DNA of 64,000 nt. It comes from a virus. Shown in pieces: positions 1-64,000 of the stretch. The translations under genes were made by a program, and so were the position numbers. The stretch spans positions 62,001 to 126,000 of the IMG/VR virus record IMGVR_UViG_3300042691_055965. One strand, written 5' to 3'. Under the pieces are notes generated by a model, which was not told the DNA's origin, ran no database searches, and was given only the letters and a program-made list of their open reading frames with translations. The number at the start of each line of letters is the position of its first letter. Positions within the stretch are counted from its first letter, which is position 1.

Positions 1-32
1 GTAAATAAACGCATAATGTATTGCATTTAAAA

Positions 33-1580
33 ATGGGAATAAATGAAAATAAATCGGTAGTTGAAGAGGCTTTATTACAAATAAAGAACCTTGAAGACGC
101 TATCAATGAAAACGCAAAAGGAATACTTGCTTCAACTATGAAGGAAGAAATCAGTGAATTAGTAAAAGAATCATTAGGTGGTTACAAAAAAAATCTACGG
201 GAACAAGACGCTCCTGAAGAACCAGAAGGTGAAGAAGAAGTTGATGTTGACTTAGAAGACGAAACGGAAGTTGAACCTGAAGGTGAGGAAATTGACTTTT
301 CTGCGGTAGAAAAATTTAATGAACCGCAAGGTGATGAAGAAGTAGGCGATTTTTCCGACCTAGAAGAACCTATGATGGGTGATAATGAAACGGGTAATGA
401 AATGCCACCACTTGATATGACATCAGCTTCCCCTGAAGAAATTTTGAAAGTATTCAAAGCGATGGGTGATGAAGATGGAATCATTGTTAAAAAAGACGAT
501 GATTATATCCATTTGTCAGATAATCAAAAGGATGTTGAATATCTTATAAGTGTTGGTGATGAACCCGAAGAAACAGAAGAAACTCAAATGGCAGAAAATG
601 TGATATATGAGTTAGAAGTTGAAGAATCAGAAAACATGGACTTTAATTTGTTTATGGACGAAGAAGAAGAATTTGAAGGTATGTACATGGACGAAGAAGA
701 AGAATTTGAAGGTATGTACATGGACGAAGAAGAAGAATTTGAAGGTATGTACATGGACGAAGAAGAAGAACAAGAAGAAACAGTTTATGAAATCGATGAA
801 GAAGATTTGGAATCCGTAATGGAGGCATTCAAAGCTGTTGGACTTGGTTTTGGAAAACCGATGAAAACTTTTTCTAAAATGGAAGTAAACGACAAAGGAT
901 TCAAGGATGATAAAAAACAAGGTGAAAATCTGAAAAGAAAAGGTCCGAAGTTTAAATATCCAAAAATCAAACATGGTGTTACTGAAATGGAAGATAAAGA
1001 AATGGATGAAGAATGGAATGAAGAAGAATACAACGAAGGAATGGATTACCATGAAGAAGAAGCAGAAACAAAAGAAGCTGCTAGAACATATGGTAAAGGT
1101 TCTAAACGTGGTAGAGGCTTAAGAAAAGGGGTCACTCCAAACAGAAACTTAGTTTACGGTGAAAACGGTGTTCATTCTGAATCAGTACAAAATGAAATCA
1201 ATGTTTTAAGAGAAAAAAATGAAGAGTACAAAAAGGCTCTTGACTTCTTTAGAAACAAATTGAATGAAGTTGCTGTATTTAATTCCAATTTGGCGTATTC
1301 AACAAGATTGTTCACTGAACATTCAACTACTAAACAAGAAAAGATTAACATTCTTAGAAGATTTGACGAAGTCGATACTTTGAAAGAATCAAAATCTTTG
1401 TACAAAACAATTAAAACAGAATTAGATGGAAAAGGTTCATCTAATACAATAAAAGAATCTATCGAAAGACGAGTTGTTAAAACACCATCTAATGGTTCAT
1501 CAACAAATCTAATCGAAAGTAAAACGTATGAAAATCCACAATTCTTAAGAATGAAGGATTTGATGACAAAAATAAAATAA
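33..1580 (+). CDS. Acidic prohead core/scaffold-like protein (T4 gp22 position)
   Basis: The protein has about 515 residues and is extremely rich in Glu and Asp, with a basic, Lys/Arg-rich stretch around residues 345-385 and a predicted coiled-coil-like segment near residues 385-440. Its place directly before the major capsid gene, with a 33-base gap, matches the scaffold gene of T4-like phages, where the acidic core protein shapes the prohead and is later degraded by the prohead protease. I chose the ATG at 33, which follows an A-rich stretch, over an in-frame TTG at 21. Residues 208-245 hold a perfect tandem repeat. I see no direct sequence match to gp22, so the role rests on position and composition. 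Confidence 0.6.
   Translation: MGINENKSVVEEALLQIKNLEDAINENAKGILASTMKEEISELVKESLGGYKKNLREQDAPEEPEGEEEVDVDLEDETEVEPEGEEIDFSAVEKFNEPQGDEEVGDFSDLEEPMMGDNETGNEMPPLDMTSASPEEILKVFKAMGDEDGIIVKKDDDYIHLSDNQKDVEYLISVGDEPEETEETQMAENVIYELEVEESENMDFNLFMDEEEEFEGMYMDEEEEFEGMYMDEEEEFEGMYMDEEEEQEETVYEIDEEDLESVMEAFKAVGLGFGKPMKTFSKMEVNDKGFKDDKKQGENLKRKGPKFKYPKIKHGVTEMEDKEMDEEWNEEEYNEGMDYHEEEAETKEAARTYGKGSKRGRGLRKGVTPNRNLVYGENGVHSESVQNEINVLREKNEEYKKALDFFRNKLNEVAVFNSNLAYSTRLFTEHSTTKQEKINILRRFDEVDTLKESKSLYKTIKTELDGKGSSNTIKESIERRVVKTPSNGSSTNLIESKTYENPQFLRMKDLMTKIK
654..770 (+). repeat. 33-base tandem repeat inside the scaffold-like gene
   Basis: Three full copies of a 33-base unit (654-686, 687-719, 720-752) and an 18-base partial copy encode MDEEEEFEGMY repeated head to tail. 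The copies are identical at DNA level, which points to recent expansion. Confidence 0.95.
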
Positions 1581-1613
1581 ACAAATAAATAAACTCAAAT
1601 TAAAAAAATAAAA

Positions 1614-3425
1614 ATGGGAGCATTATTAGAATCAGGTCTTGTTGGTAACATCGGTCTTAAGCACCTTAAAGTTATCAAAGAAGATACAATTAACAAATGG
1701 GATAAATTAGGATTCCTAGACGGTCTTAAAGGACACATCAAAGAGAACATGGCACAATTATATGAAAACCAAGCGTCTCACCTAATTAACGAAGCCGCGT
1801 CAACTGATAGTTCAGGTTCTTTCGAAACTGTAGTTTTCCCTATCGTTCGTCGTGTATTCTCTAAATTGTTGGCTAACGACATCGTTTCTGTACAAGCAAT
1901 GAACTTACCTATTGGTAAATTGTTCTACTTCGTACCTAAAATCCAAGGTTACACAACTGCAAATCCTACCACAAGTGCAATTCACAACCAACCAATTGGT
2001 GCACCAGGTTCAAACGCAACTACTAACACTGGATATAATGACGGTACACAGTACGCTAAAAATCTTTATGATTTATTTTACGAAGGGGCTGAAGCTGGAT
2101 TAGATCCTCCAGGACTTTTCGATTATTCTAAAGGAAGATGGACTGCTGTGACTTCTCCTACTACTACAGTTTCTTGGAGTAATGGTAATTTAGTACCTAA
2201 CGAAACTGATTATGAAACAACAGGAGTAAGAAAAGTAATTATCAAAATGTGTGGTTTCTATGACGCTGGTGTTGGTAAACTTATGGGTCCTGATGGTTCT
2301 GAAATCGATACTGAAGCATTCCTTTCTGATTTAACAATCACTAAAGGTGCTGGTTTAGGTGTAAGTGCTGACTCACCTTGTACAGTAGGAACAGGTTCTT
2401 TATTATTTAGAGTTGTTACTCAACAATATGGTAAAGGTATTGTTAGTCCTACTTATTCACAAGTATCTACTACATTCCCTAACGGAAATGGTGGTTCTTA
2501 CGATAACATTTGTGATCAAGATGGTTGTATTTTCCTTGAAGTGGATCTTTCTTGTCCTGTATGTGCTGACTGTAACGCTACTTCACTTGATGGTTACACA
2601 GGAGCAACCCTTTCTGCTGTGACTTCAGGAACTGCATTTTCTGCAACTTATAGAAGATATGCGGAACTTGAATTTGAAGATGCTATCGGTGAAGTTTCTT
2701 TCGACCTTGAGTCAGTTACTGTATCTGTAACAGAAAGAAAATTAAGAGCACAATGGTCTCCTGAATTGGCACAAGACGTTTCTGCATTCCACAACATTGA
2801 TGCTGAAGCTGAATTGACAGCTTTATTGTCTGAACAAGTTGCTGCAGAAATCGATCGTGAAATTTTACGTGACTTACGTAAAGGAGCGGCATGGAACCTT
2901 CGTTGGGATTACAACGGATGGAGAAGAATTGCTAACCAAACTTCTTACACTCAAAAAGACTGGAACCAAACTTTGATTACAGCAATCAACCAATTGTCAG
3001 CACAAATCCACAAATCTACTTTAAGAGGTGGTGCTAACTGGATCGTTGTATCTTCTGAAGTTTCAGCAATCTTTGATGATTTAGAATACTTCCACGTATC
3101 TAATGCATCTCCTGAGCAAGATCAGTATAACATGGGTATTGAAAGAGTTGGTACTCTTGCAGGACGTTATCAAGTATACCGTGATCCTTACTTCCCACCA
3201 AACCAAGTTTTGATTGGACACAAAGGAACATCGTTACTTGACACAGGTTATGTTTACGCACCGTATGTACCTCTACAATTAACACCTACAATGTACAATC
3301 CATTCAACTTCACACCTATCAAAGGTATTATGACAAGATACGCTAAGAAAATGGTTAATAACCGTTTCTACGGACGTATCACAGTTGATGGTGTACGTAC
3401 ATTCGATTTAAGAGAATTGAGATAA
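1614..3425 (+). CDS. Major capsid protein, T4 gp23-like
   Basis: At 603 residues it is somewhat longer than T4 gp23. The C-terminal third carries the most recognisable gp23 family features: a Tyr-Val-Pro-Leu-Gln segment near residue 550, then a Met-Thr-Arg-Tyr segment and a final Arg-rich strand. The N-terminal 60 residues look like the propeptide removed by the prohead protease, with a candidate (I/L)xE cut after Glu60 (HLINE, then AAST). The middle (about residues 140-350) is Thr/Ser/Gly-rich with a CPVCADC cluster and may be a surface insertion domain. It has no Shine-Dalgarno site; an A-rich tract precedes the ATG. A strong terminator follows, so it ends the head operon. Confidence 0.92.
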   Translation: MGALLESGLVGNIGLKHLKVIKEDTINKWDKLGFLDGLKGHIKENMAQLYENQASHLINEAASTDSSGSFETVVFPIVRRVFSKLLANDIVSVQAMNLPIGKLFYFVPKIQGYTTANPTTSAIHNQPIGAPGSNATTNTGYNDGTQYAKNLYDLFYEGAEAGLDPPGLFDYSKGRWTAVTSPTTTVSWSNGNLVPNETDYETTGVRKVIIKMCGFYDAGVGKLMGPDGSEIDTEAFLSDLTITKGAGLGVSADSPCTVGTGSLLFRVVTQQYGKGIVSPTYSQVSTTFPNGNGGSYDNICDQDGCIFLEVDLSCPVCADCNATSLDGYTGATLSAVTSGTAFSATYRRYAELEFEDAIGEVSFDLESVTVSVTERKLRAQWSPELAQDVSAFHNIDAEAELTALLSEQVAAEIDREILRDLRKGAAWNLRWDYNGWRRIANQTSYTQKDWNQTLITAINQLSAQIHKSTLRGGANWIVVSSEVSAIFDDLEYFHVSNASPEQDQYNMGIERVGTLAGRYQVYRDPYFPPNQVLIGHKGTSLLDTGYVYAPYVPLQLTPTMYNPFNFTPIKGIMTRYAKKMVNNRFYGRITVDGVRTFDLRELR

Positions 3426-3451
3426 TCAAATCTAAAAATAGAATAAGAAAC

Positions 3452-3479
3452 AAGGGGAATGTAAATTCCCCTTTTTTTG
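3452..3479 (+). terminator. Rho-independent terminator after the capsid gene
   Basis: An 8-base stem, AAGGGGAA paired with TTCCCCTT, encloses a 6-base loop and runs into a T tract, 26 bases after the capsid stop codon. Confidence 0.9.
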
Positions 3480-3482
3480 TTT

Positions 3483-3516
3483 GTATACGTATACTTTTCC
3501 TACTAACTACGTAGTT
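3483..3516. promoter_or_regulatory. Pair of 12-base palindromes, possible operator
   Basis: GTATACGTATAC (3483-3494) and AACTACGTAGTT (3505-3516) are both perfect inverted repeats centred on ACGT. Their centres are 22 bases apart, about two helical turns, so proteins bound there would sit on the same DNA face. They lie between the capsid terminator and the secreted protease gene. The function is inferred only from geometry. Confidence 0.35.
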
Positions 3517-3548
3517 TTACTATATCGTTCTAAGTCCTATTTCTGAAA

Positions 3549-3614
3549 TCAAAAATACCCATCCTTCAAAAAGGGGATTCTACTATAATATACTCCTATC
3601 TATTGTTAGAACCA
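3549..3614 (+). promoter_or_regulatory. Promoter/leader copy 1 of the secreted-protein cassette
   Basis: About 65 bases here align with 5715-5779, which precedes the next secreted-protein gene, at roughly two thirds identity. The copy ends in CTATCTATTGTTAGAAC where the other has CTATATATTTGTAGAAAC. The -7 region is a poorer match to the Bacteroidota TAnnTTTG box than copy 2. Confidence 0.5.
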
Positions 3615-3627
3615 AAAATTTAACAAT

Positions 3628-5679
3628 ATGAAAAGAGTATTTTTAACAATCGCAACAACTTTAACAATGTTAACCACATTCGCTCAAAATAGAGTATGGG
3701 TTACAATTCCAAACATTGAGTCAGTAAGAACTGAACTACAAACACTAAACATTACTTCTGTTGAAAAGGCGTTTCCATCATCAAAAAGTCAAACACTTCA
3801 AAACGTATATGAATTACAATCAAATGTAAGTTCTACAGTTATTGTTGAATCACTTAAAAAAAGAAACGATTTGTTTGTGAACCCTGAAGTGGGTCCTGAC
3901 TATCAAACACTAGAAACTCCAAACGATTATAACACTGTCGTTCCAAATCAGTGGGCACTTGATATGATTGGTTCAAAAGAGGCATGGGATTACACAAAAG
4001 GTTCAACTGTGACTATTGCTATTACTGACGCTAACTTTTACGTTAATCACGAAGATTTAACAGGAAAATATGATTACATTACATTAAACAATACAAACAC
4101 GAACTACGGACATGGAACTGCAGTTGCTGTAATTGCAGGTGGAAATACTAATAACACTGTTGGAACTTCATCTATTGGTTATAATTCAAGATTACAACTA
4201 AGAACAATGTCTTATAATGAAATGCTTGATGCCACATATTCAGGAGCTAAAGTTATAAACGCAAGTTGGGCATCTTCTTGTTCTTTCAATTCATATGCTC
4301 AGATGGTAATTGATGAGGTTTATTCTAACGGAACTGTAATTGTTGCTTCAGCAGGAAATGGTTCTACTTGTGGTGGTTCTTTTAATCTTGTTTATCCTGC
4401 TTCATACAACCACGTAATATCTGTTTCATCTGTGGGGTTTGCAAATAACCACGAAAGATTCATGGGAGACCCAAACACAACTCACCAACACAATTCAATG
4501 GTTGATATTTGTGCACCAGGATATGACGTTCCATTAACTACTTCACCTGGGGTATACGTCACAGGAAATGGAACTTCATTTGCATCTCCTTTTGTTTCAG
4601 GAACTGTCGCTCTTATGTTATCTGTTAATCCTTGTTTAACTGTTGATAATATTGAGTATATCTTAAAAGAAACCGCAAACTCTGATATGTATTTAATTAA
4701 CCCAAATTATCAGGGATTACTTGGAGCAGGAACATTGAATTCTCATTTGGCTGTGAAAATGGCAAAAGAATTCAACACAATCAGTGGAACATTCAAAACT
4801 AATGTTGATTGTGTGTCAGGAGATAAGATTGTATCTGTATTGAACCTTGACGGAACAACACCTTATAACTATGAATGGATGAATGGTGATATTAACGAAA
4901 CAATTTCAGTATCAAACGACGGGTTTGTTTTAGTTCAAATTGTTGATTCGAATGGTTGTAGATTTACTGATTCAGTTTATGTTGAAAAATACGAAAAAAT
5001 TACAAGTGAATCTTTGGTTTCTGACGTAAAATGTTTTGGGATGTCAAATGGTGAAATTTCTGTAAACATTTCAGGTGGTGAATTTGTATCTGATGCTGTA
5101 TGGAATAACGGTGTTGTTGGTAACACTTTAACAAATTTAACTTCAGGTAATTATATTTTTACAGTTGTTGATGGATTTGATTGTGTTCACTCTGACACTT
5201 TAAGTGTAAGACAACCTGAACTACTTGTATCAAACATAACTTCTGTGAACCCTACAATCACTTCTGATGGTTCAATTAACATTACAGTTAATGGTGGAAC
5301 ATTACCATACACTTACGAATGGAACAATGGTGACACAACACAAAACTTAAATAATCTTTCTGAAGGATTCTATGAACTTCTTGTAACAGACGCAAATGGT
5401 TGTATGACTTCTGAGAATACAATGTTAAACACCCAAAATACCTCATCTGTGAGTGAATTAACTTCAAATGAACTACTTGTATACCCTAACCCTTCAAATG
5501 GTTCTGTAACGATTAAAACAGGTAAGGATGATGATTGTAACTTAACAATCACAAACATCAACGGACAAATTGTTGTAACTCAATCTACCTTTATCGGTGA
5601 GGTGTCTGTAAGTGATTTATGTGAAGGTGTTTACCTTGTGACAGTAAATAATGTAACTCAAAAGTTAGTTGTTAAGTAA
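3628..5679 (+). CDS. Secreted subtilisin-like (S8) protease with SprB repeats and T9SS sorting domain
   Basis: The 683-residue protein starts with a signal peptide, probably cut after Ala19. A subtilisin-type catalytic domain spans about residues 110-385, with Asp134 (in AITDAN), His162 (in YGHGTAV), oxyanion Asn244 (in SAGNG) and Ser317 (in GNGTSFASP), so the full catalytic set is present. Three SprB-like Ig-type repeats follow (about 385-605), each ending in a GxYxxxVxD pattern. The C-terminus from YPNPSNG (Tyr619) to the end is a type A T9SS sorting domain, known in Bacteroidota to direct export and surface attachment. It is unexpected in a phage. It probably acts outside the cell; the substrate is unknown. 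Confidence 0.88.
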   Translation: MKRVFLTIATTLTMLTTFAQNRVWVTIPNIESVRTELQTLNITSVEKAFPSSKSQTLQNVYELQSNVSSTVIVESLKKRNDLFVNPEVGPDYQTLETPNDYNTVVPNQWALDMIGSKEAWDYTKGSTVTIAITDANFYVNHEDLTGKYDYITLNNTNTNYGHGTAVAVIAGGNTNNTVGTSSIGYNSRLQLRTMSYNEMLDATYSGAKVINASWASSCSFNSYAQMVIDEVYSNGTVIVASAGNGSTCGGSFNLVYPASYNHVISVSSVGFANNHERFMGDPNTTHQHNSMVDICAPGYDVPLTTSPGVYVTGNGTSFASPFVSGTVALMLSVNPCLTVDNIEYILKETANSDMYLINPNYQGLLGAGTLNSHLAVKMAKEFNTISGTFKTNVDCVSGDKIVSVLNLDGTTPYNYEWMNGDINETISVSNDGFVLVQIVDSNGCRFTDSVYVEKYEKITSESLVSDVKCFGMSNGEISVNISGGEFVSDAVWNNGVVGNTLTNLTSGNYIFTVVDGFDCVHSDTLSVRQPELLVSNITSVNPTITSDGSINITVNGGTLPYTYEWNNGDTTQNLNNLSEGFYELLVTDANGCMTSENTMLNTQNTSSVSELTSNELLVYPNPSNGSVTIKTGKDDDCNLTITNINGQIVVTQSTFIGEVSVSDLCEGVYLVTVNNVTQKLVVK

Positions 5680-5714
5680 TAACACTTAATCATTTTAATA
5701 ACAACTACTGAACT

Positions 5715-5779
5715 TCAAAATACCTACCCTCCGAAAACAGGATTTAACAACATACATCACCTATATATTTGTAGAAACA
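5715..5779 (+). promoter_or_regulatory. Promoter/leader copy 2, with TATATTTG -7 box
   Basis: TATATTTG at 5764-5771 is a perfect match to the Bacteroidota housekeeping -7 consensus TAnnTTTG. A weak -33 element (TTT at 5743-5745) lies 18 bases upstream. The whole block resembles 3549-3614. Confidence 0.55.
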
Positions 5780-5810
5780 AAAAATAACTAACAATTAAAA
5801 AATAAAAAAA

Positions 5811-6638
5811 ATGAAAACAAAAATTTTAAACACAATTCTTTTTACACTTCTAACAGTTGTAACATTCGCACAAACTAAAGTACCTTTCAATCTTGGGGTT
5901 TCTCAAACTAACCCAACTTGTGTTAACTTTTCTGATGGTGAAATTACCGCACTTCCTTCAGGTGGTTTTCCTCCTTATACTTACCAATGGAGTAATGGTG
6001 ATACCACTCAAACGATATCAAATCTTTCGGCAGGAAATTATTCAGTAACTGTAACAGATTCTTACAACAGTACAATCGCAGCATTTCTTACAGTTGACAA
6101 TCCACTTCCTATCACAATTTCAGGAACACAATCAAATGTAACTTCTTTTGGTTTGTCTAACGGACAAATAGATATTGTAGATATTTCAAATACAACAGGT
6201 TCATTTACTTACCAATGGTTTACTGCGGGTGGTAGTTTTCAAAACCAAGGTAATTTAGACCAACAAGGATTAACTTCAGGTTATTATAAAATAATGGTTA
6301 CAGATTCTATTGGTTGTGTAGGAATCGGTTATTTTACAATTTCACAACCAAACCCATCATTACCAACTCTTAACAATCCTAACTTGATTAGTCCAAGTAT
6401 TTCTAACAACACATCAGCCATTTCAACTTATCCAAACCCATCAAATGGTAATTTCACAATAGAGACTAAAGAAAATGTAAGTGAAATTAGAATTGTGAAT
6501 ACAATCAATGGTGAAGAAGTTTATAACGACAAATCATCTTTATCAAAATTATATGTTGATAATCTTAAAACAGGTATCTATATGATTTATGTAACAACAG
6601 AAAAAGGAACAGAAACAAAAAGAATAACTATACTTTAA
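5811..6638 (+). CDS. Secreted SprB-repeat protein with T9SS sorting domain
   Basis: The 275-residue protein has a signal peptide (cut after about residue 20, TFAQ), two SprB-type repeats (about 28-100 and 100-180), and a type A T9SS C-terminal domain beginning at YPNPSNGNF near residue 205. SprB repeats occur in the flavobacterial gliding adhesin SprB and in many surface proteins, where they form stalks. No enzymatic domain is visible, so it is probably a surface-attached adhesin or coat. It follows the protease gene and carries its own copy of the leader. The next gene is a close paralogue. Confidence 0.82.
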   Translation: MKTKILNTILFTLLTVVTFAQTKVPFNLGVSQTNPTCVNFSDGEITALPSGGFPPYTYQWSNGDTTQTISNLSAGNYSVTVTDSYNSTIAAFLTVDNPLPITISGTQSNVTSFGLSNGQIDIVDISNTTGSFTYQWFTAGGSFQNQGNLDQQGLTSGYYKIMVTDSIGCVGIGYFTISQPNPSLPTLNNPNLISPSISNNTSAISTYPNPSNGNFTIETKENVSEIRIVNTINGEEVYNDKSSLSKLYVDNLKTGIYMIYVTTEKGTETKRITIL

Positions 6639-6660
6639 TAATTAAAATAAAAAAAAGAAC

Positions 6661-7257
6661 ATGAAAAATTTAATCATCACATTAGCATCATTATTTTTAA
6701 CGGTATCTGTATCATTTTCACAACAGATGTCATTACAAACAACCAAAATAGACCCATCATGTAACGGGTACAATAACGGAGAAATTATTATTGATATAAC
6801 AGGAGGTGTTGAACCTTACACAATAAATGGTTTACAGATAAATGGAACTCAGTTTATTGCAACTAATTTATCTGGTGGACAATATGTTTTTGATGTAACC
6901 GACTCTAATTTGAGTTCTTCAGTTGCTACTTTAACATTGACAGATCCACAACCGTTGGTAATACAAATATTAAAAACTGACGTTACGACATTTGGTGGAA
7001 ATAATGGTTCTGCGGATGTCACAATATTAAACGGTACTGCTACATATAATTGGACTGGCAATGGCTCAGGTATTATCCCAAATCAAGAAGATCAATTTTT
7101 GTTAACGGCAGGAATATACAATATTGAAATAACGGCGATTGATGGTTGTGTGTATAATAAGAGAATTATAATCGATCAACCATCCGCAAGTGGTTTTCCG
7201 TCTTCATATAACCCTAATACACAAGGTTTTCAACAAAATACAATTTCAAACAATTAA
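6661..7257 (+). CDS. Secreted SprB-repeat protein lacking a sorting domain
   Basis: The 198-residue paralogue of the preceding gene begins with a signal peptide and two SprB-like repeats. It ends in an Asn/Gln-rich linker, exactly where the neighbour continues into its T9SS domain. No further in-frame sorting domain follows the stop at 7257, and a terminator comes 64 bases later. It may be released into the periplasm, or be a trimmed duplicate. It lies 22 bases downstream of its paralogue and is probably cotranscribed with it. Confidence 0.75.
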   Translation: MKNLIITLASLFLTVSVSFSQQMSLQTTKIDPSCNGYNNGEIIIDITGGVEPYTINGLQINGTQFIATNLSGGQYVFDVTDSNLSSSVATLTLTDPQPLVIQILKTDVTTFGGNNGSADVTILNGTATYNWTGNGSGIIPNQEDQFLLTAGIYNIEITAIDGCVYNKRIIIDQPSASGFPSSYNPNTQGFQQNTISNN

Positions 7258-7320
7258 AAATAACAAAGTCGAAAAAAGAATAATAATTCTTTGATTATTG
7301 TTGGTTCCACAAAAAAGAAA

Positions 7321-7346
7321 TCCCCCAAGAATTTGGGGGTTTTTTA
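7321..7346 (+). terminator. Rho-independent terminator after the SprB-repeat pair
   Basis: CCCCCAA pairs with TTGGGGG around a short loop, followed by seven Ts. Confidence 0.9.
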
Positions 7347-7404
7347 ATTTAAAATTAACATTGTTTTCTTATATTTTTGATACTTATAATTAAAAGGTCA
7401 TATA

Positions 7405-8361
7405 ATGAAAAATTTATTGTTAATGTTTGCGTTAATGGTTTCGCAAATTCTATCTTCCCAAACAACCATCTATTCTGAAAATTTTGGTACAGTAACTTCT
7501 AACACTTCTGTCAGTTCATTTAATGGTTGGCAAAATTCAAGCCCAATTACATACACAGGAAATGTAGATGTAAGGAGGACACAACCATCTTCACCAACAC
7601 CAAATGATGACAATGCTAATGTTTTTTTTACAAATTCCACACCAAGAAGTTTTACAATTTCAGGAATCAACACATCAACGTATTCTGAAGTATTTTTAAC
7701 ATTAAATCATTTCAAAAGTACAATAGCTGGTAATAATGAATTATTAATACAAGTTAGTTCGGATGGTATTAATTATACAACTTTATCTTATAGTCGTCCA
7801 ACTGGAGGTGGAACGGCAATATGGAGATTAATAAGTCCATCAGGAACAATTCCAATTACTAATAACTTAAGAATTAGATTTACTCAAACATCAACATCAA
7901 CTCAATTCAGAATTGATGATATAACATTAACAAGTCCTGTATCTTTGCCTGTTGAACTCACATATTTTGATGGTGTAAAACAAGATGGTTTTAACTTATT
8001 GAAGTGGCAAACGGCATCAGAATTTAATTCAAGTCACTTTATAATCGAAAAAACAACCACAGGTGATTTTAAAAATTCAACAATTGTTGGAAATATTTTG
8101 GGTTCAGGATATTCACAAAACATTATAGATTATGATTTACTTGACATGAAAGTAGAAAATGTAATTAATTACTATAGACTTATTCAATACGATTTTGACG
8201 GTAAAACAAAAGTATATCCAATAATAGCAATTGATAACAGACATCAAAAAGAAGTCGAAAAAATTGTTGATTTGTCAGGTAAAGAAGTTAACGAATATTA
8301 TAAAGGGATAGTTATCATTTATTATAAAAATGGTGAATTTGTTAAAACTTATCAATATTAA
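7405..8361 (+). CDS. Secreted adhesin-like protein with T9SS-associated C-terminus
   Basis: The 318-residue protein has a signal peptide (about 18 residues) and a beta-rich lectin/MAM-like region (about 20-175). It then has the LPVELTYFDG module typical of flavobacterial T9SS cargo, with an LKWQTASE segment and an NYYRLIQYDFDGK segment. The last 35 residues resemble a shortened sorting domain (DLSGKEV, then GIVIIYYKNG). The start is preceded by TTAAAAGGTCATATA, a context nearly repeated before the gene at 8554. No catalytic motif is seen. Surface binding is inferred from architecture. Confidence 0.75.
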   Translation: MKNLLLMFALMVSQILSSQTTIYSENFGTVTSNTSVSSFNGWQNSSPITYTGNVDVRRTQPSSPTPNDDNANVFFTNSTPRSFTISGINTSTYSEVFLTLNHFKSTIAGNNELLIQVSSDGINYTTLSYSRPTGGGTAIWRLISPSGTIPITNNLRIRFTQTSTSTQFRIDDITLTSPVSLPVELTYFDGVKQDGFNLLKWQTASEFNSSHFIIEKTTTGDFKNSTIVGNILGSGYSQNIIDYDLLDMKVENVINYYRLIQYDFDGKTKVYPIIAIDNRHQKEVEKIVDLSGKEVNEYYKGIVIIYYKNGEFVKTYQY

Positions 8362-8387
8362 TTATTAACTGTTAAATATTAAACAAG

Positions 8388-8417
8388 AAGGGGTGTATGA
8401 TAATTCACCCCTTTTTT
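8388..8417 (+). terminator. Rho-independent terminator
   Basis: AAGGGGTG pairs with CACCCCTT around a 10-base loop and is followed by a T run. Confidence 0.9.
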
Positions 8418-8452
8418 GGTATTTTCACTACGTATTTTTACGTATATCTTTC

Positions 8453-8460
8453 TATTTATA
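8453..8460 (+). promoter_or_regulatory. Candidate phage late promoter TATTTATA with long leader
   Basis: TATTTATAGTAAA here matches the sequence at 50333 exactly, and both have TTACGTATA six or seven bases upstream. The next long gene starts 93 bases later, so the transcript would have an unusually long, GC-richer leader containing a short reading frame. Confidence 0.5.
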
Positions 8461-8479
8461 GTAAAGACACGACCGGCCC

Positions 8480-8557
8480 ATGGTAGATGGGGGTTCCACC
8501 ACAAGGTTCTTCAAGTGTGACTTTAGTTTTAAACCCACAAAATTAAAGGTCATATGA
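8480..8557 (+). CDS. Possible 25-codon leader peptide overlapping the next gene
   Basis: ATG at 8480 opens a 25-codon frame (begins MVDGGSTTRFF). Its TGA overlaps the start of the next gene as ATGA (8554-8557), a classic arrangement for translational coupling. The region is distinctly richer in G and C than its surroundings. It could equally be untranslated leader RNA, and nothing identifies the peptide. Confidence 0.3.
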   Translation: MVDGGSTTRFFKCDFSFKPTKLKVI

Positions 8558-10545
8558 AAAAACTTGCATTACTCCTATTTACGTTATTAGTAAATTTTAA
8601 TCTACTTTCACAATTTTGTTCAACAACAGGTCTTGTGAATATGGGTGTTATTACACCAACAGGGACATTCCAAAATGTGTCAAACGCATCATCAGCAAAA
8701 AGGTATTGGAGATTCACGGCAACAGCTGGATGTACTTACGATTTTTCTACTTGTAATAGTGCGTTTACAAATGATACATATTTAAGACTATACTCAACCG
8801 CTACAGGTGGAACTGTATTGGCTCAGAATGACGACAACGGTCCGTTTTGTGGTGGAACAAAGGCATCACTTACTTGGGTTTGTCCTGCAAATGGAACGTA
8901 TTCAATACTTGTTACAAATTATAGTTGTGCAAATCTAAGTGCAACAACAATATTAAGTTACAGAGTCACTTGTGCTCCTGTATATAATCCTTGTTCTTCG
9001 ATTACAACAATTGCAAGTTGTGGAACTAATGTTTCTACAACAATGTCAGGTGGAGGGGCAGGGTGGAATGTCAGTACCTGTGGATTTTCAACACCAGGAC
9101 AAGAAAGAATATTCCAATTCACACCTACTCAGACAGGAACATATACTCTTAATGTGACATCAATCACAGGAGGATACGTTGATTTCTTTTGGAAACCTGC
9201 GTCAGGTGGGTGTGGTAGTACAGGGTGGAACTGTATTGATGACATTAGCTTTACAGGAAGTTTTAATGGAGTAACCCCAATGACATTTACTGCTGGTGTT
9301 ACATATTATATTCTTTTAGACCCTGAAACAACAGGTACATATAATGTAACATTTAATTTGGGTTGTCCAATTGTTGCACCTGCTAATGATTTAATATGTA
9401 ATGCGACTACAATTACTTGTGGTTCATTAGTCGGGGGAACTACTGTGGGTTCAACCCTAACAGGTGCAGGTGAAGGAGGTTCTTGTGGGACCACACAAAC
9501 GACGGGAGGTGTGTGGTATAAAGTTGTTGGCACCGGAGATGTAATGACCGCATCTCTGTGTGTCACAGCTTGGGACAGTAAGATGTCAGTGTTTCAAGGT
9601 TCTTGTACAACACCTGTTTGTGTAGGTGGTATAGATGATAACGGACCGTCGTGTACGGGGACTGCAGCATCGTATTCTTGGACTTCAACACCAGGTGTAA
9701 CATATTTTATACTTGTACACGGATATAGTACAACATCAACTTTTAGTTTAGCATTTACGTGTTCACCTCCACCACCACCAGGTCCTTGTTTGAATACAAC
9801 AGCTTGGAGTGTAGAAAACCTACCAACAACCACAACACCTGACGTAACCACATTGTGTTCAGCGGGTAATGGACAATACACAGATGAATATAGCCAATGG
9901 AATAATGGTGTTGCTGGAGTAACTTATACTGTATTATCAAGTATACCTACTGATTGGGTTACAGTTACAGTTTCAACACCTAACGGAACAGTCGTTTCTT
10001 ATGGTTCATCTCCTTTAGATTTTACGGCATCAATAAATGCAACTTACTATGTTCACATAAATGCAAATGGGTATTGTTTAGATGATGCTAATTGTAGAAA
10101 CGTAACAGTATCAAGAATAAGTGCGTTACCAATAGAATTAATAAGTTTTGATGGTGTTAATAATGGTAGTAGTAACTTATTATATTGGTTAACTGCTTCT
10201 GAACACAACAATAACTATTTTACCTTGGAAAGGTCTAATGATGGTGAAAATTGGGAAGAAGTGACAAAAATAGTTGCCGCAGGGCAATCAACACAAGAAC
10301 TTTCTTATTCATATTCAGATGAAACATTTTCAAGAAATATGATTAATTATTATAGACTTTCACAAACTGACTATGATGGAACTACTGAATTTTTTAACAT
10401 AGTGTCTTTAGATAATACACTTTCAAATAAAAAAGTGGTAAAGTATATTAATATTACAGGACAAGAAATTGATGTTATGTCTGCAACAGGTGTTTATTTC
10501 AAAGTTTATGATGACGGTTCAATGAAAAGAGTTTATAAACAATAA
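8554..10545 (+). CDS. Large secreted protein with pre-peptidase-like domains and T9SS-associated C-terminus
   Basis: The 663-residue protein has a signal peptide (about 19 residues) and Cys-rich beta-sandwich repeats resembling bacterial pre-peptidase C-terminal (PPC) domains. Each repeat carries an LxxYS-type strand, a DDNGPxCxGTxAS loop and a TYxILVxxYS strand (around residues 30-145, 150-265 and 275-410). A Pro-rich linker (PPPPPGPC) and another beta domain follow. The C-terminus repeats the LPIELISFDG module of the gene at 7405 and ends in a short sorting-like tail. No protease domain is present. Binding to glycans or cell surfaces is a reasonable inference. Confidence 0.75.
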   Translation: MKKLALLLFTLLVNFNLLSQFCSTTGLVNMGVITPTGTFQNVSNASSAKRYWRFTATAGCTYDFSTCNSAFTNDTYLRLYSTATGGTVLAQNDDNGPFCGGTKASLTWVCPANGTYSILVTNYSCANLSATTILSYRVTCAPVYNPCSSITTIASCGTNVSTTMSGGGAGWNVSTCGFSTPGQERIFQFTPTQTGTYTLNVTSITGGYVDFFWKPASGGCGSTGWNCIDDISFTGSFNGVTPMTFTAGVTYYILLDPETTGTYNVTFNLGCPIVAPANDLICNATTITCGSLVGGTTVGSTLTGAGEGGSCGTTQTTGGVWYKVVGTGDVMTASLCVTAWDSKMSVFQGSCTTPVCVGGIDDNGPSCTGTAASYSWTSTPGVTYFILVHGYSTTSTFSLAFTCSPPPPPGPCLNTTAWSVENLPTTTTPDVTTLCSAGNGQYTDEYSQWNNGVAGVTYTVLSSIPTDWVTVTVSTPNGTVVSYGSSPLDFTASINATYYVHINANGYCLDDANCRNVTVSRISALPIELISFDGVNNGSSNLLYWLTASEHNNNYFTLERSNDGENWEEVTKIVAAGQSTQELSYSYSDETFSRNMINYYRLSQTDYDGTTEFFNIVSLDNTLSNKKVVKYINITGQEIDVMSATGVYFKVYDDGSMKRVYKQ

Positions 10546-10566
10546 ATTTATAAACTTTCAGATATT

Positions 10567-10574
10567 TATTTATA
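10567..10574 (+). promoter_or_regulatory. Candidate late promoter TATTTATA
   Basis: The octamer ends 13 bases before the ATG at 10588, the same spacing as at other proposed late promoters in the window. Confidence 0.55.
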
Positions 10575-10587
10575 AATCCACATTTTA

Positions 10588-11307
10588 ATGGACTTAAATA
10601 ATATAATAAAAAAAGTAGTTAAAGAAGCAAATTCCGATAGGTATGCCGGTTCATATAACGGACCTTTGTCTATGGGTGAAATCGATTGGGGTAAACAAGA
10701 ACTTGGACCTTTCGATACTAAAGTATCTAATTTCTTCAATGCCGAATTAGAATATGATAGTTATGACGGTTCATTAGATATGAGTAAAAAAAAGGCTAAA
10801 AGTCTTGAAACTAAAGCCAAAAAAATATCTTTATATAACAAAAAACACAAAACACCTAACGACGAAGATGGTGGAATAATAAATCAAACACCAGGTAAAA
10901 ACTTGAAGTTTGTTCCATTAAAAGAATGGGTTGATTTGGATTCAATTGTTTTAAATGAAGATTTGGCAGTATGGTTTGGAACAAAAAAGAAAGGTAAAGG
11001 TACTAAACAACCACAAGGTCCTTGGGTTAACATTTGTAGGAAAAAGAAAGGTGGAGGACATCCACCGTGTGGTAGACCTGAAGGTGAATCGAAGGGTTAT
11101 CCTAAATGTAGAGCCGTAGGTGTTGCAAGAAACATGACAGATGTACAAAAAAGAGCAGCATGTCAACAAAAAAGAAAAGCGGAAAAACAAGATACACAAA
11201 CAGGAAAAGGACAAAAACCTGTAATGACATCATATAAACCAAAAAAGAAAAGAACTCAAAAGGAATCTGTTGATTTTCTTGTAAAGAGTATTTTATCTAT
11301 TCTTTAA
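10588..11307 (+). CDS. Basic DUF5872-like protein, possibly head-packaged
   Basis: The protein has 239 residues. The C-terminal half is strongly basic and carries the pattern PWVNICRKKKGGGHPPCGR, then a GYPKCR segment and a K/R-rich tail. I recognise this as the DUF5872-type motif seen in marine phages. Its role is unknown. The N-terminus MDLNNIIKKVVKEA nearly matches that of the protein at 11622-12083 (NNIIKKVLME). It ends in xxE, which fits a T4-style capsid-targeting peptide removed by the prohead protease. Packaging is inferred from that. A TATTTATA box precedes it, and its end overlaps the convergent gene by 4 bases. Confidence 0.6.
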   Translation: MDLNNIIKKVVKEANSDRYAGSYNGPLSMGEIDWGKQELGPFDTKVSNFFNAELEYDSYDGSLDMSKKKAKSLETKAKKISLYNKKHKTPNDEDGGIINQTPGKNLKFVPLKEWVDLDSIVLNEDLAVWFGTKKKGKGTKQPQGPWVNICRKKKGGGHPPCGRPEGESKGYPKCRAVGVARNMTDVQKRAACQQKRKAEKQDTQTGKGQKPVMTSYKPKKKRTQKESVDFLVKSILSIL

Positions 11308-11582
11308 TTTAACTTTTTTTCTAATAATTCATATCTGATTGTTATTGGATTTTCATCAATATCTATTGAATCGTAAGTAATCAAGGTATTTTGATATGTT
11401 CCATAACCACAGAATCCTTCGTCATGTCTGACATTAGTTCCTTTATTAATTTCAATTCTTTTTCTGACTTCATAATTAATTTTTTTATCAGAAGAAAAAA
11501 CTTCAATATCGTGAAAATGAAACCGATTATCAATTTTAGAAAGTCCTCCAGTTCTTAACACATATACTTTTCTGTTCTTCAT
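11304..11582 (-). CDS. Small unknown protein
   Basis: The 92-residue protein has no recognisable motif. It contains several aromatic and His residues (FHFHDIEVF) and a basic patch. The start context AAATAAATTTATATGAA is identical to that of the glycosyltransferase at 30903-32420, which supports translation. It is convergent with the gene at 10588 and lies 39 bases downstream of the gene at 11622. Confidence 0.5.
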   Translation of the reverse strand: MKNRKVYVLRTGGLSKIDNRFHFHDIEVFSSDKKINYEVRKRIEINKGTNVRHDEGFCGYGTYQNTLITYDSIDIDENPITIRYELLEKKLN

Positions 11583-11621
11583 ATAAATTTATTTGTTGAA
11601 GAACAAAGATAATAAAATTTT

Positions 11622-12083
11622 CTAACAATACGTACCTGAACAACGTTTTTTTCCGTCAAGACCTTTGATTTTTCCTTTACACACCTGAACTGCGTAACCA
11701 TTTGCATATGCCGAAGGGTAAACATCAAATTTTGCTTTTGCTGCAGATTTACCTCTAGCACATAGTTTTGTTCCTGTTTTTTTTCTACCTTCCATCATTA
11801 CCTCATCATCTTCCATATCCATTTCAGATGACATATCACCACCTTTCATTTCGTTCATTAGAAAATCAAAAACTTGATCCATGTTGTTTTTTGCTTCTGC
11901 AATATGGTCTTGAGCCCAATCATGTCCGTGATCTAAAATTTGTTCAATTTCAGATTTGTCCATCTCCAATAATGTTTCACATTGTCTTTTCATTTGTTCA
12001 AGATTTGAAAAGAACATATATCTTTGTGATTCTTGACGGGTTTCCATCAATACTTTTTTGATGATGTTATTAATATTTTTCAT
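11622..12083 (-). CDS. Small Cys/Lys-rich phage protein, possibly head-packaged
   Basis: The 153-residue protein has an acidic Met-rich centre (residues about 80-100). Its C-terminal motif runs KLCARGKSAAKAKFDVYPSA, then YANGYAVQVCKG and a final Cys pair. This recurs in phage proteins of unknown function and is related to that of the protein at 10588. The N-terminus MKNINNIIKKVLME matches a capsid-targeting peptide ending in an LxE protease site. It lies 3 bases downstream of the fibre gene at 12087 and is probably expressed with it. Confidence 0.6.
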   Translation of the reverse strand: MKNINNIIKKVLMETRQESQRYMFFSNLEQMKRQCETLLEMDKSEIEQILDHGHDWAQDHIAEAKNNMDQVFDFLMNEMKGGDMSSEMDMEDDEVMMEGRKKTGTKLCARGKSAAKAKFDVYPSAYANGYAVQVCKGKIKGLDGKKRCSGTYC

Positions 12084-12086
12084 AAG

Positions 12087-12713
12087 TTAAGAATTTAATC
12101 CTCTAGGTCCACCAAGAACTATCATATTTAGTTGTGTTACATCAGTACCAAAACCGTCAGTCCACACTGGGTTAGGTGGTGTAATTTGATTTATTGTACT
12201 ACCTGTCGCACCACAATCACAACAAATCACACATACGGTTGCTTCTGTATTTGCACTTCTTGGAATATCACTTTCACAATCAGAACAGCTCACAAATGGT
12301 CCGGCTTCAGGAAAATAATTGTTTTCATCAGGTAAATCTTCTTTTCCATCTATAAATGTAGCACAAAAGAATACTTCATTTTCAGAAAATTGGAATACCT
12401 CATCTTTTCTTGGGTTACTACCATAAACTTCACAAAAACCACTTATACTGTATAAAAAAGTTGTCCCGTCACAGTTTTGAAATTCCAAAGATTGTAAAGT
12501 ACCGCCCGTGAAACAATCACAACAATCAGTATAAGGGTGTGAATAAGAATATAACGGTATGGGTTCATCTTCAGTTACAGATATAACTGTACCACAAATT
12601 TCTGATTCTTCGCCAAAGTTAAAACCAATAACTTCAAGAGGTGATAGTGTTGTAGATGCCGATACAATATACTCTAAACCATCTAAACAACCTTCTACAA
12701 TATAATTTGCCAT
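12087..12713 (-). CDS. Cys-rich fibre/tip protein with shared C-terminal module
   Basis: The 208-residue protein starts MANYIVEGC, like the protein at 53476 (MANFIVQNC), and contains CxxC pairs (CCDC, CSDC) spaced as in the neighbouring 671-residue protein. The final 60 residues (PRSANTE, CCDCG, GSTI, VLGGPRGLN) are about 70% identical to the end of that neighbour. The shared end may be an attachment or folding tag. A TATTTATA box lies 13 bases upstream. It is probably a virion surface component; its receptor is unknown. Confidence 0.6.
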   Translation of the reverse strand: MANYIVEGCLDGLEYIVSASTTLSPLEVIGFNFGEESEICGTVISVTEDEPIPLYSYSHPYTDCCDCFTGGTLQSLEFQNCDGTTFLYSISGFCEVYGSNPRKDEVFQFSENEVFFCATFIDGKEDLPDENNYFPEAGPFVSCSDCESDIPRSANTEATVCVICCDCGATGSTINQITPPNPVWTDGFGTDVTQLNMIVLGGPRGLNS

Positions 12714-12726
12714 TTTTTCTTTTTTA

Positions 12727-12734
12727 TATAAATA
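12727..12734 (-). promoter_or_regulatory. Candidate late promoter TATTTATA
   Basis: On the minus strand the octamer ends 13 bases before the start codon at 12713. The following TATAAAAAAGAAAAA resembles the stretch after the box at 50333. Confidence 0.6.
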
Positions 12735-12744
12735 TCATTATGTT

Positions 12745-14760
12745 TTAATTATTCAATCCTCTCGGACCACCAAGTACCACCATATTCATTTGTGTCACAT
12801 CAATGCCATATTGATCGGTATATACTGGATGTGGTGGTGCCACTTGTGTTATTGTACTTCCTGAAGAACCACAATCACAACAAACGACACATATTAAAGT
12901 TTCTGTATTTGCACTTCTTGGAAATCTTGTGTTGTCAAAAGCACATTGGATACAATTATAATATGTCGATACGGGGGTTATAGTTGTGTAATTTGGTTCT
13001 AATGGACAATTATTTAATAAAATATAACATTGTCCATAATTTTGAGTCACAAACACTAATTGTCCGTCTGTATAAGCCATTATATTCCAAATATCAATTG
13101 GGATATTAACAAACTGTTGGTTTCCACCACCACATTTGACAATAGATGCACCAATTAATGTTCCAGTATTACACGTTGCACAATCATCAAAAGGAGTCAA
13201 CGTGTTTGAAATATAAGCAATACCACTTCCACCAACATACGTGTAGGGTGACAATAATTTTTGACACTGAAATTCCGAGGTTCCTCTTAATACCTTTACG
13301 TAATCACCTGTTGTAAATGAATTTGAAGTTAATACAACAATGTTATTGTAACCAGTTCCACACTCTTCAGTTAACCAAATATAATAATTATCGGCATTTG
13401 CTTGACATTCTGTGCAACTTTCAAAAACTTCGAAACTTGATACAGCATAATATGCATCATTAATTTCAATACCTGTGATTTCAACACAATCATTAAGTTG
13501 TGGGACATAAAATATTTTACCTATTGGGTTTTGAACGTATTTATACGAAAAAACAGTACCTGTAGTTGAAATACTTGTTACTTCTATAATAAATGGATTA
13601 ACACCACCAAAAGGAGGTGATGAAATCGATATAGTATCACCAACTTGATATCCAATACCACCAAAAAAACCTATATTCAAAATACTACCACTCTGAACGG
13701 TTACGTCAAAATAAGCACCTACACCATTACCATCTGTTGTGCCTGTCAGATTAAGATATTCTCCATCTAATAATCCTACACCCGTGTCATAAGTTATGTT
13801 TCCAATCGGACCTGTATTAGTACAACTCGAATAAGAATAATATAAACCATTACATTGAATACATTCTTGACAATCAGGTTGTGGATCGAAGTTTAAAAAA
13901 GTATTTATTGTTACTGCCGATTCTGTCAAATCGCCCACTTCAAAACACCCATCGATGGTAGAAAGATTTGATACTTCATTTCCTTCGTAAAACACAGAAC
14001 CCCATACAACTTCGTCTTGTCGGGTTAAACAATTTGTTATAATTCTTTTTTCGTTACTAATTGCTAAACAATCTTCACAAGTAACTTCAAATTTTGTACC
14101 TAAAACAGAAACTAACGTTCCGGATGTTTCGGTGCCTTCTTGAATAACATCAACAATCCCACATTGTATATCACCAAAACTATCAATAAAAGTCACTACA
14201 TAATTGGTATAATCAAAACCAAGAGGAAATGCAATCAAGTAAGTGGTAGTAGGTTCCAAACAAGTATTTACCGAATAAACTGAAAAATTATTGGTTAAAC
14301 ATTCAGTGCAACCCGTATACGAATCACTTATTGATGCCAAAGAATAAATAAAATCACCGTCTCTTGGTGTAACAAAACATTCAATAGTTGCGCACAACGT
14401 TTTAATACTATCTTCTAATGAAAATGACAAATAATATATATCATCAATTGTCGGAAGAGTTGTAAAAGTATTAATGTCAATAAAATAAGTTTCACCTCTT
14501 ACACAATCAACAACACTTACCGCTGTTGTAATGCCGCTCAAACATTCTTCACAAGATGTGTAAGAACCATCAAGTGTTGCATTTACTATTTGTTCAGTAT
14601 CTTTTATTATTAATACAGTATAACAATCCGTAGTATTTGGTTCAGTTAAAAGTGTAAATAAATAGGTATTTCCTGTTGTGATTGCACTAACTCGGTCGTC
14701 AACTATAATATTTATTACCGAATCGCCACAACATTTTTGAACTGTTAAATCTCTTGACAT
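12745..14760 (-). CDS. Multi-domain Cys-rich fibre protein (CxxC repeats)
   Basis: The 671-residue protein is built of about six or seven degenerate repeats of 70-100 residues. Each is bounded by a CxxC pair (CEEC, CTEC, CEDC, CQEC, CTEC, CATC, CIQC) with further single Cys between. The same domain occurs once in the protein at 53476. A Gly-rich insertion lies near residues 330-390. The C-terminal module is shared with the protein at 12087. The CxxC pairs may bind metal or form disulfides outside the cell. It lies 3 bases from the gene at 14763 and is probably a tail fibre. Confidence 0.65.
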   Translation of the reverse strand: MSRDLTVQKCCGDSVINIIVDDRVSAITTGNTYLFTLLTEPNTTDCYTVLIIKDTEQIVNATLDGSYTSCEECLSGITTAVSVVDCVRGETYFIDINTFTTLPTIDDIYYLSFSLEDSIKTLCATIECFVTPRDGDFIYSLASISDSYTGCTECLTNNFSVYSVNTCLEPTTTYLIAFPLGFDYTNYVVTFIDSFGDIQCGIVDVIQEGTETSGTLVSVLGTKFEVTCEDCLAISNEKRIITNCLTRQDEVVWGSVFYEGNEVSNLSTIDGCFEVGDLTESAVTINTFLNFDPQPDCQECIQCNGLYYSYSSCTNTGPIGNITYDTGVGLLDGEYLNLTGTTDGNGVGAYFDVTVQSGSILNIGFFGGIGYQVGDTISISSPPFGGVNPFIIEVTSISTTGTVFSYKYVQNPIGKIFYVPQLNDCVEITGIEINDAYYAVSSFEVFESCTECQANADNYYIWLTEECGTGYNNIVVLTSNSFTTGDYVKVLRGTSEFQCQKLLSPYTYVGGSGIAYISNTLTPFDDCATCNTGTLIGASIVKCGGGNQQFVNIPIDIWNIMAYTDGQLVFVTQNYGQCYILLNNCPLEPNYTTITPVSTYYNCIQCAFDNTRFPRSANTETLICVVCCDCGSSGSTITQVAPPHPVYTDQYGIDVTQMNMVVLGGPRGLNN

Positions 14761-14762
14761 AA

Positions 14763-16247
14763 TTATTTCTTATTTACTATTTCAAATTGTAATTCGCGTT
14801 TATAAGTGTCAATATTTCTATCAGTGTTAACTTTTATATCTATAAAATATTCATTTGGTATTTTATCAGTGGTGTCAAAAATGAAATAATAACCATCTAC
14901 AGTTTGATTAATTCTTGTCCAATCTTGAACTTGAACTTCAGTATTTGCACCTTCCCTAACGTAAACTCTGTAATATGCTTCGACATTAAATAATGGTTGA
15001 CTTGACGTATATGCTTGTTTTATAATCACATTTACTTTTCTAACATCAGTGTTCAATATTTTTTCATTTTGTTTAATTCCAAAAAAATCAAATCCATATA
15101 ATTTCGGAGTTTCAGTAGTTGCACCAATTTTAATGTTTCCATTTTTTTCAAGTAAAACAAACTCATTTTCTTGGTTGGATAAATTTGCTCCATTTAATTT
15201 AAGTCCTTTCCAAATATCATAATACAAACAAGGTGTTGTTGCACCTGTTAAATTACTTACAAGGACTTTATAAACCCCTTTTGTTACAAGACAAGTAGGT
15301 AAATTAATATATCCAGAAACAAAAGAACCGTTCATGTCCTGAATGTCAACCAATGGATTTTGATCTAAATTTACAGGATTTCCATTTTGATAAACAAACA
15401 AATACAAGTTGTTATTATTTCCTGCGTAAAACGTTGTTCTATTGTCGATAATTAAATCATTATAAGAAGTTTCCAAAAATGGTTCGTAAAACGTTTGTGT
15501 GTGTGGTGAAAAGAAACCTACCGAATAGTTTTCAGTAAGTCCCGATATATTTTCAACTTGTGGGTAGAAAGAAATGCCCCAACCTGTAACACCCATTATA
15601 CTCCCATCTAATATACCATTGATTTCATTTGTCATGTCGAATTCAATATCTTCATTTCCGAATTCAAAATGTTGAGTATCAATTATTGTAAGAGCACTAA
15701 AATTAACACCTGTTAGTGATAATTGTGAATTAGTGTTGTCATAAATTCCTGGCAAAGACCAATTAGATATTGTTGTTGTTTGAAACCAATTTACAGGTCT
15801 ATCAGAATAAGATTTGTCGTTATATGGATTTATTTTATAATCGTAATAATCGTACCCAACACCACTGTCCCAACTTTGTGGTGTCCCTGTTTCTCCTGAT
15901 GTTTGTGGAATTCGATAAAGTATTAAATCAAATGAAGTTGCCCTTCTTCTACCTTGTGATGTTTTGTCATTTAACAAATCACTATCAAAAAAAGAAGTGT
16001 TTGTCATTCTTAACGTATGTTTGATGTTATTAAAACCAGTACAATCCGTTGATATTACACCATCACTAAGAAGATTTGTTAGATTTGTCAAATCTAAATC
16101 AAAAATATAACGACTAAAACCAAATGGTATACCTACATTATCCAACCTACCATAAAACAATTCAACAATTGGGTTTCTTGAAGTGTTGGTATATGAATTA
16201 TAAAGTAACGTATCCGACTTATCAAAATAAGATTTATATATAGACAT
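14763..16247 (-). CDS. Putative tail/baseplate structural protein
   Basis: The 494-residue protein is beta-rich and aromatic, with no signal peptide. It resembles Bacteroidota phage fibre or baseplate proteins in composition (many Asn/Thr/Tyr) but matches no family I can name. Residues about 380-490 look like Ig-like or fibronectin-like strands. A TATTTATA box precedes it by 12 bases, and the downstream fibre gene starts 3 bases after it, so it heads a fibre operon. Confidence 0.55.
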   Translation of the reverse strand: MSIYKSYFDKSDTLLYNSYTNTSRNPIVELFYGRLDNVGIPFGFSRYIFDLDLTNLTNLLSDGVISTDCTGFNNIKHTLRMTNTSFFDSDLLNDKTSQGRRRATSFDLILYRIPQTSGETGTPQSWDSGVGYDYYDYKINPYNDKSYSDRPVNWFQTTTISNWSLPGIYDNTNSQLSLTGVNFSALTIIDTQHFEFGNEDIEFDMTNEINGILDGSIMGVTGWGISFYPQVENISGLTENYSVGFFSPHTQTFYEPFLETSYNDLIIDNRTTFYAGNNNNLYLFVYQNGNPVNLDQNPLVDIQDMNGSFVSGYINLPTCLVTKGVYKVLVSNLTGATTPCLYYDIWKGLKLNGANLSNQENEFVLLEKNGNIKIGATTETPKLYGFDFFGIKQNEKILNTDVRKVNVIIKQAYTSSQPLFNVEAYYRVYVREGANTEVQVQDWTRINQTVDGYYFIFDTTDKIPNEYFIDIKVNTDRNIDTYKRELQFEIVNKK

Positions 16248-16259
16248 TTGTTTTTTATA

Positions 16260-16267
16260 TATAAATA
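16260..16267 (-). promoter_or_regulatory. Candidate late promoter TATTTATA
   Basis: The octamer lies 12 bases before the start at 16247, in the only gap (21 bases) between two structural genes. Confidence 0.6.
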
Positions 16268-16268
16268 C

Positions 16269-17849
16269 TTAATTGATTCGAATATTTTTGTTCAATACTT
16301 TATCGTAGGCTTCTTGTAGTTTAGTTAATACTTGTTGTGTTGATATATTTGACGAAAGTGCAACTGGTGTTGGTGGTAACATCGGGTATGGGTGATCGTG
16401 GGTTAATAAAAATTCAACAATTAATTGTAATAAATCCATTAATTCATCACCCCTAACCATCGGTGATGTACTTGGTTCTAAATTATCAACAATTGCATCA
16501 TAATCGACACCATATATTGTATTTTTTAAATCAACACCAGGTGATTTTCCTTCAATATTTGTTTTATGTGATAAAAAGAAAAGTTGATTTGCACCAACAA
16601 TACCTACAGAATTATCAATTTTTTCTGTTATTTTTTCTGTCACTTTTTCATCAACGGCTTCTAATGGAATGTTTTGATCCAATTTTTTGTTTAAAACTGT
16701 ACCGTATCCTGCAATTTCTTGTGTGGTAGACAATCTAACGGCATCTTGTATTCTTGTTAAATTTCCTAACTTAACCAAATCAATATTTCCGGTAAGTTCT
16801 GTTAAAATCTTTCTGAAATTTAAATCAGGTCTGTAATAAAATGGAAATTGTTGTCCATTTGCTGTTGATGTAATAAGATTTGGAGTATCTTTGAAATTAA
16901 TTATTACGTCATTAATTTCTTTTGCAAATTCTGTTACACCACTTACAGAATTAATTTGTTTTTGATATATCAAATTAGTTTCCCCGGTGTAATTTGTACC
17001 ATAACCAAAAAACCCAACTTGCATTTCACTCGAAAATGGATTATCGGGTACTTCATATATTAAAACTCCACCTGTATAAACATCAAATTGTGTTTCAGGA
17101 TTCAAACAATAATACTCAATTAAATATTTAAATTTTAAATTTTGTTTTGTAAGTCTTCGATATTCTTTTGTTGCACCATTTACTGTTTGTTTATCGAAAT
17201 TAGTCAACTGTATGAATGCCCTGTTATCATTAGCAACAGGAATTTGTCCTCTTTCAAATGGTAAATGTTTTCCTGCACGTAATAAAAGTTCATTATTTTT
17301 AATAATAATATCTGCACTATCCCTACCATTTAATGAAATGTCTGAAGGTTCAACAAAAACCCCTTTATTTTGTGTTGGATTTTTAAATTCTCCATTACCA
17401 TTTTTAATTGGTGGAAAACTTATAGATGAATTTTGTCTACCAAAATCAAGTCTTGTTCTTGCCGATTGAAAATCTTCAAACTTAATTGTCATCGGTGATG
17501 AATAAGGTGCAATCATATAAAACTTGTTTCTACCTGATCTGTTTCGTGCATCAAAATAGAACAACATAACCATTTCGTTTTCTTGTGGGACTTGGTTTAT
17601 GAAGTAAGGTAAATAAGATAAAAATATAAAAGGATCTTTATCTGACCATGGGCCATTTTTTTCAAACGTACCAAACTGATCGAAACCAACTGCAGATTGT
17701 ATTCTTTGTTCGTAGTTATCCGTTGTTGATACTGCCCTAATTCGTCCAAGCATCAACGGATCATTTGCGTCCAAACATCTACCAAAAAAGAAATTTTGCG
17801 TTATATCGAATGGTAAATCCCTTGGGGTTTGTTTTATTTCTTCAGGCAT
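16269..17849 (-). CDS. Baseplate central spike/hub protein, gp5-like OB fold
   Basis: The 526-residue protein has an N-terminal segment (FFGRCLDANDPLMLGRIRAV, residues about 16-36) that matches the OB-fold start of T4 gp5-type spike proteins. An Asp-Pro-Leu-x-x-Gly-Arg core is the giveaway. Near the C-terminus, ELMDLLQLIVEFLLTHDHPY followed by a Pro-rich LPPTPV stretch is typical of phage baseplate spike proteins. No lysozyme catalytic segment is evident. It overlaps the small gene at 17842 by 8 bases. Confidence 0.65.
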   Translation of the reverse strand: MPEEIKQTPRDLPFDITQNFFFGRCLDANDPLMLGRIRAVSTTDNYEQRIQSAVGFDQFGTFEKNGPWSDKDPFIFLSYLPYFINQVPQENEMVMLFYFDARNRSGRNKFYMIAPYSSPMTIKFEDFQSARTRLDFGRQNSSISFPPIKNGNGEFKNPTQNKGVFVEPSDISLNGRDSADIIIKNNELLLRAGKHLPFERGQIPVANDNRAFIQLTNFDKQTVNGATKEYRRLTKQNLKFKYLIEYYCLNPETQFDVYTGGVLIYEVPDNPFSSEMQVGFFGYGTNYTGETNLIYQKQINSVSGVTEFAKEINDVIINFKDTPNLITSTANGQQFPFYYRPDLNFRKILTELTGNIDLVKLGNLTRIQDAVRLSTTQEIAGYGTVLNKKLDQNIPLEAVDEKVTEKITEKIDNSVGIVGANQLFFLSHKTNIEGKSPGVDLKNTIYGVDYDAIVDNLEPSTSPMVRGDELMDLLQLIVEFLLTHDHPYPMLPPTPVALSSNISTQQVLTKLQEAYDKVLNKNIRIN

Positions 17850-18045
17850 TATCTATTCTTTTTTTGTATTCATCTAAAAGTTTATTGTAACTATTTTCAG
17901 TTGCGTCCAAATGGTGTGTAAGTTTCATTATTAAATCCTTTGTTTTGTTAAAATCTTCAATTAAAAAATCCATAACACCAATTATATCTTTATTTGATGC
18001 ATTTTTATAATCTTTCAATATTTCAAGTACGTCTTCTGATTTCAT
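17842..18045 (-). CDS. Small coiled-coil protein
   Basis: The 67-residue, helical, charged protein has heptad-like spacing in its second half. It overlaps the spike gene by 8 bases and starts 2 bases after the upstream gene's stop. That arrangement suggests a translationally coupled accessory or chaperone of baseplate assembly, but no motif is recognised. Confidence 0.6.
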   Translation of the reverse strand: MKSEDVLEILKDYKNASNKDIIGVMDFLIEDFNKTKDLIMKLTHHLDATENSYNKLLDEYKKRIDNA

Positions 18046-18047
18046 TA

Positions 18048-20000
18048 TTAATAAGATTTACCGACACCTTTAGTTGGTTTAGTTAATATTGGATAAGGAC
18101 CTGCAGTTCCAATTATATTTGGTATGTATACTTCAGTTTTTCCATTTTGTGCCTGTTCTTTATTCTGTCCTTTAATCATTCCAAACATAGCTTGATTCAT
18201 TCTATTTGGTGAACCATCACCATTATCTCCTGTTGGTAAACCTGCCCTTTGTAAATTTTCTATAACATTTGCAAAGGCTCTTGTATCTGAAACTCCACCA
18301 AGTAAATCGGCAGCAGCAAGTACAAACAGTGGTAAACCTAAATTAAGTTGACTAAGTCCTAAATTCAATAGTTTTAATATTTCATCAATAACACTTTTAC
18401 AACTTCTAAAATCTATAAATGCCTGAACAAGTTGTTGTAAAATATAAATAATTGTCGAATACATCTGAATTCTTTTATCTTTTGCTTCTTTTACGATATC
18501 AAGAATAAGACTTTCTACTAACAACTTAATCTCTCTTTTTATTATATTGAATATTTCTTCAATGAATATTGCAAAAATTCTTCTAGAAAAATTAACTATA
18601 AATTTTTTGAATACTTTTAAAAATTCTTCAAGATTAGAATAATTTAATTCAATGTTTGCCACTATAGATTTTAACATGACAATAAAACCCAACATTACTT
18701 TTGGTGAAAGAATTATTTTAACAAGTAACATTGGTAAACTTTTAATTAAATTCAATAATAAATTAGCGTTGATATCTACTGTTGGTGCGATAAGATTTTG
18801 CCAATTAGGATCATTTGCGGTATCATTTAATCCCTTAAATAGTTTTTTGATTTTGTTAGGTATTGTAACCTCTGTTATTATTTCTTCTAAAATATTGACA
18901 GTTGCTTGAGGGTTAACTGGTAATTGAACGTTACCACAATCCTCAAACTCAACCAAACCATTAACTGTAAGTTCAACATTATATTCAATTTGTCTTAATT
19001 CTTGATTTGTAACTTCAAAAAAATCATCATCTATAATGTCAAATTCAGGTAATTTTGCGGTTCCTGCAACATCTATTTTTTTTGTTGGATCGAAACAAAG
19101 TCCCATAATACGCATTATGATTTTAAAGAATTTTTCTAATTCTGTTAAATCTGCTTTTGATGTTTCAAGTCCAAAACTTAATGAACCTAAAAAATAATTT
19201 AATAAATTTGTTGCAATGTCTTCTATGTTAAATAACTGAATACTTTCAAAATAATCAAAAAGAAAATTAGTAATAGATATGTTTCCATTTGGTTGTGATG
19301 ATACTGTGACTTCATAAAAATCACCATATTGAACTACGTTATTTGCATCTGTGTATTGATCGACATATCTAATGTTAAACAATCCAGCACCAGATGAGCC
19401 AATATACCTACTACCATATTCTTGTACAAAGGATTGTGGTGATTGTAACCTTTTATATAGTTCTCTATTCATTGAATAAGGTAAAGTACCATTAGGTGTG
19501 TCTGCCTTTTCATAATAAAATTTGGCAAATTCACCATCAGGACCGTCTTTTAATATTTTGAATAAATCTATTTGACTTACTTTGATGTAAATAGGAATAT
19601 CTGCTTGAAAATTTTGTTCTTCTGAACACCCAATAGTAGATATTATTTCCTCTACAAGTATTTCTTGCATTCTATTTTTGGTGTTTTCACATGCTTCTAA
19701 AAATAAAACACTTAATGTTGAAAGCCCATTACCTGTTCCACCACCACTTGGAAGTATTTGTTTGTATATATCTAACAGTTCTTCTAACTGATTTTTTACT
19801 TGTGATTTAATTTCTTTGACTTTATTTTTTGCATCTTTTTTAAAGTCATTAATCTGTTTTACTGCATCTTGTTTTCGTTGATCTAAATTTTCTTTTGATG
19901 CTTGCCTTCTTTCTTGGGCTTCTTTTCTTTTCTGATCTCTTACAGTTTTATAAGAATCCACTTTGCTTTTGGCGTCATCATATTTTTTTCTTGTAGACAT
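18048..20000 (-). CDS. Large coiled-coil structural protein, probable baseplate/tail
   Basis: The 650-residue protein has a highly charged coiled coil (residues 1-75, KR/EQ-rich) and a Gly linker (PSGGGTGNG). A long alpha/beta body follows, with hydrophobic helices near residues 395-560. I know of no confident family. Its length, its position between the spike-like gene and the sigma factor, and its tight spacing suggest a baseplate or tail component. It is not a tape measure by length or repeats. Confidence 0.5.
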   Translation of the reverse strand: MSTRKKYDDAKSKVDSYKTVRDQKRKEAQERRQASKENLDQRKQDAVKQINDFKKDAKNKVKEIKSQVKNQLEELLDIYKQILPSGGGTGNGLSTLSVLFLEACENTKNRMQEILVEEIISTIGCSEEQNFQADIPIYIKVSQIDLFKILKDGPDGEFAKFYYEKADTPNGTLPYSMNRELYKRLQSPQSFVQEYGSRYIGSSGAGLFNIRYVDQYTDANNVVQYGDFYEVTVSSQPNGNISITNFLFDYFESIQLFNIEDIATNLLNYFLGSLSFGLETSKADLTELEKFFKIIMRIMGLCFDPTKKIDVAGTAKLPEFDIIDDDFFEVTNQELRQIEYNVELTVNGLVEFEDCGNVQLPVNPQATVNILEEIITEVTIPNKIKKLFKGLNDTANDPNWQNLIAPTVDINANLLLNLIKSLPMLLVKIILSPKVMLGFIVMLKSIVANIELNYSNLEEFLKVFKKFIVNFSRRIFAIFIEEIFNIIKREIKLLVESLILDIVKEAKDKRIQMYSTIIYILQQLVQAFIDFRSCKSVIDEILKLLNLGLSQLNLGLPLFVLAAADLLGGVSDTRAFANVIENLQRAGLPTGDNGDGSPNRMNQAMFGMIKGQNKEQAQNGKTEVYIPNIIGTAGPYPILTKPTKGVGKSY

Positions 20001-20002
20001 AA

Positions 20003-20374
20003 TTAATCTAAAGTATATTTTTGATCACTACTTTTATCGACATCTCTTTTGATTAAATTTTGAATTATGTCGTCATCAACATCATTTAAAGTGAAAGATT
20101 CATCTTTACTACTATTACTCTTTTCCCATATTGTGGATTGAAGTTTAGAAAGACTTAATTTTTTTTCTATTGTGTCGTTTATGATTTTTTGTTGTTCTTT
20201 GATAATTGGACCGATAACAGTCATATCTTCGGCATCTTTCAAAAGTGAAAGCATTTTGTTTTGAATTCTTAAAGCGGTTGCTCTTTGTTCAACTAGTTCA
20301 TTATAAATTTCTTGCATCAAACTTAACACAGAATCTTTGTTAAGTGTAATTTCTTTTTTTCTTGTCCTGTTCAT
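20003..20374 (-). CDS. Small helical protein of unknown function
   Basis: The 123-residue, predicted mostly helical protein has an acidic C-terminal tail. It starts 24 bases after the sigma-factor gene and ends 2 bases before the 650-residue structural gene, within the same strand run. A TATTTATT stretch overlaps its leader, but only 3 bases before the ATG. Confidence 0.55.
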   Translation of the reverse strand: MNRTRKKEITLNKDSVLSLMQEIYNELVEQRATALRIQNKMLSLLKDAEDMTVIGPIIKEQQKIINDTIEKKLSLSKLQSTIWEKSNSSKDESFTLNDVDDDIIQNLIKRDVDKSSDQKYTLD

Positions 20375-20398
20375 AATAATAAATATTTATTTTATCAT

Positions 20399-21145
20399 TT
20401 ATGAATTGTGAATTCTTTTGAGTGTGTCTAAATATAAAGTTTTGTATTTTTTTAAGTAAATTCTAATTTCTTTAGTGTTTAGATTAGTCATTTCTCTTAA
20501 CGATAACAATACAATGTTTTTGTTGAATTTATTATTATCATTACCAATGAAAATATTTCCATAATTGTCAAATAATTCAATAAGTGCGTGACCTAGTTTT
20601 AATTCATTTTCATTTTCTATTTTATTGTGAACGTAAAGTCTTAAGTCACTCAAAAATGTATCTATAACTTTTTCGGCATCAATTTTTTCAAATTCCAAAT
20701 AATAAATCATATCAGGACGATTTTCTAATGTTGATGAAATATCTTCATAAGAAATTTTTCTATTTGTGTCTTTCTGATCTTTTTGGATTTGCCCCATAAG
20801 ATAGTTTTTACAAATAGTACCAAAATAAGAATACGCCTTCTTATTTTTTGCCGGTTTAAATTTATCAATTTTTGTCATTAGAAAAGAATGTGTGTCTGAA
20901 TGATTATCTTCAAAATTCATATCTCTTCTATATAATTTGTATCTTCGGATAATTGACTCTATCATTTTGTTCAATGGTTCCCGAAGACACGTATTATAGA
21001 TAAATTCTTTTTCTTCACGAGAGTTAGATAAAAGGTAATCTTTAACTGCCTGCTCTTCACGAACGTCAAAGTAATTATTTTTTTTTACTTTATTCGTCTT
21101 TTTAAATTCTATACTGGTTGTTTCATTTTCACCTGAAATAAACAT
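20399..21145 (-). CDS. RNA polymerase sigma factor for late transcription, gp55-like
   Basis: The 248-residue protein has a core (about residues 65-145) resembling gp55 and sigma region 2: a helix with RRYKLYRRDMNFED, then KIDKFKPAKNKKAYSYFGTI and an NYLMGQIQKDQKD helix. An NLNTKEIRIYLKKYK segment near the end could be the DNA- or clamp-contacting tail. In T4, gp55 directs host RNA polymerase to late promoters (TATAAATA). Here its likely target is the TATTTATA box found before virion genes. Its start overlaps the stop of the glycosyltransferase gene at 21145. Confidence 0.75.
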   Translation of the reverse strand: MFISGENETTSIEFKKTNKVKKNNYFDVREEQAVKDYLLSNSREEKEFIYNTCLREPLNKMIESIIRRYKLYRRDMNFEDNHSDTHSFLMTKIDKFKPAKNKKAYSYFGTICKNYLMGQIQKDQKDTNRKISYEDISSTLENRPDMIYYLEFEKIDAEKVIDTFLSDLRLYVHNKIENENELKLGHALIELFDNYGNIFIGNDNNKFNKNIVLLSLREMTNLNTKEIRIYLKKYKTLYLDTLKRIHNS

Positions 21146-21954
21146 TAAACTTCTTGTGGTTCGAATTTTATGTTTCTATCGGTAGTGAAAAAGTATTCTT
21201 TTTTTGCCGTTTCTAACCAAAAACTAACTTCAGTGTCTGAAATTCTTTCGTCGCTAAATTTGTAATTCCAAAAAATAGAACCTTCCCTCATGTTCGTATG
21301 TTTATAACCGATTCTTGGAATTGTCATAATTTTTACCGAATTATATGTAAGTCTTAAAAGGAATTCATATACAAATGTAAGTTTAATAGATGGTTTAAAT
21401 CCCCCATTGTCTTCAAACACTGATTTTTTAATTACCATACCACTGGTTTGAAAATTTTGATAATTTAAAAGTAAATCATTTGTAAGATATCCCATTTCTG
21501 TATTAATACTCACTGCAAAAGTTGCTTCGTTTGTAAATCCAGCAAACACACCTTTATCATCAGTATCAACAACTAACGGTAAAAAAGTATCAACTTCAGG
21601 ATATGATTCTTCAAACCGTTTCACATTTTTAAACCAAATTGCAGAGTATTCATCATCAAATTCCAAAACAGACACCCACTTACTTGTAGCATTTTTTACA
21701 CCCAAATTAACTTGTGATGAAAAGTCAGTATCACCAGTATTTTCAATCTTGACAACATTTATGTTTTCAAAGTCAATAGAATCCAACTTATTTTTAAGTG
21801 TTTCGTCTTGTGAATGTACAATGATTAATTCATTAATTTTGACTGTTTGATTTTTAATTGATTGTATACTTCTTTCAAATAGACTATCAAAATCCCTTAC
21901 ATTTGAAGAACTAACTGGTAAAATTACTGATACATTAAATTTATTCATTTCCAT
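21145..21954 (-). CDS. Family 2-type glycosyltransferase
   Basis: The 269-residue protein has the GT-A start VSVILPVSSSNVRDFDSLFE, a LEFDDE segment near residue 120 that serves as the DxD-like metal site, and an SGMVIKKSVFEDNGGF segment typical of GT2 enzymes. It transfers a sugar from a nucleotide donor; substrates are not predictable. It overlaps the sigma-factor start by one base. Confidence 0.75.
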   Translation of the reverse strand: MEMNKFNVSVILPVSSSNVRDFDSLFERSIQSIKNQTVKINELIIVHSQDETLKNKLDSIDFENINVVKIENTGDTDFSSQVNLGVKNATSKWVSVLEFDDEYSAIWFKNVKRFEESYPEVDTFLPLVVDTDDKGVFAGFTNEATFAVSINTEMGYLTNDLLLNYQNFQTSGMVIKKSVFEDNGGFKPSIKLTFVYEFLLRLTYNSVKIMTIPRIGYKHTNMREGSIFWNYKFSDERISDTEVSFWLETAKKEYFFTTDRNIKFEPQEV

Positions 21955-21963
21955 AATATTTTT

Positions 21964-23022
21964 TTATTGTTCTACTTTTATTTTTTCTAATTGTTCAGAA
22001 AACGACTCTAATCTTTTTGTAAAATATGAATCAAACAAAGTCACAATATTTGATTCATAAGATTCTCTATTTTGAAATTCTTTTGCTGTGTTAGACATTT
22101 CTTCATATAAATTTTCAGAAATATTATCTTCGAGCCAATTTTGTGTAAAAGTTGAAAGAATGTCTACAATTTCATTAAACTGATAAGTCCATACTCCGTT
22201 ATTTTCTGTCATCCAATCAGGTTTCAATGATGGTATTTTACCAATTACTGGTGTACCTGAAAGCATTGATTCTAAAGGAAAAGTCCCAAAGGCTGATTCA
22301 TTGTCTACCCATACAGATACGAATGAATCTTTTAAAAAGTTTGCAAAATCTTTTTGTGTAATACCTCGCATGTCTCTAAATGTTATCCATCTAAATTGAG
22401 GATACTTTAAATAAAAGGTTTTAATAATTTTTGCTGTATCTCTTGGTTCTCTTGTATGAATTGCAATAATTGGTTTTGATGGTTTTTCTTTTTTAGTGAA
22501 TACTTCAGGAATATTAATAGATAATACATCAATACTTACATTTCTCATAATTTGATTGATATAATTTTTTTGGTATTCTGAAGTGGTAATACATTTCATA
22601 AAACCGTATTGACTCCAATTCACACCAGGTGGTAATGTTTCCAACATATAATCATACGATTGACATAGGACAATTTTTGCACATGGTAAATTTTTAATTT
22701 GTTCCATAACGTGCCCATAGATTTCAGGTATTATTACAAAATCTTCAGGTGCTATTGGTAAGTTTTGTCCTTCAATTACTTGGTGTGGTATTTCCATATA
22801 TTCTTCACCTAACCATTCAGAAACACCTTTATATTCACTTGTTTCGTGCATGATAATTGAGTTGTAACCATTTTTTCTTAACACAAGTGCCATGTCATAA
22901 ATGTGTCTGATACCCGCTCTTGGGTTACCTTTGGTATCTTGAACCAAAAAATAAATTCTTGATTGTTTGTTTTCAAGGTTTGATACCGATTGTTCAATTT
23001 TTTGAATTTTTTCTAATTCCAT
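21964..23022 (-). CDS. GT-B fold glycosyltransferase
   Basis: The 352-residue protein has an N-terminal Rossmann-like half (YFLVQDTKGNPRAGIRHIYD). The C-terminal donor-binding half contains ESAFGTFPLESMLSGTPVIG, the E-x7-E-like signature of GT4/GT1-family enzymes. A short coiled coil ends the protein. It is likely cytoplasmic and is part of the sugar operon. Confidence 0.75.
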   Translation of the reverse strand: MELEKIQKIEQSVSNLENKQSRIYFLVQDTKGNPRAGIRHIYDMALVLRKNGYNSIIMHETSEYKGVSEWLGEEYMEIPHQVIEGQNLPIAPEDFVIIPEIYGHVMEQIKNLPCAKIVLCQSYDYMLETLPPGVNWSQYGFMKCITTSEYQKNYINQIMRNVSIDVLSINIPEVFTKKEKPSKPIIAIHTREPRDTAKIIKTFYLKYPQFRWITFRDMRGITQKDFANFLKDSFVSVWVDNESAFGTFPLESMLSGTPVIGKIPSLKPDWMTENNGVWTYQFNEIVDILSTFTQNWLEDNISENLYEEMSNTAKEFQNRESYESNIVTLFDSYFTKRLESFSEQLEKIKVEQ

Positions 23023-23027
23023 TTTAT

Positions 23028-23312
23028 TTATAAATTTTTAATTATACGGTTTATTAATAGTGTATTAAATGCAAATTTGAATGGTATGGATAAGTCTTTA
23101 CCAGCATGTGCTCCAAGTCCTTCGTCAATGTCTTCCCTTTCTGTTAGAATAACATCAACCATACCTTTTAAAATTTCATACTTGGTAACACTTATTTGTT
23201 GTTCGGGTGTACCACTGAAATTTTCTTCTTTGTTTTGTGTTCCTTCAAAACTTACACGTTTTTCGATTTCGTCGATGTCTAAATAATAATTTTCTCCTAA
23301 AAATTTTAACAT
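23028..23312 (-). CDS. Small unknown protein
   Basis: The 94-residue protein has no recognised motif. It overlaps the HAD-like gene by 7 bases and precedes a glycosyltransferase by 5 bases, so it is probably cotranslated. Its N-terminus is acidic and its C-terminus is a hydrophobic helix. Confidence 0.6.
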   Translation of the reverse strand: MLKFLGENYYLDIDEIEKRVSFEGTQNKEENFSGTPEQQISVTKYEILKGMVDVILTEREDIDEGLGAHAGKDLSIPFKFAFNTLLINRIIKNL

Positions 23313-23959
23313 ACTGTCATTTTTTGTATTATTTCATCGAACCCTTTTAGAACATCTATTTCGTATTTAGTTTCGATATTTTTATTGTATTCTGTTTTGT
23401 ATTTTACTATTGTTTTACCTTCAGGTGTATTTGTAATATAATCAGGATTTGCCGTAAGTAAAATGTCTACCTCATCCCACATTGTTTGAATTGTTGATTT
23501 TGAATAAAATTTTATCTTTTCAATTAAACAACCAAACTTTGATAAGAAAAATAATGTTGCAGGTTTGGATTTACCAACCTCATCTGAAACAATCAAAATT
23601 TCATATTCATCCCTATATTTCAAATAAAATTCATTCAAGTCGTTAAAAGTAAAAGTTTCTGTAGAACCGGCATGTCCAAAAATTTGCATTGCAAAATCTT
23701 CATACATAAAACTATATAGTTCTTCTTCATTTTTAAATCTAAAATGATTTGTTAAATCTAATGATGTAACATCACTAATGATTTCATAGTTGAATACTTC
23801 TTGTTGTAATACCTGACTAGTGTTTCCTGATTCGTCAATTTCATATGATACAATGTCATCGTCAGTTTTTTCATCAATCATATGTTTTTCATATAATTGT
23901 TTAAATTTACCAATAGTATCACGTAAAACACCATTAACTTCAATTCCTATTTTCTTCAT
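23306..23959 (-). CDS. HAD-like hydrolase fold with degenerate catalytic motif
   Basis: The protein has about 217 residues from the ATG at 23959, chosen because it aligns the first strand (KKIGIEVNGVLRD) with the HAD motif I. The usual DxD is replaced by Glu and Asn there. The rest of the HAD pattern is visible: ILIVSDEVGKSKP (motifs II/III) and DEVDILLTANPD (motif IV). An in-frame GTG/ATG 24 bases upstream only extends into the PhoH gene. It may be an inactive or altered phosphatase. Confidence 0.6.
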   Translation of the reverse strand: MKKIGIEVNGVLRDTIGKFKQLYEKHMIDEKTDDDIVSYEIDESGNTSQVLQQEVFNYEIISDVTSLDLTNHFRFKNEEELYSFMYEDFAMQIFGHAGSTETFTFNDLNEFYLKYRDEYEILIVSDEVGKSKPATLFFLSKFGCLIEKIKFYSKSTIQTMWDEVDILLTANPDYITNTPEGKTIVKYKTEYNKNIETKYEIDVLKGFDEIIQKMTVC

Positions 23960-24677
23960 CGTATTTTTCAAGAATTTTTCCAATCAAAGGATTTCTAACG
24001 TTTTTAGCGTTTCTAAAATCATACACACCAATATCGTTTATATTATTAAATCTTTGAAGTGCGTCGTACAATCCCGATTGTTTTTTATCTTTATATCTAT
24101 CGGTTTGTTCCAAGTCACCAGATATAAAGAATTTACTATTATAACCGATTCTTGTCAATAGTAATTTCATTTGATTTGGTGTTGCGTTTTGTGCTTCTTC
24201 AAAAATCAAAATAGAATTGTCTATGTTCATACCACGCATGTATGCTAATGCAAAAACTTCTATAACTTCAGCATCTTTTAATTTTTCACGGGCATCTTTC
24301 CCAATAATTTTATTTAAAAGGTAGTAGGATGGAAAAATATATGGATCTAACTTTTCTTCTAAATTACCGGGTAATGAGCCTAATTTTTCTTCGGCTTCAA
24401 CCGCTGGACGTACAATAATAATTTTTTCATAACTATTCGAGGAATCCATAAGTAAATCAACCGCAGCTTTCATTGCTATGTAACTTTTACCTACACCTGC
24501 AGGTCCTGAACAAATTGTGATTTGATTTTCTTTGAGGATATTGTAGTAATCTTCTTGATTTGGTGATAAAAACTTATTTTTTTGTTTTTTCTTAATAACA
24601 GAATTTATGAAGTCTTTTCTTGAAAACGGTTTACCTTCAGGTTCTTCACTTTGAGTTTGTGGTTTTTTTCTTGTCAT
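23940..24677 (-). CDS. phoH: PhoH family ATPase
   Basis: The 245-residue protein has Walker A GPAGVGKS at residues 58-65 and Walker B ILIFEEAQN about 95 residues later. The PhoH-specific order NATPNQMKLLLTRIG then SGDLEQ follows. PhoH-like ATPases are common in large marine and T4-like phages, and their role in RNA or phosphate metabolism is unsettled. TATAAATA (the T4-style late box) occurs on the coding strand 14 bases upstream at 24692-24699, overlapping the end of the preceding gene. Confidence 0.9.
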   Translation of the reverse strand: MTRKKPQTQSEEPEGKPFSRKDFINSVIKKKQKNKFLSPNQEDYYNILKENQITICSGPAGVGKSYIAMKAAVDLLMDSSNSYEKIIIVRPAVEAEEKLGSLPGNLEEKLDPYIFPSYYLLNKIIGKDAREKLKDAEVIEVFALAYMRGMNIDNSILIFEEAQNATPNQMKLLLTRIGYNSKFFISGDLEQTDRYKDKKQSGLYDALQRFNNINDIGVYDFRNAKNVRNPLIGKILEKYDEENRN

Positions 24678-24690
24678 TATGAAATTTTTC

Positions 24691-25509
24691 TTATTTATAC
24701 AACTTTTGTGAAAAATTTTTCATTTCTTCAATTTGTTGTTTTAGATTTGGTACGTCTACAAATTTATCATAAATAGACGTAATACTTCTGTCACAAAAAT
24801 TTGTAGCTTCCACAGGAACCACCTTTAAGTTTAATCCGTATATTTCACTGATTAATTCTACCAAATCTTTTTTATTAACTGTGTTAGAATGAATATGTTT
24901 AATCCCATTCCAAAAAAGATTTTCGTCAATAATTTTTTTACAAATTTTTGCAAATTGTAAACACGTCATACCGTTCCAAAAATGATTAGTAAATCCGTTT
25001 ACCGTGTTGTTTTTTTCGGATTTAATCCACTCGACTAAAGATCTACCTTGATTTATTTCTTCACCAATAATTGATGTTCTTATTACGGTGCAATTATCGG
25101 GCTCACCCAGTGCTTTTGACATACCATACACATCGCTAACATCGTATTTATCGTTTTCGTTATATTTTCCTTTATTACCCGTATAAACACAATCCGTAGT
25201 AGGATGAATCATTTTAACACCCAACAATTTACAAACATTGGACAACATTCTTGGGAAAACAGAATTGACTAAAATTGCATTCAAATCTCCTAATTCGTCT
25301 ACCCTTGGTTTGATAGTTCCTGCACAATTAATTAAAATGTCATTTTCTTTTATGTCAATATTAATTAATTGACTTTTTAATTTATTTTCGTCAATTTTTG
25401 ATGCGTCAATTTCTTTCCTTCCAACATTAACTATTTCATAAAATTCAGATAAATATGTTGATACATAGTTACCTAACATTCCTGTATTTCCTATAATGTA
25501 AACTTTCAT
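24691..25509 (-). CDS. RmlD-like NAD(P)-dependent sugar reductase/epimerase
   Basis: The 272-residue protein is a short-chain dehydrogenase with a GxxGxxG nucleotide site at residues 7-13 (GNTGMLG) and catalytic YGMSKALGE (YxxxK). The closest familiar family is dTDP-4-dehydrorhamnose reductase. Its partner downstream of the cupin gene is an epimerase, so together they could make a deoxysugar nucleotide. The first enzymes of the pathway (RmlA/RmlB) are not seen here. Confidence 0.75.
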   Translation of the reverse strand: MKVYIIGNTGMLGNYVSTYLSEFYEIVNVGRKEIDASKIDENKLKSQLINIDIKENDILINCAGTIKPRVDELGDLNAILVNSVFPRMLSNVCKLLGVKMIHPTTDCVYTGNKGKYNENDKYDVSDVYGMSKALGEPDNCTVIRTSIIGEEINQGRSLVEWIKSEKNNTVNGFTNHFWNGMTCLQFAKICKKIIDENLFWNGIKHIHSNTVNKKDLVELISEIYGLNLKVVPVEATNFCDRSITSIYDKFVDVPNLKQQIEEMKNFSQKLYK

Positions 25510-25521
25510 AATTTTTATTTT

Positions 25522-25941
25522 TTATCTATAATTTTCTTCCCAGATATTCCATTTATTGTGTTCTTCTCTTATATCATCGTCTAAACTTTCAGACAATGTT
25601 GTCGTTGAAAAAAATAACAATTTAGTGTTTTCTTCTAATGATTTGAATCCGTTAAAATTACCTGGTGGGATAAAAAGTACTTTAGGTGATTTATCTGATA
25701 AAATGTATTTTGAAATTTCATTGGTTTCCATATTTACAACACCAATTAGTGCCGAACCCGATGCGACATAAACATATTTACCTTCTTTTTTATGTCCGTG
25801 CCAAGCCCTTATAAACCCTTTACTGTGGTTTTCTACGTGATAAAATCTTTTTACATTTTGGAAATTGAAGTCGTTAACAAAACGCACAGTACCTCTATCA
25901 TCAACAGAAATACCACCATTTATTAATTTTGTACCATTCAT
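25522..25941 (-). CDS. RmlC-like cupin sugar 3,5-epimerase family protein
   Basis: The 139-residue protein has a cupin core with FIRAWHGHKKEGKYVYVASG, the sugar-epimerase/isomerase signature in the RmlC/FdtA superfamily. The His pair is present. It overlaps the upstream epimerase gene by 4 bases. It could be an epimerase or a ketoisomerase. Confidence 0.7.
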   Translation of the reverse strand: MNGTKLINGGISVDDRGTVRFVNDFNFQNVKRFYHVENHSKGFIRAWHGHKKEGKYVYVASGSALIGVVNMETNEISKYILSDKSPKVLFIPPGNFNGFKSLEENTKLLFFSTTTLSESLDDDIREEHNKWNIWEENYR

Positions 25942-26897
25942 ACTAATTCATTTTTTTCTTTTTTATTTTTTAGATATGCCCCATTATGATATACTTTATC
26001 TTCTGGATTTGATACTCTATTTTCATTAAACATTTTTACCATTCTGATAACTTCGTCTTCTACGGTTACCTGTGGTTTATATTTAAAAACTTTTAATGAC
26101 TTTGAATTATCAACTTTATAATTTCTTGCATCTTGAAAACTAATTTCAGTGTAGTTTATTTTAGTTCCTGGAATCAATTTAGCTACCCTTTCACCTAGTT
26201 CTTTAATTATAACATTTTCTTTTGCTAAAACAAATATTCCTGAATATTTTTCTTTACAAGCTTCAGTAACATATTCGGCGATGTCTTTCACCGCTATTAT
26301 TGGTCTCCATTGTTCACCACCATTTATTGTTATTTCTTTTTCTTTAACTGCTTTCATTGTCAAAACATTTACAACTAAATCCATCCTTAAACGACTATAG
26401 GTGTCACCTAAACCAAATACGGTGCCCAATCTAAAAACAGTACCACCTTTTTGTAAAATGTATTTTTCTGCGGCTAATTTTGTCGAGGCATATGACGATA
26501 ATGGGTTTGTTTCACTTTCTTCATTTAACCATCCATTTTGTGCACCATAAACGGAACAAGTAGACATAAAAACTAAATGTTTGTTAGGTAAAACCACATC
26601 ACAAAAGTCTTTAATTGATTTGTAATTTATTTCTTCAGTAAGGTGTTGATCGACACTACATGCTGGATCACCAACAAGTGCAGACATTAAAACTATTATA
26701 TCAAAATTTTTGGATACGTTATATAGTTTTTCAGTATCCCTAATATCCCCATAAATAAAATTTATGTCTTTTAAGAACCTATTTTCGTACAATAAATTAT
26801 CAAAAACAGTTACTTCAAATCCGTCTCTAATTAGATAGTCACAAGTCAACCCACCAATATAACCTGCTCCTCCACATAACAATACTTTTTTTTTCAT
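25938..26897 (-). CDS. NAD-dependent nucleotide-sugar epimerase/dehydratase
   Basis: The 319-residue extended SDR enzyme has GGAGYIG at residues 9-15, a Ser-Thr catalytic area (MSTCSVYGA) and YASTKLAAE as the YxxxK. It resembles UDP-glucose/GDP-sugar epimerase families, with the exact substrate unknown. It overlaps the cupin gene by 4 bases and lies 12 bases after the methyltransferase. Confidence 0.8.
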   Translation of the reverse strand: MKKKVLLCGGAGYIGGLTCDYLIRDGFEVTVFDNLLYENRFLKDINFIYGDIRDTEKLYNVSKNFDIIVLMSALVGDPACSVDQHLTEEINYKSIKDFCDVVLPNKHLVFMSTCSVYGAQNGWLNEESETNPLSSYASTKLAAEKYILQKGGTVFRLGTVFGLGDTYSRLRMDLVVNVLTMKAVKEKEITINGGEQWRPIIAVKDIAEYVTEACKEKYSGIFVLAKENVIIKELGERVAKLIPGTKINYTEISFQDARNYKVDNSKSLKVFKYKPQVTVEDEVIRMVKMFNENRVSNPEDKVYHNGAYLKNKKEKNELV

Positions 26898-26909
26898 TTT
26901 TTTAAAATT

Positions 26910-27491
26910 TTATTCTATTATTTTACTATCTAAAGTTAAAACATATAGATAGTTAATGTTATTATTAACCTGCCGGAATTCATGGGTTTCCTGATGAACT
27001 ACATAAAAATATTTACTAATGATAGGTTCCCAATAATTCATATCTTCTATAATTGTATGTAATTCAACACCATTCTGTATATCATGATGATTTGCTATTG
27101 TTAAAATAACATTTTTAGATATTTGTGCAAAATTGTTTAAAACATTTTCAATAAATGACTTATCTAAGTGCTCTAAAACATCTAAACAAGTTAATAGTTC
27201 GTAACTATTCTTTTTAATTTTTTCAAAGTCTTTATCATTTGATAAATCCAAACTTATAAATTCGTAATCCAAATTATTAAATTTATTCAAATCTGTACAA
27301 GTTATTTGTATATCCGAAACTTCACTTGAAAGTAATTTTAAAAAAGTTCCAGTACCCGTGCTTATATCAATTATGGATTTTATGTTGTTTTTTTTAATAA
27401 AGTCAATCGAATATTTACCACTCACAGGGCTTCCCCCATACTCGTTATATTTTTGACTAAAAAGTTTACTATAGGTTTCTAAATAATCCAT
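26910..27491 (-). CDS. SAM-dependent methyltransferase (class I)
   Basis: The 193-residue protein has a glycine-rich SAM loop IDISTGTGTFLKLL near residue 37, a TDLN acidic strand and a CLDVLEHL motif IV. It is likely a sugar or lipid-carrier O/N-methyltransferase, given its neighbours. A 10-base direct repeat sits directly before its ATG. Confidence 0.75.
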   Translation of the reverse strand: MDYLETYSKLFSQKYNEYGGSPVSGKYSIDFIKKNNIKSIIDISTGTGTFLKLLSSEVSDIQITCTDLNKFNNLDYEFISLDLSNDKDFEKIKKNSYELLTCLDVLEHLDKSFIENVLNNFAQISKNVILTIANHHDIQNGVELHTIIEDMNYWEPIISKYFYVVHQETHEFRQVNNNINYLYVLTLDSKIIE

Positions 27492-27492
27492 G

Positions 27493-27528
27493 TTGTAAAC
27501 ATGATTGTTTTTAATTTTTTGTAAACAT
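27493..27528 (-). repeat. Two direct copies of ATGTTTACAA before the methyltransferase gene
   Basis: The two 10-base copies (27493-27502 and 27519-27528) lie 26 bases apart, in one of the few gaps in the sugar operon. They may be a binding site or chance in an AT-rich gap. Confidence 0.3.
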
Positions 27529-27531
27529 TAT

Positions 27532-28449
27532 TTATAATGAATTTATTAAATTCAACCATGTTTCCTTACAAAAATCGGTAGTTAATCCCATTTCAATAAA
27601 GTCTTTTCTAGGGTCGAATTCAGTTTTATTATTTATAACGTAATTAATTTCACGTATAAAATCTTTGTAATCAAATGATTTTGTGTTTCTACCCCATTTC
27701 CCATTTGGTTTATTATAATATATACCTACATTTGACGTGACTAATGGTAAACCGCATGCGGCAGCTTCTACTCCCGCTAAATGTAAAGTTTCTACTCTTG
27801 AAGTACAAACCAAAAGTTGACAAGAATTCATGATTTTTACCAGCAAATCATGATCGATGCGGTTAAAAACTTTGACTCTTTCATTTTTAATCGAAAAATC
27901 ATCTTTCATTACTAAACAAAAATTATAATTAGTATTTTCAATGATATTAATCATAATGTCAAAACCTTTTGGTGTAATATTGTCCGCCCCAATAAAAAGG
28001 ATTGAATTTGGTAATAATCCTAAATTATCAGTGAAATTATAATTCAAAGGTTTAAATTTGTTGAAATCGACACCTAGAGGTATCATGACAGTTTTACTTG
28101 TTATTAAATTTTCATAATGTGATTGAGTATATGGTGAATTAAAAACTACAATATCGGAATTATTACAAACTTTAATTTGTTCATAATTATTAGGTGTCAA
28201 ATCTTGTAACAAACTAATAGTTTTAGTCGGTATATTCATTTGTCTGAAATATGTTGCATTCCTTATTATATAGTCAGGTACACCATTATTTAAGGCATCA
28301 AATTCAATATTATTAGGTAAGACATGAAAAGGTGTGTAACCGTTACATTTGTCTTCTAAATTAGGTATCCATTCTAACAAATCATGCCAGAATGTTTTTG
28401 TATTTGGTATACAAGTTAATGTGTCGTTAACTAACCATCCTTTTTTCAT
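27532..28449 (-). CDS. GT4-type glycosyltransferase
   Basis: The 305-residue GT-B enzyme carries ILFIGADNITPKGFDIMINI at the donor domain start and CTSRVETLHLAGVEAAACGLP, the GT4 E-x7-E signature, near residue 230. It overlaps the FkbM-like gene by 4 bases. Confidence 0.8.
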   Translation of the reverse strand: MKKGWLVNDTLTCIPNTKTFWHDLLEWIPNLEDKCNGYTPFHVLPNNIEFDALNNGVPDYIIRNATYFRQMNIPTKTISLLQDLTPNNYEQIKVCNNSDIVVFNSPYTQSHYENLITSKTVMIPLGVDFNKFKPLNYNFTDNLGLLPNSILFIGADNITPKGFDIMINIIENTNYNFCLVMKDDFSIKNERVKVFNRIDHDLLVKIMNSCQLLVCTSRVETLHLAGVEAAACGLPLVTSNVGIYYNKPNGKWGRNTKSFDYKDFIREINYVINNKTEFDPRKDFIEMGLTTDFCKETWLNLINSL

Positions 28450-29075
28450 AAAAAATTATTATTTATCCAAACAGAATCATGTTGTTGTTGTCCGTTTATA
28501 GTGACACTTGTCATATCAACCATACTAAATCCTTTTTTTGTCAAAAAATTCACAACATCTTTGTGTAATTTTTGGTTTTCAAAAAAAGGGTATGATTCAG
28601 TTTCAATATGCATTATTTTAATATTATTAATTATGTCTGACATACTAAATAATATTTCATAAGTTGCCCCTTCAACATCTATCTTTACCAAGTCTATATT
28701 AGGAATATTATAATCGTCACATATTGTTTTTATTGTTTTACATTTCAATAATAATATTTCACTACCATATTCATTACCTCGATTACGTATACCATGTAAA
28801 CCATTTATGTTTTTTTTATAATATTCAATTTTACCATCATAATCAGCAACGACAATATTTATAGGTATTATTTCTGATAAGTTTTTCAAATATTTTTCAT
28901 AATTATCAGGTAACCCTTCAATACAATAAACGTTCGAGTTTGGAAAACAAGTTTTGAAAAATAAAGAATCTTTGCCATGTAATGAACCAATTTCCATTAT
29001 GTTTTTTATTTCATCATCTTTGAAATATTTTTTTGTAATATCTACAAATTGTTGCATATTAATTTCTAATCTCAT
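28446..29075 (-). CDS. FkbM-family methyltransferase
   Basis: The 209-residue protein has a SAM site IMEIGSLHGKDSLFF and the FkbM-type strand LVKIDVEGATYEIL with the catalytic-area Asp/Glu. It probably methylates a glycan residue. It overlaps both neighbours by 4 bases. Confidence 0.8.
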   Translation of the reverse strand: MRLEINMQQFVDITKKYFKDDEIKNIMEIGSLHGKDSLFFKTCFPNSNVYCIEGLPDNYEKYLKNLSEIIPINIVVADYDGKIEYYKKNINGLHGIRNRGNEYGSEILLLKCKTIKTICDDYNIPNIDLVKIDVEGATYEILFSMSDIINNIKIMHIETESYPFFENQKLHKDVVNFLTKKGFSMVDMTSVTINGQQQHDSVWINNNFL

Positions 29076-30112
29076 AATAAATTTTTATATAGTTTAAGAT
29101 ACTTTTTTGATACATTAATGTAATCGTAAAGATCATCAGATCTAGTTTTCAAATAATCCGATACCATTTTATAGTAACTGGAATCATTTTTCAATTTTAA
29201 CATTAAATTTGAATAGTTTTCAACTATATTATCCGACACAAACAACTCCGTGAAATCACCCACCAACTCTCTATGTGCTTGTGGCCAAGATTCCATACCG
29301 ACATGGGTTATTACGGGTTTTTTATTAATCATTGCTTCTGCGATAGTATTCCCAAAAGTTTCACCTAAAGAATTACTATGACATAAAACATCAATGGTAT
29401 TGTAAAATTTAGAAACATCCAATTCGTTTGATGAAGGTTTTAAAAAAATAATATTATTTATTTCTAATTTTTTGGCATCCTCAATCGCTTTCTGATTTGG
29501 TGCCATATAAAGAAAACACGTATCGTTAGACTCAATTTTTTTATATGCTCTTAAATTTATATCACTATATATATTACTGTCAGGTCTACCAATTCTTCCG
29601 TAAATAAATTTATGTTTTAAATTTAATTCATCACGTAAATTTTGATTTGTTATGGTTGTATTAATTGGGTTAGGGATTACAACATACGGTATATTTGTTT
29701 TTTGCAGATGATTTGTTAATGTTATTGAAGGATAAATTCTAAAATCTGATTTAGTTTGATTATAACCATGAAAGTTTGTCTCAACAACTTTAAATTTAAA
29801 TTCTGTTGTTTCGAAATCAGGTAAAAACCAAGTATCATTCCCTGATCTATGTGTTTGTAAAATATCTATGTCGTAATTATTTAATTCTGATACATGATTA
29901 AACTCTATCATTTTTATTGGTAAGGTTTTGTATTCATCGAAACGACTAGGGTTGGTTTCAGACTCATCAATTCTTGGGTGTGAATACTTATTGTAAAATA
30001 CTGTTATATCAGTTTCTAAATTTAATAATCCTTTTATCAAGTTTAAGGCACATTTGTCAGCCCCACCAACACCAAAAGAAACAATTTGCCCAATTTTCAA
30101 TTTATTCCCCAT
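29072..30112 (-). CDS. GT4-like glycosyltransferase
   Basis: The 346-residue GT-B enzyme has an N-terminal GVGGADKCALNLIKGLLNLE loop and a C-terminal NSLGETFGNTIAEAMINKKP donor-binding signature. It overlaps the next upstream gene by 16 bases. Confidence 0.8.
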   Translation of the reverse strand: MGNKLKIGQIVSFGVGGADKCALNLIKGLLNLETDITVFYNKYSHPRIDESETNPSRFDEYKTLPIKMIEFNHVSELNNYDIDILQTHRSGNDTWFLPDFETTEFKFKVVETNFHGYNQTKSDFRIYPSITLTNHLQKTNIPYVVIPNPINTTITNQNLRDELNLKHKFIYGRIGRPDSNIYSDINLRAYKKIESNDTCFLYMAPNQKAIEDAKKLEINNIIFLKPSSNELDVSKFYNTIDVLCHSNSLGETFGNTIAEAMINKKPVITHVGMESWPQAHRELVGDFTELFVSDNIVENYSNLMLKLKNDSSYYKMVSDYLKTRSDDLYDYINVSKKYLKLYKNLL

Positions 30113-30906
30113 GAATTATTTTTTAAATATTTATTTTTTTTTGTTTGAATAAAAAGATTATAATTTGTGGTAGGAGGTAAATTATTAACAATTTCATGGT
30201 TAACATGGATTGCACATATATTATCATAATAGATAAAATCTAAATTATTTTCAAGTAACCTTTCTTTAAATTCGTCATCATCATACCCAGTACCAAATCT
30301 AAATCTTTCGTCAAACCCGGATAATTCAAAATAAGTATTTCTTGATATTGCCGATAAAAAATTTAATCCAGATGGTTTATGGATAGAATGTAAATACCAT
30401 GAACCAAGTTTGTTATTAAACGAATAACCCAATTCACCCAAATTTTTTTCAAAAAATTCCTTATTCAGATTAAAATTTTCTATATTATCTTCGAAATTAA
30501 CCAATAAATCTTTAATCAAAGTTAAATCAGTTAAACAAAACACAGACATCAATATATAAGTTGAATCGTTTAAATTTTCAAAATTATTAGTTAGTTCAAA
30601 CATATTTGTAGTATGAAAAGTTTCTGGGGAACTTAATATTATAATATCCCCTACTGAATTTCTAACACCAACATTATACGGATAACAAGGATTAATACCA
30701 TTTTTTGTTTTTAATCTTATTAATTTTATATTTAAATTGAAATTCAAAACGTTATCTAATCTTTCGTTTTCAGAAGAAAAATCGTCGACTATAATTATTT
30801 CTAAATTATCATAGTTTGAATAAAAAAATTCAAAACTTTTTAAAGTATTTAAAATTAATTCTTTTCTGTTGTAGTAAGGTAAAATTATGGAAACTTTTTT
30901 TTTCAT
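30097..30906 (-). CDS. Family 2 glycosyltransferase with GFDERF/DDDE motif
   Basis: The 269-residue protein has the GT-A start VSIILPYYNRKELILNTLKS, a VDDFSS acidic site and, near residue 200, GFDERFRFGTGYDDDEF. That motif is typical of galactosyltransferase-like GT2 and GT27 enzymes. It is a clear paralogue of the protein at 33213. Confidence 0.85.
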   Translation of the reverse strand: MKKKVSIILPYYNRKELILNTLKSFEFFYSNYDNLEIIIVDDFSSENERLDNVLNFNLNIKLIRLKTKNGINPCYPYNVGVRNSVGDIIILSSPETFHTTNMFELTNNFENLNDSTYILMSVFCLTDLTLIKDLLVNFEDNIENFNLNKEFFEKNLGELGYSFNNKLGSWYLHSIHKPSGLNFLSAISRNTYFELSGFDERFRFGTGYDDDEFKERLLENNLDFIYYDNICAIHVNHEIVNNLPPTTNYNLFIQTKKNKYLKNNSWGIN

Positions 30907-32420
30907 GAATCTTTTTCTCCTTCTTGTATGTGGTACACTAAAGAATCAAAAACAGTTATATGTTTCATTCCATAATCTTTTTCTAATTTTTTAAAAAACC
31001 AATCATCTCCTGATTGTACAAAACCATTTAAAGTACCAATACCATCCCTGTATATATTACCTTCAGGATACATACCAGACTCTATAAATTTTTTAGTTTC
31101 AAAAACACACGGCATAAATAACCCTCCGTTTTGAATTGACTCGTTTGTGAGTTTATCTACAACATCGTGCCACTTTTTATAATCAATTTCATTAGGTGTT
31201 TTACCACAATTATAACTAATTGCGTGTTGTCCACTTAATAATTTACCACTTTCCACTAATCTAGAGCAAGGTATATTTTTACCATCATGGTGTTTCAACA
31301 AGTTAGAAAGCCACCCATCACTAAAAACCATGTCCGAATTTACAAAACATATGTTATCGTATTGACTTGTTTTTCCTGCAAAATTCCAACATCTATAAAC
31401 CCTATTTAAATAATAATCATTGGGATTTGGATCGTTGTAAATTGAGTATGGGATATCTAAAGATTTTAATTTTTCTATGATTTCTTCAGTAGCGTCATTT
31501 GCAACAATTCTAAATTTTACATCCCAACCAAAAACTTTTGATTTTTTGCTTTTCATTTCATTATGTATCAAATTTAAATAATCTTCTGATTTAAAAATAA
31601 GACTAATTACTTCTATTTCTTTTTTTTCATTAGTTATTAATCCATTATTTTCATTATAAATTTCTCTAATAAGTTTTTTATTTTTTGGATTTATATCATC
31701 TGTAATTATAAACCAATCGGGTAATAAATTTTTATCTAATTCTTCTACTTTCAAAGTCATTTCATTTAATAACCTTTCAAGTTTCCATCCATTTTGTCCG
31801 TTAGACTTGTAAACATTATATTTTGTTATTATCTGATAGTCAGTGGCAAATCCTCGATGTACAACCGAAAAATCGGTTTTACTTACTTTTTGAATACCAT
31901 TAGGATATTGCGGTAAATGTAAACCGGACAATGGTTGAAAATTAAGTTTACCATTATTTCTCCATAATGGGCACCAACCGCCATTTAAAGAATGATATGA
32001 ATCATCTATTCTATAATGTATATCACTTCTCCAAAGATTGTAGTGATTGAAAAAAAATCCATCAATTCCATAATTTGTCCCTAATTGACACATATTTTTT
32101 AATTCTTCCCCATTGTTCTTTAATAATCTACCATCCAATAATAAATCGCCATCTAACCAAAGAATCCAATCAGTGTCAGGGTGTTCAGATAATAATTTTT
32201 CCAGCAATTCCTTTTTACAAATTAATTCTTCATTAAATCTATTTGTCGGAGACTCAATAACCACACAATTTTTAAATTGTTTATAGTATTCTAAACTACC
32301 ATCGTCAGAATTTTGATCGAATACATAGATATAATCACAAACTGACATTTGTTTAAACCAATTTTCTAAATTTCCTTTAGAAAGTTCATTTCTTAATTGT
32401 GTAAAACCAACTATTTTCAT
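30903..32420 (-). CDS. Two-domain glycosyltransferase
   Basis: The 505-residue protein has an N-terminal GT-A domain with WILWLDGDLLLDGR (DxD-type site near residue 95). A second GT-A-like domain contains ICFVNSDMVFSDGW (near residue 355). It could be a processive or bifunctional enzyme. Its start context AAATAAATTTATATG matches that of the small gene at 11304. Confidence 0.75.
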   Translation of the reverse strand: MKIVGFTQLRNELSKGNLENWFKQMSVCDYIYVFDQNSDDGSLEYYKQFKNCVVIESPTNRFNEELICKKELLEKLLSEHPDTDWILWLDGDLLLDGRLLKNNGEELKNMCQLGTNYGIDGFFFNHYNLWRSDIHYRIDDSYHSLNGGWCPLWRNNGKLNFQPLSGLHLPQYPNGIQKVSKTDFSVVHRGFATDYQIITKYNVYKSNGQNGWKLERLLNEMTLKVEELDKNLLPDWFIITDDINPKNKKLIREIYNENNGLITNEKKEIEVISLIFKSEDYLNLIHNEMKSKKSKVFGWDVKFRIVANDATEEIIEKLKSLDIPYSIYNDPNPNDYYLNRVYRCWNFAGKTSQYDNICFVNSDMVFSDGWLSNLLKHHDGKNIPCSRLVESGKLLSGQHAISYNCGKTPNEIDYKKWHDVVDKLTNESIQNGGLFMPCVFETKKFIESGMYPEGNIYRDGIGTLNGFVQSGDDWFFKKLEKDYGMKHITVFDSLVYHIQEGEKDS

Positions 32421-33223
32421 ATAAATTTATTTATTAATTCTGTTATTGTGTTATTAATATTTTTTGTTTTGTAATTGTAAAAATTATTAAATTTTTTACT
32501 TATATTAGATCCATTATACCAATGGATACCAATGGTGTCGTCCGACAAATTTCCCAAATTTATACCTGAAAATATTTTTTCTATTTCAGTATCACTAAAT
32601 GGGTAAAAACAGGTCGGATTAATAATTTTCATTTTATTAGGTAAATTTTTATCAAACCCTTTTGGGTAAAGTTGATTAAGTAAAGTAGAACCAATAGATT
32701 GGTACTTTGTCCTATCAAAATTTACGTCAATTAAATTTACTATTTTTTTAAAATAAATGTTATTTGGGATAGATAAAAAGAACCCAATTATGTGAATATC
32801 TTTTCTTAAACAAATTACAGTATCTGAATCCCCGACATTTAAAAAATCCAAGGGCTTTAGATATAAAATATCCATATCTGACCAACCACCACCGTCAGTA
32901 CTTAACAAGTACCATCTCAAAAAATCTGATTTATAAATTTCAGGTATTTCATTAGTAAAACCAATTTTTTCAAAATCCACTTCATTGAAATTAATGTATT
33001 TTAAATTCTTTAAATCGTAGTACCAATTATACCCATCATATTTTAATTCTTGCTCTCCGGTTTTCCAAGTAATATCCCCATAAAATGGTTTCTTAGGTTC
33101 ATGTAAAATAATTTGCCAATCAGGGTTAAATTTATTGAAACTTACTATTGTCATGTATTGAAGATAAGACAATTTAGATTTGTCCCAATAAAAATGCATA
33201 ATTTTAGGAATTTTAGTTAACAT
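32417..33223 (-). CDS. GT32-type glycosyltransferase with DxD motif
   Basis: The 268-residue protein begins IPKIMHFYWDKSKLSYLQY and carries SDFLRWYLLSTDGGGWSDMD, the GT32 acceptor/donor region with its DxD (Asp-Met-Asp). It overlaps the next gene by 11 bases. Confidence 0.85.
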   Translation of the reverse strand: MLTKIPKIMHFYWDKSKLSYLQYMTIVSFNKFNPDWQIILHEPKKPFYGDITWKTGEQELKYDGYNWYYDLKNLKYINFNEVDFEKIGFTNEIPEIYKSDFLRWYLLSTDGGGWSDMDILYLKPLDFLNVGDSDTVICLRKDIHIIGFFLSIPNNIYFKKIVNLIDVNFDRTKYQSIGSTLLNQLYPKGFDKNLPNKMKIINPTCFYPFSDTEIEKIFSGINLGNLSDDTIGIHWYNGSNISKKFNNFYNYKTKNINNTITELINKFI

Positions 33224-34019
33224 GAGGATTAATTAAATTTTTTGTAATATTTTCAAAAAGGTTTTGATTTTTTCTGATTGATTCCATTATATTATGTGAT
33301 TTAGCAAAAAAATTATTTTCACTATAATGCCATTGATGAATTGCAAATGGAGTGTCTTGTATTTTTAATTCTAAACCTAATAGTTTAATTCTATGTAGTA
33401 ACTCATCATCATCAAACCCAATTCCATTAGAAAATCTTTCATCGAACCCCCCTAATTTATCCATATTTTTTTTTGTAATTGCGGACAAAAAATGATAATG
33501 AGCGGGTCTATAAATTGAATGGTTATACCAACAAGACTCACCCTCTCTAACATAATTAATATTATTAAATGGTAGTGATACATTTATAATTTTATCAAAA
33601 ATATCATCATAACTGAAGTCTAAATTTTGTAGTTGTTCTGTTTTGGTTTTGTTTAATGAATAGACCGCATACGTTAAATAGTTTTCATCATTTATATTAT
33701 TTACAATATCATCTAATATGTCCCCAACATGCAAACATTCTGGATTTTGTAAAATTATAATATCTCCGGTTGCTTCATTTATTGATTTATTAAAAGGAAC
33801 GCAAGGATTTGTGTACCATCTTTCTGTTGGTAATACTTTAAGTACTTTTACGAATGGAAAAATTTCGGGGATATCTGTAATATCATGTTCTAATGAAGAG
33901 CAATCGTCTGTAATAATAAACTCTACATTGTCTACGTGTTTTGACTTTTGTATTGTATTTAAAGTATTTATTAATTGTTTTTTTCTATTGTAATATGATG
34001 TTACTATTGAAATTTTCAT
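33213..34019 (-). CDS. Family 2 glycosyltransferase, paralogue of 30097 gene
   Basis: The 268-residue protein has ISIVTSYYNRKKQLINTL, TDDCSS and GFDERFSNGIGFDDDEL, matching the 30097 protein segment by segment. The two probably arose by duplication and may add similar sugars to different positions. Confidence 0.85.
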   Translation of the reverse strand: MKISIVTSYYNRKKQLINTLNTIQKSKHVDNVEFIITDDCSSLEHDITDIPEIFPFVKVLKVLPTERWYTNPCVPFNKSINEATGDIIILQNPECLHVGDILDDIVNNINDENYLTYAVYSLNKTKTEQLQNLDFSYDDIFDKIINVSLPFNNINYVREGESCWYNHSIYRPAHYHFLSAITKKNMDKLGGFDERFSNGIGFDDDELLHRIKLLGLELKIQDTPFAIHQWHYSENNFFAKSHNIMESIRKNQNLFENITKNLINPHVN

Positions 34020-35083
34020 TATTCTAAATTTTTTAATATTTTTACAATTATATCGGAAGTTTTCCCATTACCTAACCATTCTGTATTTTTTTTATTACTA
34101 TATTCAGTCAACCATTTTTTACTATTATACCAAGATTTATCGTTGTTTTTATTAACGTCAATCATAAAAGAACAATAATTATCGATAGATTCTGGTCTTT
34201 CAGTAAAATCCCTAGGCACTATAACGGGAGTGTCTAAAAGTGCAGGCTCCTCTTGTGCTGTACCAGAATCTGAAATTATGAATTTAGAATCGTATACATA
34301 ATCAATATACTTTTTAAATGGAAGTAAGTCAATAACTTGCATATCCCCTAAATCAATTTTAAATTCTTTAATGTAGTCTATTGTTCTTTTAAACCCTAAC
34401 ATATACAAAGGTAAATTATGTTCTAATGACATGAGTTTTGAGTATTCTATTATATTTTCTAATCTTTCTTTATGTTTGAAATTTTCTGGTCTATGTATGT
34501 CTAAAATTATTTTGTCATTAAGTTTTTTTCTTAACGGTTTAAATTTATTCACCACTTCAACAATGGTATTACCTACAACATAAATTGAGTCACTATCAAT
34601 GTTTTCTTTAATTGCTTTATTTTTGTAATTATCATGATAAACAAATAAAAAATCACTGCAATGATCACATACGATTCTATTTATTTCTTCTAACATCCTT
34701 TTGTCGTATGATCTCATTCCAGCTTCAATGTGACCGATTTTGTAACCTTCTTTTTTTAAAGAAACTGAAGAAACCACAGAATTTGAATCTCCCAAAAATA
34801 TTATAATATCTGGATTTAAATTTTCATTTCTAATTAATTCAATTAATTTAATGGAAAGTTCCGATGTTTGATGGAAGTGTTCTTTACCTACACCCCCAAT
34901 ATTTAAATTATAATCGGGTTCCCTGATTTGTAACTCTTCAAAAAAAACGTCAGACAAAAGTCTATCGAAATGTTGTCCTGTGTGAATTAATACGTGATTA
35001 AACTCTTTGTCTAATTTTTTAAAGATTTCAGACATTCTTATAAAATCTGGACGAATACCCGTAACTGTAATTATGTTTTTCAT
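34019..35083 (-). CDS. wecB: UDP-N-acetylglucosamine 2-epimerase (WecB-like)
   Basis: The 354-residue protein has TGIRPDFIR at the start, HTGQHFD, IGHIEAGMRSYDKRMLEEIN near residue 125, ILDIHRPENF and SDSGTAQEEP, which are the WecB family markers. It would turn UDP-GlcNAc into UDP-ManNAc as a glycan precursor. It overlaps both neighbours by one base. Confidence 0.9.
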   Translation of the reverse strand: MKNIITVTGIRPDFIRMSEIFKKLDKEFNHVLIHTGQHFDRLLSDVFFEELQIREPDYNLNIGGVGKEHFHQTSELSIKLIELIRNENLNPDIIIFLGDSNSVVSSVSLKKEGYKIGHIEAGMRSYDKRMLEEINRIVCDHCSDFLFVYHDNYKNKAIKENIDSDSIYVVGNTIVEVVNKFKPLRKKLNDKIILDIHRPENFKHKERLENIIEYSKLMSLEHNLPLYMLGFKRTIDYIKEFKIDLGDMQVIDLLPFKKYIDYVYDSKFIISDSGTAQEEPALLDTPVIVPRDFTERPESIDNYCSFMIDVNKNNDKSWYNSKKWLTEYSNKKNTEWLGNGKTSDIIVKILKNLE

Positions 35084-36720
35084 TAATTTAATATTTTTAT
35101 GTATTCAGTTTTAATTTTTTTTGCAACTTCTATGTAATTGAATTTATCAGTATCATTAGGAACTGAATATCTTTTCTTTTCCAAGATAGTACCATTGTTA
35201 TCTACATTATAAATCCAACCGTATTTCCCACACATCCACCCTTCAATTGTTGTTCTACCTAAAAGTATTCCTGCAGTTTCAGAACAATTTTTCACATACT
35301 TTTCAATTTTTTGTGTCGGTTCAAAATGTTTGACATGATTATAAATTAATAAATCATTTAAATAATTCGATTTATTTTCCCCAACAATCCAAAATTCTTT
35401 TCCTATTGATTTTGTGTAAAATAACAAATCTTTTATTGCGTTTTCTCTTAAATAATCAATTGTACCAACAAATAATACATAATCATTATCTTTTATATTT
35501 TTGGTATTAAACCTATCAGAGTCAATTGGATTATATATGACTTCAGTGGATTCAGTAGGAATATTAAAATTTTGAACAATATGTTTTTGAATTTCAGGTC
35601 TGATACAAATATATTTTTTTATTTTTTCATTTATAACTGGATTTTCTAATTCAATTACTTCTGAATGTATTGTACTAATTTTATCGATATTAGGATATAA
35701 TTCACAAATTTTATTTGTAACTGGTAAATGTTGTGTGTGAATTATATCAAAATCAACATCACCTGTTTTGTACATTAAGTTTGGTTGTGATACTTGATTT
35801 CCTTGTGGTGTTTTAAATCCCCATTTTCCATCACCTAATTTATAACCAGGTGGTTCATTAAATGGTAATGTTTTTATTCCTTGTTGTTGTGCTATTTTAG
35901 ATAAAGGTCCGTTGATATCCGACAATACCGTCACGTCACAATTTAATTTTTTAAGTCCTCTTGCTAATTCATAAACATACATTTCTGAACCAGTATATGT
36001 TTTGAAAAACAAACACGATAACAAAACTTTGATGGGGGATTCTAAATTTAAATTTCTTTTAATTTTTATAGGTAAAACTTCTTTGTAGTTTTCTGCAAAC
36101 AATTCTCTATTTTTTTCCCATTGTTCATTTGTTTGTCCAATCGACTTGTGTGTGACTCTAACATCGTACATTACACCAATTTTCACATCAGACATAAAAT
36201 TTCTAAATGAAAAATCAACATCGTAGAAATGAAACCCTTTTATTTCTTCATTAAAATTGTGTTGGATATTTTTTTTATTAACTACAATAAACAAACCATC
36301 AACTAAAACAACATCATCTAACTGATTTCCCTTACTGTTTGAATACTTTGATTCCCATTTTTTTCCTTCATGTTCATGGTTTACTATTCCTTTCATTTTG
36401 GAAAAGTCTTCCCACCACTTTGCACTTTTAGGTAACAAAGTAGAACCTGCTAAACCTAAAACACCATAATTAGAATTTCTTTTGAAATGATTTAATATCT
36501 TTTGTCCCCAATTCTTTGAATCGAAATATATATCATCGTGACATAACACAACAACGTCATTTTTAGAATTTTCGAGTATTTTGTTGTATACTTCAGTCAA
36601 AGAATATTCACCATTATTTTCCACAGGAACTATTTCCAAATTAGATACCCCTGATGTTTTTTTCAACATTGATACAAAATCAGAATCTATTTTTCTTGTT
36701 GAAAATCCTATTGTAATCAT
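35083..36720 (-). CDS. Fused glycosyltransferase (GT-A plus GT4-like)
   Basis: The 545-residue protein has an N-terminal GT2-like domain (ISTRKIDSDF start region, VVVLCHDDIYFD acidic site, residues 1-215). A GT-B domain (about 230-545) follows, with TGSEMYVYELARGLKK and the donor-half strand VLFVGTIDYL. The fusion is unusual but common in glycan clusters. Confidence 0.75.
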   Translation of the reverse strand: MITIGFSTRKIDSDFVSMLKKTSGVSNLEIVPVENNGEYSLTEVYNKILENSKNDVVVLCHDDIYFDSKNWGQKILNHFKRNSNYGVLGLAGSTLLPKSAKWWEDFSKMKGIVNHEHEGKKWESKYSNSKGNQLDDVVLVDGLFIVVNKKNIQHNFNEEIKGFHFYDVDFSFRNFMSDVKIGVMYDVRVTHKSIGQTNEQWEKNRELFAENYKEVLPIKIKRNLNLESPIKVLLSCLFFKTYTGSEMYVYELARGLKKLNCDVTVLSDINGPLSKIAQQQGIKTLPFNEPPGYKLGDGKWGFKTPQGNQVSQPNLMYKTGDVDFDIIHTQHLPVTNKICELYPNIDKISTIHSEVIELENPVINEKIKKYICIRPEIQKHIVQNFNIPTESTEVIYNPIDSDRFNTKNIKDNDYVLFVGTIDYLRENAIKDLLFYTKSIGKEFWIVGENKSNYLNDLLIYNHVKHFEPTQKIEKYVKNCSETAGILLGRTTIEGWMCGKYGWIYNVDNNGTILEKKRYSVPNDTDKFNYIEVAKKIKTEYIKILN

Positions 36721-37319
36721 AACCCAGTACTTCCAAATCCGTTATCGTTTCTGTCTTTTGTTCCCACTTCAGAAAGTTCTACAAAATTAATCCATTTTCC
36801 CGAAATTACAGGACAAAGTACTGCTTGTGCAATTTTTTGTCCTTTGGAAATTTTAATTCTTTCTGATGTGGTATTGAATAAAATTACTTTGATTTCCCCC
36901 AAGTAACCACTATCTACAGTTCCTGGTGAATTTAAAACCATAAGTCCTTGATTAAGGGCTAATCCACTTTTTGAACGAATTTGAATTTCATGTCCATCAG
37001 GAATATCTAACACAAGTCCTGTCGGTATAAGTTTTCTATCATTAGCTTGAATCCAAACTTCTTCCGACGCTCTCAAATCAAAACCTGAATCAGACAAATG
37101 TTCATATTTTGGATTATCAGAATCTGATTTGTTAATGAATCCTAAATCTATTTTATGATTATCCATAGATTGTAAGAACATATTTGAAAGTTCTTCTTCA
37201 GTTATTCCTAATGATTCTAATATTGATTCAGGGTTATCCATATCAAAATCATTCATATTTTCTTGTAAATCCTTAAGTAGTTTAAGGTTTTGTGTTATTT
37301 CATTTAAATCTTCTTGCAT
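36717..37319 (-). CDS. dut: dUTPase with N-terminal extension
   Basis: The 200-residue protein is longer than the roughly 150 typical of trimeric dUTPases. All five motifs are seen: DSGFDLRA at 77-84, RSKSGLA at 115-121, the substrate loop NSPGTVDSGYLGEI at 130-143, and the C-terminal arm RNDNGFGSTG at 190-199. The first 55 residues form a separate acidic helical segment of unknown role. It hydrolyses dUTP to protect DNA synthesis, and it overlaps the fused glycosyltransferase by 4 bases. Confidence 0.92.
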   Translation of the reverse strand: MQEDLNEITQNLKLLKDLQENMNDFDMDNPESILESLGITEEELSNMFLQSMDNHKIDLGFINKSDSDNPKYEHLSDSGFDLRASEEVWIQANDRKLIPTGLVLDIPDGHEIQIRSKSGLALNQGLMVLNSPGTVDSGYLGEIKVILFNTTSERIKISKGQKIAQAVLCPVISGKWINFVELSEVGTKDRNDNGFGSTGL

Positions 37320-37320
37320 A

Positions 37321-38043
37321 TTATTCTAAACTTTTTAATTTTTTTATTGTTTCAATTAAAACTTCAACATCTTTTTCACAGTAATCTGCAATTTCTTGTA
37401 ATCTATTATTACCCCAATATGCTTGATGTACCATTCCTCCATTCACTTCACCATCTTTTGGTGTTGGTATATCCAAACATGCACAAAGTAAATCTAATGA
37501 ACCAATAGAAGAGTATGAACCATATTGCCAAATTTCTTTTGTGTCAATAGCTTTTACTTCCCATGGTTTTGTGTCATATGATGGAAGAATTTTTGATGGC
37601 ATAATTCCATTGATAATCATTCTTTTTGCTAACATCGGAATATCAAAATTCTTAAGGTTGTGTCCACAAAGATAAAAATCCAATTTATGACATCTATCCA
37701 ATAGATTTCTTACTTGTAGTAATAATTCTTTTTCACTATCACCTGAAAAAGTTTGTTTTTTGGTTTCTCCATTTTCTAAAACAAACGCCAAAGAAACACA
37801 AACAATTTTTGCAAATTCGGGAACAAGTGCTGCTCTTGACTGAAAAACATGATTCATATGTTCTTCTTCACTCCACCCATTATTTTCTGATTCTTCTGGA
37901 AACCTTTTCAAAAACCAATCAAAATATTTCTTATATTGATTGGCTAATTCAGGATTAAATCTAATACAAGATTCATAATCAGGACACCCACCAACTGTTT
38001 CAATGTCCATAAACAAAATTTTGGTAATTGGTATATTAATCAT
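37321..38043 (-). CDS. DEDD-type 3'-5' exonuclease (PolB-like)
   Basis: The 240-residue protein has FMDIETVGG (Asp13, Glu15), YLCGHNLKNFDIPML as ExoII, and YCEKDVEVL as the final Tyr/Asp motif (DEDDy type). It resembles the stand-alone PolB 3'-5' exonucleases. The family B polymerase at 55718 has its own exonuclease motifs, so this is an additional nuclease of uncertain job. Confidence 0.8.
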   Translation of the reverse strand: MINIPITKILFMDIETVGGCPDYESCIRFNPELANQYKKYFDWFLKRFPEESENNGWSEEEHMNHVFQSRAALVPEFAKIVCVSLAFVLENGETKKQTFSGDSEKELLLQVRNLLDRCHKLDFYLCGHNLKNFDIPMLAKRMIINGIMPSKILPSYDTKPWEVKAIDTKEIWQYGSYSSIGSLDLLCACLDIPTPKDGEVNGGMVHQAYWGNNRLQEIADYCEKDVEVLIETIKKLKSLE

Positions 38044-39254
38044 TTTACAAGTTGTTTATAAAGTTCTGCTCTATCGGATGTTACTTTATTTAAATCATAA
38101 GTGTCTTTAACGGTTTCATACAATCTTTCACCTAAATCAAACGCCCAATTTGGATTTTCAATTAATTTTTTCATGTATTTCGCCCAATCTGAATGGTTTT
38201 TAACTTCGTCTACTAAAAGTGCGTTACCATCTGTAAAGTTTCCTTGATTAAGTGCGTGTTTTAAATCAATAGTGTAAGGACCGATATTCGATGCAATTAT
38301 TGCTTTTTTATAAAACCCCGCTTCAATAACTTTAAGTTGTGATTTAACTCTATTAAATATATGATTTTTAATTGGTGCAAGTGACACGTCAAACCATCTG
38401 TAGTTTGATGCATATGTTGTTACAGGTTTTGTCCAAACACGGTTGTAAAAATATTCATCCTTTGAAATCAAATCACTTTGTTCAAATTTCATAAGTAAAT
38501 TTTTATGTTCAGGACTTACCAATTTATAGTTGTTTGTAAAAATTTCTTCATATCTTGCCCATACCGTTTCTTCAGGTTTAATTTCTCGCTGTTTTTGTTC
38601 TCCTGTATCTTTATTGATTTCAGTCACAGTACCTCTTGTGTCAAAACCACAAAGATATACACTAAACTTGTCTTTTAATGTGGATAACTTGCTAAACGTA
38701 CCATCCAAAAGTTTCAAGTCATGCAAATGTGAAGAACCACCAAGCCAACCGAATCTTAACTTATCTGATTTTTCCGTTTCTTGTGAAAATTGTGGTTCTT
38801 TTGGATTGATTGCGTTTGGTAATACAAACACATTTTTATTCAACTTAGAAATTTCGGTTGCAAAAACGCTAGTTGTTGTTGTCACATATCTTGCAACTTT
38901 TAAATTTGCAATAATTTTTTCATGTAATTTATGTTGAATAACCAACTGATGAATAGGGTGTTCCTTTGTAGGTAACCAATAGTCATCTAAATCCATTATT
39001 GTGACAATACCCATATTGTTTAAATTTTGAATAATTGACACTGATTGATTGTAATCATTTCCAATTGAACGGTGAAAATGTACAATATCATAATTTTTCC
39101 AATAATTTATATCATTAATTTTTGGTTCATAATCAATGTCAACATGAAAATCATCAGAATGACTATTTTGTAACATGATATGTGGATCTACTGAACGGAA
39201 TTTTCCAACACCTGTACGGTCTGAAGGAAGAACTAAAACTTTTATTTTACTCAT
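38040..39254 (-). CDS. GT4-like glycosyltransferase
   Basis: The 404-residue protein starts with the strand IKVLVLPSDRTGVGKFRSVD, and a second Rossmann half starts RFGWLGGSSHLHD near residue 170. It opens the long sugar operon; its own promoter region (39255-39320) has only a weak TATATTTT box on the minus strand. Confidence 0.7.
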   Translation of the reverse strand: MSKIKVLVLPSDRTGVGKFRSVDPHIMLQNSHSDDFHVDIDYEPKINDINYWKNYDIVHFHRSIGNDYNQSVSIIQNLNNMGIVTIMDLDDYWLPTKEHPIHQLVIQHKLHEKIIANLKVARYVTTTTSVFATEISKLNKNVFVLPNAINPKEPQFSQETEKSDKLRFGWLGGSSHLHDLKLLDGTFSKLSTLKDKFSVYLCGFDTRGTVTEINKDTGEQKQREIKPEETVWARYEEIFTNNYKLVSPEHKNLLMKFEQSDLISKDEYFYNRVWTKPVTTYASNYRWFDVSLAPIKNHIFNRVKSQLKVIEAGFYKKAIIASNIGPYTIDLKHALNQGNFTDGNALLVDEVKNHSDWAKYMKKLIENPNWAFDLGERLYETVKDTYDLNKVTSDRAELYKQLVK

Positions 39255-39287
39255 TTGAAATTTGTTTTAAGTAAAATATAAGTTTAA

Positions 39288-39320
39288 TAAAATAAAAAAT
39301 CCACCTATTTGGTGGATTCT
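39288..39320 (-). terminator. Terminator for the minus-strand gene at 39325
   Basis: On the minus strand AATCCACC and GGTGGATT form a stem with a 5-base loop, followed by a T-rich stretch. It lies 5 bases past the stop of the gene at 39325 and separates that unit from the sugar operon. Confidence 0.85.
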
Positions 39321-39324
39321 ATTT

Positions 39325-39963
39325 TTACTTTTGTAACTTTTTTACTTTGGTAACTTTTCCTATGAATAAATGTTGCCCCACTTTAAATTGAATAACTTCA
39401 TTTAAATTTTCTGTGGATTCAACAATCATTCCTGCATCTTTTAGTTCTTCTCTTACAACATCCCTAACAGTGTCTCTTACAACATCCCTTATCATACTTT
39501 TGATTTCTGAAACATTTATATTTGAACTATAACTTTCTGAAACTGGCATTTTTGTTGGTTGTTGTGTTTTTACGTTTTCGGGGTAATCTGTAATTTTATT
39601 ATTACCCATTTTCATTAATCTTTGAGCACCTTCGATGATATCATCTGAAATTACAGTTGTTCCTACACTAGACGGTTGAACAATTGGTTGTTCAATCATT
39701 AATCTTTTTATTTCGTCTGGTAATTTGGAATTGATAATCTTTGTTTCTTCTATTGGTTTTGTTGGGTCGAATTGTCTTTGTGGTTTTTGTTCACTTAAAA
39801 ATTCTTGTGGTAAATTATAATTTGCTGCCACCGGCTCAAAATTGTCTACCATTGGAGTATTGATTCTTCTATTATCAATAGAACCTGGTTTAATTTGTTC
39901 TTGTCGTTCCATTATTTTTTTTGAAACTGCAAGTCTTTGCATTAACTCTTCTGCTGATCCCAT
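39325..39963 (-). CDS. Unknown protein with helical Arg/Asp repeat
   Basis: The 212-residue protein has a Pro/Gln-rich centre and a charged helix (MIRDVVRDTVRDVVREELKD near residue 160), which repeats VRDxVRD. A short beta strand rich in Val/Lys closes it (FKVGQHLFIGKVTKV), similar to phage proteins of unknown role. It is last in the block of small genes. Confidence 0.6.
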   Translation of the reverse strand: MGSAEELMQRLAVSKKIMERQEQIKPGSIDNRRINTPMVDNFEPVAANYNLPQEFLSEQKPQRQFDPTKPIEETKIINSKLPDEIKRLMIEQPIVQPSSVGTTVISDDIIEGAQRLMKMGNNKITDYPENVKTQQPTKMPVSESYSSNINVSEIKSMIRDVVRDTVRDVVREELKDAGMIVESTENLNEVIQFKVGQHLFIGKVTKVKKLQK

Positions 39964-39969
39964 GTTATG

Positions 39970-40371
39970 TTATGTTATATTTTCTTCATTATTAAATTTT
40001 GCGTTCACTAAAACCCTTGTCATTGATTTGTCACCATTAGGGTTGTAGTTCGGTCTCATTTCATAAAAATTATCCATTGTTGGTGATAATGTAAATATTT
40101 TATCTAATCTGAATAACCTCCATCCTGGTAATATGTTGTTTTCATTTTTTTCGCTATAGGATGCACCCTCACGTTCCCATGCTCTTAAAACTAAATTACC
40201 TTTTTTACTGTAACCCAAGCATACCGGTTCAATGGTTCTTAAACCTTTACCCCCATTATCTTTTCCATCATAATAAATTATTACAAGTTTTTTCTTTTTG
40301 ATACTATCTTGTAAATCATTTATTGATGCAATTTCGTTAATTATATGTTTTAAGTTACCTAAAAGTTTCAC
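39970..40371 (-). CDS. WYL-like domain protein
   Basis: The 133-residue protein has a core GLRTIEPVCLGYSKKGNLVL followed by RAWEREG and WRLFRLDKI, as in WYL ligand-binding domains. No helix-turn-helix is present, so it is a stand-alone domain. The N-terminus LKHIINEIA fits an IxE prohead-protease site. Both are inferences from motif. Confidence 0.5.
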   Translation of the reverse strand: MKLLGNLKHIINEIASINDLQDSIKKKKLVIIYYDGKDNGGKGLRTIEPVCLGYSKKGNLVLRAWEREGASYSEKNENNILPGWRLFRLDKIFTLSPTMDNFYEMRPNYNPNGDKSMTRVLVNAKFNNEENIT

Positions 40372-40661
40372 GTTACTGTATAATATGGATTATTACTTGT
40401 GTACTTGTTAACTTTGATGTCTTCAATTCTTTCTTGCTTATCAACACTTGTTCCTGCATTTTGGTTGTAAATATCTAAATCACCACCTGTTCCTCTACCA
40501 ATTTTATCACCGTTTGCCAATGCGTCGGGATGTACAGATGAATAAGGATCGGTTGGTTTGAAATCATTTCTTGGGAACAATTTTTTTCTTTGTTCTTCGG
40601 CGATTCTTGACATTTCATTTTCAGGTTGTGAAAAATCTAACTTATCTGATTGTACTGCCAT
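40368..40661 (-). CDS. Small unknown protein
   Basis: The 97-residue protein is polar and lacks recognised motifs. It overlaps the WYL-like gene start by 4 bases, so it is translationally coupled. A GRGTGGDLDIYNQN stretch suggests disorder. Confidence 0.6.
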   Translation of the reverse strand: MAVQSDKLDFSQPENEMSRIAEEQRKKLFPRNDFKPTDPYSSVHPDALANGDKIGRGTGGDLDIYNQNAGTSVDKQERIEDIKVNKYTSNNPYYTVT

Positions 40662-40662
40662 T

Positions 40663-41109
40663 TTATATTATTTTTTTTATCAGTTTATTTATTTTAATTA
40701 CTTCTTCTTTTAAATCATCCACAGTTGTCCCATGTTTATCATTTAAATTAAAACTGTTTTTTTCATGTGAAGAAAGGTGTGTATTTTGCATTCCAGCATC
40801 TTGTTTAGTGTCTTTACTATTTGAATCATTATCCCTCCAAACTCTTAAAACTTCATCACACCAATTTTTCATTCTGTATTTTCCATTCAAAACAAATGGA
40901 GCGTCTTCTTCGTTACCACTATATTCATCAAACCAATTTTTAATTCTTTTAATTTGTTGATAAGTAACGTAACCATTGTCCACCAAATCTTGGTTTCTAT
41001 TGTAACCTTCAGTGTTTGAATCGGCTTCAACAGAATTAAAACAATCCTTTAAATGTTTTATTAAAGAATCAGGTAATTTTGCTTTTCTATCGTAAAGATT
41101 TTTATTCAT
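40663..41109 (-). CDS. Small unknown protein
   Basis: The 148-residue protein has an N-terminal helical DNA-binding-like half (TYQQIKRIKNWFDEYSG, residues about 50-66), a Ser/Asn-rich linker and a helical end. No motif is assignable. It overlaps the gene at 41102 by 8 bases. Confidence 0.6.
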   Translation of the reverse strand: MNKNLYDRKAKLPDSLIKHLKDCFNSVEADSNTEGYNRNQDLVDNGYVTYQQIKRIKNWFDEYSGNEEDAPFVLNGKYRMKNWCDEVLRVWRDNDSNSKDTKQDAGMQNTHLSSHEKNSFNLNDKHGTTVDDLKEEVIKINKLIKKII

Positions 41110-41818
41110 CTTTTAAAAGACTTATTAAGTCATCAATACTAATTCCTTGTTTATCTGCCATATTTTTTAATGCCCTTACATTCTTTTTTAAAATATTACT
41201 ATATTCTTTTTTATGTAATAACTTGTCTTCGGAAATGTCATTAACATCTTTTTCTTTTATTATACCTCTAGTTACAAAATCTTTTTTATTTTTAATTTTT
41301 TTCGAAGCATTTTTTTCAAATTTTAAATCTTTTCCTAATTCTTTTGCTCTATCTTTTGCCTTTTGTTCGTCACCTAATTTTTTTTTATAAAATTTAATTG
41401 TTTCTTTAGCGTCTAAATCTTTTGTCTTTTTATATCCGAATGCTTTTGACATATCTTCCTCTTTTACGTGACCTTCACCGTAATATCCGTACCATCCACG
41501 AAGTAGTGGATCTCTTGGGTTTCTTGACATTGCAACAGTTTTTTCTGTGCTTGTAAAACCTTGAACCGTAGATGCTGGATCTTGAAGTCCAATACTTGAA
41601 GTTAACCATGTACCATCATAATCTACAAGCTCTGTAACTTCACCATCTTCTTCTTTTTTATTATTTTCTTTTTTTGTTTTGGATAAAAATATTTTATGAC
41701 TTTTACAAGGCATAAATTTTTTTCTACCATCGACTTCATGTGAATGATATCCATCACAACCCAAAGTCCTTGCTACTCTTAATGCTCTATCCTTTGTAGA
41801 ATATTTATATGATTTCAT
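41102..41818 (-). CDS. Unknown phage protein with Lys-rich segment
   Basis: The 238-residue protein starts with a segment (YSTKDRALRVARTLGCDGYH) that recurs in phage proteins with a small His/Cys site, followed by MPCKSH. A Lys-rich stretch sits around residues 45-60 and another beyond 140. It has a TATTTATA box 13 bases upstream, so it is likely made late; a virion role is possible. Confidence 0.6.
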   Translation of the reverse strand: MKSYKYSTKDRALRVARTLGCDGYHSHEVDGRKKFMPCKSHKIFLSKTKKENNKKEEDGEVTELVDYDGTWLTSSIGLQDPASTVQGFTSTEKTVAMSRNPRDPLLRGWYGYYGEGHVKEEDMSKAFGYKKTKDLDAKETIKFYKKKLGDEQKAKDRAKELGKDLKFEKNASKKIKNKKDFVTRGIIKEKDVNDISEDKLLHKKEYSNILKKNVRALKNMADKQGISIDDLISLLKDE

Positions 41819-41831
41819 ATAGGCTTTTACC

Positions 41832-41839
41832 TATAAATA
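41832..41839 (-). promoter_or_regulatory. Candidate late promoter TATTTATA
   Basis: The octamer is read on the minus strand, 13 bases before the start at 41818. It lies 12 bases from the opposite-strand box at 41852, forming a divergent pair. Confidence 0.65.
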
Positions 41840-41851
41840 CTTCAACTAAAC

Positions 41852-41859
41852 TATTTATC
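41852..41859 (+). promoter_or_regulatory. Candidate late promoter TATTTATC
   Basis: A one-base variant of TATTTATA, ending 11 bases before the ATG at 41871. It is divergent from 41832-41839. Confidence 0.6.
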
Positions 41860-41870
41860 ATTAAAAAAGA

Positions 41871-43820
41871 ATGCCAACACAAAATCTGAATTCGTATTAT
41901 TACAAAAAATATAAGGTGTTACTTAATAGTTCAAACTATTTTGATTTGACACTTGCTTCAGATGAAAGGGATTATGATGAAGAAGTGGTGTTTTCAAATG
42001 ATTTGATAGCGTCAAATAACGGAACAATATTACCAATTAAAATTGATTTATCTTCTTCAAATAATAATCCACAAAATGTAATACAATTTGGTGAATATAA
42101 TCAATCAAACACATTAGTATCAAGTAATTTTTACAATCCAAATAATGTAGATTTGAATTGTTATTCAGCATTTACAGGATTATGTGACGTTGGACTTGTT
42201 GGAACCGATAATGGTTTATACACTGGTTTAACGGGACAAACATTATACTATTCTATGGGTATTCGTGATGATTATAAATTCAATCCACATTACCGTGATA
42301 GAAGATTCAAAATGGTTCCCGTAACCGGATACACAAGACAACCAAACGTTGTTTTTTCAGGTAGACCTAAAAATACTATATATAATATTGAGTCAAAGTC
42401 TGCAAGTACCGTAGGATATTATCAAGAACTTTATGGTGGGTTTTATCAAGGATTTTACAAATTGAAAGGTTATGATTATGAAGTTTTTCCCGAAAGAGTC
42501 AACAAAGGTTGGACAATGGAAGCCGTCATCAAACCAAGACAATTTGACGACTATGAAATTGATACTGATACCGAAGAATATTTGAATGATGTTTATCCTG
42601 AAAATGCTGGAACATTTTTTTATTTTGGCGCAAGAGCTGAAAATAAATTTTATCATTATGCAACGGGAACATCAGAAAGTTTTTCAGGTTATAGTAGAAT
42701 AACAAGTGGACTTACTTGTATTGAAACTTGTGCATGTGCAAATTCAGCGGTGACAAATTCAAACTGTTTTGGTGTGTATCCTCAATCAACAACATCTAAA
42801 ACTCATTCAAAAAATTGTGATTGTGGATGTTTAAGTGAAACAATAGACATTACATCAAAACCTTACGATCCTAAAATAGATGTACTATCTAATGCACTAT
42901 CAATTAGATTAAGTGGTTGTGCAGTGAATCCCGTATTGGTTGTAAAATCAATTGTGACAACGGGATCTTGTATCACAACAGGTTCTTGCTCAACTACAGG
43001 ATTAACATATAGTACAGGATACACATTTGATGAATATGTATCATCACCAATCTATGGTACTTGTAATTACAATTGTGATGATAACACTGAAGAAAGATGG
43101 GTTTATGTCAGTGCGGTATTTGAAAGGTATGAATACTTGGAAGATTGCGACTTATTAAATAAAGGTGGAATTAATGATATAAGAAAAGAAACATATCAAT
43201 CTTCTTTGGATGGTATGTCATATAAATTAATAAGTCCTCCTCAAACACATACAGGTGGAACAAAAGAACAAAAAATACATATTATTAATTTTAACAGAAA
43301 ATGGTATGATGAGGTAAGATATAGACTTGGTGATTTAAAAATATTTGTTAACGGTTATCTTTTTATGATAATTCGAAACTTTGAAGAAATAATTCCAAGA
43401 GAATTAAATACCGAAAAAGAAAAACAAATCGGCGTACCATATAATATATCTTTCGGTGGTGGAACACAAGGGTTACATGAAAACTTAATTTTTTCTTCTT
43501 GTACGACACCTTATGGACCTTATATACAAGATCCTGAATTGTTTCCTAACAATATACTTTCAGCAACGACTTTAAGTGGATTAACAACTGATATTTTACT
43601 TGAACAAAATTTTGGTGGAACCTTTATGGGTGGAATTTCACAATTTAGAATGTATACAGAACCATTAGATTTTACACAAATTCAACATAACTACAGAATA
43701 ATTAAGGATAAATATGATTTGATTGACTACTGGTGTTTGGATTGTCTTCCATTAATTTATCTATATACTGATTATCTTTATATTGAACCACAATATTATG
43801 ATCCACAATTTAATCAATAA
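41871..43820 (+). CDS. Large fibre protein with LamG-like region
   Basis: The 649-residue protein contains a concanavalin/LamG-like stretch near residue 215 (KGWTMEAVIKPRQ), continued near residue 580 (FGGTFMGGISQFRMY). A Cys-rich insert (CACANSAVTNSNC, CDCGC, residues 285-320) interrupts it. Such domains often bind glycans, which suits a tail fibre. It is driven by the divergent box at 41852 and is followed by the giant fibre gene. Confidence 0.6.
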   Translation: MPTQNLNSYYYKKYKVLLNSSNYFDLTLASDERDYDEEVVFSNDLIASNNGTILPIKIDLSSSNNNPQNVIQFGEYNQSNTLVSSNFYNPNNVDLNCYSAFTGLCDVGLVGTDNGLYTGLTGQTLYYSMGIRDDYKFNPHYRDRRFKMVPVTGYTRQPNVVFSGRPKNTIYNIESKSASTVGYYQELYGGFYQGFYKLKGYDYEVFPERVNKGWTMEAVIKPRQFDDYEIDTDTEEYLNDVYPENAGTFFYFGARAENKFYHYATGTSESFSGYSRITSGLTCIETCACANSAVTNSNCFGVYPQSTTSKTHSKNCDCGCLSETIDITSKPYDPKIDVLSNALSIRLSGCAVNPVLVVKSIVTTGSCITTGSCSTTGLTYSTGYTFDEYVSSPIYGTCNYNCDDNTEERWVYVSAVFERYEYLEDCDLLNKGGINDIRKETYQSSLDGMSYKLISPPQTHTGGTKEQKIHIINFNRKWYDEVRYRLGDLKIFVNGYLFMIIRNFEEIIPRELNTEKEKQIGVPYNISFGGGTQGLHENLIFSSCTTPYGPYIQDPELFPNNILSATTLSGLTTDILLEQNFGGTFMGGISQFRMYTEPLDFTQIQHNYRIIKDKYDLIDYWCLDCLPLIYLYTDYLYIEPQYYDPQFNQ

Positions 43821-43827
43821 ACTTTAT

Positions 43828-43835
43828 ATTTATAT
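43828..43835 (+). promoter_or_regulatory. Candidate late promoter TATTTATA
   Basis: The octamer ends 14 bases before the ATG at 43850, in a 29-base gap. Confidence 0.6.
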
Positions 43836-43849
43836 AATAAAATTAAAAA

Positions 43850-46800
43850 ATGGCGTTAATAACTAGATCGATAGGACCTGATGCACAAGGATCAAAGTTG
43901 AGTTTTGCACAAATGGATAATAACTTATACTTCTTACAGAGTATCGGTTATACAGGTGGAACTTATGAAAATAATACATTGATTTTGACTAACCCTACGG
44001 GTGGTACTATTGAAACTGTAATCGAATCTTTTACAAGAAACTTCATTCCATCAGGGACATCTATAACAATATATGAAGATTATCAAAATTTAATTTTTGG
44101 TGATTTAGTAGTTCAAGGTGAATTAAATATTGAAAATGGTGCCGAACTAGTTGTGTTGAATGGTGCAATAATAGTAAGTGGAGGAACAATAAATAATTCA
44201 GGATTAACTTATTCAATCACATTACCTGAATATAACACTTTCTTAACTAACGCAACACTCGATTCAAATACAAAAAAATTATCATTTACAGGTAATTTTG
44301 GATTCGTACCGTTTGAAACAGATTTATCATCACTGTCTTTTACAGGTGGTAATGTAAATAACTTATCAACAAACTCATTATCGGCAACTTCAATTACTGC
44401 AAATACAATTGATTTATGTGCAACCAATGGAACCCTTTTTACTGATTCAATATCTGGTTGTTCTCCAATTAATATTTTAAGTTTTTCAAATTTTCATGAA
44501 GGATTAAGTGGGTCGACTATTAGTGGTGAAACTTTTTATTTAAACGGAACAAATATTCAAAATTTATTAGGGGGTGAGTTTTTACCTTTGAGTGGTGGCA
44601 CAGTTACAGGTAACACTATTTTCACTCAAGGAGTTACCGCAAATACTGTTAATAGTTTAAAATTAGGTATTGGTGCTGGAAACATCAATTCAAATATTTC
44701 TATTGGAATTTCTTCACTTCAAAGCAACTCAACTGGTTGTAAAAATATCGCAATTGGAGGTATTTCATTGTATAATAATAATAGTGGTAATTTCAACGTT
44801 GCGATAGGTGATGAATCTATGGTTCAAAACACAACGGGTGGTAGAAATGTTGCTCTTGGTAGAAACACTTTAAGAAATAATGGTTGTGGATACGATAACG
44901 TCGCTATAGGATATAGGGCGTTATATTCGAACACCGATGGAAATACAAATGTGGCGATAGGAAAAAATAATTTATGTTCAAACACAACAGGAAACAACAA
45001 CGTATCATTGGGACAATGTTCTTTATTATCCAATACATCAGGTTATAACAACATTTCATTGGGTAACCAATCTCTTCAATCTAACACTTCCGGTAATAAT
45101 AACATATCACTTGGTACTCAATCACTTGTGAACAATACAACAGGTAGTCGTAATGTGTCTTTAGGATTTTTAGCACTCCAAAACAACACAGGAGGAACGG
45201 GTAATATTGGAATTGGTGAAAGAAGTTTATTAAATAATACACAAGGAAATTATAATGTTGCTGTTGGTAGATTCGCTTTATGTTCAAACACAACAGGAAT
45301 AAATAATTTGGCACTTGGAACTGGTTCTTTATCTAAAAACACAACAGGACAAAACAACGTTGGTTTGGGTACATTATCATTGTATAATAACACAACAGGA
45401 TGTCAAAACGTGTCATTGGGAATATTTTCATTGTATAAAAATACAACCGGTAATAACAACGTGTCGTTGGGTGGAAACTCTATACGATTCAACACTACTG
45501 GTAGTAATAATGTATCATTAGGGTATCAAACACTATTTTGTAACACATCAGGAAGTAACAATGTATCGTTGGGTGCAAATTCACTTTATTCAAATACAAC
45601 AGGAGGTAATAACATATCATTAGGTCAAAGTTCACTCCAATCTAACACAACAGGAGGTAATAACGTATCGTTGGGTACAAGTTCACTTCGATGTAACACC
45701 ACGGGATTTCAAAACGTTGCGTTGGGTAGATTTTCTTTACAATATAACACAACAGGAAATAACAACATAGGTATTGGTTATGCATCATTATGTTGTAATT
45801 TATCAAATGGTAATGTTGGTATTGGTTGGAATACTTTATCTAGAAATACAACGGGAAGTAAGAATTTAGCGGTTGGGTATCAAGCATTGTTTGGTAATAC
45901 TACTGGTGGTTATAATATCGCATTTGGTGATCAAACATTAAGAAATAACACAACGGGAACCCAAAATTTTGGAGTTGGACAGGGTGCTTTACGTAGTAAC
46001 ACAACAGGATTTAGTAACCTTGCAATGGGAAGAACTTCTTTATGTACAAATTCTACAGGATGTTACAATATTGCTATAGGTGATGCTGCCATGTTAGGTA
46101 ATACAACGGGTAGTAATAATGTATCTTTAGGAAAATCATCACTTCGATCAAACACAACCGGTCCGGGTAATGTTGTCATCGGGGCGAATACTTTACAATC
46201 TAACACAACGGGAGGAAGTAATGTTGCTGTTGGATTTTACGCTTTAAGGTGTAATACAACTGCAAGTTTTAATATAGGAATCGGATCACAGGCTTTGTAT
46301 CGTAATACTACGGGTACACCTAATATTGCGATAGGGACAAACGCCCTTCGATGTAACACTACTGGTGGTAATCATATTGCTATAGGTTGTAATGCTCTTT
46401 TGAATAATACAACTTCATATAATAACGTGTCGTTAGGTGTATGTTCATTATTAGCAAACACAACTGGGTCCGGTAATTTTGCGGTAGGGAACACATCCAT
46501 GCGTTGTAATACAATTGGATGTTATAACATTGCATTGGGTACATCTAGTTTATTTAATAACTCAATTGGGAATTTTAATGTTGGTATTGGTAGATTACCT
46601 CTCTTTTCCAACACTACCGGTTCTAACAATGTGGCATTAGGATATAATCCTCTACGGTTCAACACAACCGGATCTAACAACGTATCGTTGGGTACAAGTT
46701 CACTCCAATCTAACACAACGGGCGGTAACAACATATCATTAGGATATAGATCGTTATTGTTGAATACAACCGGAGTTAACAACGTATCTTTGGGTGGAAG

Positions 46801-48220
46801 TTCACTTTGTTCAAACACAACAGGAATTTACAACATATCGTTGGGTTGTAATTCACTACGATTTAATACAACGGGATGTCACAATGTATCTTTAGGTTAT
46901 GCTTCTTTATGTTGTAATACAACAGGAAATAACAACGTGTCGTTGGGTAGGTGTTCTTTAGGAAGGAACACGACAGGATGTAATAATGTTGCTATAGGAT
47001 GTAGCACTTTAGGATCGAATACATATGGATTGAACAACGTCTCAATAGGTTCATATTCACTCGGATTAAACACTACGGGATGTCATAATATTGGTATTGG
47101 GTATCGTTCTTTATACTGCAACACTATTGGATGTGATAACGTTTCGTTGGGTCAAAGTTCACTTCGTTCAAACACGACAGGTAATAACAACGTATCTTTA
47201 GGATTAAATTCTCTTCGTGATAACACTACTGGAAATCAAAATGTAGCAATCGGTAGAAGTTCTTTGTTCAAAAATGTTTCAGGTTGTGACAATGTTGCAT
47301 TAGGTTATAAATCACTTTATTCTAACACTGGAGGAATCTATAATACAGCAATAGGTAGATTAACATTGAACTCAAATGTTACGGGTAATAATAATGTTGC
47401 TATTGGAATCGCATCTCTATTTTCAAACACAACAGGAAGTAACAACGTATCAATAGGACCGGCAGCTTTGAGTACAAACACAATTGGTAATCATAACCTT
47501 GCCTTCGGTTACAATTCGTTACTTCAAAATTTAACAGGTTGTAATAATATATCCTTGGGTAAAAATTCTTTGAAGTATAATTCAAGTGCAGATAATAATA
47601 TTGCAATTGGTGAAAAATCACTCTATGGTGTTAATGGATATAGTGTTGGTGGTAGCAATATTGCTTTAGGAAAACAATCACTACAATCAAATACATTAGG
47701 TGTCAATAACATTGCTTTGGGTACAAATTCACTTCAATGTAACGCTAGCGGTTCTTACAATTTATCTTTGGGTACTCTTTCACTACAAAATAATCTCCAA
47801 GGTTCACACAATATTTCTATAGGTGTATCTTCTCTTCAATATAATACCTATGGTAATAGTAATTTATCCATAGGTTATCAGTCACTTACACAAAATACTA
47901 CAGGATGTTACAATATATCGTTAAGTCAAGGTTCTCTACTTAACAACACAACAGGATGTAATAACATTGCAATTGGTTTGAGTAGTTCTTGTAGTAATGT
48001 CACAGGTTCAACAAATGTTGCCATAGGTTGTCTAACACAAACCGGTAATTTTTCTAACTCTGTAATTTTAGGTGCTGGCGCAACCGCAAGTGCAAATAAT
48101 GAATTTGTTGTTGGTAGTGTAGGGACACCATTAGGGACAATTACAACCGAAGCGTGTACATCAAGTAAAACTTGGCAAATTAGGGTAAATGGTAATTTGT
48201 ATAAATTACTATTGGCTTAA
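43850..48220 (+). CDS. Giant repetitive tail fibre/adhesin (17-residue repeats)
   Basis: The 1456-residue protein has an N-terminal attachment region (residues 1-280) whose later part (SGGTVTGNTIFTQGVTANT) resembles the fibre at 50354. About 66 copies of a 17-residue repeat with consensus NNVSLGxxSLxSNTTGx follow. A short C-terminal tip (NEFVVGSVGTP, then KTWQIRVNGNLYKLLLA) ends the protein. The repeat style resembles YadA-type trimeric adhesin heads, predicting a long left-handed beta roll. Thr/Asn are abundant at fixed repeat positions. Confidence 0.85.
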   Translation: MALITRSIGPDAQGSKLSFAQMDNNLYFLQSIGYTGGTYENNTLILTNPTGGTIETVIESFTRNFIPSGTSITIYEDYQNLIFGDLVVQGELNIENGAELVVLNGAIIVSGGTINNSGLTYSITLPEYNTFLTNATLDSNTKKLSFTGNFGFVPFETDLSSLSFTGGNVNNLSTNSLSATSITANTIDLCATNGTLFTDSISGCSPINILSFSNFHEGLSGSTISGETFYLNGTNIQNLLGGEFLPLSGGTVTGNTIFTQGVTANTVNSLKLGIGAGNINSNISIGISSLQSNSTGCKNIAIGGISLYNNNSGNFNVAIGDESMVQNTTGGRNVALGRNTLRNNGCGYDNVAIGYRALYSNTDGNTNVAIGKNNLCSNTTGNNNVSLGQCSLLSNTSGYNNISLGNQSLQSNTSGNNNISLGTQSLVNNTTGSRNVSLGFLALQNNTGGTGNIGIGERSLLNNTQGNYNVAVGRFALCSNTTGINNLALGTGSLSKNTTGQNNVGLGTLSLYNNTTGCQNVSLGIFSLYKNTTGNNNVSLGGNSIRFNTTGSNNVSLGYQTLFCNTSGSNNVSLGANSLYSNTTGGNNISLGQSSLQSNTTGGNNVSLGTSSLRCNTTGFQNVALGRFSLQYNTTGNNNIGIGYASLCCNLSNGNVGIGWNTLSRNTTGSKNLAVGYQALFGNTTGGYNIAFGDQTLRNNTTGTQNFGVGQGALRSNTTGFSNLAMGRTSLCTNSTGCYNIAIGDAAMLGNTTGSNNVSLGKSSLRSNTTGPGNVVIGANTLQSNTTGGSNVAVGFYALRCNTTASFNIGIGSQALYRNTTGTPNIAIGTNALRCNTTGGNHIAIGCNALLNNTTSYNNVSLGVCSLLANTTGSGNFAVGNTSMRCNTIGCYNIALGTSSLFNNSIGNFNVGIGRLPLFSNTTGSNNVALGYNPLRFNTTGSNNVSLGTSSLQSNTTGGNNISLGYRSLLLNTTGVNNVSLGGSSLCSNTTGIYNISLGCNSLRFNTTGCHNVSLGYASLCCNTTGNNNVSLGRCSLGRNTTGCNNVAIGCSTLGSNTYGLNNVSIGSYSLGLNTTGCHNIGIGYRSLYCNTIGCDNVSLGQSSLRSNTTGNNNVSLGLNSLRDNTTGNQNVAIGRSSLFKNVSGCDNVALGYKSLYSNTGGIYNTAIGRLTLNSNVTGNNNVAIGIASLFSNTTGSNNVSIGPAALSTNTIGNHNLAFGYNSLLQNLTGCNNISLGKNSLKYNSSADNNIAIGEKSLYGVNGYSVGGSNIALGKQSLQSNTLGVNNIALGTNSLQCNASGSYNLSLGTLSLQNNLQGSHNISIGVSSLQYNTYGNSNLSIGYQSLTQNTTGCYNISLSQGSLLNNTTGCNNIAIGLSSSCSNVTGSTNVAIGCLTQTGNFSNSVILGAGATASANNEFVVGSVGTPLGTITTEACTSSKTWQIRVNGNLYKLLLA
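44687..48050 (+). repeat. About 66 tandem 51-base coding repeats
   Basis: The units encode the 17-residue fibre repeat. Several neighbouring units share long identical stretches, while a few are shortened or extended (for example around 45790-45830 and 47630-47660). Those irregular units may mark kinks. Copy number could change by slippage or recombination. Confidence 0.9.
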
Positions 48221-48258
48221 TTTTCTTTACACTTATTTTCTTTTATAAACTTAATTCA

Positions 48259-49080
48259 ATGGTACAAAAGATTTTTTTTAATACTTCACTCCCAAGAGCG
48301 GGTTCAACATTAATACAAAATATATTAATGCAAAATCCTGATATATATTCAACTCCTACATCAGGAATAATAGAATTATTATCAACCGCCAGAACAATTT
48401 ACACAAATAACGACGCTTTCAAGGCTCAAGATCCCGAAACCATGAAATTAGGATTCAAAAACTTTTGTTTAAAAGGTTTATATGGTTTTTATAATGGAGT
48501 AACTGACAGACCTTATGTAATAGAAAAAAGTAGAGGATGGCTCGGGTATCAAGATTTTGTAGAATTTTTTATGGGAGAAAAACCAAAAATGATTTGTATG
48601 GTTCGTGATTTAAGAGGAATATTTGCATCTATGGAAAAAAACTTCAGAAAAAATCCTGACAAAGATGCTAATATTATTAACACTATTGAGTTAAAAAACA
48701 TGACAACTACGTCTAGAATCGATCATTTTTCGGTTGCACCTCCAATCGGGCCTTCATTAGAATGGTTATCAGAAACTTTTCAAAGAGGACAAAACAATGA
48801 TATTTTATTTATACGTTTTGAAGATTTGACAACTGACCCCGAAACTGAAGTCAAAAAAATTTATAATTATTTAAAACTCCCACACTTCAATCACGATTTC
48901 AACAATGTTCAACAATTGACACATGAAAATGATGTTATTCACGGTATTTTTGGAGATCACAAAATTAAACCTAAAGTAGAACCAATTAAAAATGATTATG
49001 TCGAAATTTTAGGACAAGAAAATTGTGATAGATTGAAACAACATTATGATTGGTATTTTAGAATATTTAACTATATATAA
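48259..49080 (+). CDS. Sulfotransferase family protein
   Basis: The 273-residue protein has LPRAGSTLIQNIL at residues 11-23, the 5'-phosphosulfate-binding loop. A MVRDLRGIFASMEKNFRK segment near residue 114 matches the 3'-phosphate-binding site. It would transfer sulfate from PAPS to a hydroxyl, probably on a sugar or Tyr. Its position between the giant fibre and a GT9 enzyme suggests action on fibre or host glycan. The PAPS would come from the host. Confidence 0.85.
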   Translation: MVQKIFFNTSLPRAGSTLIQNILMQNPDIYSTPTSGIIELLSTARTIYTNNDAFKAQDPETMKLGFKNFCLKGLYGFYNGVTDRPYVIEKSRGWLGYQDFVEFFMGEKPKMICMVRDLRGIFASMEKNFRKNPDKDANIINTIELKNMTTTSRIDHFSVAPPIGPSLEWLSETFQRGQNNDILFIRFEDLTTDPETEVKKIYNYLKLPHFNHDFNNVQQLTHENDVIHGIFGDHKIKPKVEPIKNDYVEILGQENCDRLKQHYDWYFRIFNYI

Positions 49081-49107
49081 TAAAATAAAACATAAAAAAA
49101 TAAAAAA

Positions 49108-49350
49108 ATGAAAGAAGAATTAACACAAGAACAAATCCAAAGTAGTATTTTAGCAGCATTTGATTCTGTTAACTTAATAAACAATTTGTTGACAACAGAA
49201 AAAAATGAGGAAAATAAAAACACAGTAAAACGTAATTTTGAACATTTAGAAGTTATGATGAGTAAAGATTGGTTTTCTGAAGCATTATCTACAGAACAAA
49301 AAAACGATATTGATTTATCAATAGAAAACGGTAAATTATTTATTTCATAA
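49108..49350 (+). CDS. Small helical unknown protein
   Basis: The 80-residue acidic helical protein has no recognised motif. It sits between the sulfotransferase and glycosyltransferase genes with short gaps and a typical A-rich start context. Confidence 0.6.
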   Translation: MKEELTQEQIQSSILAAFDSVNLINNLLTTEKNEENKNTVKRNFEHLEVMMSKDWFSEALSTEQKNDIDLSIENGKLFIS

Positions 49351-49372
49351 TTTAACTTCTTACATTTTTCTT

Positions 49373-50251
49373 ATGGAAGAAAAATATTTAGTTTGGCATA
49401 TAGAAGGTGGTTTAGGAAAAAATATAGCAGCAACAGCATTATTAAAATCACTTAAAGAAAAATACAACGACAGAAAAATAGTTGTTGTCGCGTCATACCC
49501 TGAAATATTTTTAAATTTACCTTCTGTTTACAGAGTTTATAAGTTAGGTTCTACACAGTATTTTTATGACGATTATATCAAAGATAAAGATACCTTAGTG
49601 TTCAAACACGAACCGTATTACGAAACTCAACATATTTTGAAACAAAAACATTTGATTTCAAATTGGTGTAAAATAATGGGAATTGATTATAATTTTCAAT
49701 TACCAATTTTGAATTTTAATTTCATACAACAAAGAAATGTTTTAAATTGGGAAAGAAACAAACCTATACTTGTTATACAAACTAATGGTGGATTTTTACA
49801 AAGTAATCAACCATATTCATGGACAAGAGATTTACCATATAGTATTGCTTTACAAATAGTTGAAAAATACAAAGATTCACACCATATTGTGCAAGTTTGT
49901 AAACCAAGATCAATGAAGTTGCCTGACTGTGAAATAGTCGAACATCAAATTTCTTCTATGGAACTTTTCGGATTACTAATAGCGAGTGATAAAAGAATAC
50001 TTATTGATTCTTGTTTACAACATGCTGCTGCGGCTTTAAATCTACCTTCTACCGTTTTTTGGATTGGAACATCACCTGAAAACTTTGGTTATTCTTTACA
50101 TAACAATATTGTGGCAAAAAAACCATCAGGTACTACTAAATTAATTGATGCTTACTTATTTGATTATTCATTTGAAGGTATAAGCCACGAATGTCCATAC
50201 TATAGTTTGGATGAAATGTTTGATATCGAAAATGTTTTAGAATCCATATAA
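49373..50251 (+). CDS. GT9-like (heptosyltransferase-type) glycosyltransferase
   Basis: The 292-residue GT-B protein starts WHIEGGLGKNIAATALLKSL, matching the GxG loop of GT9 enzymes. Near residue 200 LIASDKRILIDSCLQHAAAA resembles the GT9 donor site. It would add a sugar (heptose- or GlcNAc-like) to a glycan. It probably acts with the neighbouring sulfotransferase. Confidence 0.75.
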   Translation: MEEKYLVWHIEGGLGKNIAATALLKSLKEKYNDRKIVVVASYPEIFLNLPSVYRVYKLGSTQYFYDDYIKDKDTLVFKHEPYYETQHILKQKHLISNWCKIMGIDYNFQLPILNFNFIQQRNVLNWERNKPILVIQTNGGFLQSNQPYSWTRDLPYSIALQIVEKYKDSHHIVQVCKPRSMKLPDCEIVEHQISSMELFGLLIASDKRILIDSCLQHAAAALNLPSTVFWIGTSPENFGYSLHNNIVAKKPSGTTKLIDAYLFDYSFEGISHECPYYSLDEMFDIENVLESI

Positions 50252-50332
50252 AATATTTTTCTTTTTTTATTTACTTTTTTAACTGATTTTAAATTAATTT
50301 TCTTTCCCATCAACAATTACGTATAAAATAGA

Positions 50333-50340
50333 TATTTATA
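50333..50340 (+). promoter_or_regulatory. Candidate late promoter TATTTATA
   Basis: The octamer ends 13 bases before the ATG at 50354, preceded by TTACGTATA as at 8453. It is followed by GTAAAAAGAAAAAATG, similar to the minus-strand start at 12713. Confidence 0.65.
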
Positions 50341-50353
50341 GTAAAAAGAAAAA

Positions 50354-53300
50354 ATGGGAAAATTAATTTTAAGAAATAACGGTTTTGAAACTCAATTTAT
50401 AAATGGACTATCTTTTTCGGGGTTGTCCGCTCAAACTAACACCTATTTTTTAGGATTCGATCCGTTCACTAATAATTTAGAAGGATTAGATCCGAGTGGT
50501 AATACAATAAATTTTGAAGGCGGTGGTACAACATTTACAGGAGGTACAGTAAGTGGTGAAACATTCTTTCCTTCAGGTTTAACTGCATCAACTATTTCCG
50601 CAACAACATATCAAAATTTACCTTGTAATTCTGAATCTGTAACCTATTCTGAATTAGTTGATAATATAACGGGTGGGACTCTTTGTGAAGGAAAATATTA
50701 TTTAATAACAGATTACCAAACTTGTTACGATCAACCTGATTTTGATTATAATGGTAGCCCTATAACAACAGGTAATTACAAACAAGGTCCTGTTGAACCT
50801 ATTTTAGTTTTAGCAACAAGTGCAAACACAATCAGTGAGATTGCTTATCAACCATCTTACCCTAAAGATAGAATATTATATGACTGGACTTGGAATACAA
50901 CTGAGGTTACTGGTGGAGTTGCTTTTGGTAGAATCACTGAAAGAATTGATGAGTTTAATAACAGAACTGATTATGACCACAGAAATGTTTTATTTAAAAG
51001 ATATAAATTATATACTATTAGACCTGGACAACAATTAAATGGTTCAATAGAACTACAATCCGATGGTACTGTACTTGGTACAAATACATACTTTACGGGT
51101 TTAACTGTTGGTGATATAATTTATATGGATGGAAATTCTTTGTTCTACGAAATTACAGGAATTACCGATAATACTACTATGAATGTTTCGGGTGATACTA
51201 TATCATCGTTTGGATGTTGTTCATCTTTCTATAAGGCAATAGAAGAAACAAACGGAACGGGATACTTCAGTTTCAAACAAACAAATGTATATAGTGATGA
51301 TTTTGCTGAATACACAACTTTTGGTGATGCACTTTCAAACAGTTATGCAAAAAATAATTACATAGGAAATTATGCAAACAACTATCAAAATGCAGGTTCA
51401 GGAACTTTCTTATTATCTAACAATGTATTTTTAGAAGGTCAATACGAAAGTAATAAATTTGGTGATTATTGTTATAATAATACTTTTGGTACTGATAACC
51501 AAAACAACGTTTGGGGGGACTATTGTTATGAAAACGTATCAACAAATGATATTGATGATAATTTCATCGGTCATTATTTTTATAGAAATTTATTAAATGT
51601 CAATCTAATAAACAATCAGATTGGTAACTATTTTTATAATAATCAATTATTAGCGGAAAATAATGATTCTTTTGATAGTAACATTATTGGTAATAATTTC
51701 AATAACAATACCATTTACTCTTGGTTTTATAAAAATGAAATATTAGACGAATTTAATAATAATACTATCGGAGACTTTGGTAACTTGACTGACTTCGAAT
51801 TTTATAGGAATTATATCAGAAATAACTTCAATAATAATACTATACGACAAACATTCCAAAATAATCAAATAGGTACAAACTATCAAAATAACACAATTAA
51901 TGGAGAATTTGTTGGTAATACAATATTAAATGGATTTAATAATAACACAGTAGGTGCATATTTCAATCTTAACGAAATTGGAAACGGATTTAATCAAAAC
52001 GTAGTAAACGACAGTTTTTATCAAAATTCAACAAAATATTATTTTCGTAGTAATCGAGTGAGTAACTCCTTTTTTTCTAACAATATTGGTGAGTACTTCG
52101 AAAGTAATAAACCGTCCAATTTCACTCTTTCAAGTTGGTTTGATTTGAGTACTGTAACATCAAGAACTTTTGACGTTTTCAATCAAGTTGTAGGTGGAGG
52201 ACAAATAGGACGTAAAGTATTAGGCAAAGAACTTGTTATGCAAGTTGTACCAACTTCACAATATTTTAAAATTAAAATTACCCAATGGACACAAAACGGT
52301 AATGGTGGTGGGTTTCAGTGGGAAAGAACTGAAATAGATTCATCAGGAAATAATATCGGTCCAACAATTTATTTTACTAAAACAAATAATGGTTCTGAAG
52401 TGGATGTGATAGTCCCTGGGGTTGTTGAAATCACTAGAAGTAATCAAAATGGTATCTATAACACTGTTACAGAAGTATCTTGGAATGGAGGTATATCACC
52501 AAGTGGGACAACATGGAATTCAATATATACACAACCAAATAACGGTGAAAGATTTGCATATAACAAAATTGGTAACAATTTTTACAACAACATAATTGGA
52601 AACGATTTTGGTTTTGGTGGTGGTACACCTTATGGTAATGTAATTTTAGATCGTTTTGAGTTCAACGAAGTTGGGGCGTTTATGTACAATAATAACATAG
52701 GTAATTATTATACAAATAATTTAGTTGGTGATTATTTTGAAAACAACACAATTAAAAATTATTTTATAGGAAACACAATTGGTGATGGATTTGAAAGTAA
52801 TACAATTGGTGACTATTTTGGACAAAATGGAGGTAACATTCAAAACACAATTATTAATGATTTCAAATTTAACAAGATAGGAAATTATTTTGGTAACGAT
52901 GGAACAAATACTGACGGAGGAAATGTAATCAATAACGGTTTTCAAAACAATACAATCGGGGATAATTTTTACTTCAACGCATGTGATGAAAATTTTTCTA
53001 ACAACGTAATAGGTAATTCATTTATTTTTAATACTATCCTGACTGGATTTTCAGACAACCAAATCGGCAACGTTTATGTTACAAACGATTTAGGTAATAA
53101 TTTTTCAAGTAACAAAATCGGAAATTATTTTGCATTTTCAACTATTGGAAATAGTTTTCAAAAAAATGTGGTAGGTGATTTTTTTGGAAATGCAAATGGC
53201 GATAACCAAATTGGTGATGATTTTACAAACAATCAAATTGGAAATAATTTTGGTAATGATGGTACAAACAATTTCGGAGGAAATACCGTTGGTAGTGGAT

Positions 53301-53473
53301 TTACTAAAAATATAATTACATCGACACAAGTATATGGTTATGACTTTACTATGTCTACTTATGTATATGATAGTAACATGAACAAAAACATTTTCGATAG
53401 ACAAGACGGAACACCAAGATTATCATATTATGATAATTCAGATGTATTAAATATAACAAATATAGATAATTAA
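50354..53473 (+). CDS. Large fibre with 9-residue-repeat solenoid
   Basis: The 1039-residue protein has an N-terminal region (1-330) with Thr/Gly-rich fibre segments and a CYDQPDFD, EPILVL, RTDYDHR module. Two solenoid arrays of a 9-residue repeat, N-x-I-G-x-x-F-x-x, follow (about 333-585 and 735-985), separated by a distinct inserted domain (about 588-735). The Asn/Ile/Phe ladder predicts a beta-helix. It is part of the fibre block led by the TATTTATA box at 50333. Confidence 0.8.
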   Translation: MGKLILRNNGFETQFINGLSFSGLSAQTNTYFLGFDPFTNNLEGLDPSGNTINFEGGGTTFTGGTVSGETFFPSGLTASTISATTYQNLPCNSESVTYSELVDNITGGTLCEGKYYLITDYQTCYDQPDFDYNGSPITTGNYKQGPVEPILVLATSANTISEIAYQPSYPKDRILYDWTWNTTEVTGGVAFGRITERIDEFNNRTDYDHRNVLFKRYKLYTIRPGQQLNGSIELQSDGTVLGTNTYFTGLTVGDIIYMDGNSLFYEITGITDNTTMNVSGDTISSFGCCSSFYKAIEETNGTGYFSFKQTNVYSDDFAEYTTFGDALSNSYAKNNYIGNYANNYQNAGSGTFLLSNNVFLEGQYESNKFGDYCYNNTFGTDNQNNVWGDYCYENVSTNDIDDNFIGHYFYRNLLNVNLINNQIGNYFYNNQLLAENNDSFDSNIIGNNFNNNTIYSWFYKNEILDEFNNNTIGDFGNLTDFEFYRNYIRNNFNNNTIRQTFQNNQIGTNYQNNTINGEFVGNTILNGFNNNTVGAYFNLNEIGNGFNQNVVNDSFYQNSTKYYFRSNRVSNSFFSNNIGEYFESNKPSNFTLSSWFDLSTVTSRTFDVFNQVVGGGQIGRKVLGKELVMQVVPTSQYFKIKITQWTQNGNGGGFQWERTEIDSSGNNIGPTIYFTKTNNGSEVDVIVPGVVEITRSNQNGIYNTVTEVSWNGGISPSGTTWNSIYTQPNNGERFAYNKIGNNFYNNIIGNDFGFGGGTPYGNVILDRFEFNEVGAFMYNNNIGNYYTNNLVGDYFENNTIKNYFIGNTIGDGFESNTIGDYFGQNGGNIQNTIINDFKFNKIGNYFGNDGTNTDGGNVINNGFQNNTIGDNFYFNACDENFSNNVIGNSFIFNTILTGFSDNQIGNVYVTNDLGNNFSSNKIGNYFAFSTIGNSFQKNVVGDFFGNANGDNQIGDDFTNNQIGNNFGNDGTNNFGGNTVGSGFTKNIITSTQVYGYDFTMSTYVYDSNMNKNIFDRQDGTPRLSYYDNSDVLNITNIDN
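51350..53310 (+). repeat. Two arrays of 27-base (9-residue) coding repeats
   Basis: Arrays at about 51350-52115 and 52558-53310 encode the N-x-I-G-x-x-F pattern. The interruption at about 52116-52557 has unrelated sequence with a GGGQIGRKV, ITQWTQNGNGGG segment. Confidence 0.8.
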
Positions 53474-53475
53474 TT

Positions 53476-54042
53476 ATGGCAAATTTTATAGTACAAAATT
53501 GTATAAATCCTAGTGAAACTTATGTTGTTGCGGAACAAAAAGAAACTTTTAACATTGGAGGGGTTATTTTAGTTGCCGGAAATGGTTTTGACTTGGGGTG
53601 TTTTTCTATTATTGAACAAACAGACTTACAACCAACCGCTTTCGAAGGAAGTCAAGTATTTCCCGATTGCATAGAATGTTTTGGTGTTTTCAACCCTTCA
53701 TTTTCTTTTACAGAATGTGAATTTCCAGAAAACATTTACAAAATAAATTCTACTAATTTTTTAACTTTACCTACAATTAATAAAGTTTATCAAATGTTAA
53801 TTGATGAAGATGTTGAACCAAAATGTTACGAATTTACAGAACAAAATTTTAATAATCCTGGAAGTTCTACTTTTTCAGGTATACCTGAAGAATTCAATAC
53901 TTGTGAAGAATGTAGTCCTTCACCTTTTGATTTGGCTTTAGAAGAAAGAAATAACAATGCGGGGTTTCAACAAAAACAACAACTTCTTAGAGATAACTAT
54001 AATGAATATATAAACAATAGAACTATAAATGTTCCTAAATAA
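53476..54042 (+). CDS. Small Cys-rich fibre-associated protein
   Basis: The 188-residue protein has MANFIVQNC and one copy of the CxxC domain (CIEC to CEEC) that makes up the repetitive protein at 12745. Its short charged C-terminal tail (RNNNAGFQQKQQLLRDNYN) is different. It begins 2 bases after the solenoid gene's stop. It may cap or link the fibre. Confidence 0.6.
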   Translation: MANFIVQNCINPSETYVVAEQKETFNIGGVILVAGNGFDLGCFSIIEQTDLQPTAFEGSQVFPDCIECFGVFNPSFSFTECEFPENIYKINSTNFLTLPTINKVYQMLIDEDVEPKCYEFTEQNFNNPGSSTFSGIPEEFNTCEECSPSPFDLALEERNNNAGFQQKQQLLRDNYNEYINNRTINVPK

Positions 54043-54053
54043 AATTAAAAAAA

Positions 54054-55013
54054 ATGGCAACAAAATATATAGTAGATAACGTATCGGGACAAACAATAAC
54101 AGGTGATATTACCATAAATGGTAATTTGAGTGTGACTGGTAGTACAACAAGTGGTGTAGCAACTTACAAGGCACTTTTAACTCAAACTGCTCCAATATCA
54201 GGTTTTAATTTAAACACATTTAACCTTTCGTTAATTGTTGGTGAAACTTACACAATAAATACATACAATAACGGTGACGATTTTTCAAATGTTGCTGATG
54301 TCCAAAGTGGAACAATAAATCAAGCTGGTTGTGTTTTTATTGCAACGGGGTGTTGTCCAAACGATTGGTCTAGTAATTCTGAATTAATATCTTCAGGGAA
54401 TTTAGTAGTCGACGTTATAGAAAATAGTTTAGGTTATGATCTCGAATGGAGTATGTTTTTTATACCAGGATTTTATATAGCATATCCTCAAAATATTGGA
54501 CCGAAATATAACGGTTTTCCAAGGAGAAAGGTTTCAGTTGCAACTCAACAAACATTAATTGGGTTGGCGTTAGATTTGGATTATGTAAAATATTATTCCC
54601 AACCAACTTCATTTAACTCTTTAGATGATATTATTATTTTTCAGGCTTGGAACTCAGACACCCAACTTTCTGTTGATGATACTTTATTTTACACTCCCAT
54701 TGAAATAAATATTAAACAAGATTTGGATACAACCCCTTTAACAATTAATGGTTCTGTCACAGTTCCTTATTCATTTAGTTATCCAAGTATACAATTGAAT
54801 TGTAACGGAAATTATGTTGATGTTTTTGTTGGTGATAATATCACAGTCAATGATTTACCAGAATTGGTAAATGTTTTAAATAGTAATATTCAAACAAGTT
54901 TCTTGGGGACATATTCTGAAGACGGTACTGACATTTATTTGACAATACCAACAAATCTTAAAAATAGATTCTGTTCAAGTGGAACATTAACTTTTGAGGT
55001 ATACAGCGATTAA
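54054..55013 (+). CDS. Tail-fibre-like structural protein
   Basis: The 319-residue protein has an N-terminal beta-rich fibre segment (VSGQTITGDITINGNLSVTG) like collar or fibre motifs of tailed phages. It continues with beta domains and Cys pairs (GCCPNDW). Its role is likely in the fibre; no homologue can be named. Confidence 0.6.
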   Translation: MATKYIVDNVSGQTITGDITINGNLSVTGSTTSGVATYKALLTQTAPISGFNLNTFNLSLIVGETYTINTYNNGDDFSNVADVQSGTINQAGCVFIATGCCPNDWSSNSELISSGNLVVDVIENSLGYDLEWSMFFIPGFYIAYPQNIGPKYNGFPRRKVSVATQQTLIGLALDLDYVKYYSQPTSFNSLDDIIIFQAWNSDTQLSVDDTLFYTPIEINIKQDLDTTPLTINGSVTVPYSFSYPSIQLNCNGNYVDVFVGDNITVNDLPELVNVLNSNIQTSFLGTYSEDGTDIYLTIPTNLKNRFCSSGTLTFEVYSD

Positions 55014-55024
55014 AAATAAGAAAT

Positions 55025-55267
55025 ATGGTAAAAATAATTAAAAGAACAACAGACAATAAATTTTTACAATCATTAGAATTGGATACTTGGGTGGATAACT
55101 CTAACGATGCATTAATTATGACATTTAAAGAATGTGAAACAATAAAAGAAAATCTTTTAAATACATATTCCCAAGAACAGATAAAAGAAATGATAGATTA
55201 CTCAAAAAGTAAACCTGTTTCAAAAGAAGAAAGAAAAGAACTTTTAAATTTATTGAAAAACAAATAA
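55025..55267 (+). CDS. Small unknown protein
   Basis: The 80-residue, Lys/Glu-rich, helical protein has no motif. It is spaced 11 bases from both neighbours and probably cotranscribed. Confidence 0.6.
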   Translation: MVKIIKRTTDNKFLQSLELDTWVDNSNDALIMTFKECETIKENLLNTYSQEQIKEMIDYSKSKPVSKEERKELLNLLKNK

Positions 55268-55277
55268 CAAAAAATAA

Positions 55278-55631
55278 ATGGAATTTTTTATTCAACAAGG
55301 AGCTTCTTTGCCAATTTTAAAAATGGATGTAGTAAAAGATGGTAGAACAGACGCTGCAAATAATTTCTATTCTGTCTTATATAATTCAAACATAAGATTT
55401 TCAATGAAGAATATTGACAATGGTATTCAGAAAATCTTCATGAATCCAGCCTATGTTGTACAAAAGTTTAATATCCAACCAAACGCACCAAAAGAATACT
55501 ATATTTACTACAAATGGAATGCAAATGATACTAAAATAAAAGGAAGATACGTTGGTGAATTTTGTATACTGTTACCTAACGGAGAACTAATATCACCAAT
55601 TAGAGAAAATCTTTATATCAATATTGTTTGA
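55278..55631 (+). CDS. Probable tail/baseplate-associated protein
   Basis: The 117-residue protein starts MEFFIQQGASLPILKMDVVK. I recognise this as a beta-sandwich (BppU-like) family occurring next to fibre genes in marine Bacteroidota phages, though the name is inferred. YYIYYKWNANDT and LISPIRENLYINIV are the other marker segments. Confidence 0.5.
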   Translation: MEFFIQQGASLPILKMDVVKDGRTDAANNFYSVLYNSNIRFSMKNIDNGIQKIFMNPAYVVQKFNIQPNAPKEYYIYYKWNANDTKIKGRYVGEFCILLPNGELISPIRENLYINIV

Positions 55632-55658
55632 CAAGAGTAAGAATTAATCTTATATTTA
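55628..55658 (+). promoter_or_regulatory. Possible promoter of DNA polymerase gene
   Basis: TTG at 55628-55630 and TATATTTA at 55651-55658 (20 bases apart) resemble the Bacteroidota TTG/TAnnTTTG promoter, with one mismatch in the -7 box. Confidence 0.4.
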
Positions 55659-55665
55659 AGACGAA

Positions 55666-55688
55666 GGTAAATGTTACCCATGTGTAAC
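55666..55688 (+). promoter_or_regulatory. Two competing hairpins in the polymerase leader
   Basis: GGTAA(55666-55670) can pair with TTACC(55674-55678), and GTTAC(55673-55677) with GTAAC(55684-55688). The pairings exclude each other. They sit about 30 bases before the ATG, reminiscent of the T4 gp43 translational operator, which T4 polymerase binds to repress its own synthesis. Confidence 0.3.
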
Positions 55689-55717
55689 AGCTAATAGACC
55701 AAACTTAAAATATATTT

Positions 55718-58618
55718 ATGGTAGCACAAGAAGAAATCGAACGCTTTTTATTAGGTGAAGACGAAGAAAAATATATCGTATCTATCGAATACGATTACAA
55801 AACATCCAAAATTTTTAAAGTAATACAGGACCCTGTAAAAGGTAAACTTTTACGAATGGATACTTTTATTCCGTTTGCTTGGGTTGGTGATTTAAGAGGT
55901 AAAAATTTTTATAAAAATAATAAAGATGCACAAAAACGTGCAATGTCTGAAAATGGTATCATCATTGAAAAACTTCAAGATCACGGTGATGAAAGACTTA
56001 AAACGGGTTTAACATTTATTGTTAAAACCACAAAAACATATTCTAACCTTATAAACTTTTTCAAAGGTGGTGGGCTTGATCCTTGGGGGAGGGACAATTC
56101 AGATTGTATTACTGTTTTATCTCCAGTGGAACAATACTTAATTCAAAAAAACAAAAGACTTTTTAAAGGGTTTGAAGAATACGATGAAATCCATAGATTC
56201 GTATTCGATATTGAAACAACGGGACTTGATCCGAAATCAAGTAGTATATTCCTTATTGGAATGAAAGACAATCGTGGTTTTTTGAAATTATTATCTGCAC
56301 AAAATCCTGATGAAGAAAGAAAGATGATTGTCGAATTTTTCAAAACAATCGACGAATTAAAACCTTCACTTATTGGTGGTTACAACTCAGCATTCTTTGA
56401 CTTTCCTTTTATTCTAAAAAGAGCAGAAATATTAAATCTAAACATTAAAAAAATAACGAAAACATTAAACCCCGATTATACTTTAAAACAAAAAGAAGGA
56501 ATATTGAAATTGGCAAATGAAATGGAACCCTATACACAAACACAAATGTGGGGTTACAACATTATAGATATAGCACACGCAGTAAGAAGGGCACAAGCAA
56601 TCAATTCAGATATTAAAAGTTGGTCTCTGAAGTATATTACCAAATTTATTGAAGCCGAAAAACAAAATCGTGTTTATGTTGAAGGAGATAAGATTGGTAA
56701 AATTTATTTTGACAATGAGGATTATTGGATGAATAAAGAAAACGGAGCCTACAAAAAAGTTGGTTTGGATGAAAATATAGATGAAGTTTGTGGTAGAAGA
56801 ACTGATGTCTATGATAAAACAACAGGTTCCAAAATAATTGAACAATACTTGGACGATGACTTGTATGAAACAATGATTGTTGACGAGCAATTTAATCAAG
56901 CAAATTTCTTGTTGTCAAAACTTGTACCAACAACATACGAACGTCTTTCTACTATGGGTACGGCAACTCTTTGGAAAATGATTATGTGTGCTTGGTCATA
57001 CAAAAACAATTTGGCATTACCTAAAAAGAAAGAAAAACGTAAATTTACGGGAGGACTTTCTAGGTTGGTTCAGGTTGGGTATTCAAGAAACGTATTAAAA
57101 CTTGACTACTCTTCACTATACCCTTCCATTCAGTTGGTACATGATGTGTTTCCTGCTTGTGATGTTACAGGTGCAATGAAAAGTATGTTAAAGTATTTCC
57201 GTGATACTCGTATTAAATATAAAAACTTGGCGGGGGAATACAAATCAATAGATTTAAAAGCATCAATTTCATACGATAGAAAACAATTACCAATTAAAAT
57301 CTTTATCAACGCATTCTTTGGTTCGTTATCTGCTCCTCACGTATTTCCTTGGGGTGATATTGATATGGGTGAACAGATTACTTGTACAGGTAGACAGTAT
57401 CTTCGTCAGATGATTATGTACTTTATGAAACGTGGATATGTTCCATTGGTGATGGACACGGATGGTGTAAACTTCGAAACCCCTGAAGATAGAGAAAACT
57501 ATAAGTACATCGGTAAAGGACTTAATGGTTTAGTTAAAGAAGGTAAAGAATATGTGGGTGCTGAAGCGGATGTTGCAGAATACAATGACTTATTTATGCG
57601 AAATGAAATGGGTCTTGATATTGATGGTGTATGGCCGGCAACAATCAACGTGGCACGTAAAAACTATGCACTTCTTACAGATAAAGGTAAAGTTAAACTT
57701 ACTGGTAACTCTATTAAGTCTAAAAAACTTCAAACATATGTTGCAGAGTTTTTGGATAAAGGATTAAGAATGTTACTTGATGGTAAAGGTGGTGAGTTTT
57801 TAGATTTTTATTATGAGTATGTAAGTAAAATTTATAATAAAAAAATTCCGTTAGCAAAAATAGCAAACAAATCCCGTGTTAAACAATCAATAGATGATTA
57901 TAAAGTACATATTACAAAAACAACAAAGGCGGGAAGTTTAATGTCTAGACAGGCACATATGGAACTTTTAATGAATGCAGGAAAAAAACCAGGTTTAGGA
58001 GATACTATCTATTATGTTAATAATGGAGAAAAGAAATCACACGGTGATGTTCAGAAAAAAACCACAAAAATGACAAAAAAACAAATAGAAGATTATATGA
58101 ATATTCATGGAGAGGTTCCTCCTGAAATGTTATCTAAAAGTGAAGTGATTCTAAATTGTTATTTGATTGATGAAAAAGAAATTGAAAACAATCCTGATTT
58201 ATTAGGTGAGTATAATGTTCCAAGATACTTGGCGGCATTTAACAAAAGAATTGAGCCGTTACTTGTTGTTTATAGTCCTGATATTAGAAAAGATATTTTA
58301 ATTGAAGATCCTAAAGATCAACCAATTTTTACAAAGTCACAAACTGTATTGGGTAGAGGATTTCCGATGAAAGAAAAGGATCAAGACAATTTAGATGAGG
58401 TGTTAACGCTATCTGATATGGAAATTAAATTTTGGCAGTCAGTTGGAATCGATCCGTACTATATGTACATAGATGATACCATTAATTTAGTTGATGAAAG
58501 TAGAGTTAAAAATAATAAAGAGTTGATGGAAAAAGAAATAAAAGTGTCAAAGGTTGATGAAGATGAATTTTTTGAGTTTGATACTGAAGCGGATTTAACT
58601 TCTTTAATTTTTGATTAA
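55718..58618 (+). CDS. Family B DNA polymerase, gp43-like
   Basis: The 966-residue protein has exonuclease motifs FDIETTG (Asp164, Glu166), NSAFFDF (ExoII) and YLDDD (ExoIII). The polymerase motifs are LDYSSLYPSI (A, Asp463), KIFINAFFG (B, Lys527-Gly535, with Phe where Tyr is usual) and MDTDG (C, Asp580/Asp582). It replicates the phage genome with proofreading. Length is slightly over the T4 enzyme (898). The gene stands alone on the plus strand with its own leader. Confidence 0.95.
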   Translation: MVAQEEIERFLLGEDEEKYIVSIEYDYKTSKIFKVIQDPVKGKLLRMDTFIPFAWVGDLRGKNFYKNNKDAQKRAMSENGIIIEKLQDHGDERLKTGLTFIVKTTKTYSNLINFFKGGGLDPWGRDNSDCITVLSPVEQYLIQKNKRLFKGFEEYDEIHRFVFDIETTGLDPKSSSIFLIGMKDNRGFLKLLSAQNPDEERKMIVEFFKTIDELKPSLIGGYNSAFFDFPFILKRAEILNLNIKKITKTLNPDYTLKQKEGILKLANEMEPYTQTQMWGYNIIDIAHAVRRAQAINSDIKSWSLKYITKFIEAEKQNRVYVEGDKIGKIYFDNEDYWMNKENGAYKKVGLDENIDEVCGRRTDVYDKTTGSKIIEQYLDDDLYETMIVDEQFNQANFLLSKLVPTTYERLSTMGTATLWKMIMCAWSYKNNLALPKKKEKRKFTGGLSRLVQVGYSRNVLKLDYSSLYPSIQLVHDVFPACDVTGAMKSMLKYFRDTRIKYKNLAGEYKSIDLKASISYDRKQLPIKIFINAFFGSLSAPHVFPWGDIDMGEQITCTGRQYLRQMIMYFMKRGYVPLVMDTDGVNFETPEDRENYKYIGKGLNGLVKEGKEYVGAEADVAEYNDLFMRNEMGLDIDGVWPATINVARKNYALLTDKGKVKLTGNSIKSKKLQTYVAEFLDKGLRMLLDGKGGEFLDFYYEYVSKIYNKKIPLAKIANKSRVKQSIDDYKVHITKTTKAGSLMSRQAHMELLMNAGKKPGLGDTIYYVNNGEKKSHGDVQKKTTKMTKKQIEDYMNIHGEVPPEMLSKSEVILNCYLIDEKEIENNPDLLGEYNVPRYLAAFNKRIEPLLVVYSPDIRKDILIEDPKDQPIFTKSQTVLGRGFPMKEKDQDNLDEVLTLSDMEIKFWQSVGIDPYYMYIDDTINLVDESRVKNNKELMEKEIKVSKVDEDEFFEFDTEADLTSLIFD

Positions 58619-58947
58619 TCCATTTTCAAACCATCACTACTTAGTATGTACCAAAAATCACCAATTAGTTTGAATTCTACACATGCTCCTTTATTAAGTT
58701 CTATGATGTCAAACTCTTCATCTATTTTTTTGTCACTTGTGATGTTAATTACCGTAAGTGCTTTTACGATAACGTGGTCAGATGTTTTAGAATCCAAATA
58801 AAGGTTACATTCTGAAATACCTTTTACTACTATGAATTTTTCACCATTAGTATCATATTGACTATTACTTACAATTACAGATTCAGAAGATAAAGTTTCT
58901 TTTCCGTTTACAGTTCTTGTAATAGGTGTTGATTTGAATATTGCCAT
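58615..58947 (-). CDS. Small unknown protein
   Basis: The protein has about 110 residues from the ATG at 58947 (an earlier ATG at 58965 would overlap the neck gene). It is beta-rich with a Ser/Thr-rich N-terminus and resembles Ig-like or baseplate-decorating domains, without a specific match. Convergent with the polymerase gene, its stop overlaps by 4 bases. Confidence 0.55.
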   Translation of the reverse strand: MAIFKSTPITRTVNGKETLSSESVIVSNSQYDTNGEKFIVVKGISECNLYLDSKTSDHVIVKALTVINITSDKKIDEEFDIIELNKGACVEFKLIGDFWYILSSDGLKMD

Positions 58948-58954
58948 AAAGTTT

Positions 58955-60073
58955 TTAAATAACATTATAAGGACTTGTAAACGCTCTGAACTTTAAAGCC
59001 TTGTTCATATTTTCCGCTTGTAACCCTTTAATTTCCCATTGTTTTTCAGGTCTTAATCTTTCAAGTCTTAATTTTAGTTCTTCCCACAATATTGTTTTTT
59101 CATCTTTTGCTTCCGTTTGAAGTGAAGTGTATTCTAAGGTAAGTTCTGAATCCGGAGTCTTTAAGTTACCGCTATACTTACCTCTTACTCTTGCCAATGT
59201 TTCTTTACAATATGCGGTAAACCATCGTCTTACCCATGTCTTAGCAGGTGAATTTAATTCGTCCCAAGATATTTCATCTATTGGAACATCTGATGGTAAT
59301 CTTACGATGTCGGGATTTTTCTTCAAACAATCCTCCCTATCGAAAGTATCGTAATACCAATACCATACACGATATTGATTTCTTTGAATGTTTCCAAAAT
59401 CAAACTTTCCTCCAGGTACATTCATTAAGTGTATTGCTTTTTTTCCTTCAGGAAGTGCTGTTACCCTATATGTTAAATCACCTGTTATGATTCTTCTTTT
59501 CATTTGAATGTCTGCCATTCTTAAAAGAATGTCAAATGCTGGTGTGATAAAATAATTACCAGTAGTTCCCATTTGTGAAAAACCGGCACCACCACCAAGT
59601 CCAATACCACCAAAACCACCAAAACCACCCATAAACGGATCAAAATATGCTGCGTCAAGTTCAGGTCTTGCGAACCATAATAGTTCATTAAGTTCCCTTC
59701 CTGCAGGTATTTCATATATTTGTTGACCTGGTATTAAATCAATATAATCTTTTTCTAATACAGAATCACCACCAGCTTGAAGTCCAACTATCTTTGAATA
59801 TGCGTAAGTGTATTGGGTTTCCCAATCCATACTTCTTGTAGTAAAAGCCCTTGTTACAGATTGTTCATCCAAATTTAAACCATATAATGATGACCATTGA
59901 CTTTCAATAAGCCAATCATTAACGTGTTGTGCATAATCTTGTATGGAAAGTTCAAGAAGTGAATCCATCATTTCGTCTTCAAGTTCTACTGAACGTAATG
60001 GTGCACCCAAAAGATTTTTAATTCTTTTGTAAAGTTTACTTCTTTCTGGTTCTGTAATTATGGTAGTTGTCAT
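58955..60073 (-). CDS. Neck protein, T4 gp13-like
   Basis: The 372-residue protein starts with ERSKLYKRIKNLLGAPLRSV and then LEDEMMDSLLELSIQDYAQH, the gp13/neck N-terminal pattern. A Gly-rich loop (FMGGFGGFGGIGLGGGAGF) lies near residues 145-163, and an Arg/Trp-rich C-terminal half follows. In T4, gp13 closes the head-tail connector. A TATTTATA box lies 11 bases upstream. Confidence 0.65.
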   Translation of the reverse strand: MTTTIITEPERSKLYKRIKNLLGAPLRSVELEDEMMDSLLELSIQDYAQHVNDWLIESQWSSLYGLNLDEQSVTRAFTTRSMDWETQYTYAYSKIVGLQAGGDSVLEKDYIDLIPGQQIYEIPAGRELNELLWFARPELDAAYFDPFMGGFGGFGGIGLGGGAGFSQMGTTGNYFITPAFDILLRMADIQMKRRIITGDLTYRVTALPEGKKAIHLMNVPGGKFDFGNIQRNQYRVWYWYYDTFDREDCLKKNPDIVRLPSDVPIDEISWDELNSPAKTWVRRWFTAYCKETLARVRGKYSGNLKTPDSELTLEYTSLQTEAKDEKTILWEELKLRLERLRPEKQWEIKGLQAENMNKALKFRAFTSPYNVI

Positions 60074-60084
60074 AGACTTTTTTG

Positions 60085-60092
60085 TATAAATA
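60085..60092 (-). promoter_or_regulatory. Candidate late promoter TATTTATA
   Basis: The octamer ends 11 bases before the start of the neck-protein gene. Confidence 0.6.
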
Positions 60093-60111
60093 TTTTGCTA
60101 AATCAAAATAT

Positions 60112-60825
60112 TCAATACTTGTTTCTTTTAATTTGGGTGGTATACAAATCATTGATAAATCCCCAATTTACAACTTTCCAAAAATTGGAAGTGTATTTAT
60201 CCCTTTGATTTTTGTATTTTAAATAATATGCGTGTTCCCAAACATCTAAGCCTAATATTGGATAACCTCTTTCTTTTTCCGTATTCATTAGTGGGTTGTC
60301 TTGATTTGCAGTTGTTACTATTTTTAATCTACCATTATCTTTCAAAATTAACCATACCCAACCTGAACCAAACCTATTTTTTGCTGATTCTTCAAATTCT
60401 TCTTTAAAATTGTCAAATGAACCAAAAGTTTTTTCAATTTTTTCTTTAATCGGTCCTTCAAATTTTTGTTTTTTTGGTGATAACATTTTCCAAAATAAAG
60501 CATGATTAAATGCTCCACCTCCATTGTTTTTTACTTTGTCATTAAATTTGGATATACTTTTAATGATTTGTTCTAAATCTAAATCTTTACCTTTAACTTT
60601 TTCAAGTTCAACATTCAACTTATCAACATAACCTTTATAGTGTTTACTATAATGTGTTTTCATTGTTTCTGCATCAATAAAACTTTCAAGTGAATCGTAT
60701 TCGTATGGAAGTTTGTCTATACTTATTTTTTTGATTTCAGAAATGATATCTTGTTTTTTTGGTGAAACAACGTCAAGTTTAGATTCAATGATATCTATTT
60801 TTTTATGTAAACTTTTTAATAGCAT
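60112..60825 (-). CDS. Fe/Mn superoxide dismutase
   Basis: The protein has 237 residues from the ATG at 60825 (an in-frame GTG at 60840 is possible). The four metal ligands are in place: His58 (MKTHYSKHY), His108 (GGAFNHALFW), Asp194 and His198 (LDVWEHAYY). The sequence is longer than typical enzymes by an N-terminal charged helix (1-36). It turns superoxide into peroxide; in a phage it could protect the infected cell. Fe or Mn preference is not decidable. Confidence 0.9.
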   Translation of the reverse strand: MLLKSLHKKIDIIESKLDVVSPKKQDIISEIKKISIDKLPYEYDSLESFIDAETMKTHYSKHYKGYVDKLNVELEKVKGKDLDLEQIIKSISKFNDKVKNNGGGAFNHALFWKMLSPKKQKFEGPIKEKIEKTFGSFDNFKEEFEESAKNRFGSGWVWLILKDNGRLKIVTTANQDNPLMNTEKERGYPILGLDVWEHAYYLKYKNQRDKYTSNFWKVVNWGFINDLYTTQIKRNKY

Positions 60826-60836
60826 ATAAATAAATA

Positions 60837-62600
60837 TCACCTACTATACGAAATCATATTTAACATTTCTTCTATTGTTGACGCATCATCTAACATATCA
60901 TCACCCATTACGGTTGAAATGATTTTTTTCTTTCTATTAAGTATATCATATATTACACCTTCTATAGTGTTTTCAAATAGGGGATAATAAACCGAAGTTG
61001 ACTTTTTTTGTCCGATTCTATGTGATCTATCTTCAGCTTGTGCGTGTTCAGCAGGAACAAATGATAAATCATTCATGATTACTGCTTCAGCGGAAGTCAA
61101 TGTGATACCAACTCCCGCAGCTTTCAAGTTACCAACAAATACTTTTATTTTATCGTTTTCTTGAAAGTCGTCAACTGCCTTTTGTCTATGTGGTTTTGAA
61201 CATGAACCATCTAAATAAACAGCTTCTTTTCCGAAGTGTTCATATATAGTTCGTAACGTATCTGTAAAATTCGTAAATATAATTACTTTTTTTCCTTGTT
61301 CAATAATGTTTTCTGCAAGTTCTATGGTGTTTTTAATTTTTTCTTCAGCCAACACTTTTCTTACTTTCATTAATTTACCAAACTGAATTGTAAGTGACGA
61401 AGATTCTTCGGAGTTACCATCATACCAATTATAATATTCGCCCATCAATTCTTCATATTCTTTTGATTTTAATCTTAAATAAACGGGTGTAATAATTTTA
61501 TCGGGTAAATCTAAAACATCTTCTTTTAGTCTTCTTAAGATATGTGTTTGTGTTCGTTCCCTTAATTCATCAAGATTAGATGCTCCCGTTACGTTCCAAA
61601 CTTTTCTATTACCCACACTAAATTGATATCCGTTACAATACCTTTTAGCATATGCCATCCAATTTGCAGCAACAGGACTTTCAACAAGTTTTAATAAATT
61701 ATAATAGTTCATCGGTCTTGATGTCATTGGTGTTCCTGTTAAAAGCCAAACCCTATCTAGTTTGTCACACAAGTCATTGACTATTTTTGTTCTTTGAGCT
61801 TGTGGATTCGAAATCATGTGAGCTTCATCCATTATTACCAAATCAAACTTAGTATTTAAAATCACTGATTCATCTTTCTTTTTCGGATCGTGAAAGTTTT
61901 TTAAAATGTCGTAGTTAATAATCACAAAATCAGATTCAGTTGAAAATTTTTTTCCTTCTGAAATATATACACTTCTATCTGAATAATTTTCTATTTCTCT
62001 TTGCCAATTTATTTTAAGTGATGCGGGACAAATAATTAAAATTTTCTTTGCTCCTGATTCAAGAGCAGATATAATTGTTGATGTTGTTTTACCAAGTCCC
62101 ATGTCATCTGCCAAAATAAACTTTTTGTTACCTACCAATTTTTGAATGGCTTCTTTTTGGTGTTCCATTGGAAGTCTATGGTTATACTTTCCGTAATCGA
62201 CAACAACGTTTTTAACTTCATTGTCTTTTATTAATGCCGACTTTGGTAACCAAAAATCATGAATAGTTTCACCACTCCAAATTTTTCCCCAAATATGATA
62301 TGATTTGTCTTTTTCTACCAACAATTTTTCAACATATATTTCTGTTGGTTCTTTTGTATACATTTTATCTTCTTTAAGTTTTTTTCCAAAATAAGAATCT
62401 AACTTAACCCATTTTTTTGCAACTTTCGGGGTTGTATTTTGATAGTTGATAATATACTCAGCTTGACTTCTTGTGGGAGTAAAAGACTTACTATTTAGTT
62501 TTTTGTTCTTAAGATTCAATATAAAATTATTAGACCCATTATAGTCTTCTAATATTTCTAATGATTTTTTTTCTGGTGTAGATGATACTAATTCTTCCAT
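60837..62600 (-). CDS. SNF2-type DNA helicase/ATPase
   Basis: The protein has about 587 residues from the ATG at 62600. An N-terminal variable region (1-140) is followed by Walker A DDMGLGKTT (165-173), the DEAH box (258-261), a TGTPMTSRP motif III and the C-terminal half with QAEDRSHRIGQ (motif VI). The arrangement matches SNF2/SMARCAL1-like translocases, a group that includes phage fork-remodelling enzymes analogous to UvsW. I do not call it UvsW because the domain type differs. Confidence 0.85.
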   Translation of the reverse strand: MEELVSSTPEKKSLEILEDYNGSNNFILNLKNKKLNSKSFTPTRSQAEYIINYQNTTPKVAKKWVKLDSYFGKKLKEDKMYTKEPTEIYVEKLLVEKDKSYHIWGKIWSGETIHDFWLPKSALIKDNEVKNVVVDYGKYNHRLPMEHQKEAIQKLVGNKKFILADDMGLGKTTSTIISALESGAKKILIICPASLKINWQREIENYSDRSVYISEGKKFSTESDFVIINYDILKNFHDPKKKDESVILNTKFDLVIMDEAHMISNPQAQRTKIVNDLCDKLDRVWLLTGTPMTSRPMNYYNLLKLVESPVAANWMAYAKRYCNGYQFSVGNRKVWNVTGASNLDELRERTQTHILRRLKEDVLDLPDKIITPVYLRLKSKEYEELMGEYYNWYDGNSEESSSLTIQFGKLMKVRKVLAEEKIKNTIELAENIIEQGKKVIIFTNFTDTLRTIYEHFGKEAVYLDGSCSKPHRQKAVDDFQENDKIKVFVGNLKAAGVGITLTSAEAVIMNDLSFVPAEHAQAEDRSHRIGQKKSTSVYYPLFENTIEGVIYDILNRKKKIISTVMGDDMLDDASTIEEMLNMISYSR

Positions 62601-62605
62601 TGCAC

Positions 62606-62655
62606 TATAAATAAAAATAGTAAATTCTAATAAATAATCAATTAAAGTATTTATA
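62606..62655. promoter_or_regulatory. Possible divergent TATTTATA boxes, weaker
   Basis: TATTTATA occurs on the minus strand at 62606-62613 (5 bases before the helicase ATG) and on the plus strand at 62648-62655 (3 bases before the neck-like gene). Both are closer to the starts than the proposed 11-14 base spacing, so transcripts might be leaderless or the boxes may be chance. Confidence 0.3.
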
Positions 62656-62658
62656 GAT

Positions 62659-63174
62659 ATGGCACAAAATAAAGTTCCAATTACAAGATTAAATAAATTT
62701 TTTTCAGAAGAAGATTTCAATTTGGATATTGAAATGGGTTCTGAATGGTTGCATGGTGATATGAATTTTACACTTGTGTTGTATAGGGTTGATAGACAAA
62801 AAACAGATAAAGATGATGTTTATGGTGAAACAACGGAAGACGGTATACAATTTTTACCACCTGTCGAATTTAAAGGATTAGTAAAAATAGAAGCACCAAC
62901 TAATGTCGACTTGGGTACTTCTAAACTTGCTCAATCAGAACCAGGTAATTTGACAGTCAGTGTTTACCAAAGTTATTTAGATGACATGAACATAGAAATA
63001 TCATTTGGTGATTATATTGGTTATTACGAAACGGAAGATTTTGTAAGATTTTATTCTGTTGTAAATGACGGAAGGGTGTTTGGTGATAATAAGCACACAT
63101 ATGGTGGATACAAAAGATTTTATAGAACAATCACGGCATCACCTGTTAACACAAATGAATTCAAAGGATTATAA
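62659..63174 (+). CDS. Probable neck/head-completion structural protein
   Basis: The 171-residue, beta-rich protein carries FGDYIGYYETEDFVRFYSVV, similar in style to the gp14 neck family (a compact beta strand ending near a membrane-less surface patch). Its place next to a gp13-like gene and before a gp15-like gene suggests the head-tail joint. Family assignment is tentative. Confidence 0.4.
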   Translation: MAQNKVPITRLNKFFSEEDFNLDIEMGSEWLHGDMNFTLVLYRVDRQKTDKDDVYGETTEDGIQFLPPVEFKGLVKIEAPTNVDLGTSKLAQSEPGNLTVSVYQSYLDDMNIEISFGDYIGYYETEDFVRFYSVVNDGRVFGDNKHTYGGYKRFYRTITASPVNTNEFKGL

Positions 63175-63176
63175 TA

Positions 63177-64000
63177 ATGGCTTTACCAAAAAAAATAAAA
63201 AAAACTTTACCTTTGATTCCTACCAAAACTGGTAAGGAACGTAGGGAAGAATTACTTCAAGACATAACAAAAGATGGGACTTATCTTCCAAAAGGGGTTT
63301 TACATGCCGACTTGGATAAAGGAATGTTAGATTTTGTTAAAGATAAACTTGAGCTTGTGGTTGACAAAAAAAAAGTCCCAACAATAGATAGAATCATTAC
63401 CAACCAAAGTTGGGCACAATTTACACAAACTTGGGATTTTCAAGATTTAGATAAAAACATAACGTTACCTTTTATCACAACATTAAGGGCTCCCGAAGTA
63501 AAGTACGGTACAAATAATGCGGGTAGAGCAAACATACCTGAAAGACGACAATTTTTTTATTATACAGTACCCACTTGGGACGGACAAAGAAAAGGTGCTG
63601 ATGTTTATAAAATACCACAACCAATCCCTGTGGACTTAACCTTTACGGTTAAATTATTTTGTAATAGAATGCGTGAAGTCAATGAGTTCAACAAAATTTT
63701 GATGAGGACTTTCACATCTAAACAAGCTTACACACAAATAAAAGGACATTATATTCCATTAACGTTAGAAGATGTTAGTGATGAATCTGCTAAAGAATTA
63801 GAAAAAAGGAAATATTATATTGCAAGTTATAAGATTTTGATGATGGGACTTTTAATTGATGAAGAAGAATTTGAAGTTACACCAGCAATTTCAAGGCAAC
63901 TAACGTTGTTTGAATTTACAACAAACAATAGAAAAAAACGTGCAGTAATTGAACCGTCAAATCCAACAAACTTCGATTTAGATTTTACATTCGTAACAGG
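63177..64000 (+). CDS. Probable tail completion/sheath-stabilising protein, gp15-like, cut at edge
   Basis: The reading frame runs from ATG 63177 (2 bases after the previous stop) to the window end, at least 274 residues and open. A central IPVDLTFTVKLFCNRMREVN segment and the YKILMMGLLIDEEEFEV stretch resemble the strand pair and helix of T4 gp15. The first 60 residues are basic and polar. It is the last gene seen and continues outside the window. Confidence 0.4.
   Translation, partial: MALPKKIKKTLPLIPTKTGKERREELLQDITKDGTYLPKGVLHADLDKGMLDFVKDKLELVVDKKKVPTIDRIITNQSWAQFTQTWDFQDLDKNITLPFITTLRAPEVKYGTNNAGRANIPERRQFFYYTVPTWDGQRKGADVYKIPQPIPVDLTFTVKLFCNRMREVNEFNKILMRTFTSKQAYTQIKGHYIPLTLEDVSDESAKELEKRKYYIASYKILMMGLLIDEEEFEVTPAISRQLTLFEFTTNNRKKRAVIEPSNPTNFDLDFTFVT

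Follow-up and report, generated by a model that had tools for sequence, protein, structure and literature searches.

A variable island behind the capsid gene of a T4-like phage encodes candidate cargo for the host type IX secretion system

Phage-borne cargo for the type IX secretion system (T9SS) has already been reported, in Cryophage (Bellas et al. 2020, PMC7468147) and in crAss-like cluster 2 (de Jonge et al. 2019, PMC6949934). Cryophage is a 76-kb circular Bacteroidetes phage with several variable genes whose products carry type A T9SS C-terminal domains (CTDs), and its authors proposed both hijack of the host T9SS and superinfection exclusion; the cargo comprises an endoglucanase, a GH39 protein and a PA14 protein, and the available part of that report names neither a protease nor a slot adjacent to the capsid gene. 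The crAss-like cluster 2 phages encode proteins with T9SS sorting domains upstream of the head section, together with BACON-domain proteins, and no protease is reported in the accessible text of that study. A further comparable case is the cultured Flavobacterium phage immuto (MW353175), in which a cluster at 9.9-13.4 kb encodes a signal-peptide nuclease, a C-type lectin and a cohesin and TIGR04183 protein. This cluster does not lie behind the major capsid protein (MCP) gene, the stretch examined contains no subtilase, and the annotation makes no mention of T9SS. Our literature search found no paper connecting huge phages with T9SS.

The locus described here lies in a window of 64,000 nucleotides (positions 62,001 to 126,000 of IMG/VR record IMGVR_UViG_3300042691_055965). 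The record as a whole is a 229-kb T4-like (Gp23) virus record, and the phage is T4-like, as is immuto, and at least 229 kb in size. Like Cryophage, it encodes T9SS CTD proteins in a phage genome, with cargo that varies between relatives, but it differs in its subtilase and SprB-repeat cargo, in a conserved slot behind the MCP gene and in phage-type promoters; from crAss-like cluster 2 it is separated by lineage. The immuto nuclease is 54% identical to one found in the slot of relatives of the present phage.

The left border of the slot is formed by the Gp23-like MCP gene (1614..3425, plus strand; PF07068, E 4e-74), which has 80 relatives at 74-88% identity and is followed in the intergenic sequence by a terminator-like hairpin with a T run (3454..3478, plus strand; GGGGAATgtaAATTCCCCTTTTTTT). 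The preliminary description had placed five consecutive plus-strand reading frames with signal peptides directly after the MCP gene, and this arrangement holds at the same coordinates: genes 3628, 5811, 6661, 7405 and 8554 encode 683, 275, 198, 318 and 663 residues, respectively, and a heuristic criterion (a K/R start, then a hydrophobic core and Q-type cleavage) assigns all five products a putative Sec-type signal sequence. The right border is a conserved phage gene with no function assigned (10588..11307, plus strand), found downstream of the MCP gene in 48 of 80 related contigs and preceded by a phage promoter-like box, TATTTATA (10567..10574, plus strand; motif scan). No RNA families were found within the window.

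Gene 3628 (3628..5679, plus strand) encodes a secreted subtilisin-like protease in which a signal peptide and a propeptide-like region precede an S8 domain (residues 125-353; PF00082, 96.9 bits), SprB repeats (PF13573) and a type A CTD (residues 618-683). Asp-134, His-162, Asn-244 and Ser-317, previously listed as retained catalytic residues, do indeed align on the active-site residues of the Bacillus AK.1 protease, providing within the subtilase domain the Asp/His/Ser triad and oxyanion Asn of peptidase family S8. Bacterial S8 relatives reach up to 60% identity in the catalytic part. T9SS subtilases in Flavobacteriales metagenome-assembled genomes (MAGs) match the phage copy with 40-50% identity across 419-655 residues (40-49% where the match spans nearly the whole protein), and the full-length relatives of one MAG end in a type A CTD as the phage copy does. 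These enzymes are bacterially encoded, whereas the copy described here lies in a region of phage structural genes.

The type A sorting domains proposed for genes 3628 and 5811 both score above the curated cut-offs, with 40.6 and 37.7 bits, respectively, to TIGR04183 (cut-off 23) and 43.9 and 51.4 bits to PF18962 (cut-off 27). Gene 5811 (5811..6638, plus strand) encodes a secreted SprB-repeat protein (PF13573, 62.7 bits) with its CTD at residues 207-274, and upstream of it lies a promoter-like box, TATTTGTA (5766..5773, plus strand; motif scan), with one mismatch relative to the phage box TATTTATA. Gene 6661 (6661..7257, plus strand; PF13573, 33.5 bits) combines a signal peptide with two SprB repeats; the profiles detect no CTD in its product, and no CTD remnant is present in any frame before gene 7405. 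The repeats and the missing sorting domain match the earlier view of a truncated SprB protein, but truncation is one of two readings, and the product is predicted to be either periplasmic or a truncated copy. A terminator-like hairpin with a T run follows (7322..7345, plus strand; CCCCCaagaatttGGGGGTTTTTT).

Genes 7405 (7405..8361, plus strand) and 8554 (8554..10545, plus strand) are separated by another terminator-like hairpin with a T run (8390..8417, plus strand; GGGGTGtatgataattCACCCCTTTTTT) and by a phage promoter-like box found by motif scan, TATTTATA (8453..8460, plus strand), 101 nt upstream of gene 8554. The predicted secreted products of both genes have an LPVEL end that had been taken to be T9SS-associated. 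Its reading as a T9SS sorting domain is not supported: neither protein matches TIGR04183, TIGR04131 or PF18962, and structure prediction models the LPVEL end as an FN3-like domain plus three strands, although the full-length single-sequence prediction for gene 8554 was unusable (mean pLDDT 36). Behind this domain lies a C-terminal tail of 44 residues, of a family that we call A2 (67.6 bits for gene 8554, which has relatives in the same slot), and kinship of the tail with the type A CTD is not shown statistically (hhalign probability 4.8%). The profile check proposed for the cassette therefore gave T9SS matches for genes 3628 and 5811 and none for genes 6661, 7405 and 8554.

Many different secreted proteins from hosts with a T9SS carry the A2 tail, and only as their C terminus; in Crocinitomicaceae and similar Flavobacteriales it always occupies the extreme C terminus, with 0-4 residues before the stop in every locus inspected and 1-12 copies per genome across 10 T9SS genomes. 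It occurs in 44 of 80 Fluviicola-family genomes compared with 1 of 118 in a sample of the phylum, the single positive being the centre genome. A small membrane protein, where present, is always encoded directly behind short-tail cargo (22 of 22). The tail of genes 7405 and 8554 is a candidate sorting signal, and probably acts as one.

Among relatives, the interval between the MCP gene and the homologue of gene 10588 ranges from 303 to 8256 nt (median 2.5 kb; 48 closed slots). Reading frames with signal peptides are enriched in the slot, accounting for 28 of 108 within it and 29 of 723 outside it, figures whose independence is overstated, since close relatives share ancestry. Homologues of the cassette genes occupy the same slot in many other contigs, and the cassette is therefore not a chance pattern. 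Subtilases occur in 9 of 80 MCP contigs and belong to at least two very different lineages, the window type and a type only 25-27% identical to it (L057, L072 and L089), which is the only one clearly separate; for the window and L014-type enzymes the tree favors two origins, with a single origin not rejected (p-AU 0.185). The remaining cargo includes CUB, GEVED, FN3, M54 and secreted Endonuclease_NS proteins, the commonest being non-enzymatic FN3/CUB/repeat proteins. In a search of 50 related contigs, most gave no T9SS domain (TIGR04183 matched in 1 of 50), so that slot proteins in these relatives, if surface-bound, would need the short tail or another route.

The box TATTTAT precedes 17 of 25 cargo genes at a distance of up to 70 nt, extended to 110 nt for gene 8554, compared with a mean of 2.8 and a maximum of 8 in shuffled sequences; gene 3628 has no such box upstream. 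These boxes are putative phage-type promoters for most cargo genes. Beyond the window, the same record encodes a further T9SS protein, of type B (contig 6775-8985; 43.8 bits, cut-off 35), and type B CTDs are present in three of three related records above 200 kb. A T4-like jumbo phage infecting T9SS-bearing Bacteroidota is the best explanation, and the Bacteroidota host suggested previously gains support alongside the phage-encoded T9SS cargo; Crocinitomicaceae are probably the candidate host family.

From the domains, active site, phage origin, conserved slot, variable signal-peptide content and phage-type promoter boxes observed directly, we infer the export, timing, host and purpose of the island: we think it likely, though by no means certain, that it is a lytic-phase cargo island exported by the host Sec and T9SS machineries that remodels the surface of the infected cell. 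The island would be transcribed by the phage during the lytic cycle, and Sec signal peptides would direct its products into the periplasm, where the gene 6661 product, lacking a CTD, would remain. From there, the host T9SS would carry the subtilase and the SprB-repeat protein onto the cell surface or into the medium, and the short-tail products probably take the same route; judged by sequence, such export is well supported. One study regards the gliding machinery (SprB, RemA) as the likely phage receptor in flavobacteria (PMC7345892), and the most likely action of the protease and repeat proteins would be to cleave or shield adhesins and receptors that the host displays through its T9SS. Such stripping or masking would prevent superinfection, and progeny would not be lost by adsorbing again to cells and debris. 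Of the preliminary description, phage-encoded cargo with an intact protease stands, and the term adhesin extends no further than SprB/FN3-type repeats; among possible roles, receptor and surface remodeling ranks ahead of surface-layer shedding, superinfection blocking and biofilm spread, each of which may apply.

The strongest competitor, which we consider unlikely but worth retaining, is that secreted protease and nucleases form a kit for auxiliary metabolism or biofilm release, digesting extracellular protein, DNA and matrix to feed the cell or spread progeny. A nutrient or biofilm role is compatible with the same island parts: the slot holds subtilases, an M54-type metalloprotease and a secreted Endonuclease_NS, the host relatives of the protease resemble ordinary secreted degradative enzymes, and T9SS CTDs occur on glycoside hydrolases of Cryophage (PMC7468147). 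However, late-type promoters and a location among structural genes would leave little time for foraging profit, and it is non-enzymatic proteins that predominate in the slot. That the genes are passive passengers, moved from hosts by homing endonucleases or recombination and of no use to the phage, would fit the HNH genes in 11 of 48 closed slots and the highly variable, sometimes almost empty, slot content, but seems quite improbable given the intact reading frames and active site, the phage-type promoters, the unrelated subtilases acquired in the same slot and the constant position of the small membrane protein. Slightly less credible again are Hoc-like head decorations: although the genes adjoin the MCP gene, encode Ig-like repeats and include a weak match of gene 5811 to the Hoc-like PHROG 2973 (E 1e-6), SprB repeats match far better, the neighboring protease has the same layout, and proteins with a signal peptide and a T9SS domain at the C terminus would leave the cytoplasm, where heads assemble, which also disfavors the earlier suggestion that released particles are decorated. 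Lastly, the resemblance of the cargo to host genes might suggest a chimera of phage and host contigs, but this is already refuted in practice, since three separate IMG/VR assemblies of the same phage agree at 99.9-100% identity from the MCP gene through the cassette to gene 10588, ruling out misassembly, and homologues fill the same slot in relatives, so the cassette is truly part of the phage.

Phage changes to the host surface are usually credited to small membrane proteins or lipoproteins. Under surface remodeling by exported cargo, this lineage of large viruses, whose hosts appear to be freshwater Bacteroidota, seems instead to rely on the host type IX machine for delivering enzymes and adhesin-like proteins to the outside, with genes borrowed from hosts; in relatives, this position is filled anew with different candidate export proteins, and the island probably rebuilds the cell exterior. 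More tentatively, and with rather less than even confidence, we propose that a widespread T4-like clade maintains a dedicated, late-expressed export island behind the capsid gene and repeatedly restocks it with surface proteins of its hosts, unrelated subtilases among them. Export would rely in part on a previously undescribed C-terminal sorting tail of 44 residues, and proteolysis would remodel the surface of the infected cell ahead of lysis. In Crocinitomicaceae and other Flavobacteriales, the short tail may represent a sorting signal that has escaped notice. The idea is testable, since immuto and Flavobacterium sp. LMO8 form a cultured phage-host pair with a comparable cassette. Because the T9SS displays the gliding adhesins thought to be flavobacterial phage receptors, such cargo would, if the idea is true, offer direct access to the way in which phages of this phylum control superinfection and release.

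The DNA studied here belongs to a virus record of 229,188 bases, of which the window is positions 62001-126000. Gene 1614-3425 encodes a T4-type major capsid protein (PF07068, E 4e-74), whose closest counterparts in named phages include those of Microcystis phage Mel-JY01 (43% identity) and Flavobacterium phage immuto (41%), and elsewhere in the window, beyond the secretion cassette, lie genes for a DNA polymerase and a tail-spike/structural protein. That the cassette belongs to the phage, as the preliminary description proposed, is confirmed by two further IMG/VR contigs (142.7 and 62.9 kb) that carry the region at 99.9-100% identity, the three assemblies differing only in the repeat number of the gene preceding the capsid gene, a 15-nt indel in gene 8554 and one substitution. 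The repeats in question (654-770) are in tandem and code for MDEEEEFEGMY. Further along, two neighboring minus-strand genes (12087-12713 and 12745-14760) have a similar C terminus (CCDCG..GSTI.Q..PP.PV.TD..G.DVTQ.NM.VLGGPRGLN).

The cassette consists of five consecutive, in-frame genes starting at 3628, 5811, 6661, 7405 and 8554. The products of 3628 and 5811 end in type A C-terminal sorting domains (CTDs) of the type IX secretion system (T9SS) that score above the curated cut-offs of both NCBIfam and Pfam, and their export is very likely on the basis of sequence. The subtilase of 3628, followed by SprB repeats and then the CTD, is indeed complete, with Asp-134, His-162, Asn-244 and Ser-317 matching the active-site positions of solved subtilisins. 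Gene 6661 encodes a predicted signal sequence and two SprB repeats; neither a CTD by profile search nor a remnant of one in the downstream sequence was found.

One earlier assignment was not supported, as the LPVEL-type ends of 7405 and 8554, which had been taken as T9SS-associated, match no T9SS model. The predicted structure of the last 154 residues of 8554 (pLDDT 85) is instead an FN3-like domain plus three strands. In bacterial relatives of this LPVEL domain a canonical YPNP-type CTD mostly follows, but a minority, from Fluviicola and other Crocinitomicaceae/Flavobacteriales MAGs, terminate like the phage proteins in a tail of 44 residues ('..VvK.iN.lGQEV....kG..i.vY.DGt..k..r'). At all loci inspected, no more than 0-4 residues separate this short tail from the stop codon. 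It occurs in 1-12 copies in each of ten genomes with 64 or more type A CTDs apiece, and is present in 44 of 80 Fluviicola-family genomes versus 1 of 118 in a phylum-wide sample, the sole positive being the centre genome itself. Profile comparison of the tail with the type A CTD did not demonstrate homology. Given its strict C-terminal place, recurrence in T9SS genomes and narrow distribution, the tail is a probable sorting tail, possibly a sorting signal not described before; where it occurs likewise suggests phage hosts among the Crocinitomicaceae or close relatives. The tail is found on many proteins secreted by Crocinitomicaceae and other Flavobacteriales (bacterial loci L282-L310).

Among 80 related contigs found via the capsid protein, the capsid gene and the gene 10588 homologue enclose a variable slot (303-8256 nt in 48 closed examples). 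Signal-sequence ORFs make up 28 of 108 in the slot versus 29 of 723 elsewhere on the same contigs (Fisher P 4e-12, a guide only, because the contigs are related and non-independent). Subtilases occupy the slot in nine of the 80, and other cargo comprises CUB, GEVED or FN3 proteins with the short tail, an M54-type metalloprotease, signal-peptide Endonuclease_NS nucleases and HNH-like genes. A tail-plus-FN3 profile search retrieved 275 viral relatives, 59 of the best 80 adjoining capsid or right-flank genes. In five slots (L025, L031, L057, L072 and L089) the signal-peptide DNA/RNA non-specific endonucleases have no sorting domain. A hydrophobic, probably multi-spanning membrane protein of ∼159 residues (L049:7189-7668 and relatives), without a Pfam or PHROG match, lies directly 3' of short-tail cargo at all 22 loci that have it and is a possible partner of that cargo.

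The slot subtilases form at least two lineages, that of the window and L014 and a 25-27% identical type (L057, L072 and L089). In the tree of the former, the window gene stands apart from the L014 group with bacterial sequences in between, and a single origin of the two was not rejected (p-AU 0.185). Bacterial relatives reach 60% identity in the catalytic region and 40-49% across nearly the whole protein; a type A CTD is also present on the nearly full-length relatives from one Flavobacteriales MAG.

Immediately 5' of this phage's genes TATTTATA is strongly enriched, most copies beginning 10-30 nt ahead of the start codon, a placement resembling that of the T4 late box. TATTTAT precedes 17 of 25 slot cargo genes (70 nt scanned before the start, 110 nt for 8554), compared with 2.8 on average and at most 8 after shuffling. 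The box is full for 8554 and 10588, has one mismatch for 5811 and is absent upstream of 3628; terminator-like hairpins lie 3' of the capsid gene, 6661 and 7405. From these boxes and hairpins, transcription of the cargo by the phage during lytic infection is most likely, and it probably occurs late. A separate box, AATTAAA(A)GGTCAT, directly precedes the starts of 7405 and 8554 (7380-7404 and 8535-8553); none of the contig's other scanned genes has it.

Predicted T9SS cargo is also encoded outside the slot. Outside the window, contig positions 6775-8985 encode a type B T9SS protein (CHU_C/TIGR04131, SprB, PKD). All three related records longer than 200 kb have type B CTDs as well, and three phages of 634-642 kb have type A CTDs. 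After the type B gene, in a group that spans contig 6775-12277, come two sensor histidine kinases, one GAF-PAS-HATPase and one with a signal sequence; such kinases are unusual in phage. The cultured phage immuto has a nuclease with a signal peptide that shares 54% identity with the slot nuclease; also encoded in this stretch of its genome (9.9-13.4 kb) are a C-type lectin, a hypothetical secreted protein and a cohesin protein that ends in a TIGR04183 tail.

As to mechanism, CTD-bearing products would pass first through Sec and then through T9SS, a route that those of 7405 and 8554 probably share, although with less assurance. The protease and repeat proteins would end up on the infected cell's surface. 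The adhesins of the gliding machinery depend on T9SS for their own export. That machinery is also the likely source of the receptors used by flavobacterial phages (PMC7345892), and the protease would cut such adhesins while the repeat proteins cover them. In relatives, the slot endonucleases could possibly serve as a periplasmic defense, destroying incoming phage DNA. Tentatively, and at less than even odds, we favor a barrier to superinfection and re-adsorption as the purpose of the cargo; matrix digestion or foraging is somewhat less likely still. T9SS cargo has been described in Cryophage, whose authors already suggested that the phage hijacks the host's system and excludes superinfecting phages (PMC7468147), and in crAss-like cluster 2 phages (PMC6949934). 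What the present data add is a capsid-adjacent slot kept across a phage clade, with recurrent subtilases and phage-type promoters, together with the short tail and a connection to a phage in culture.
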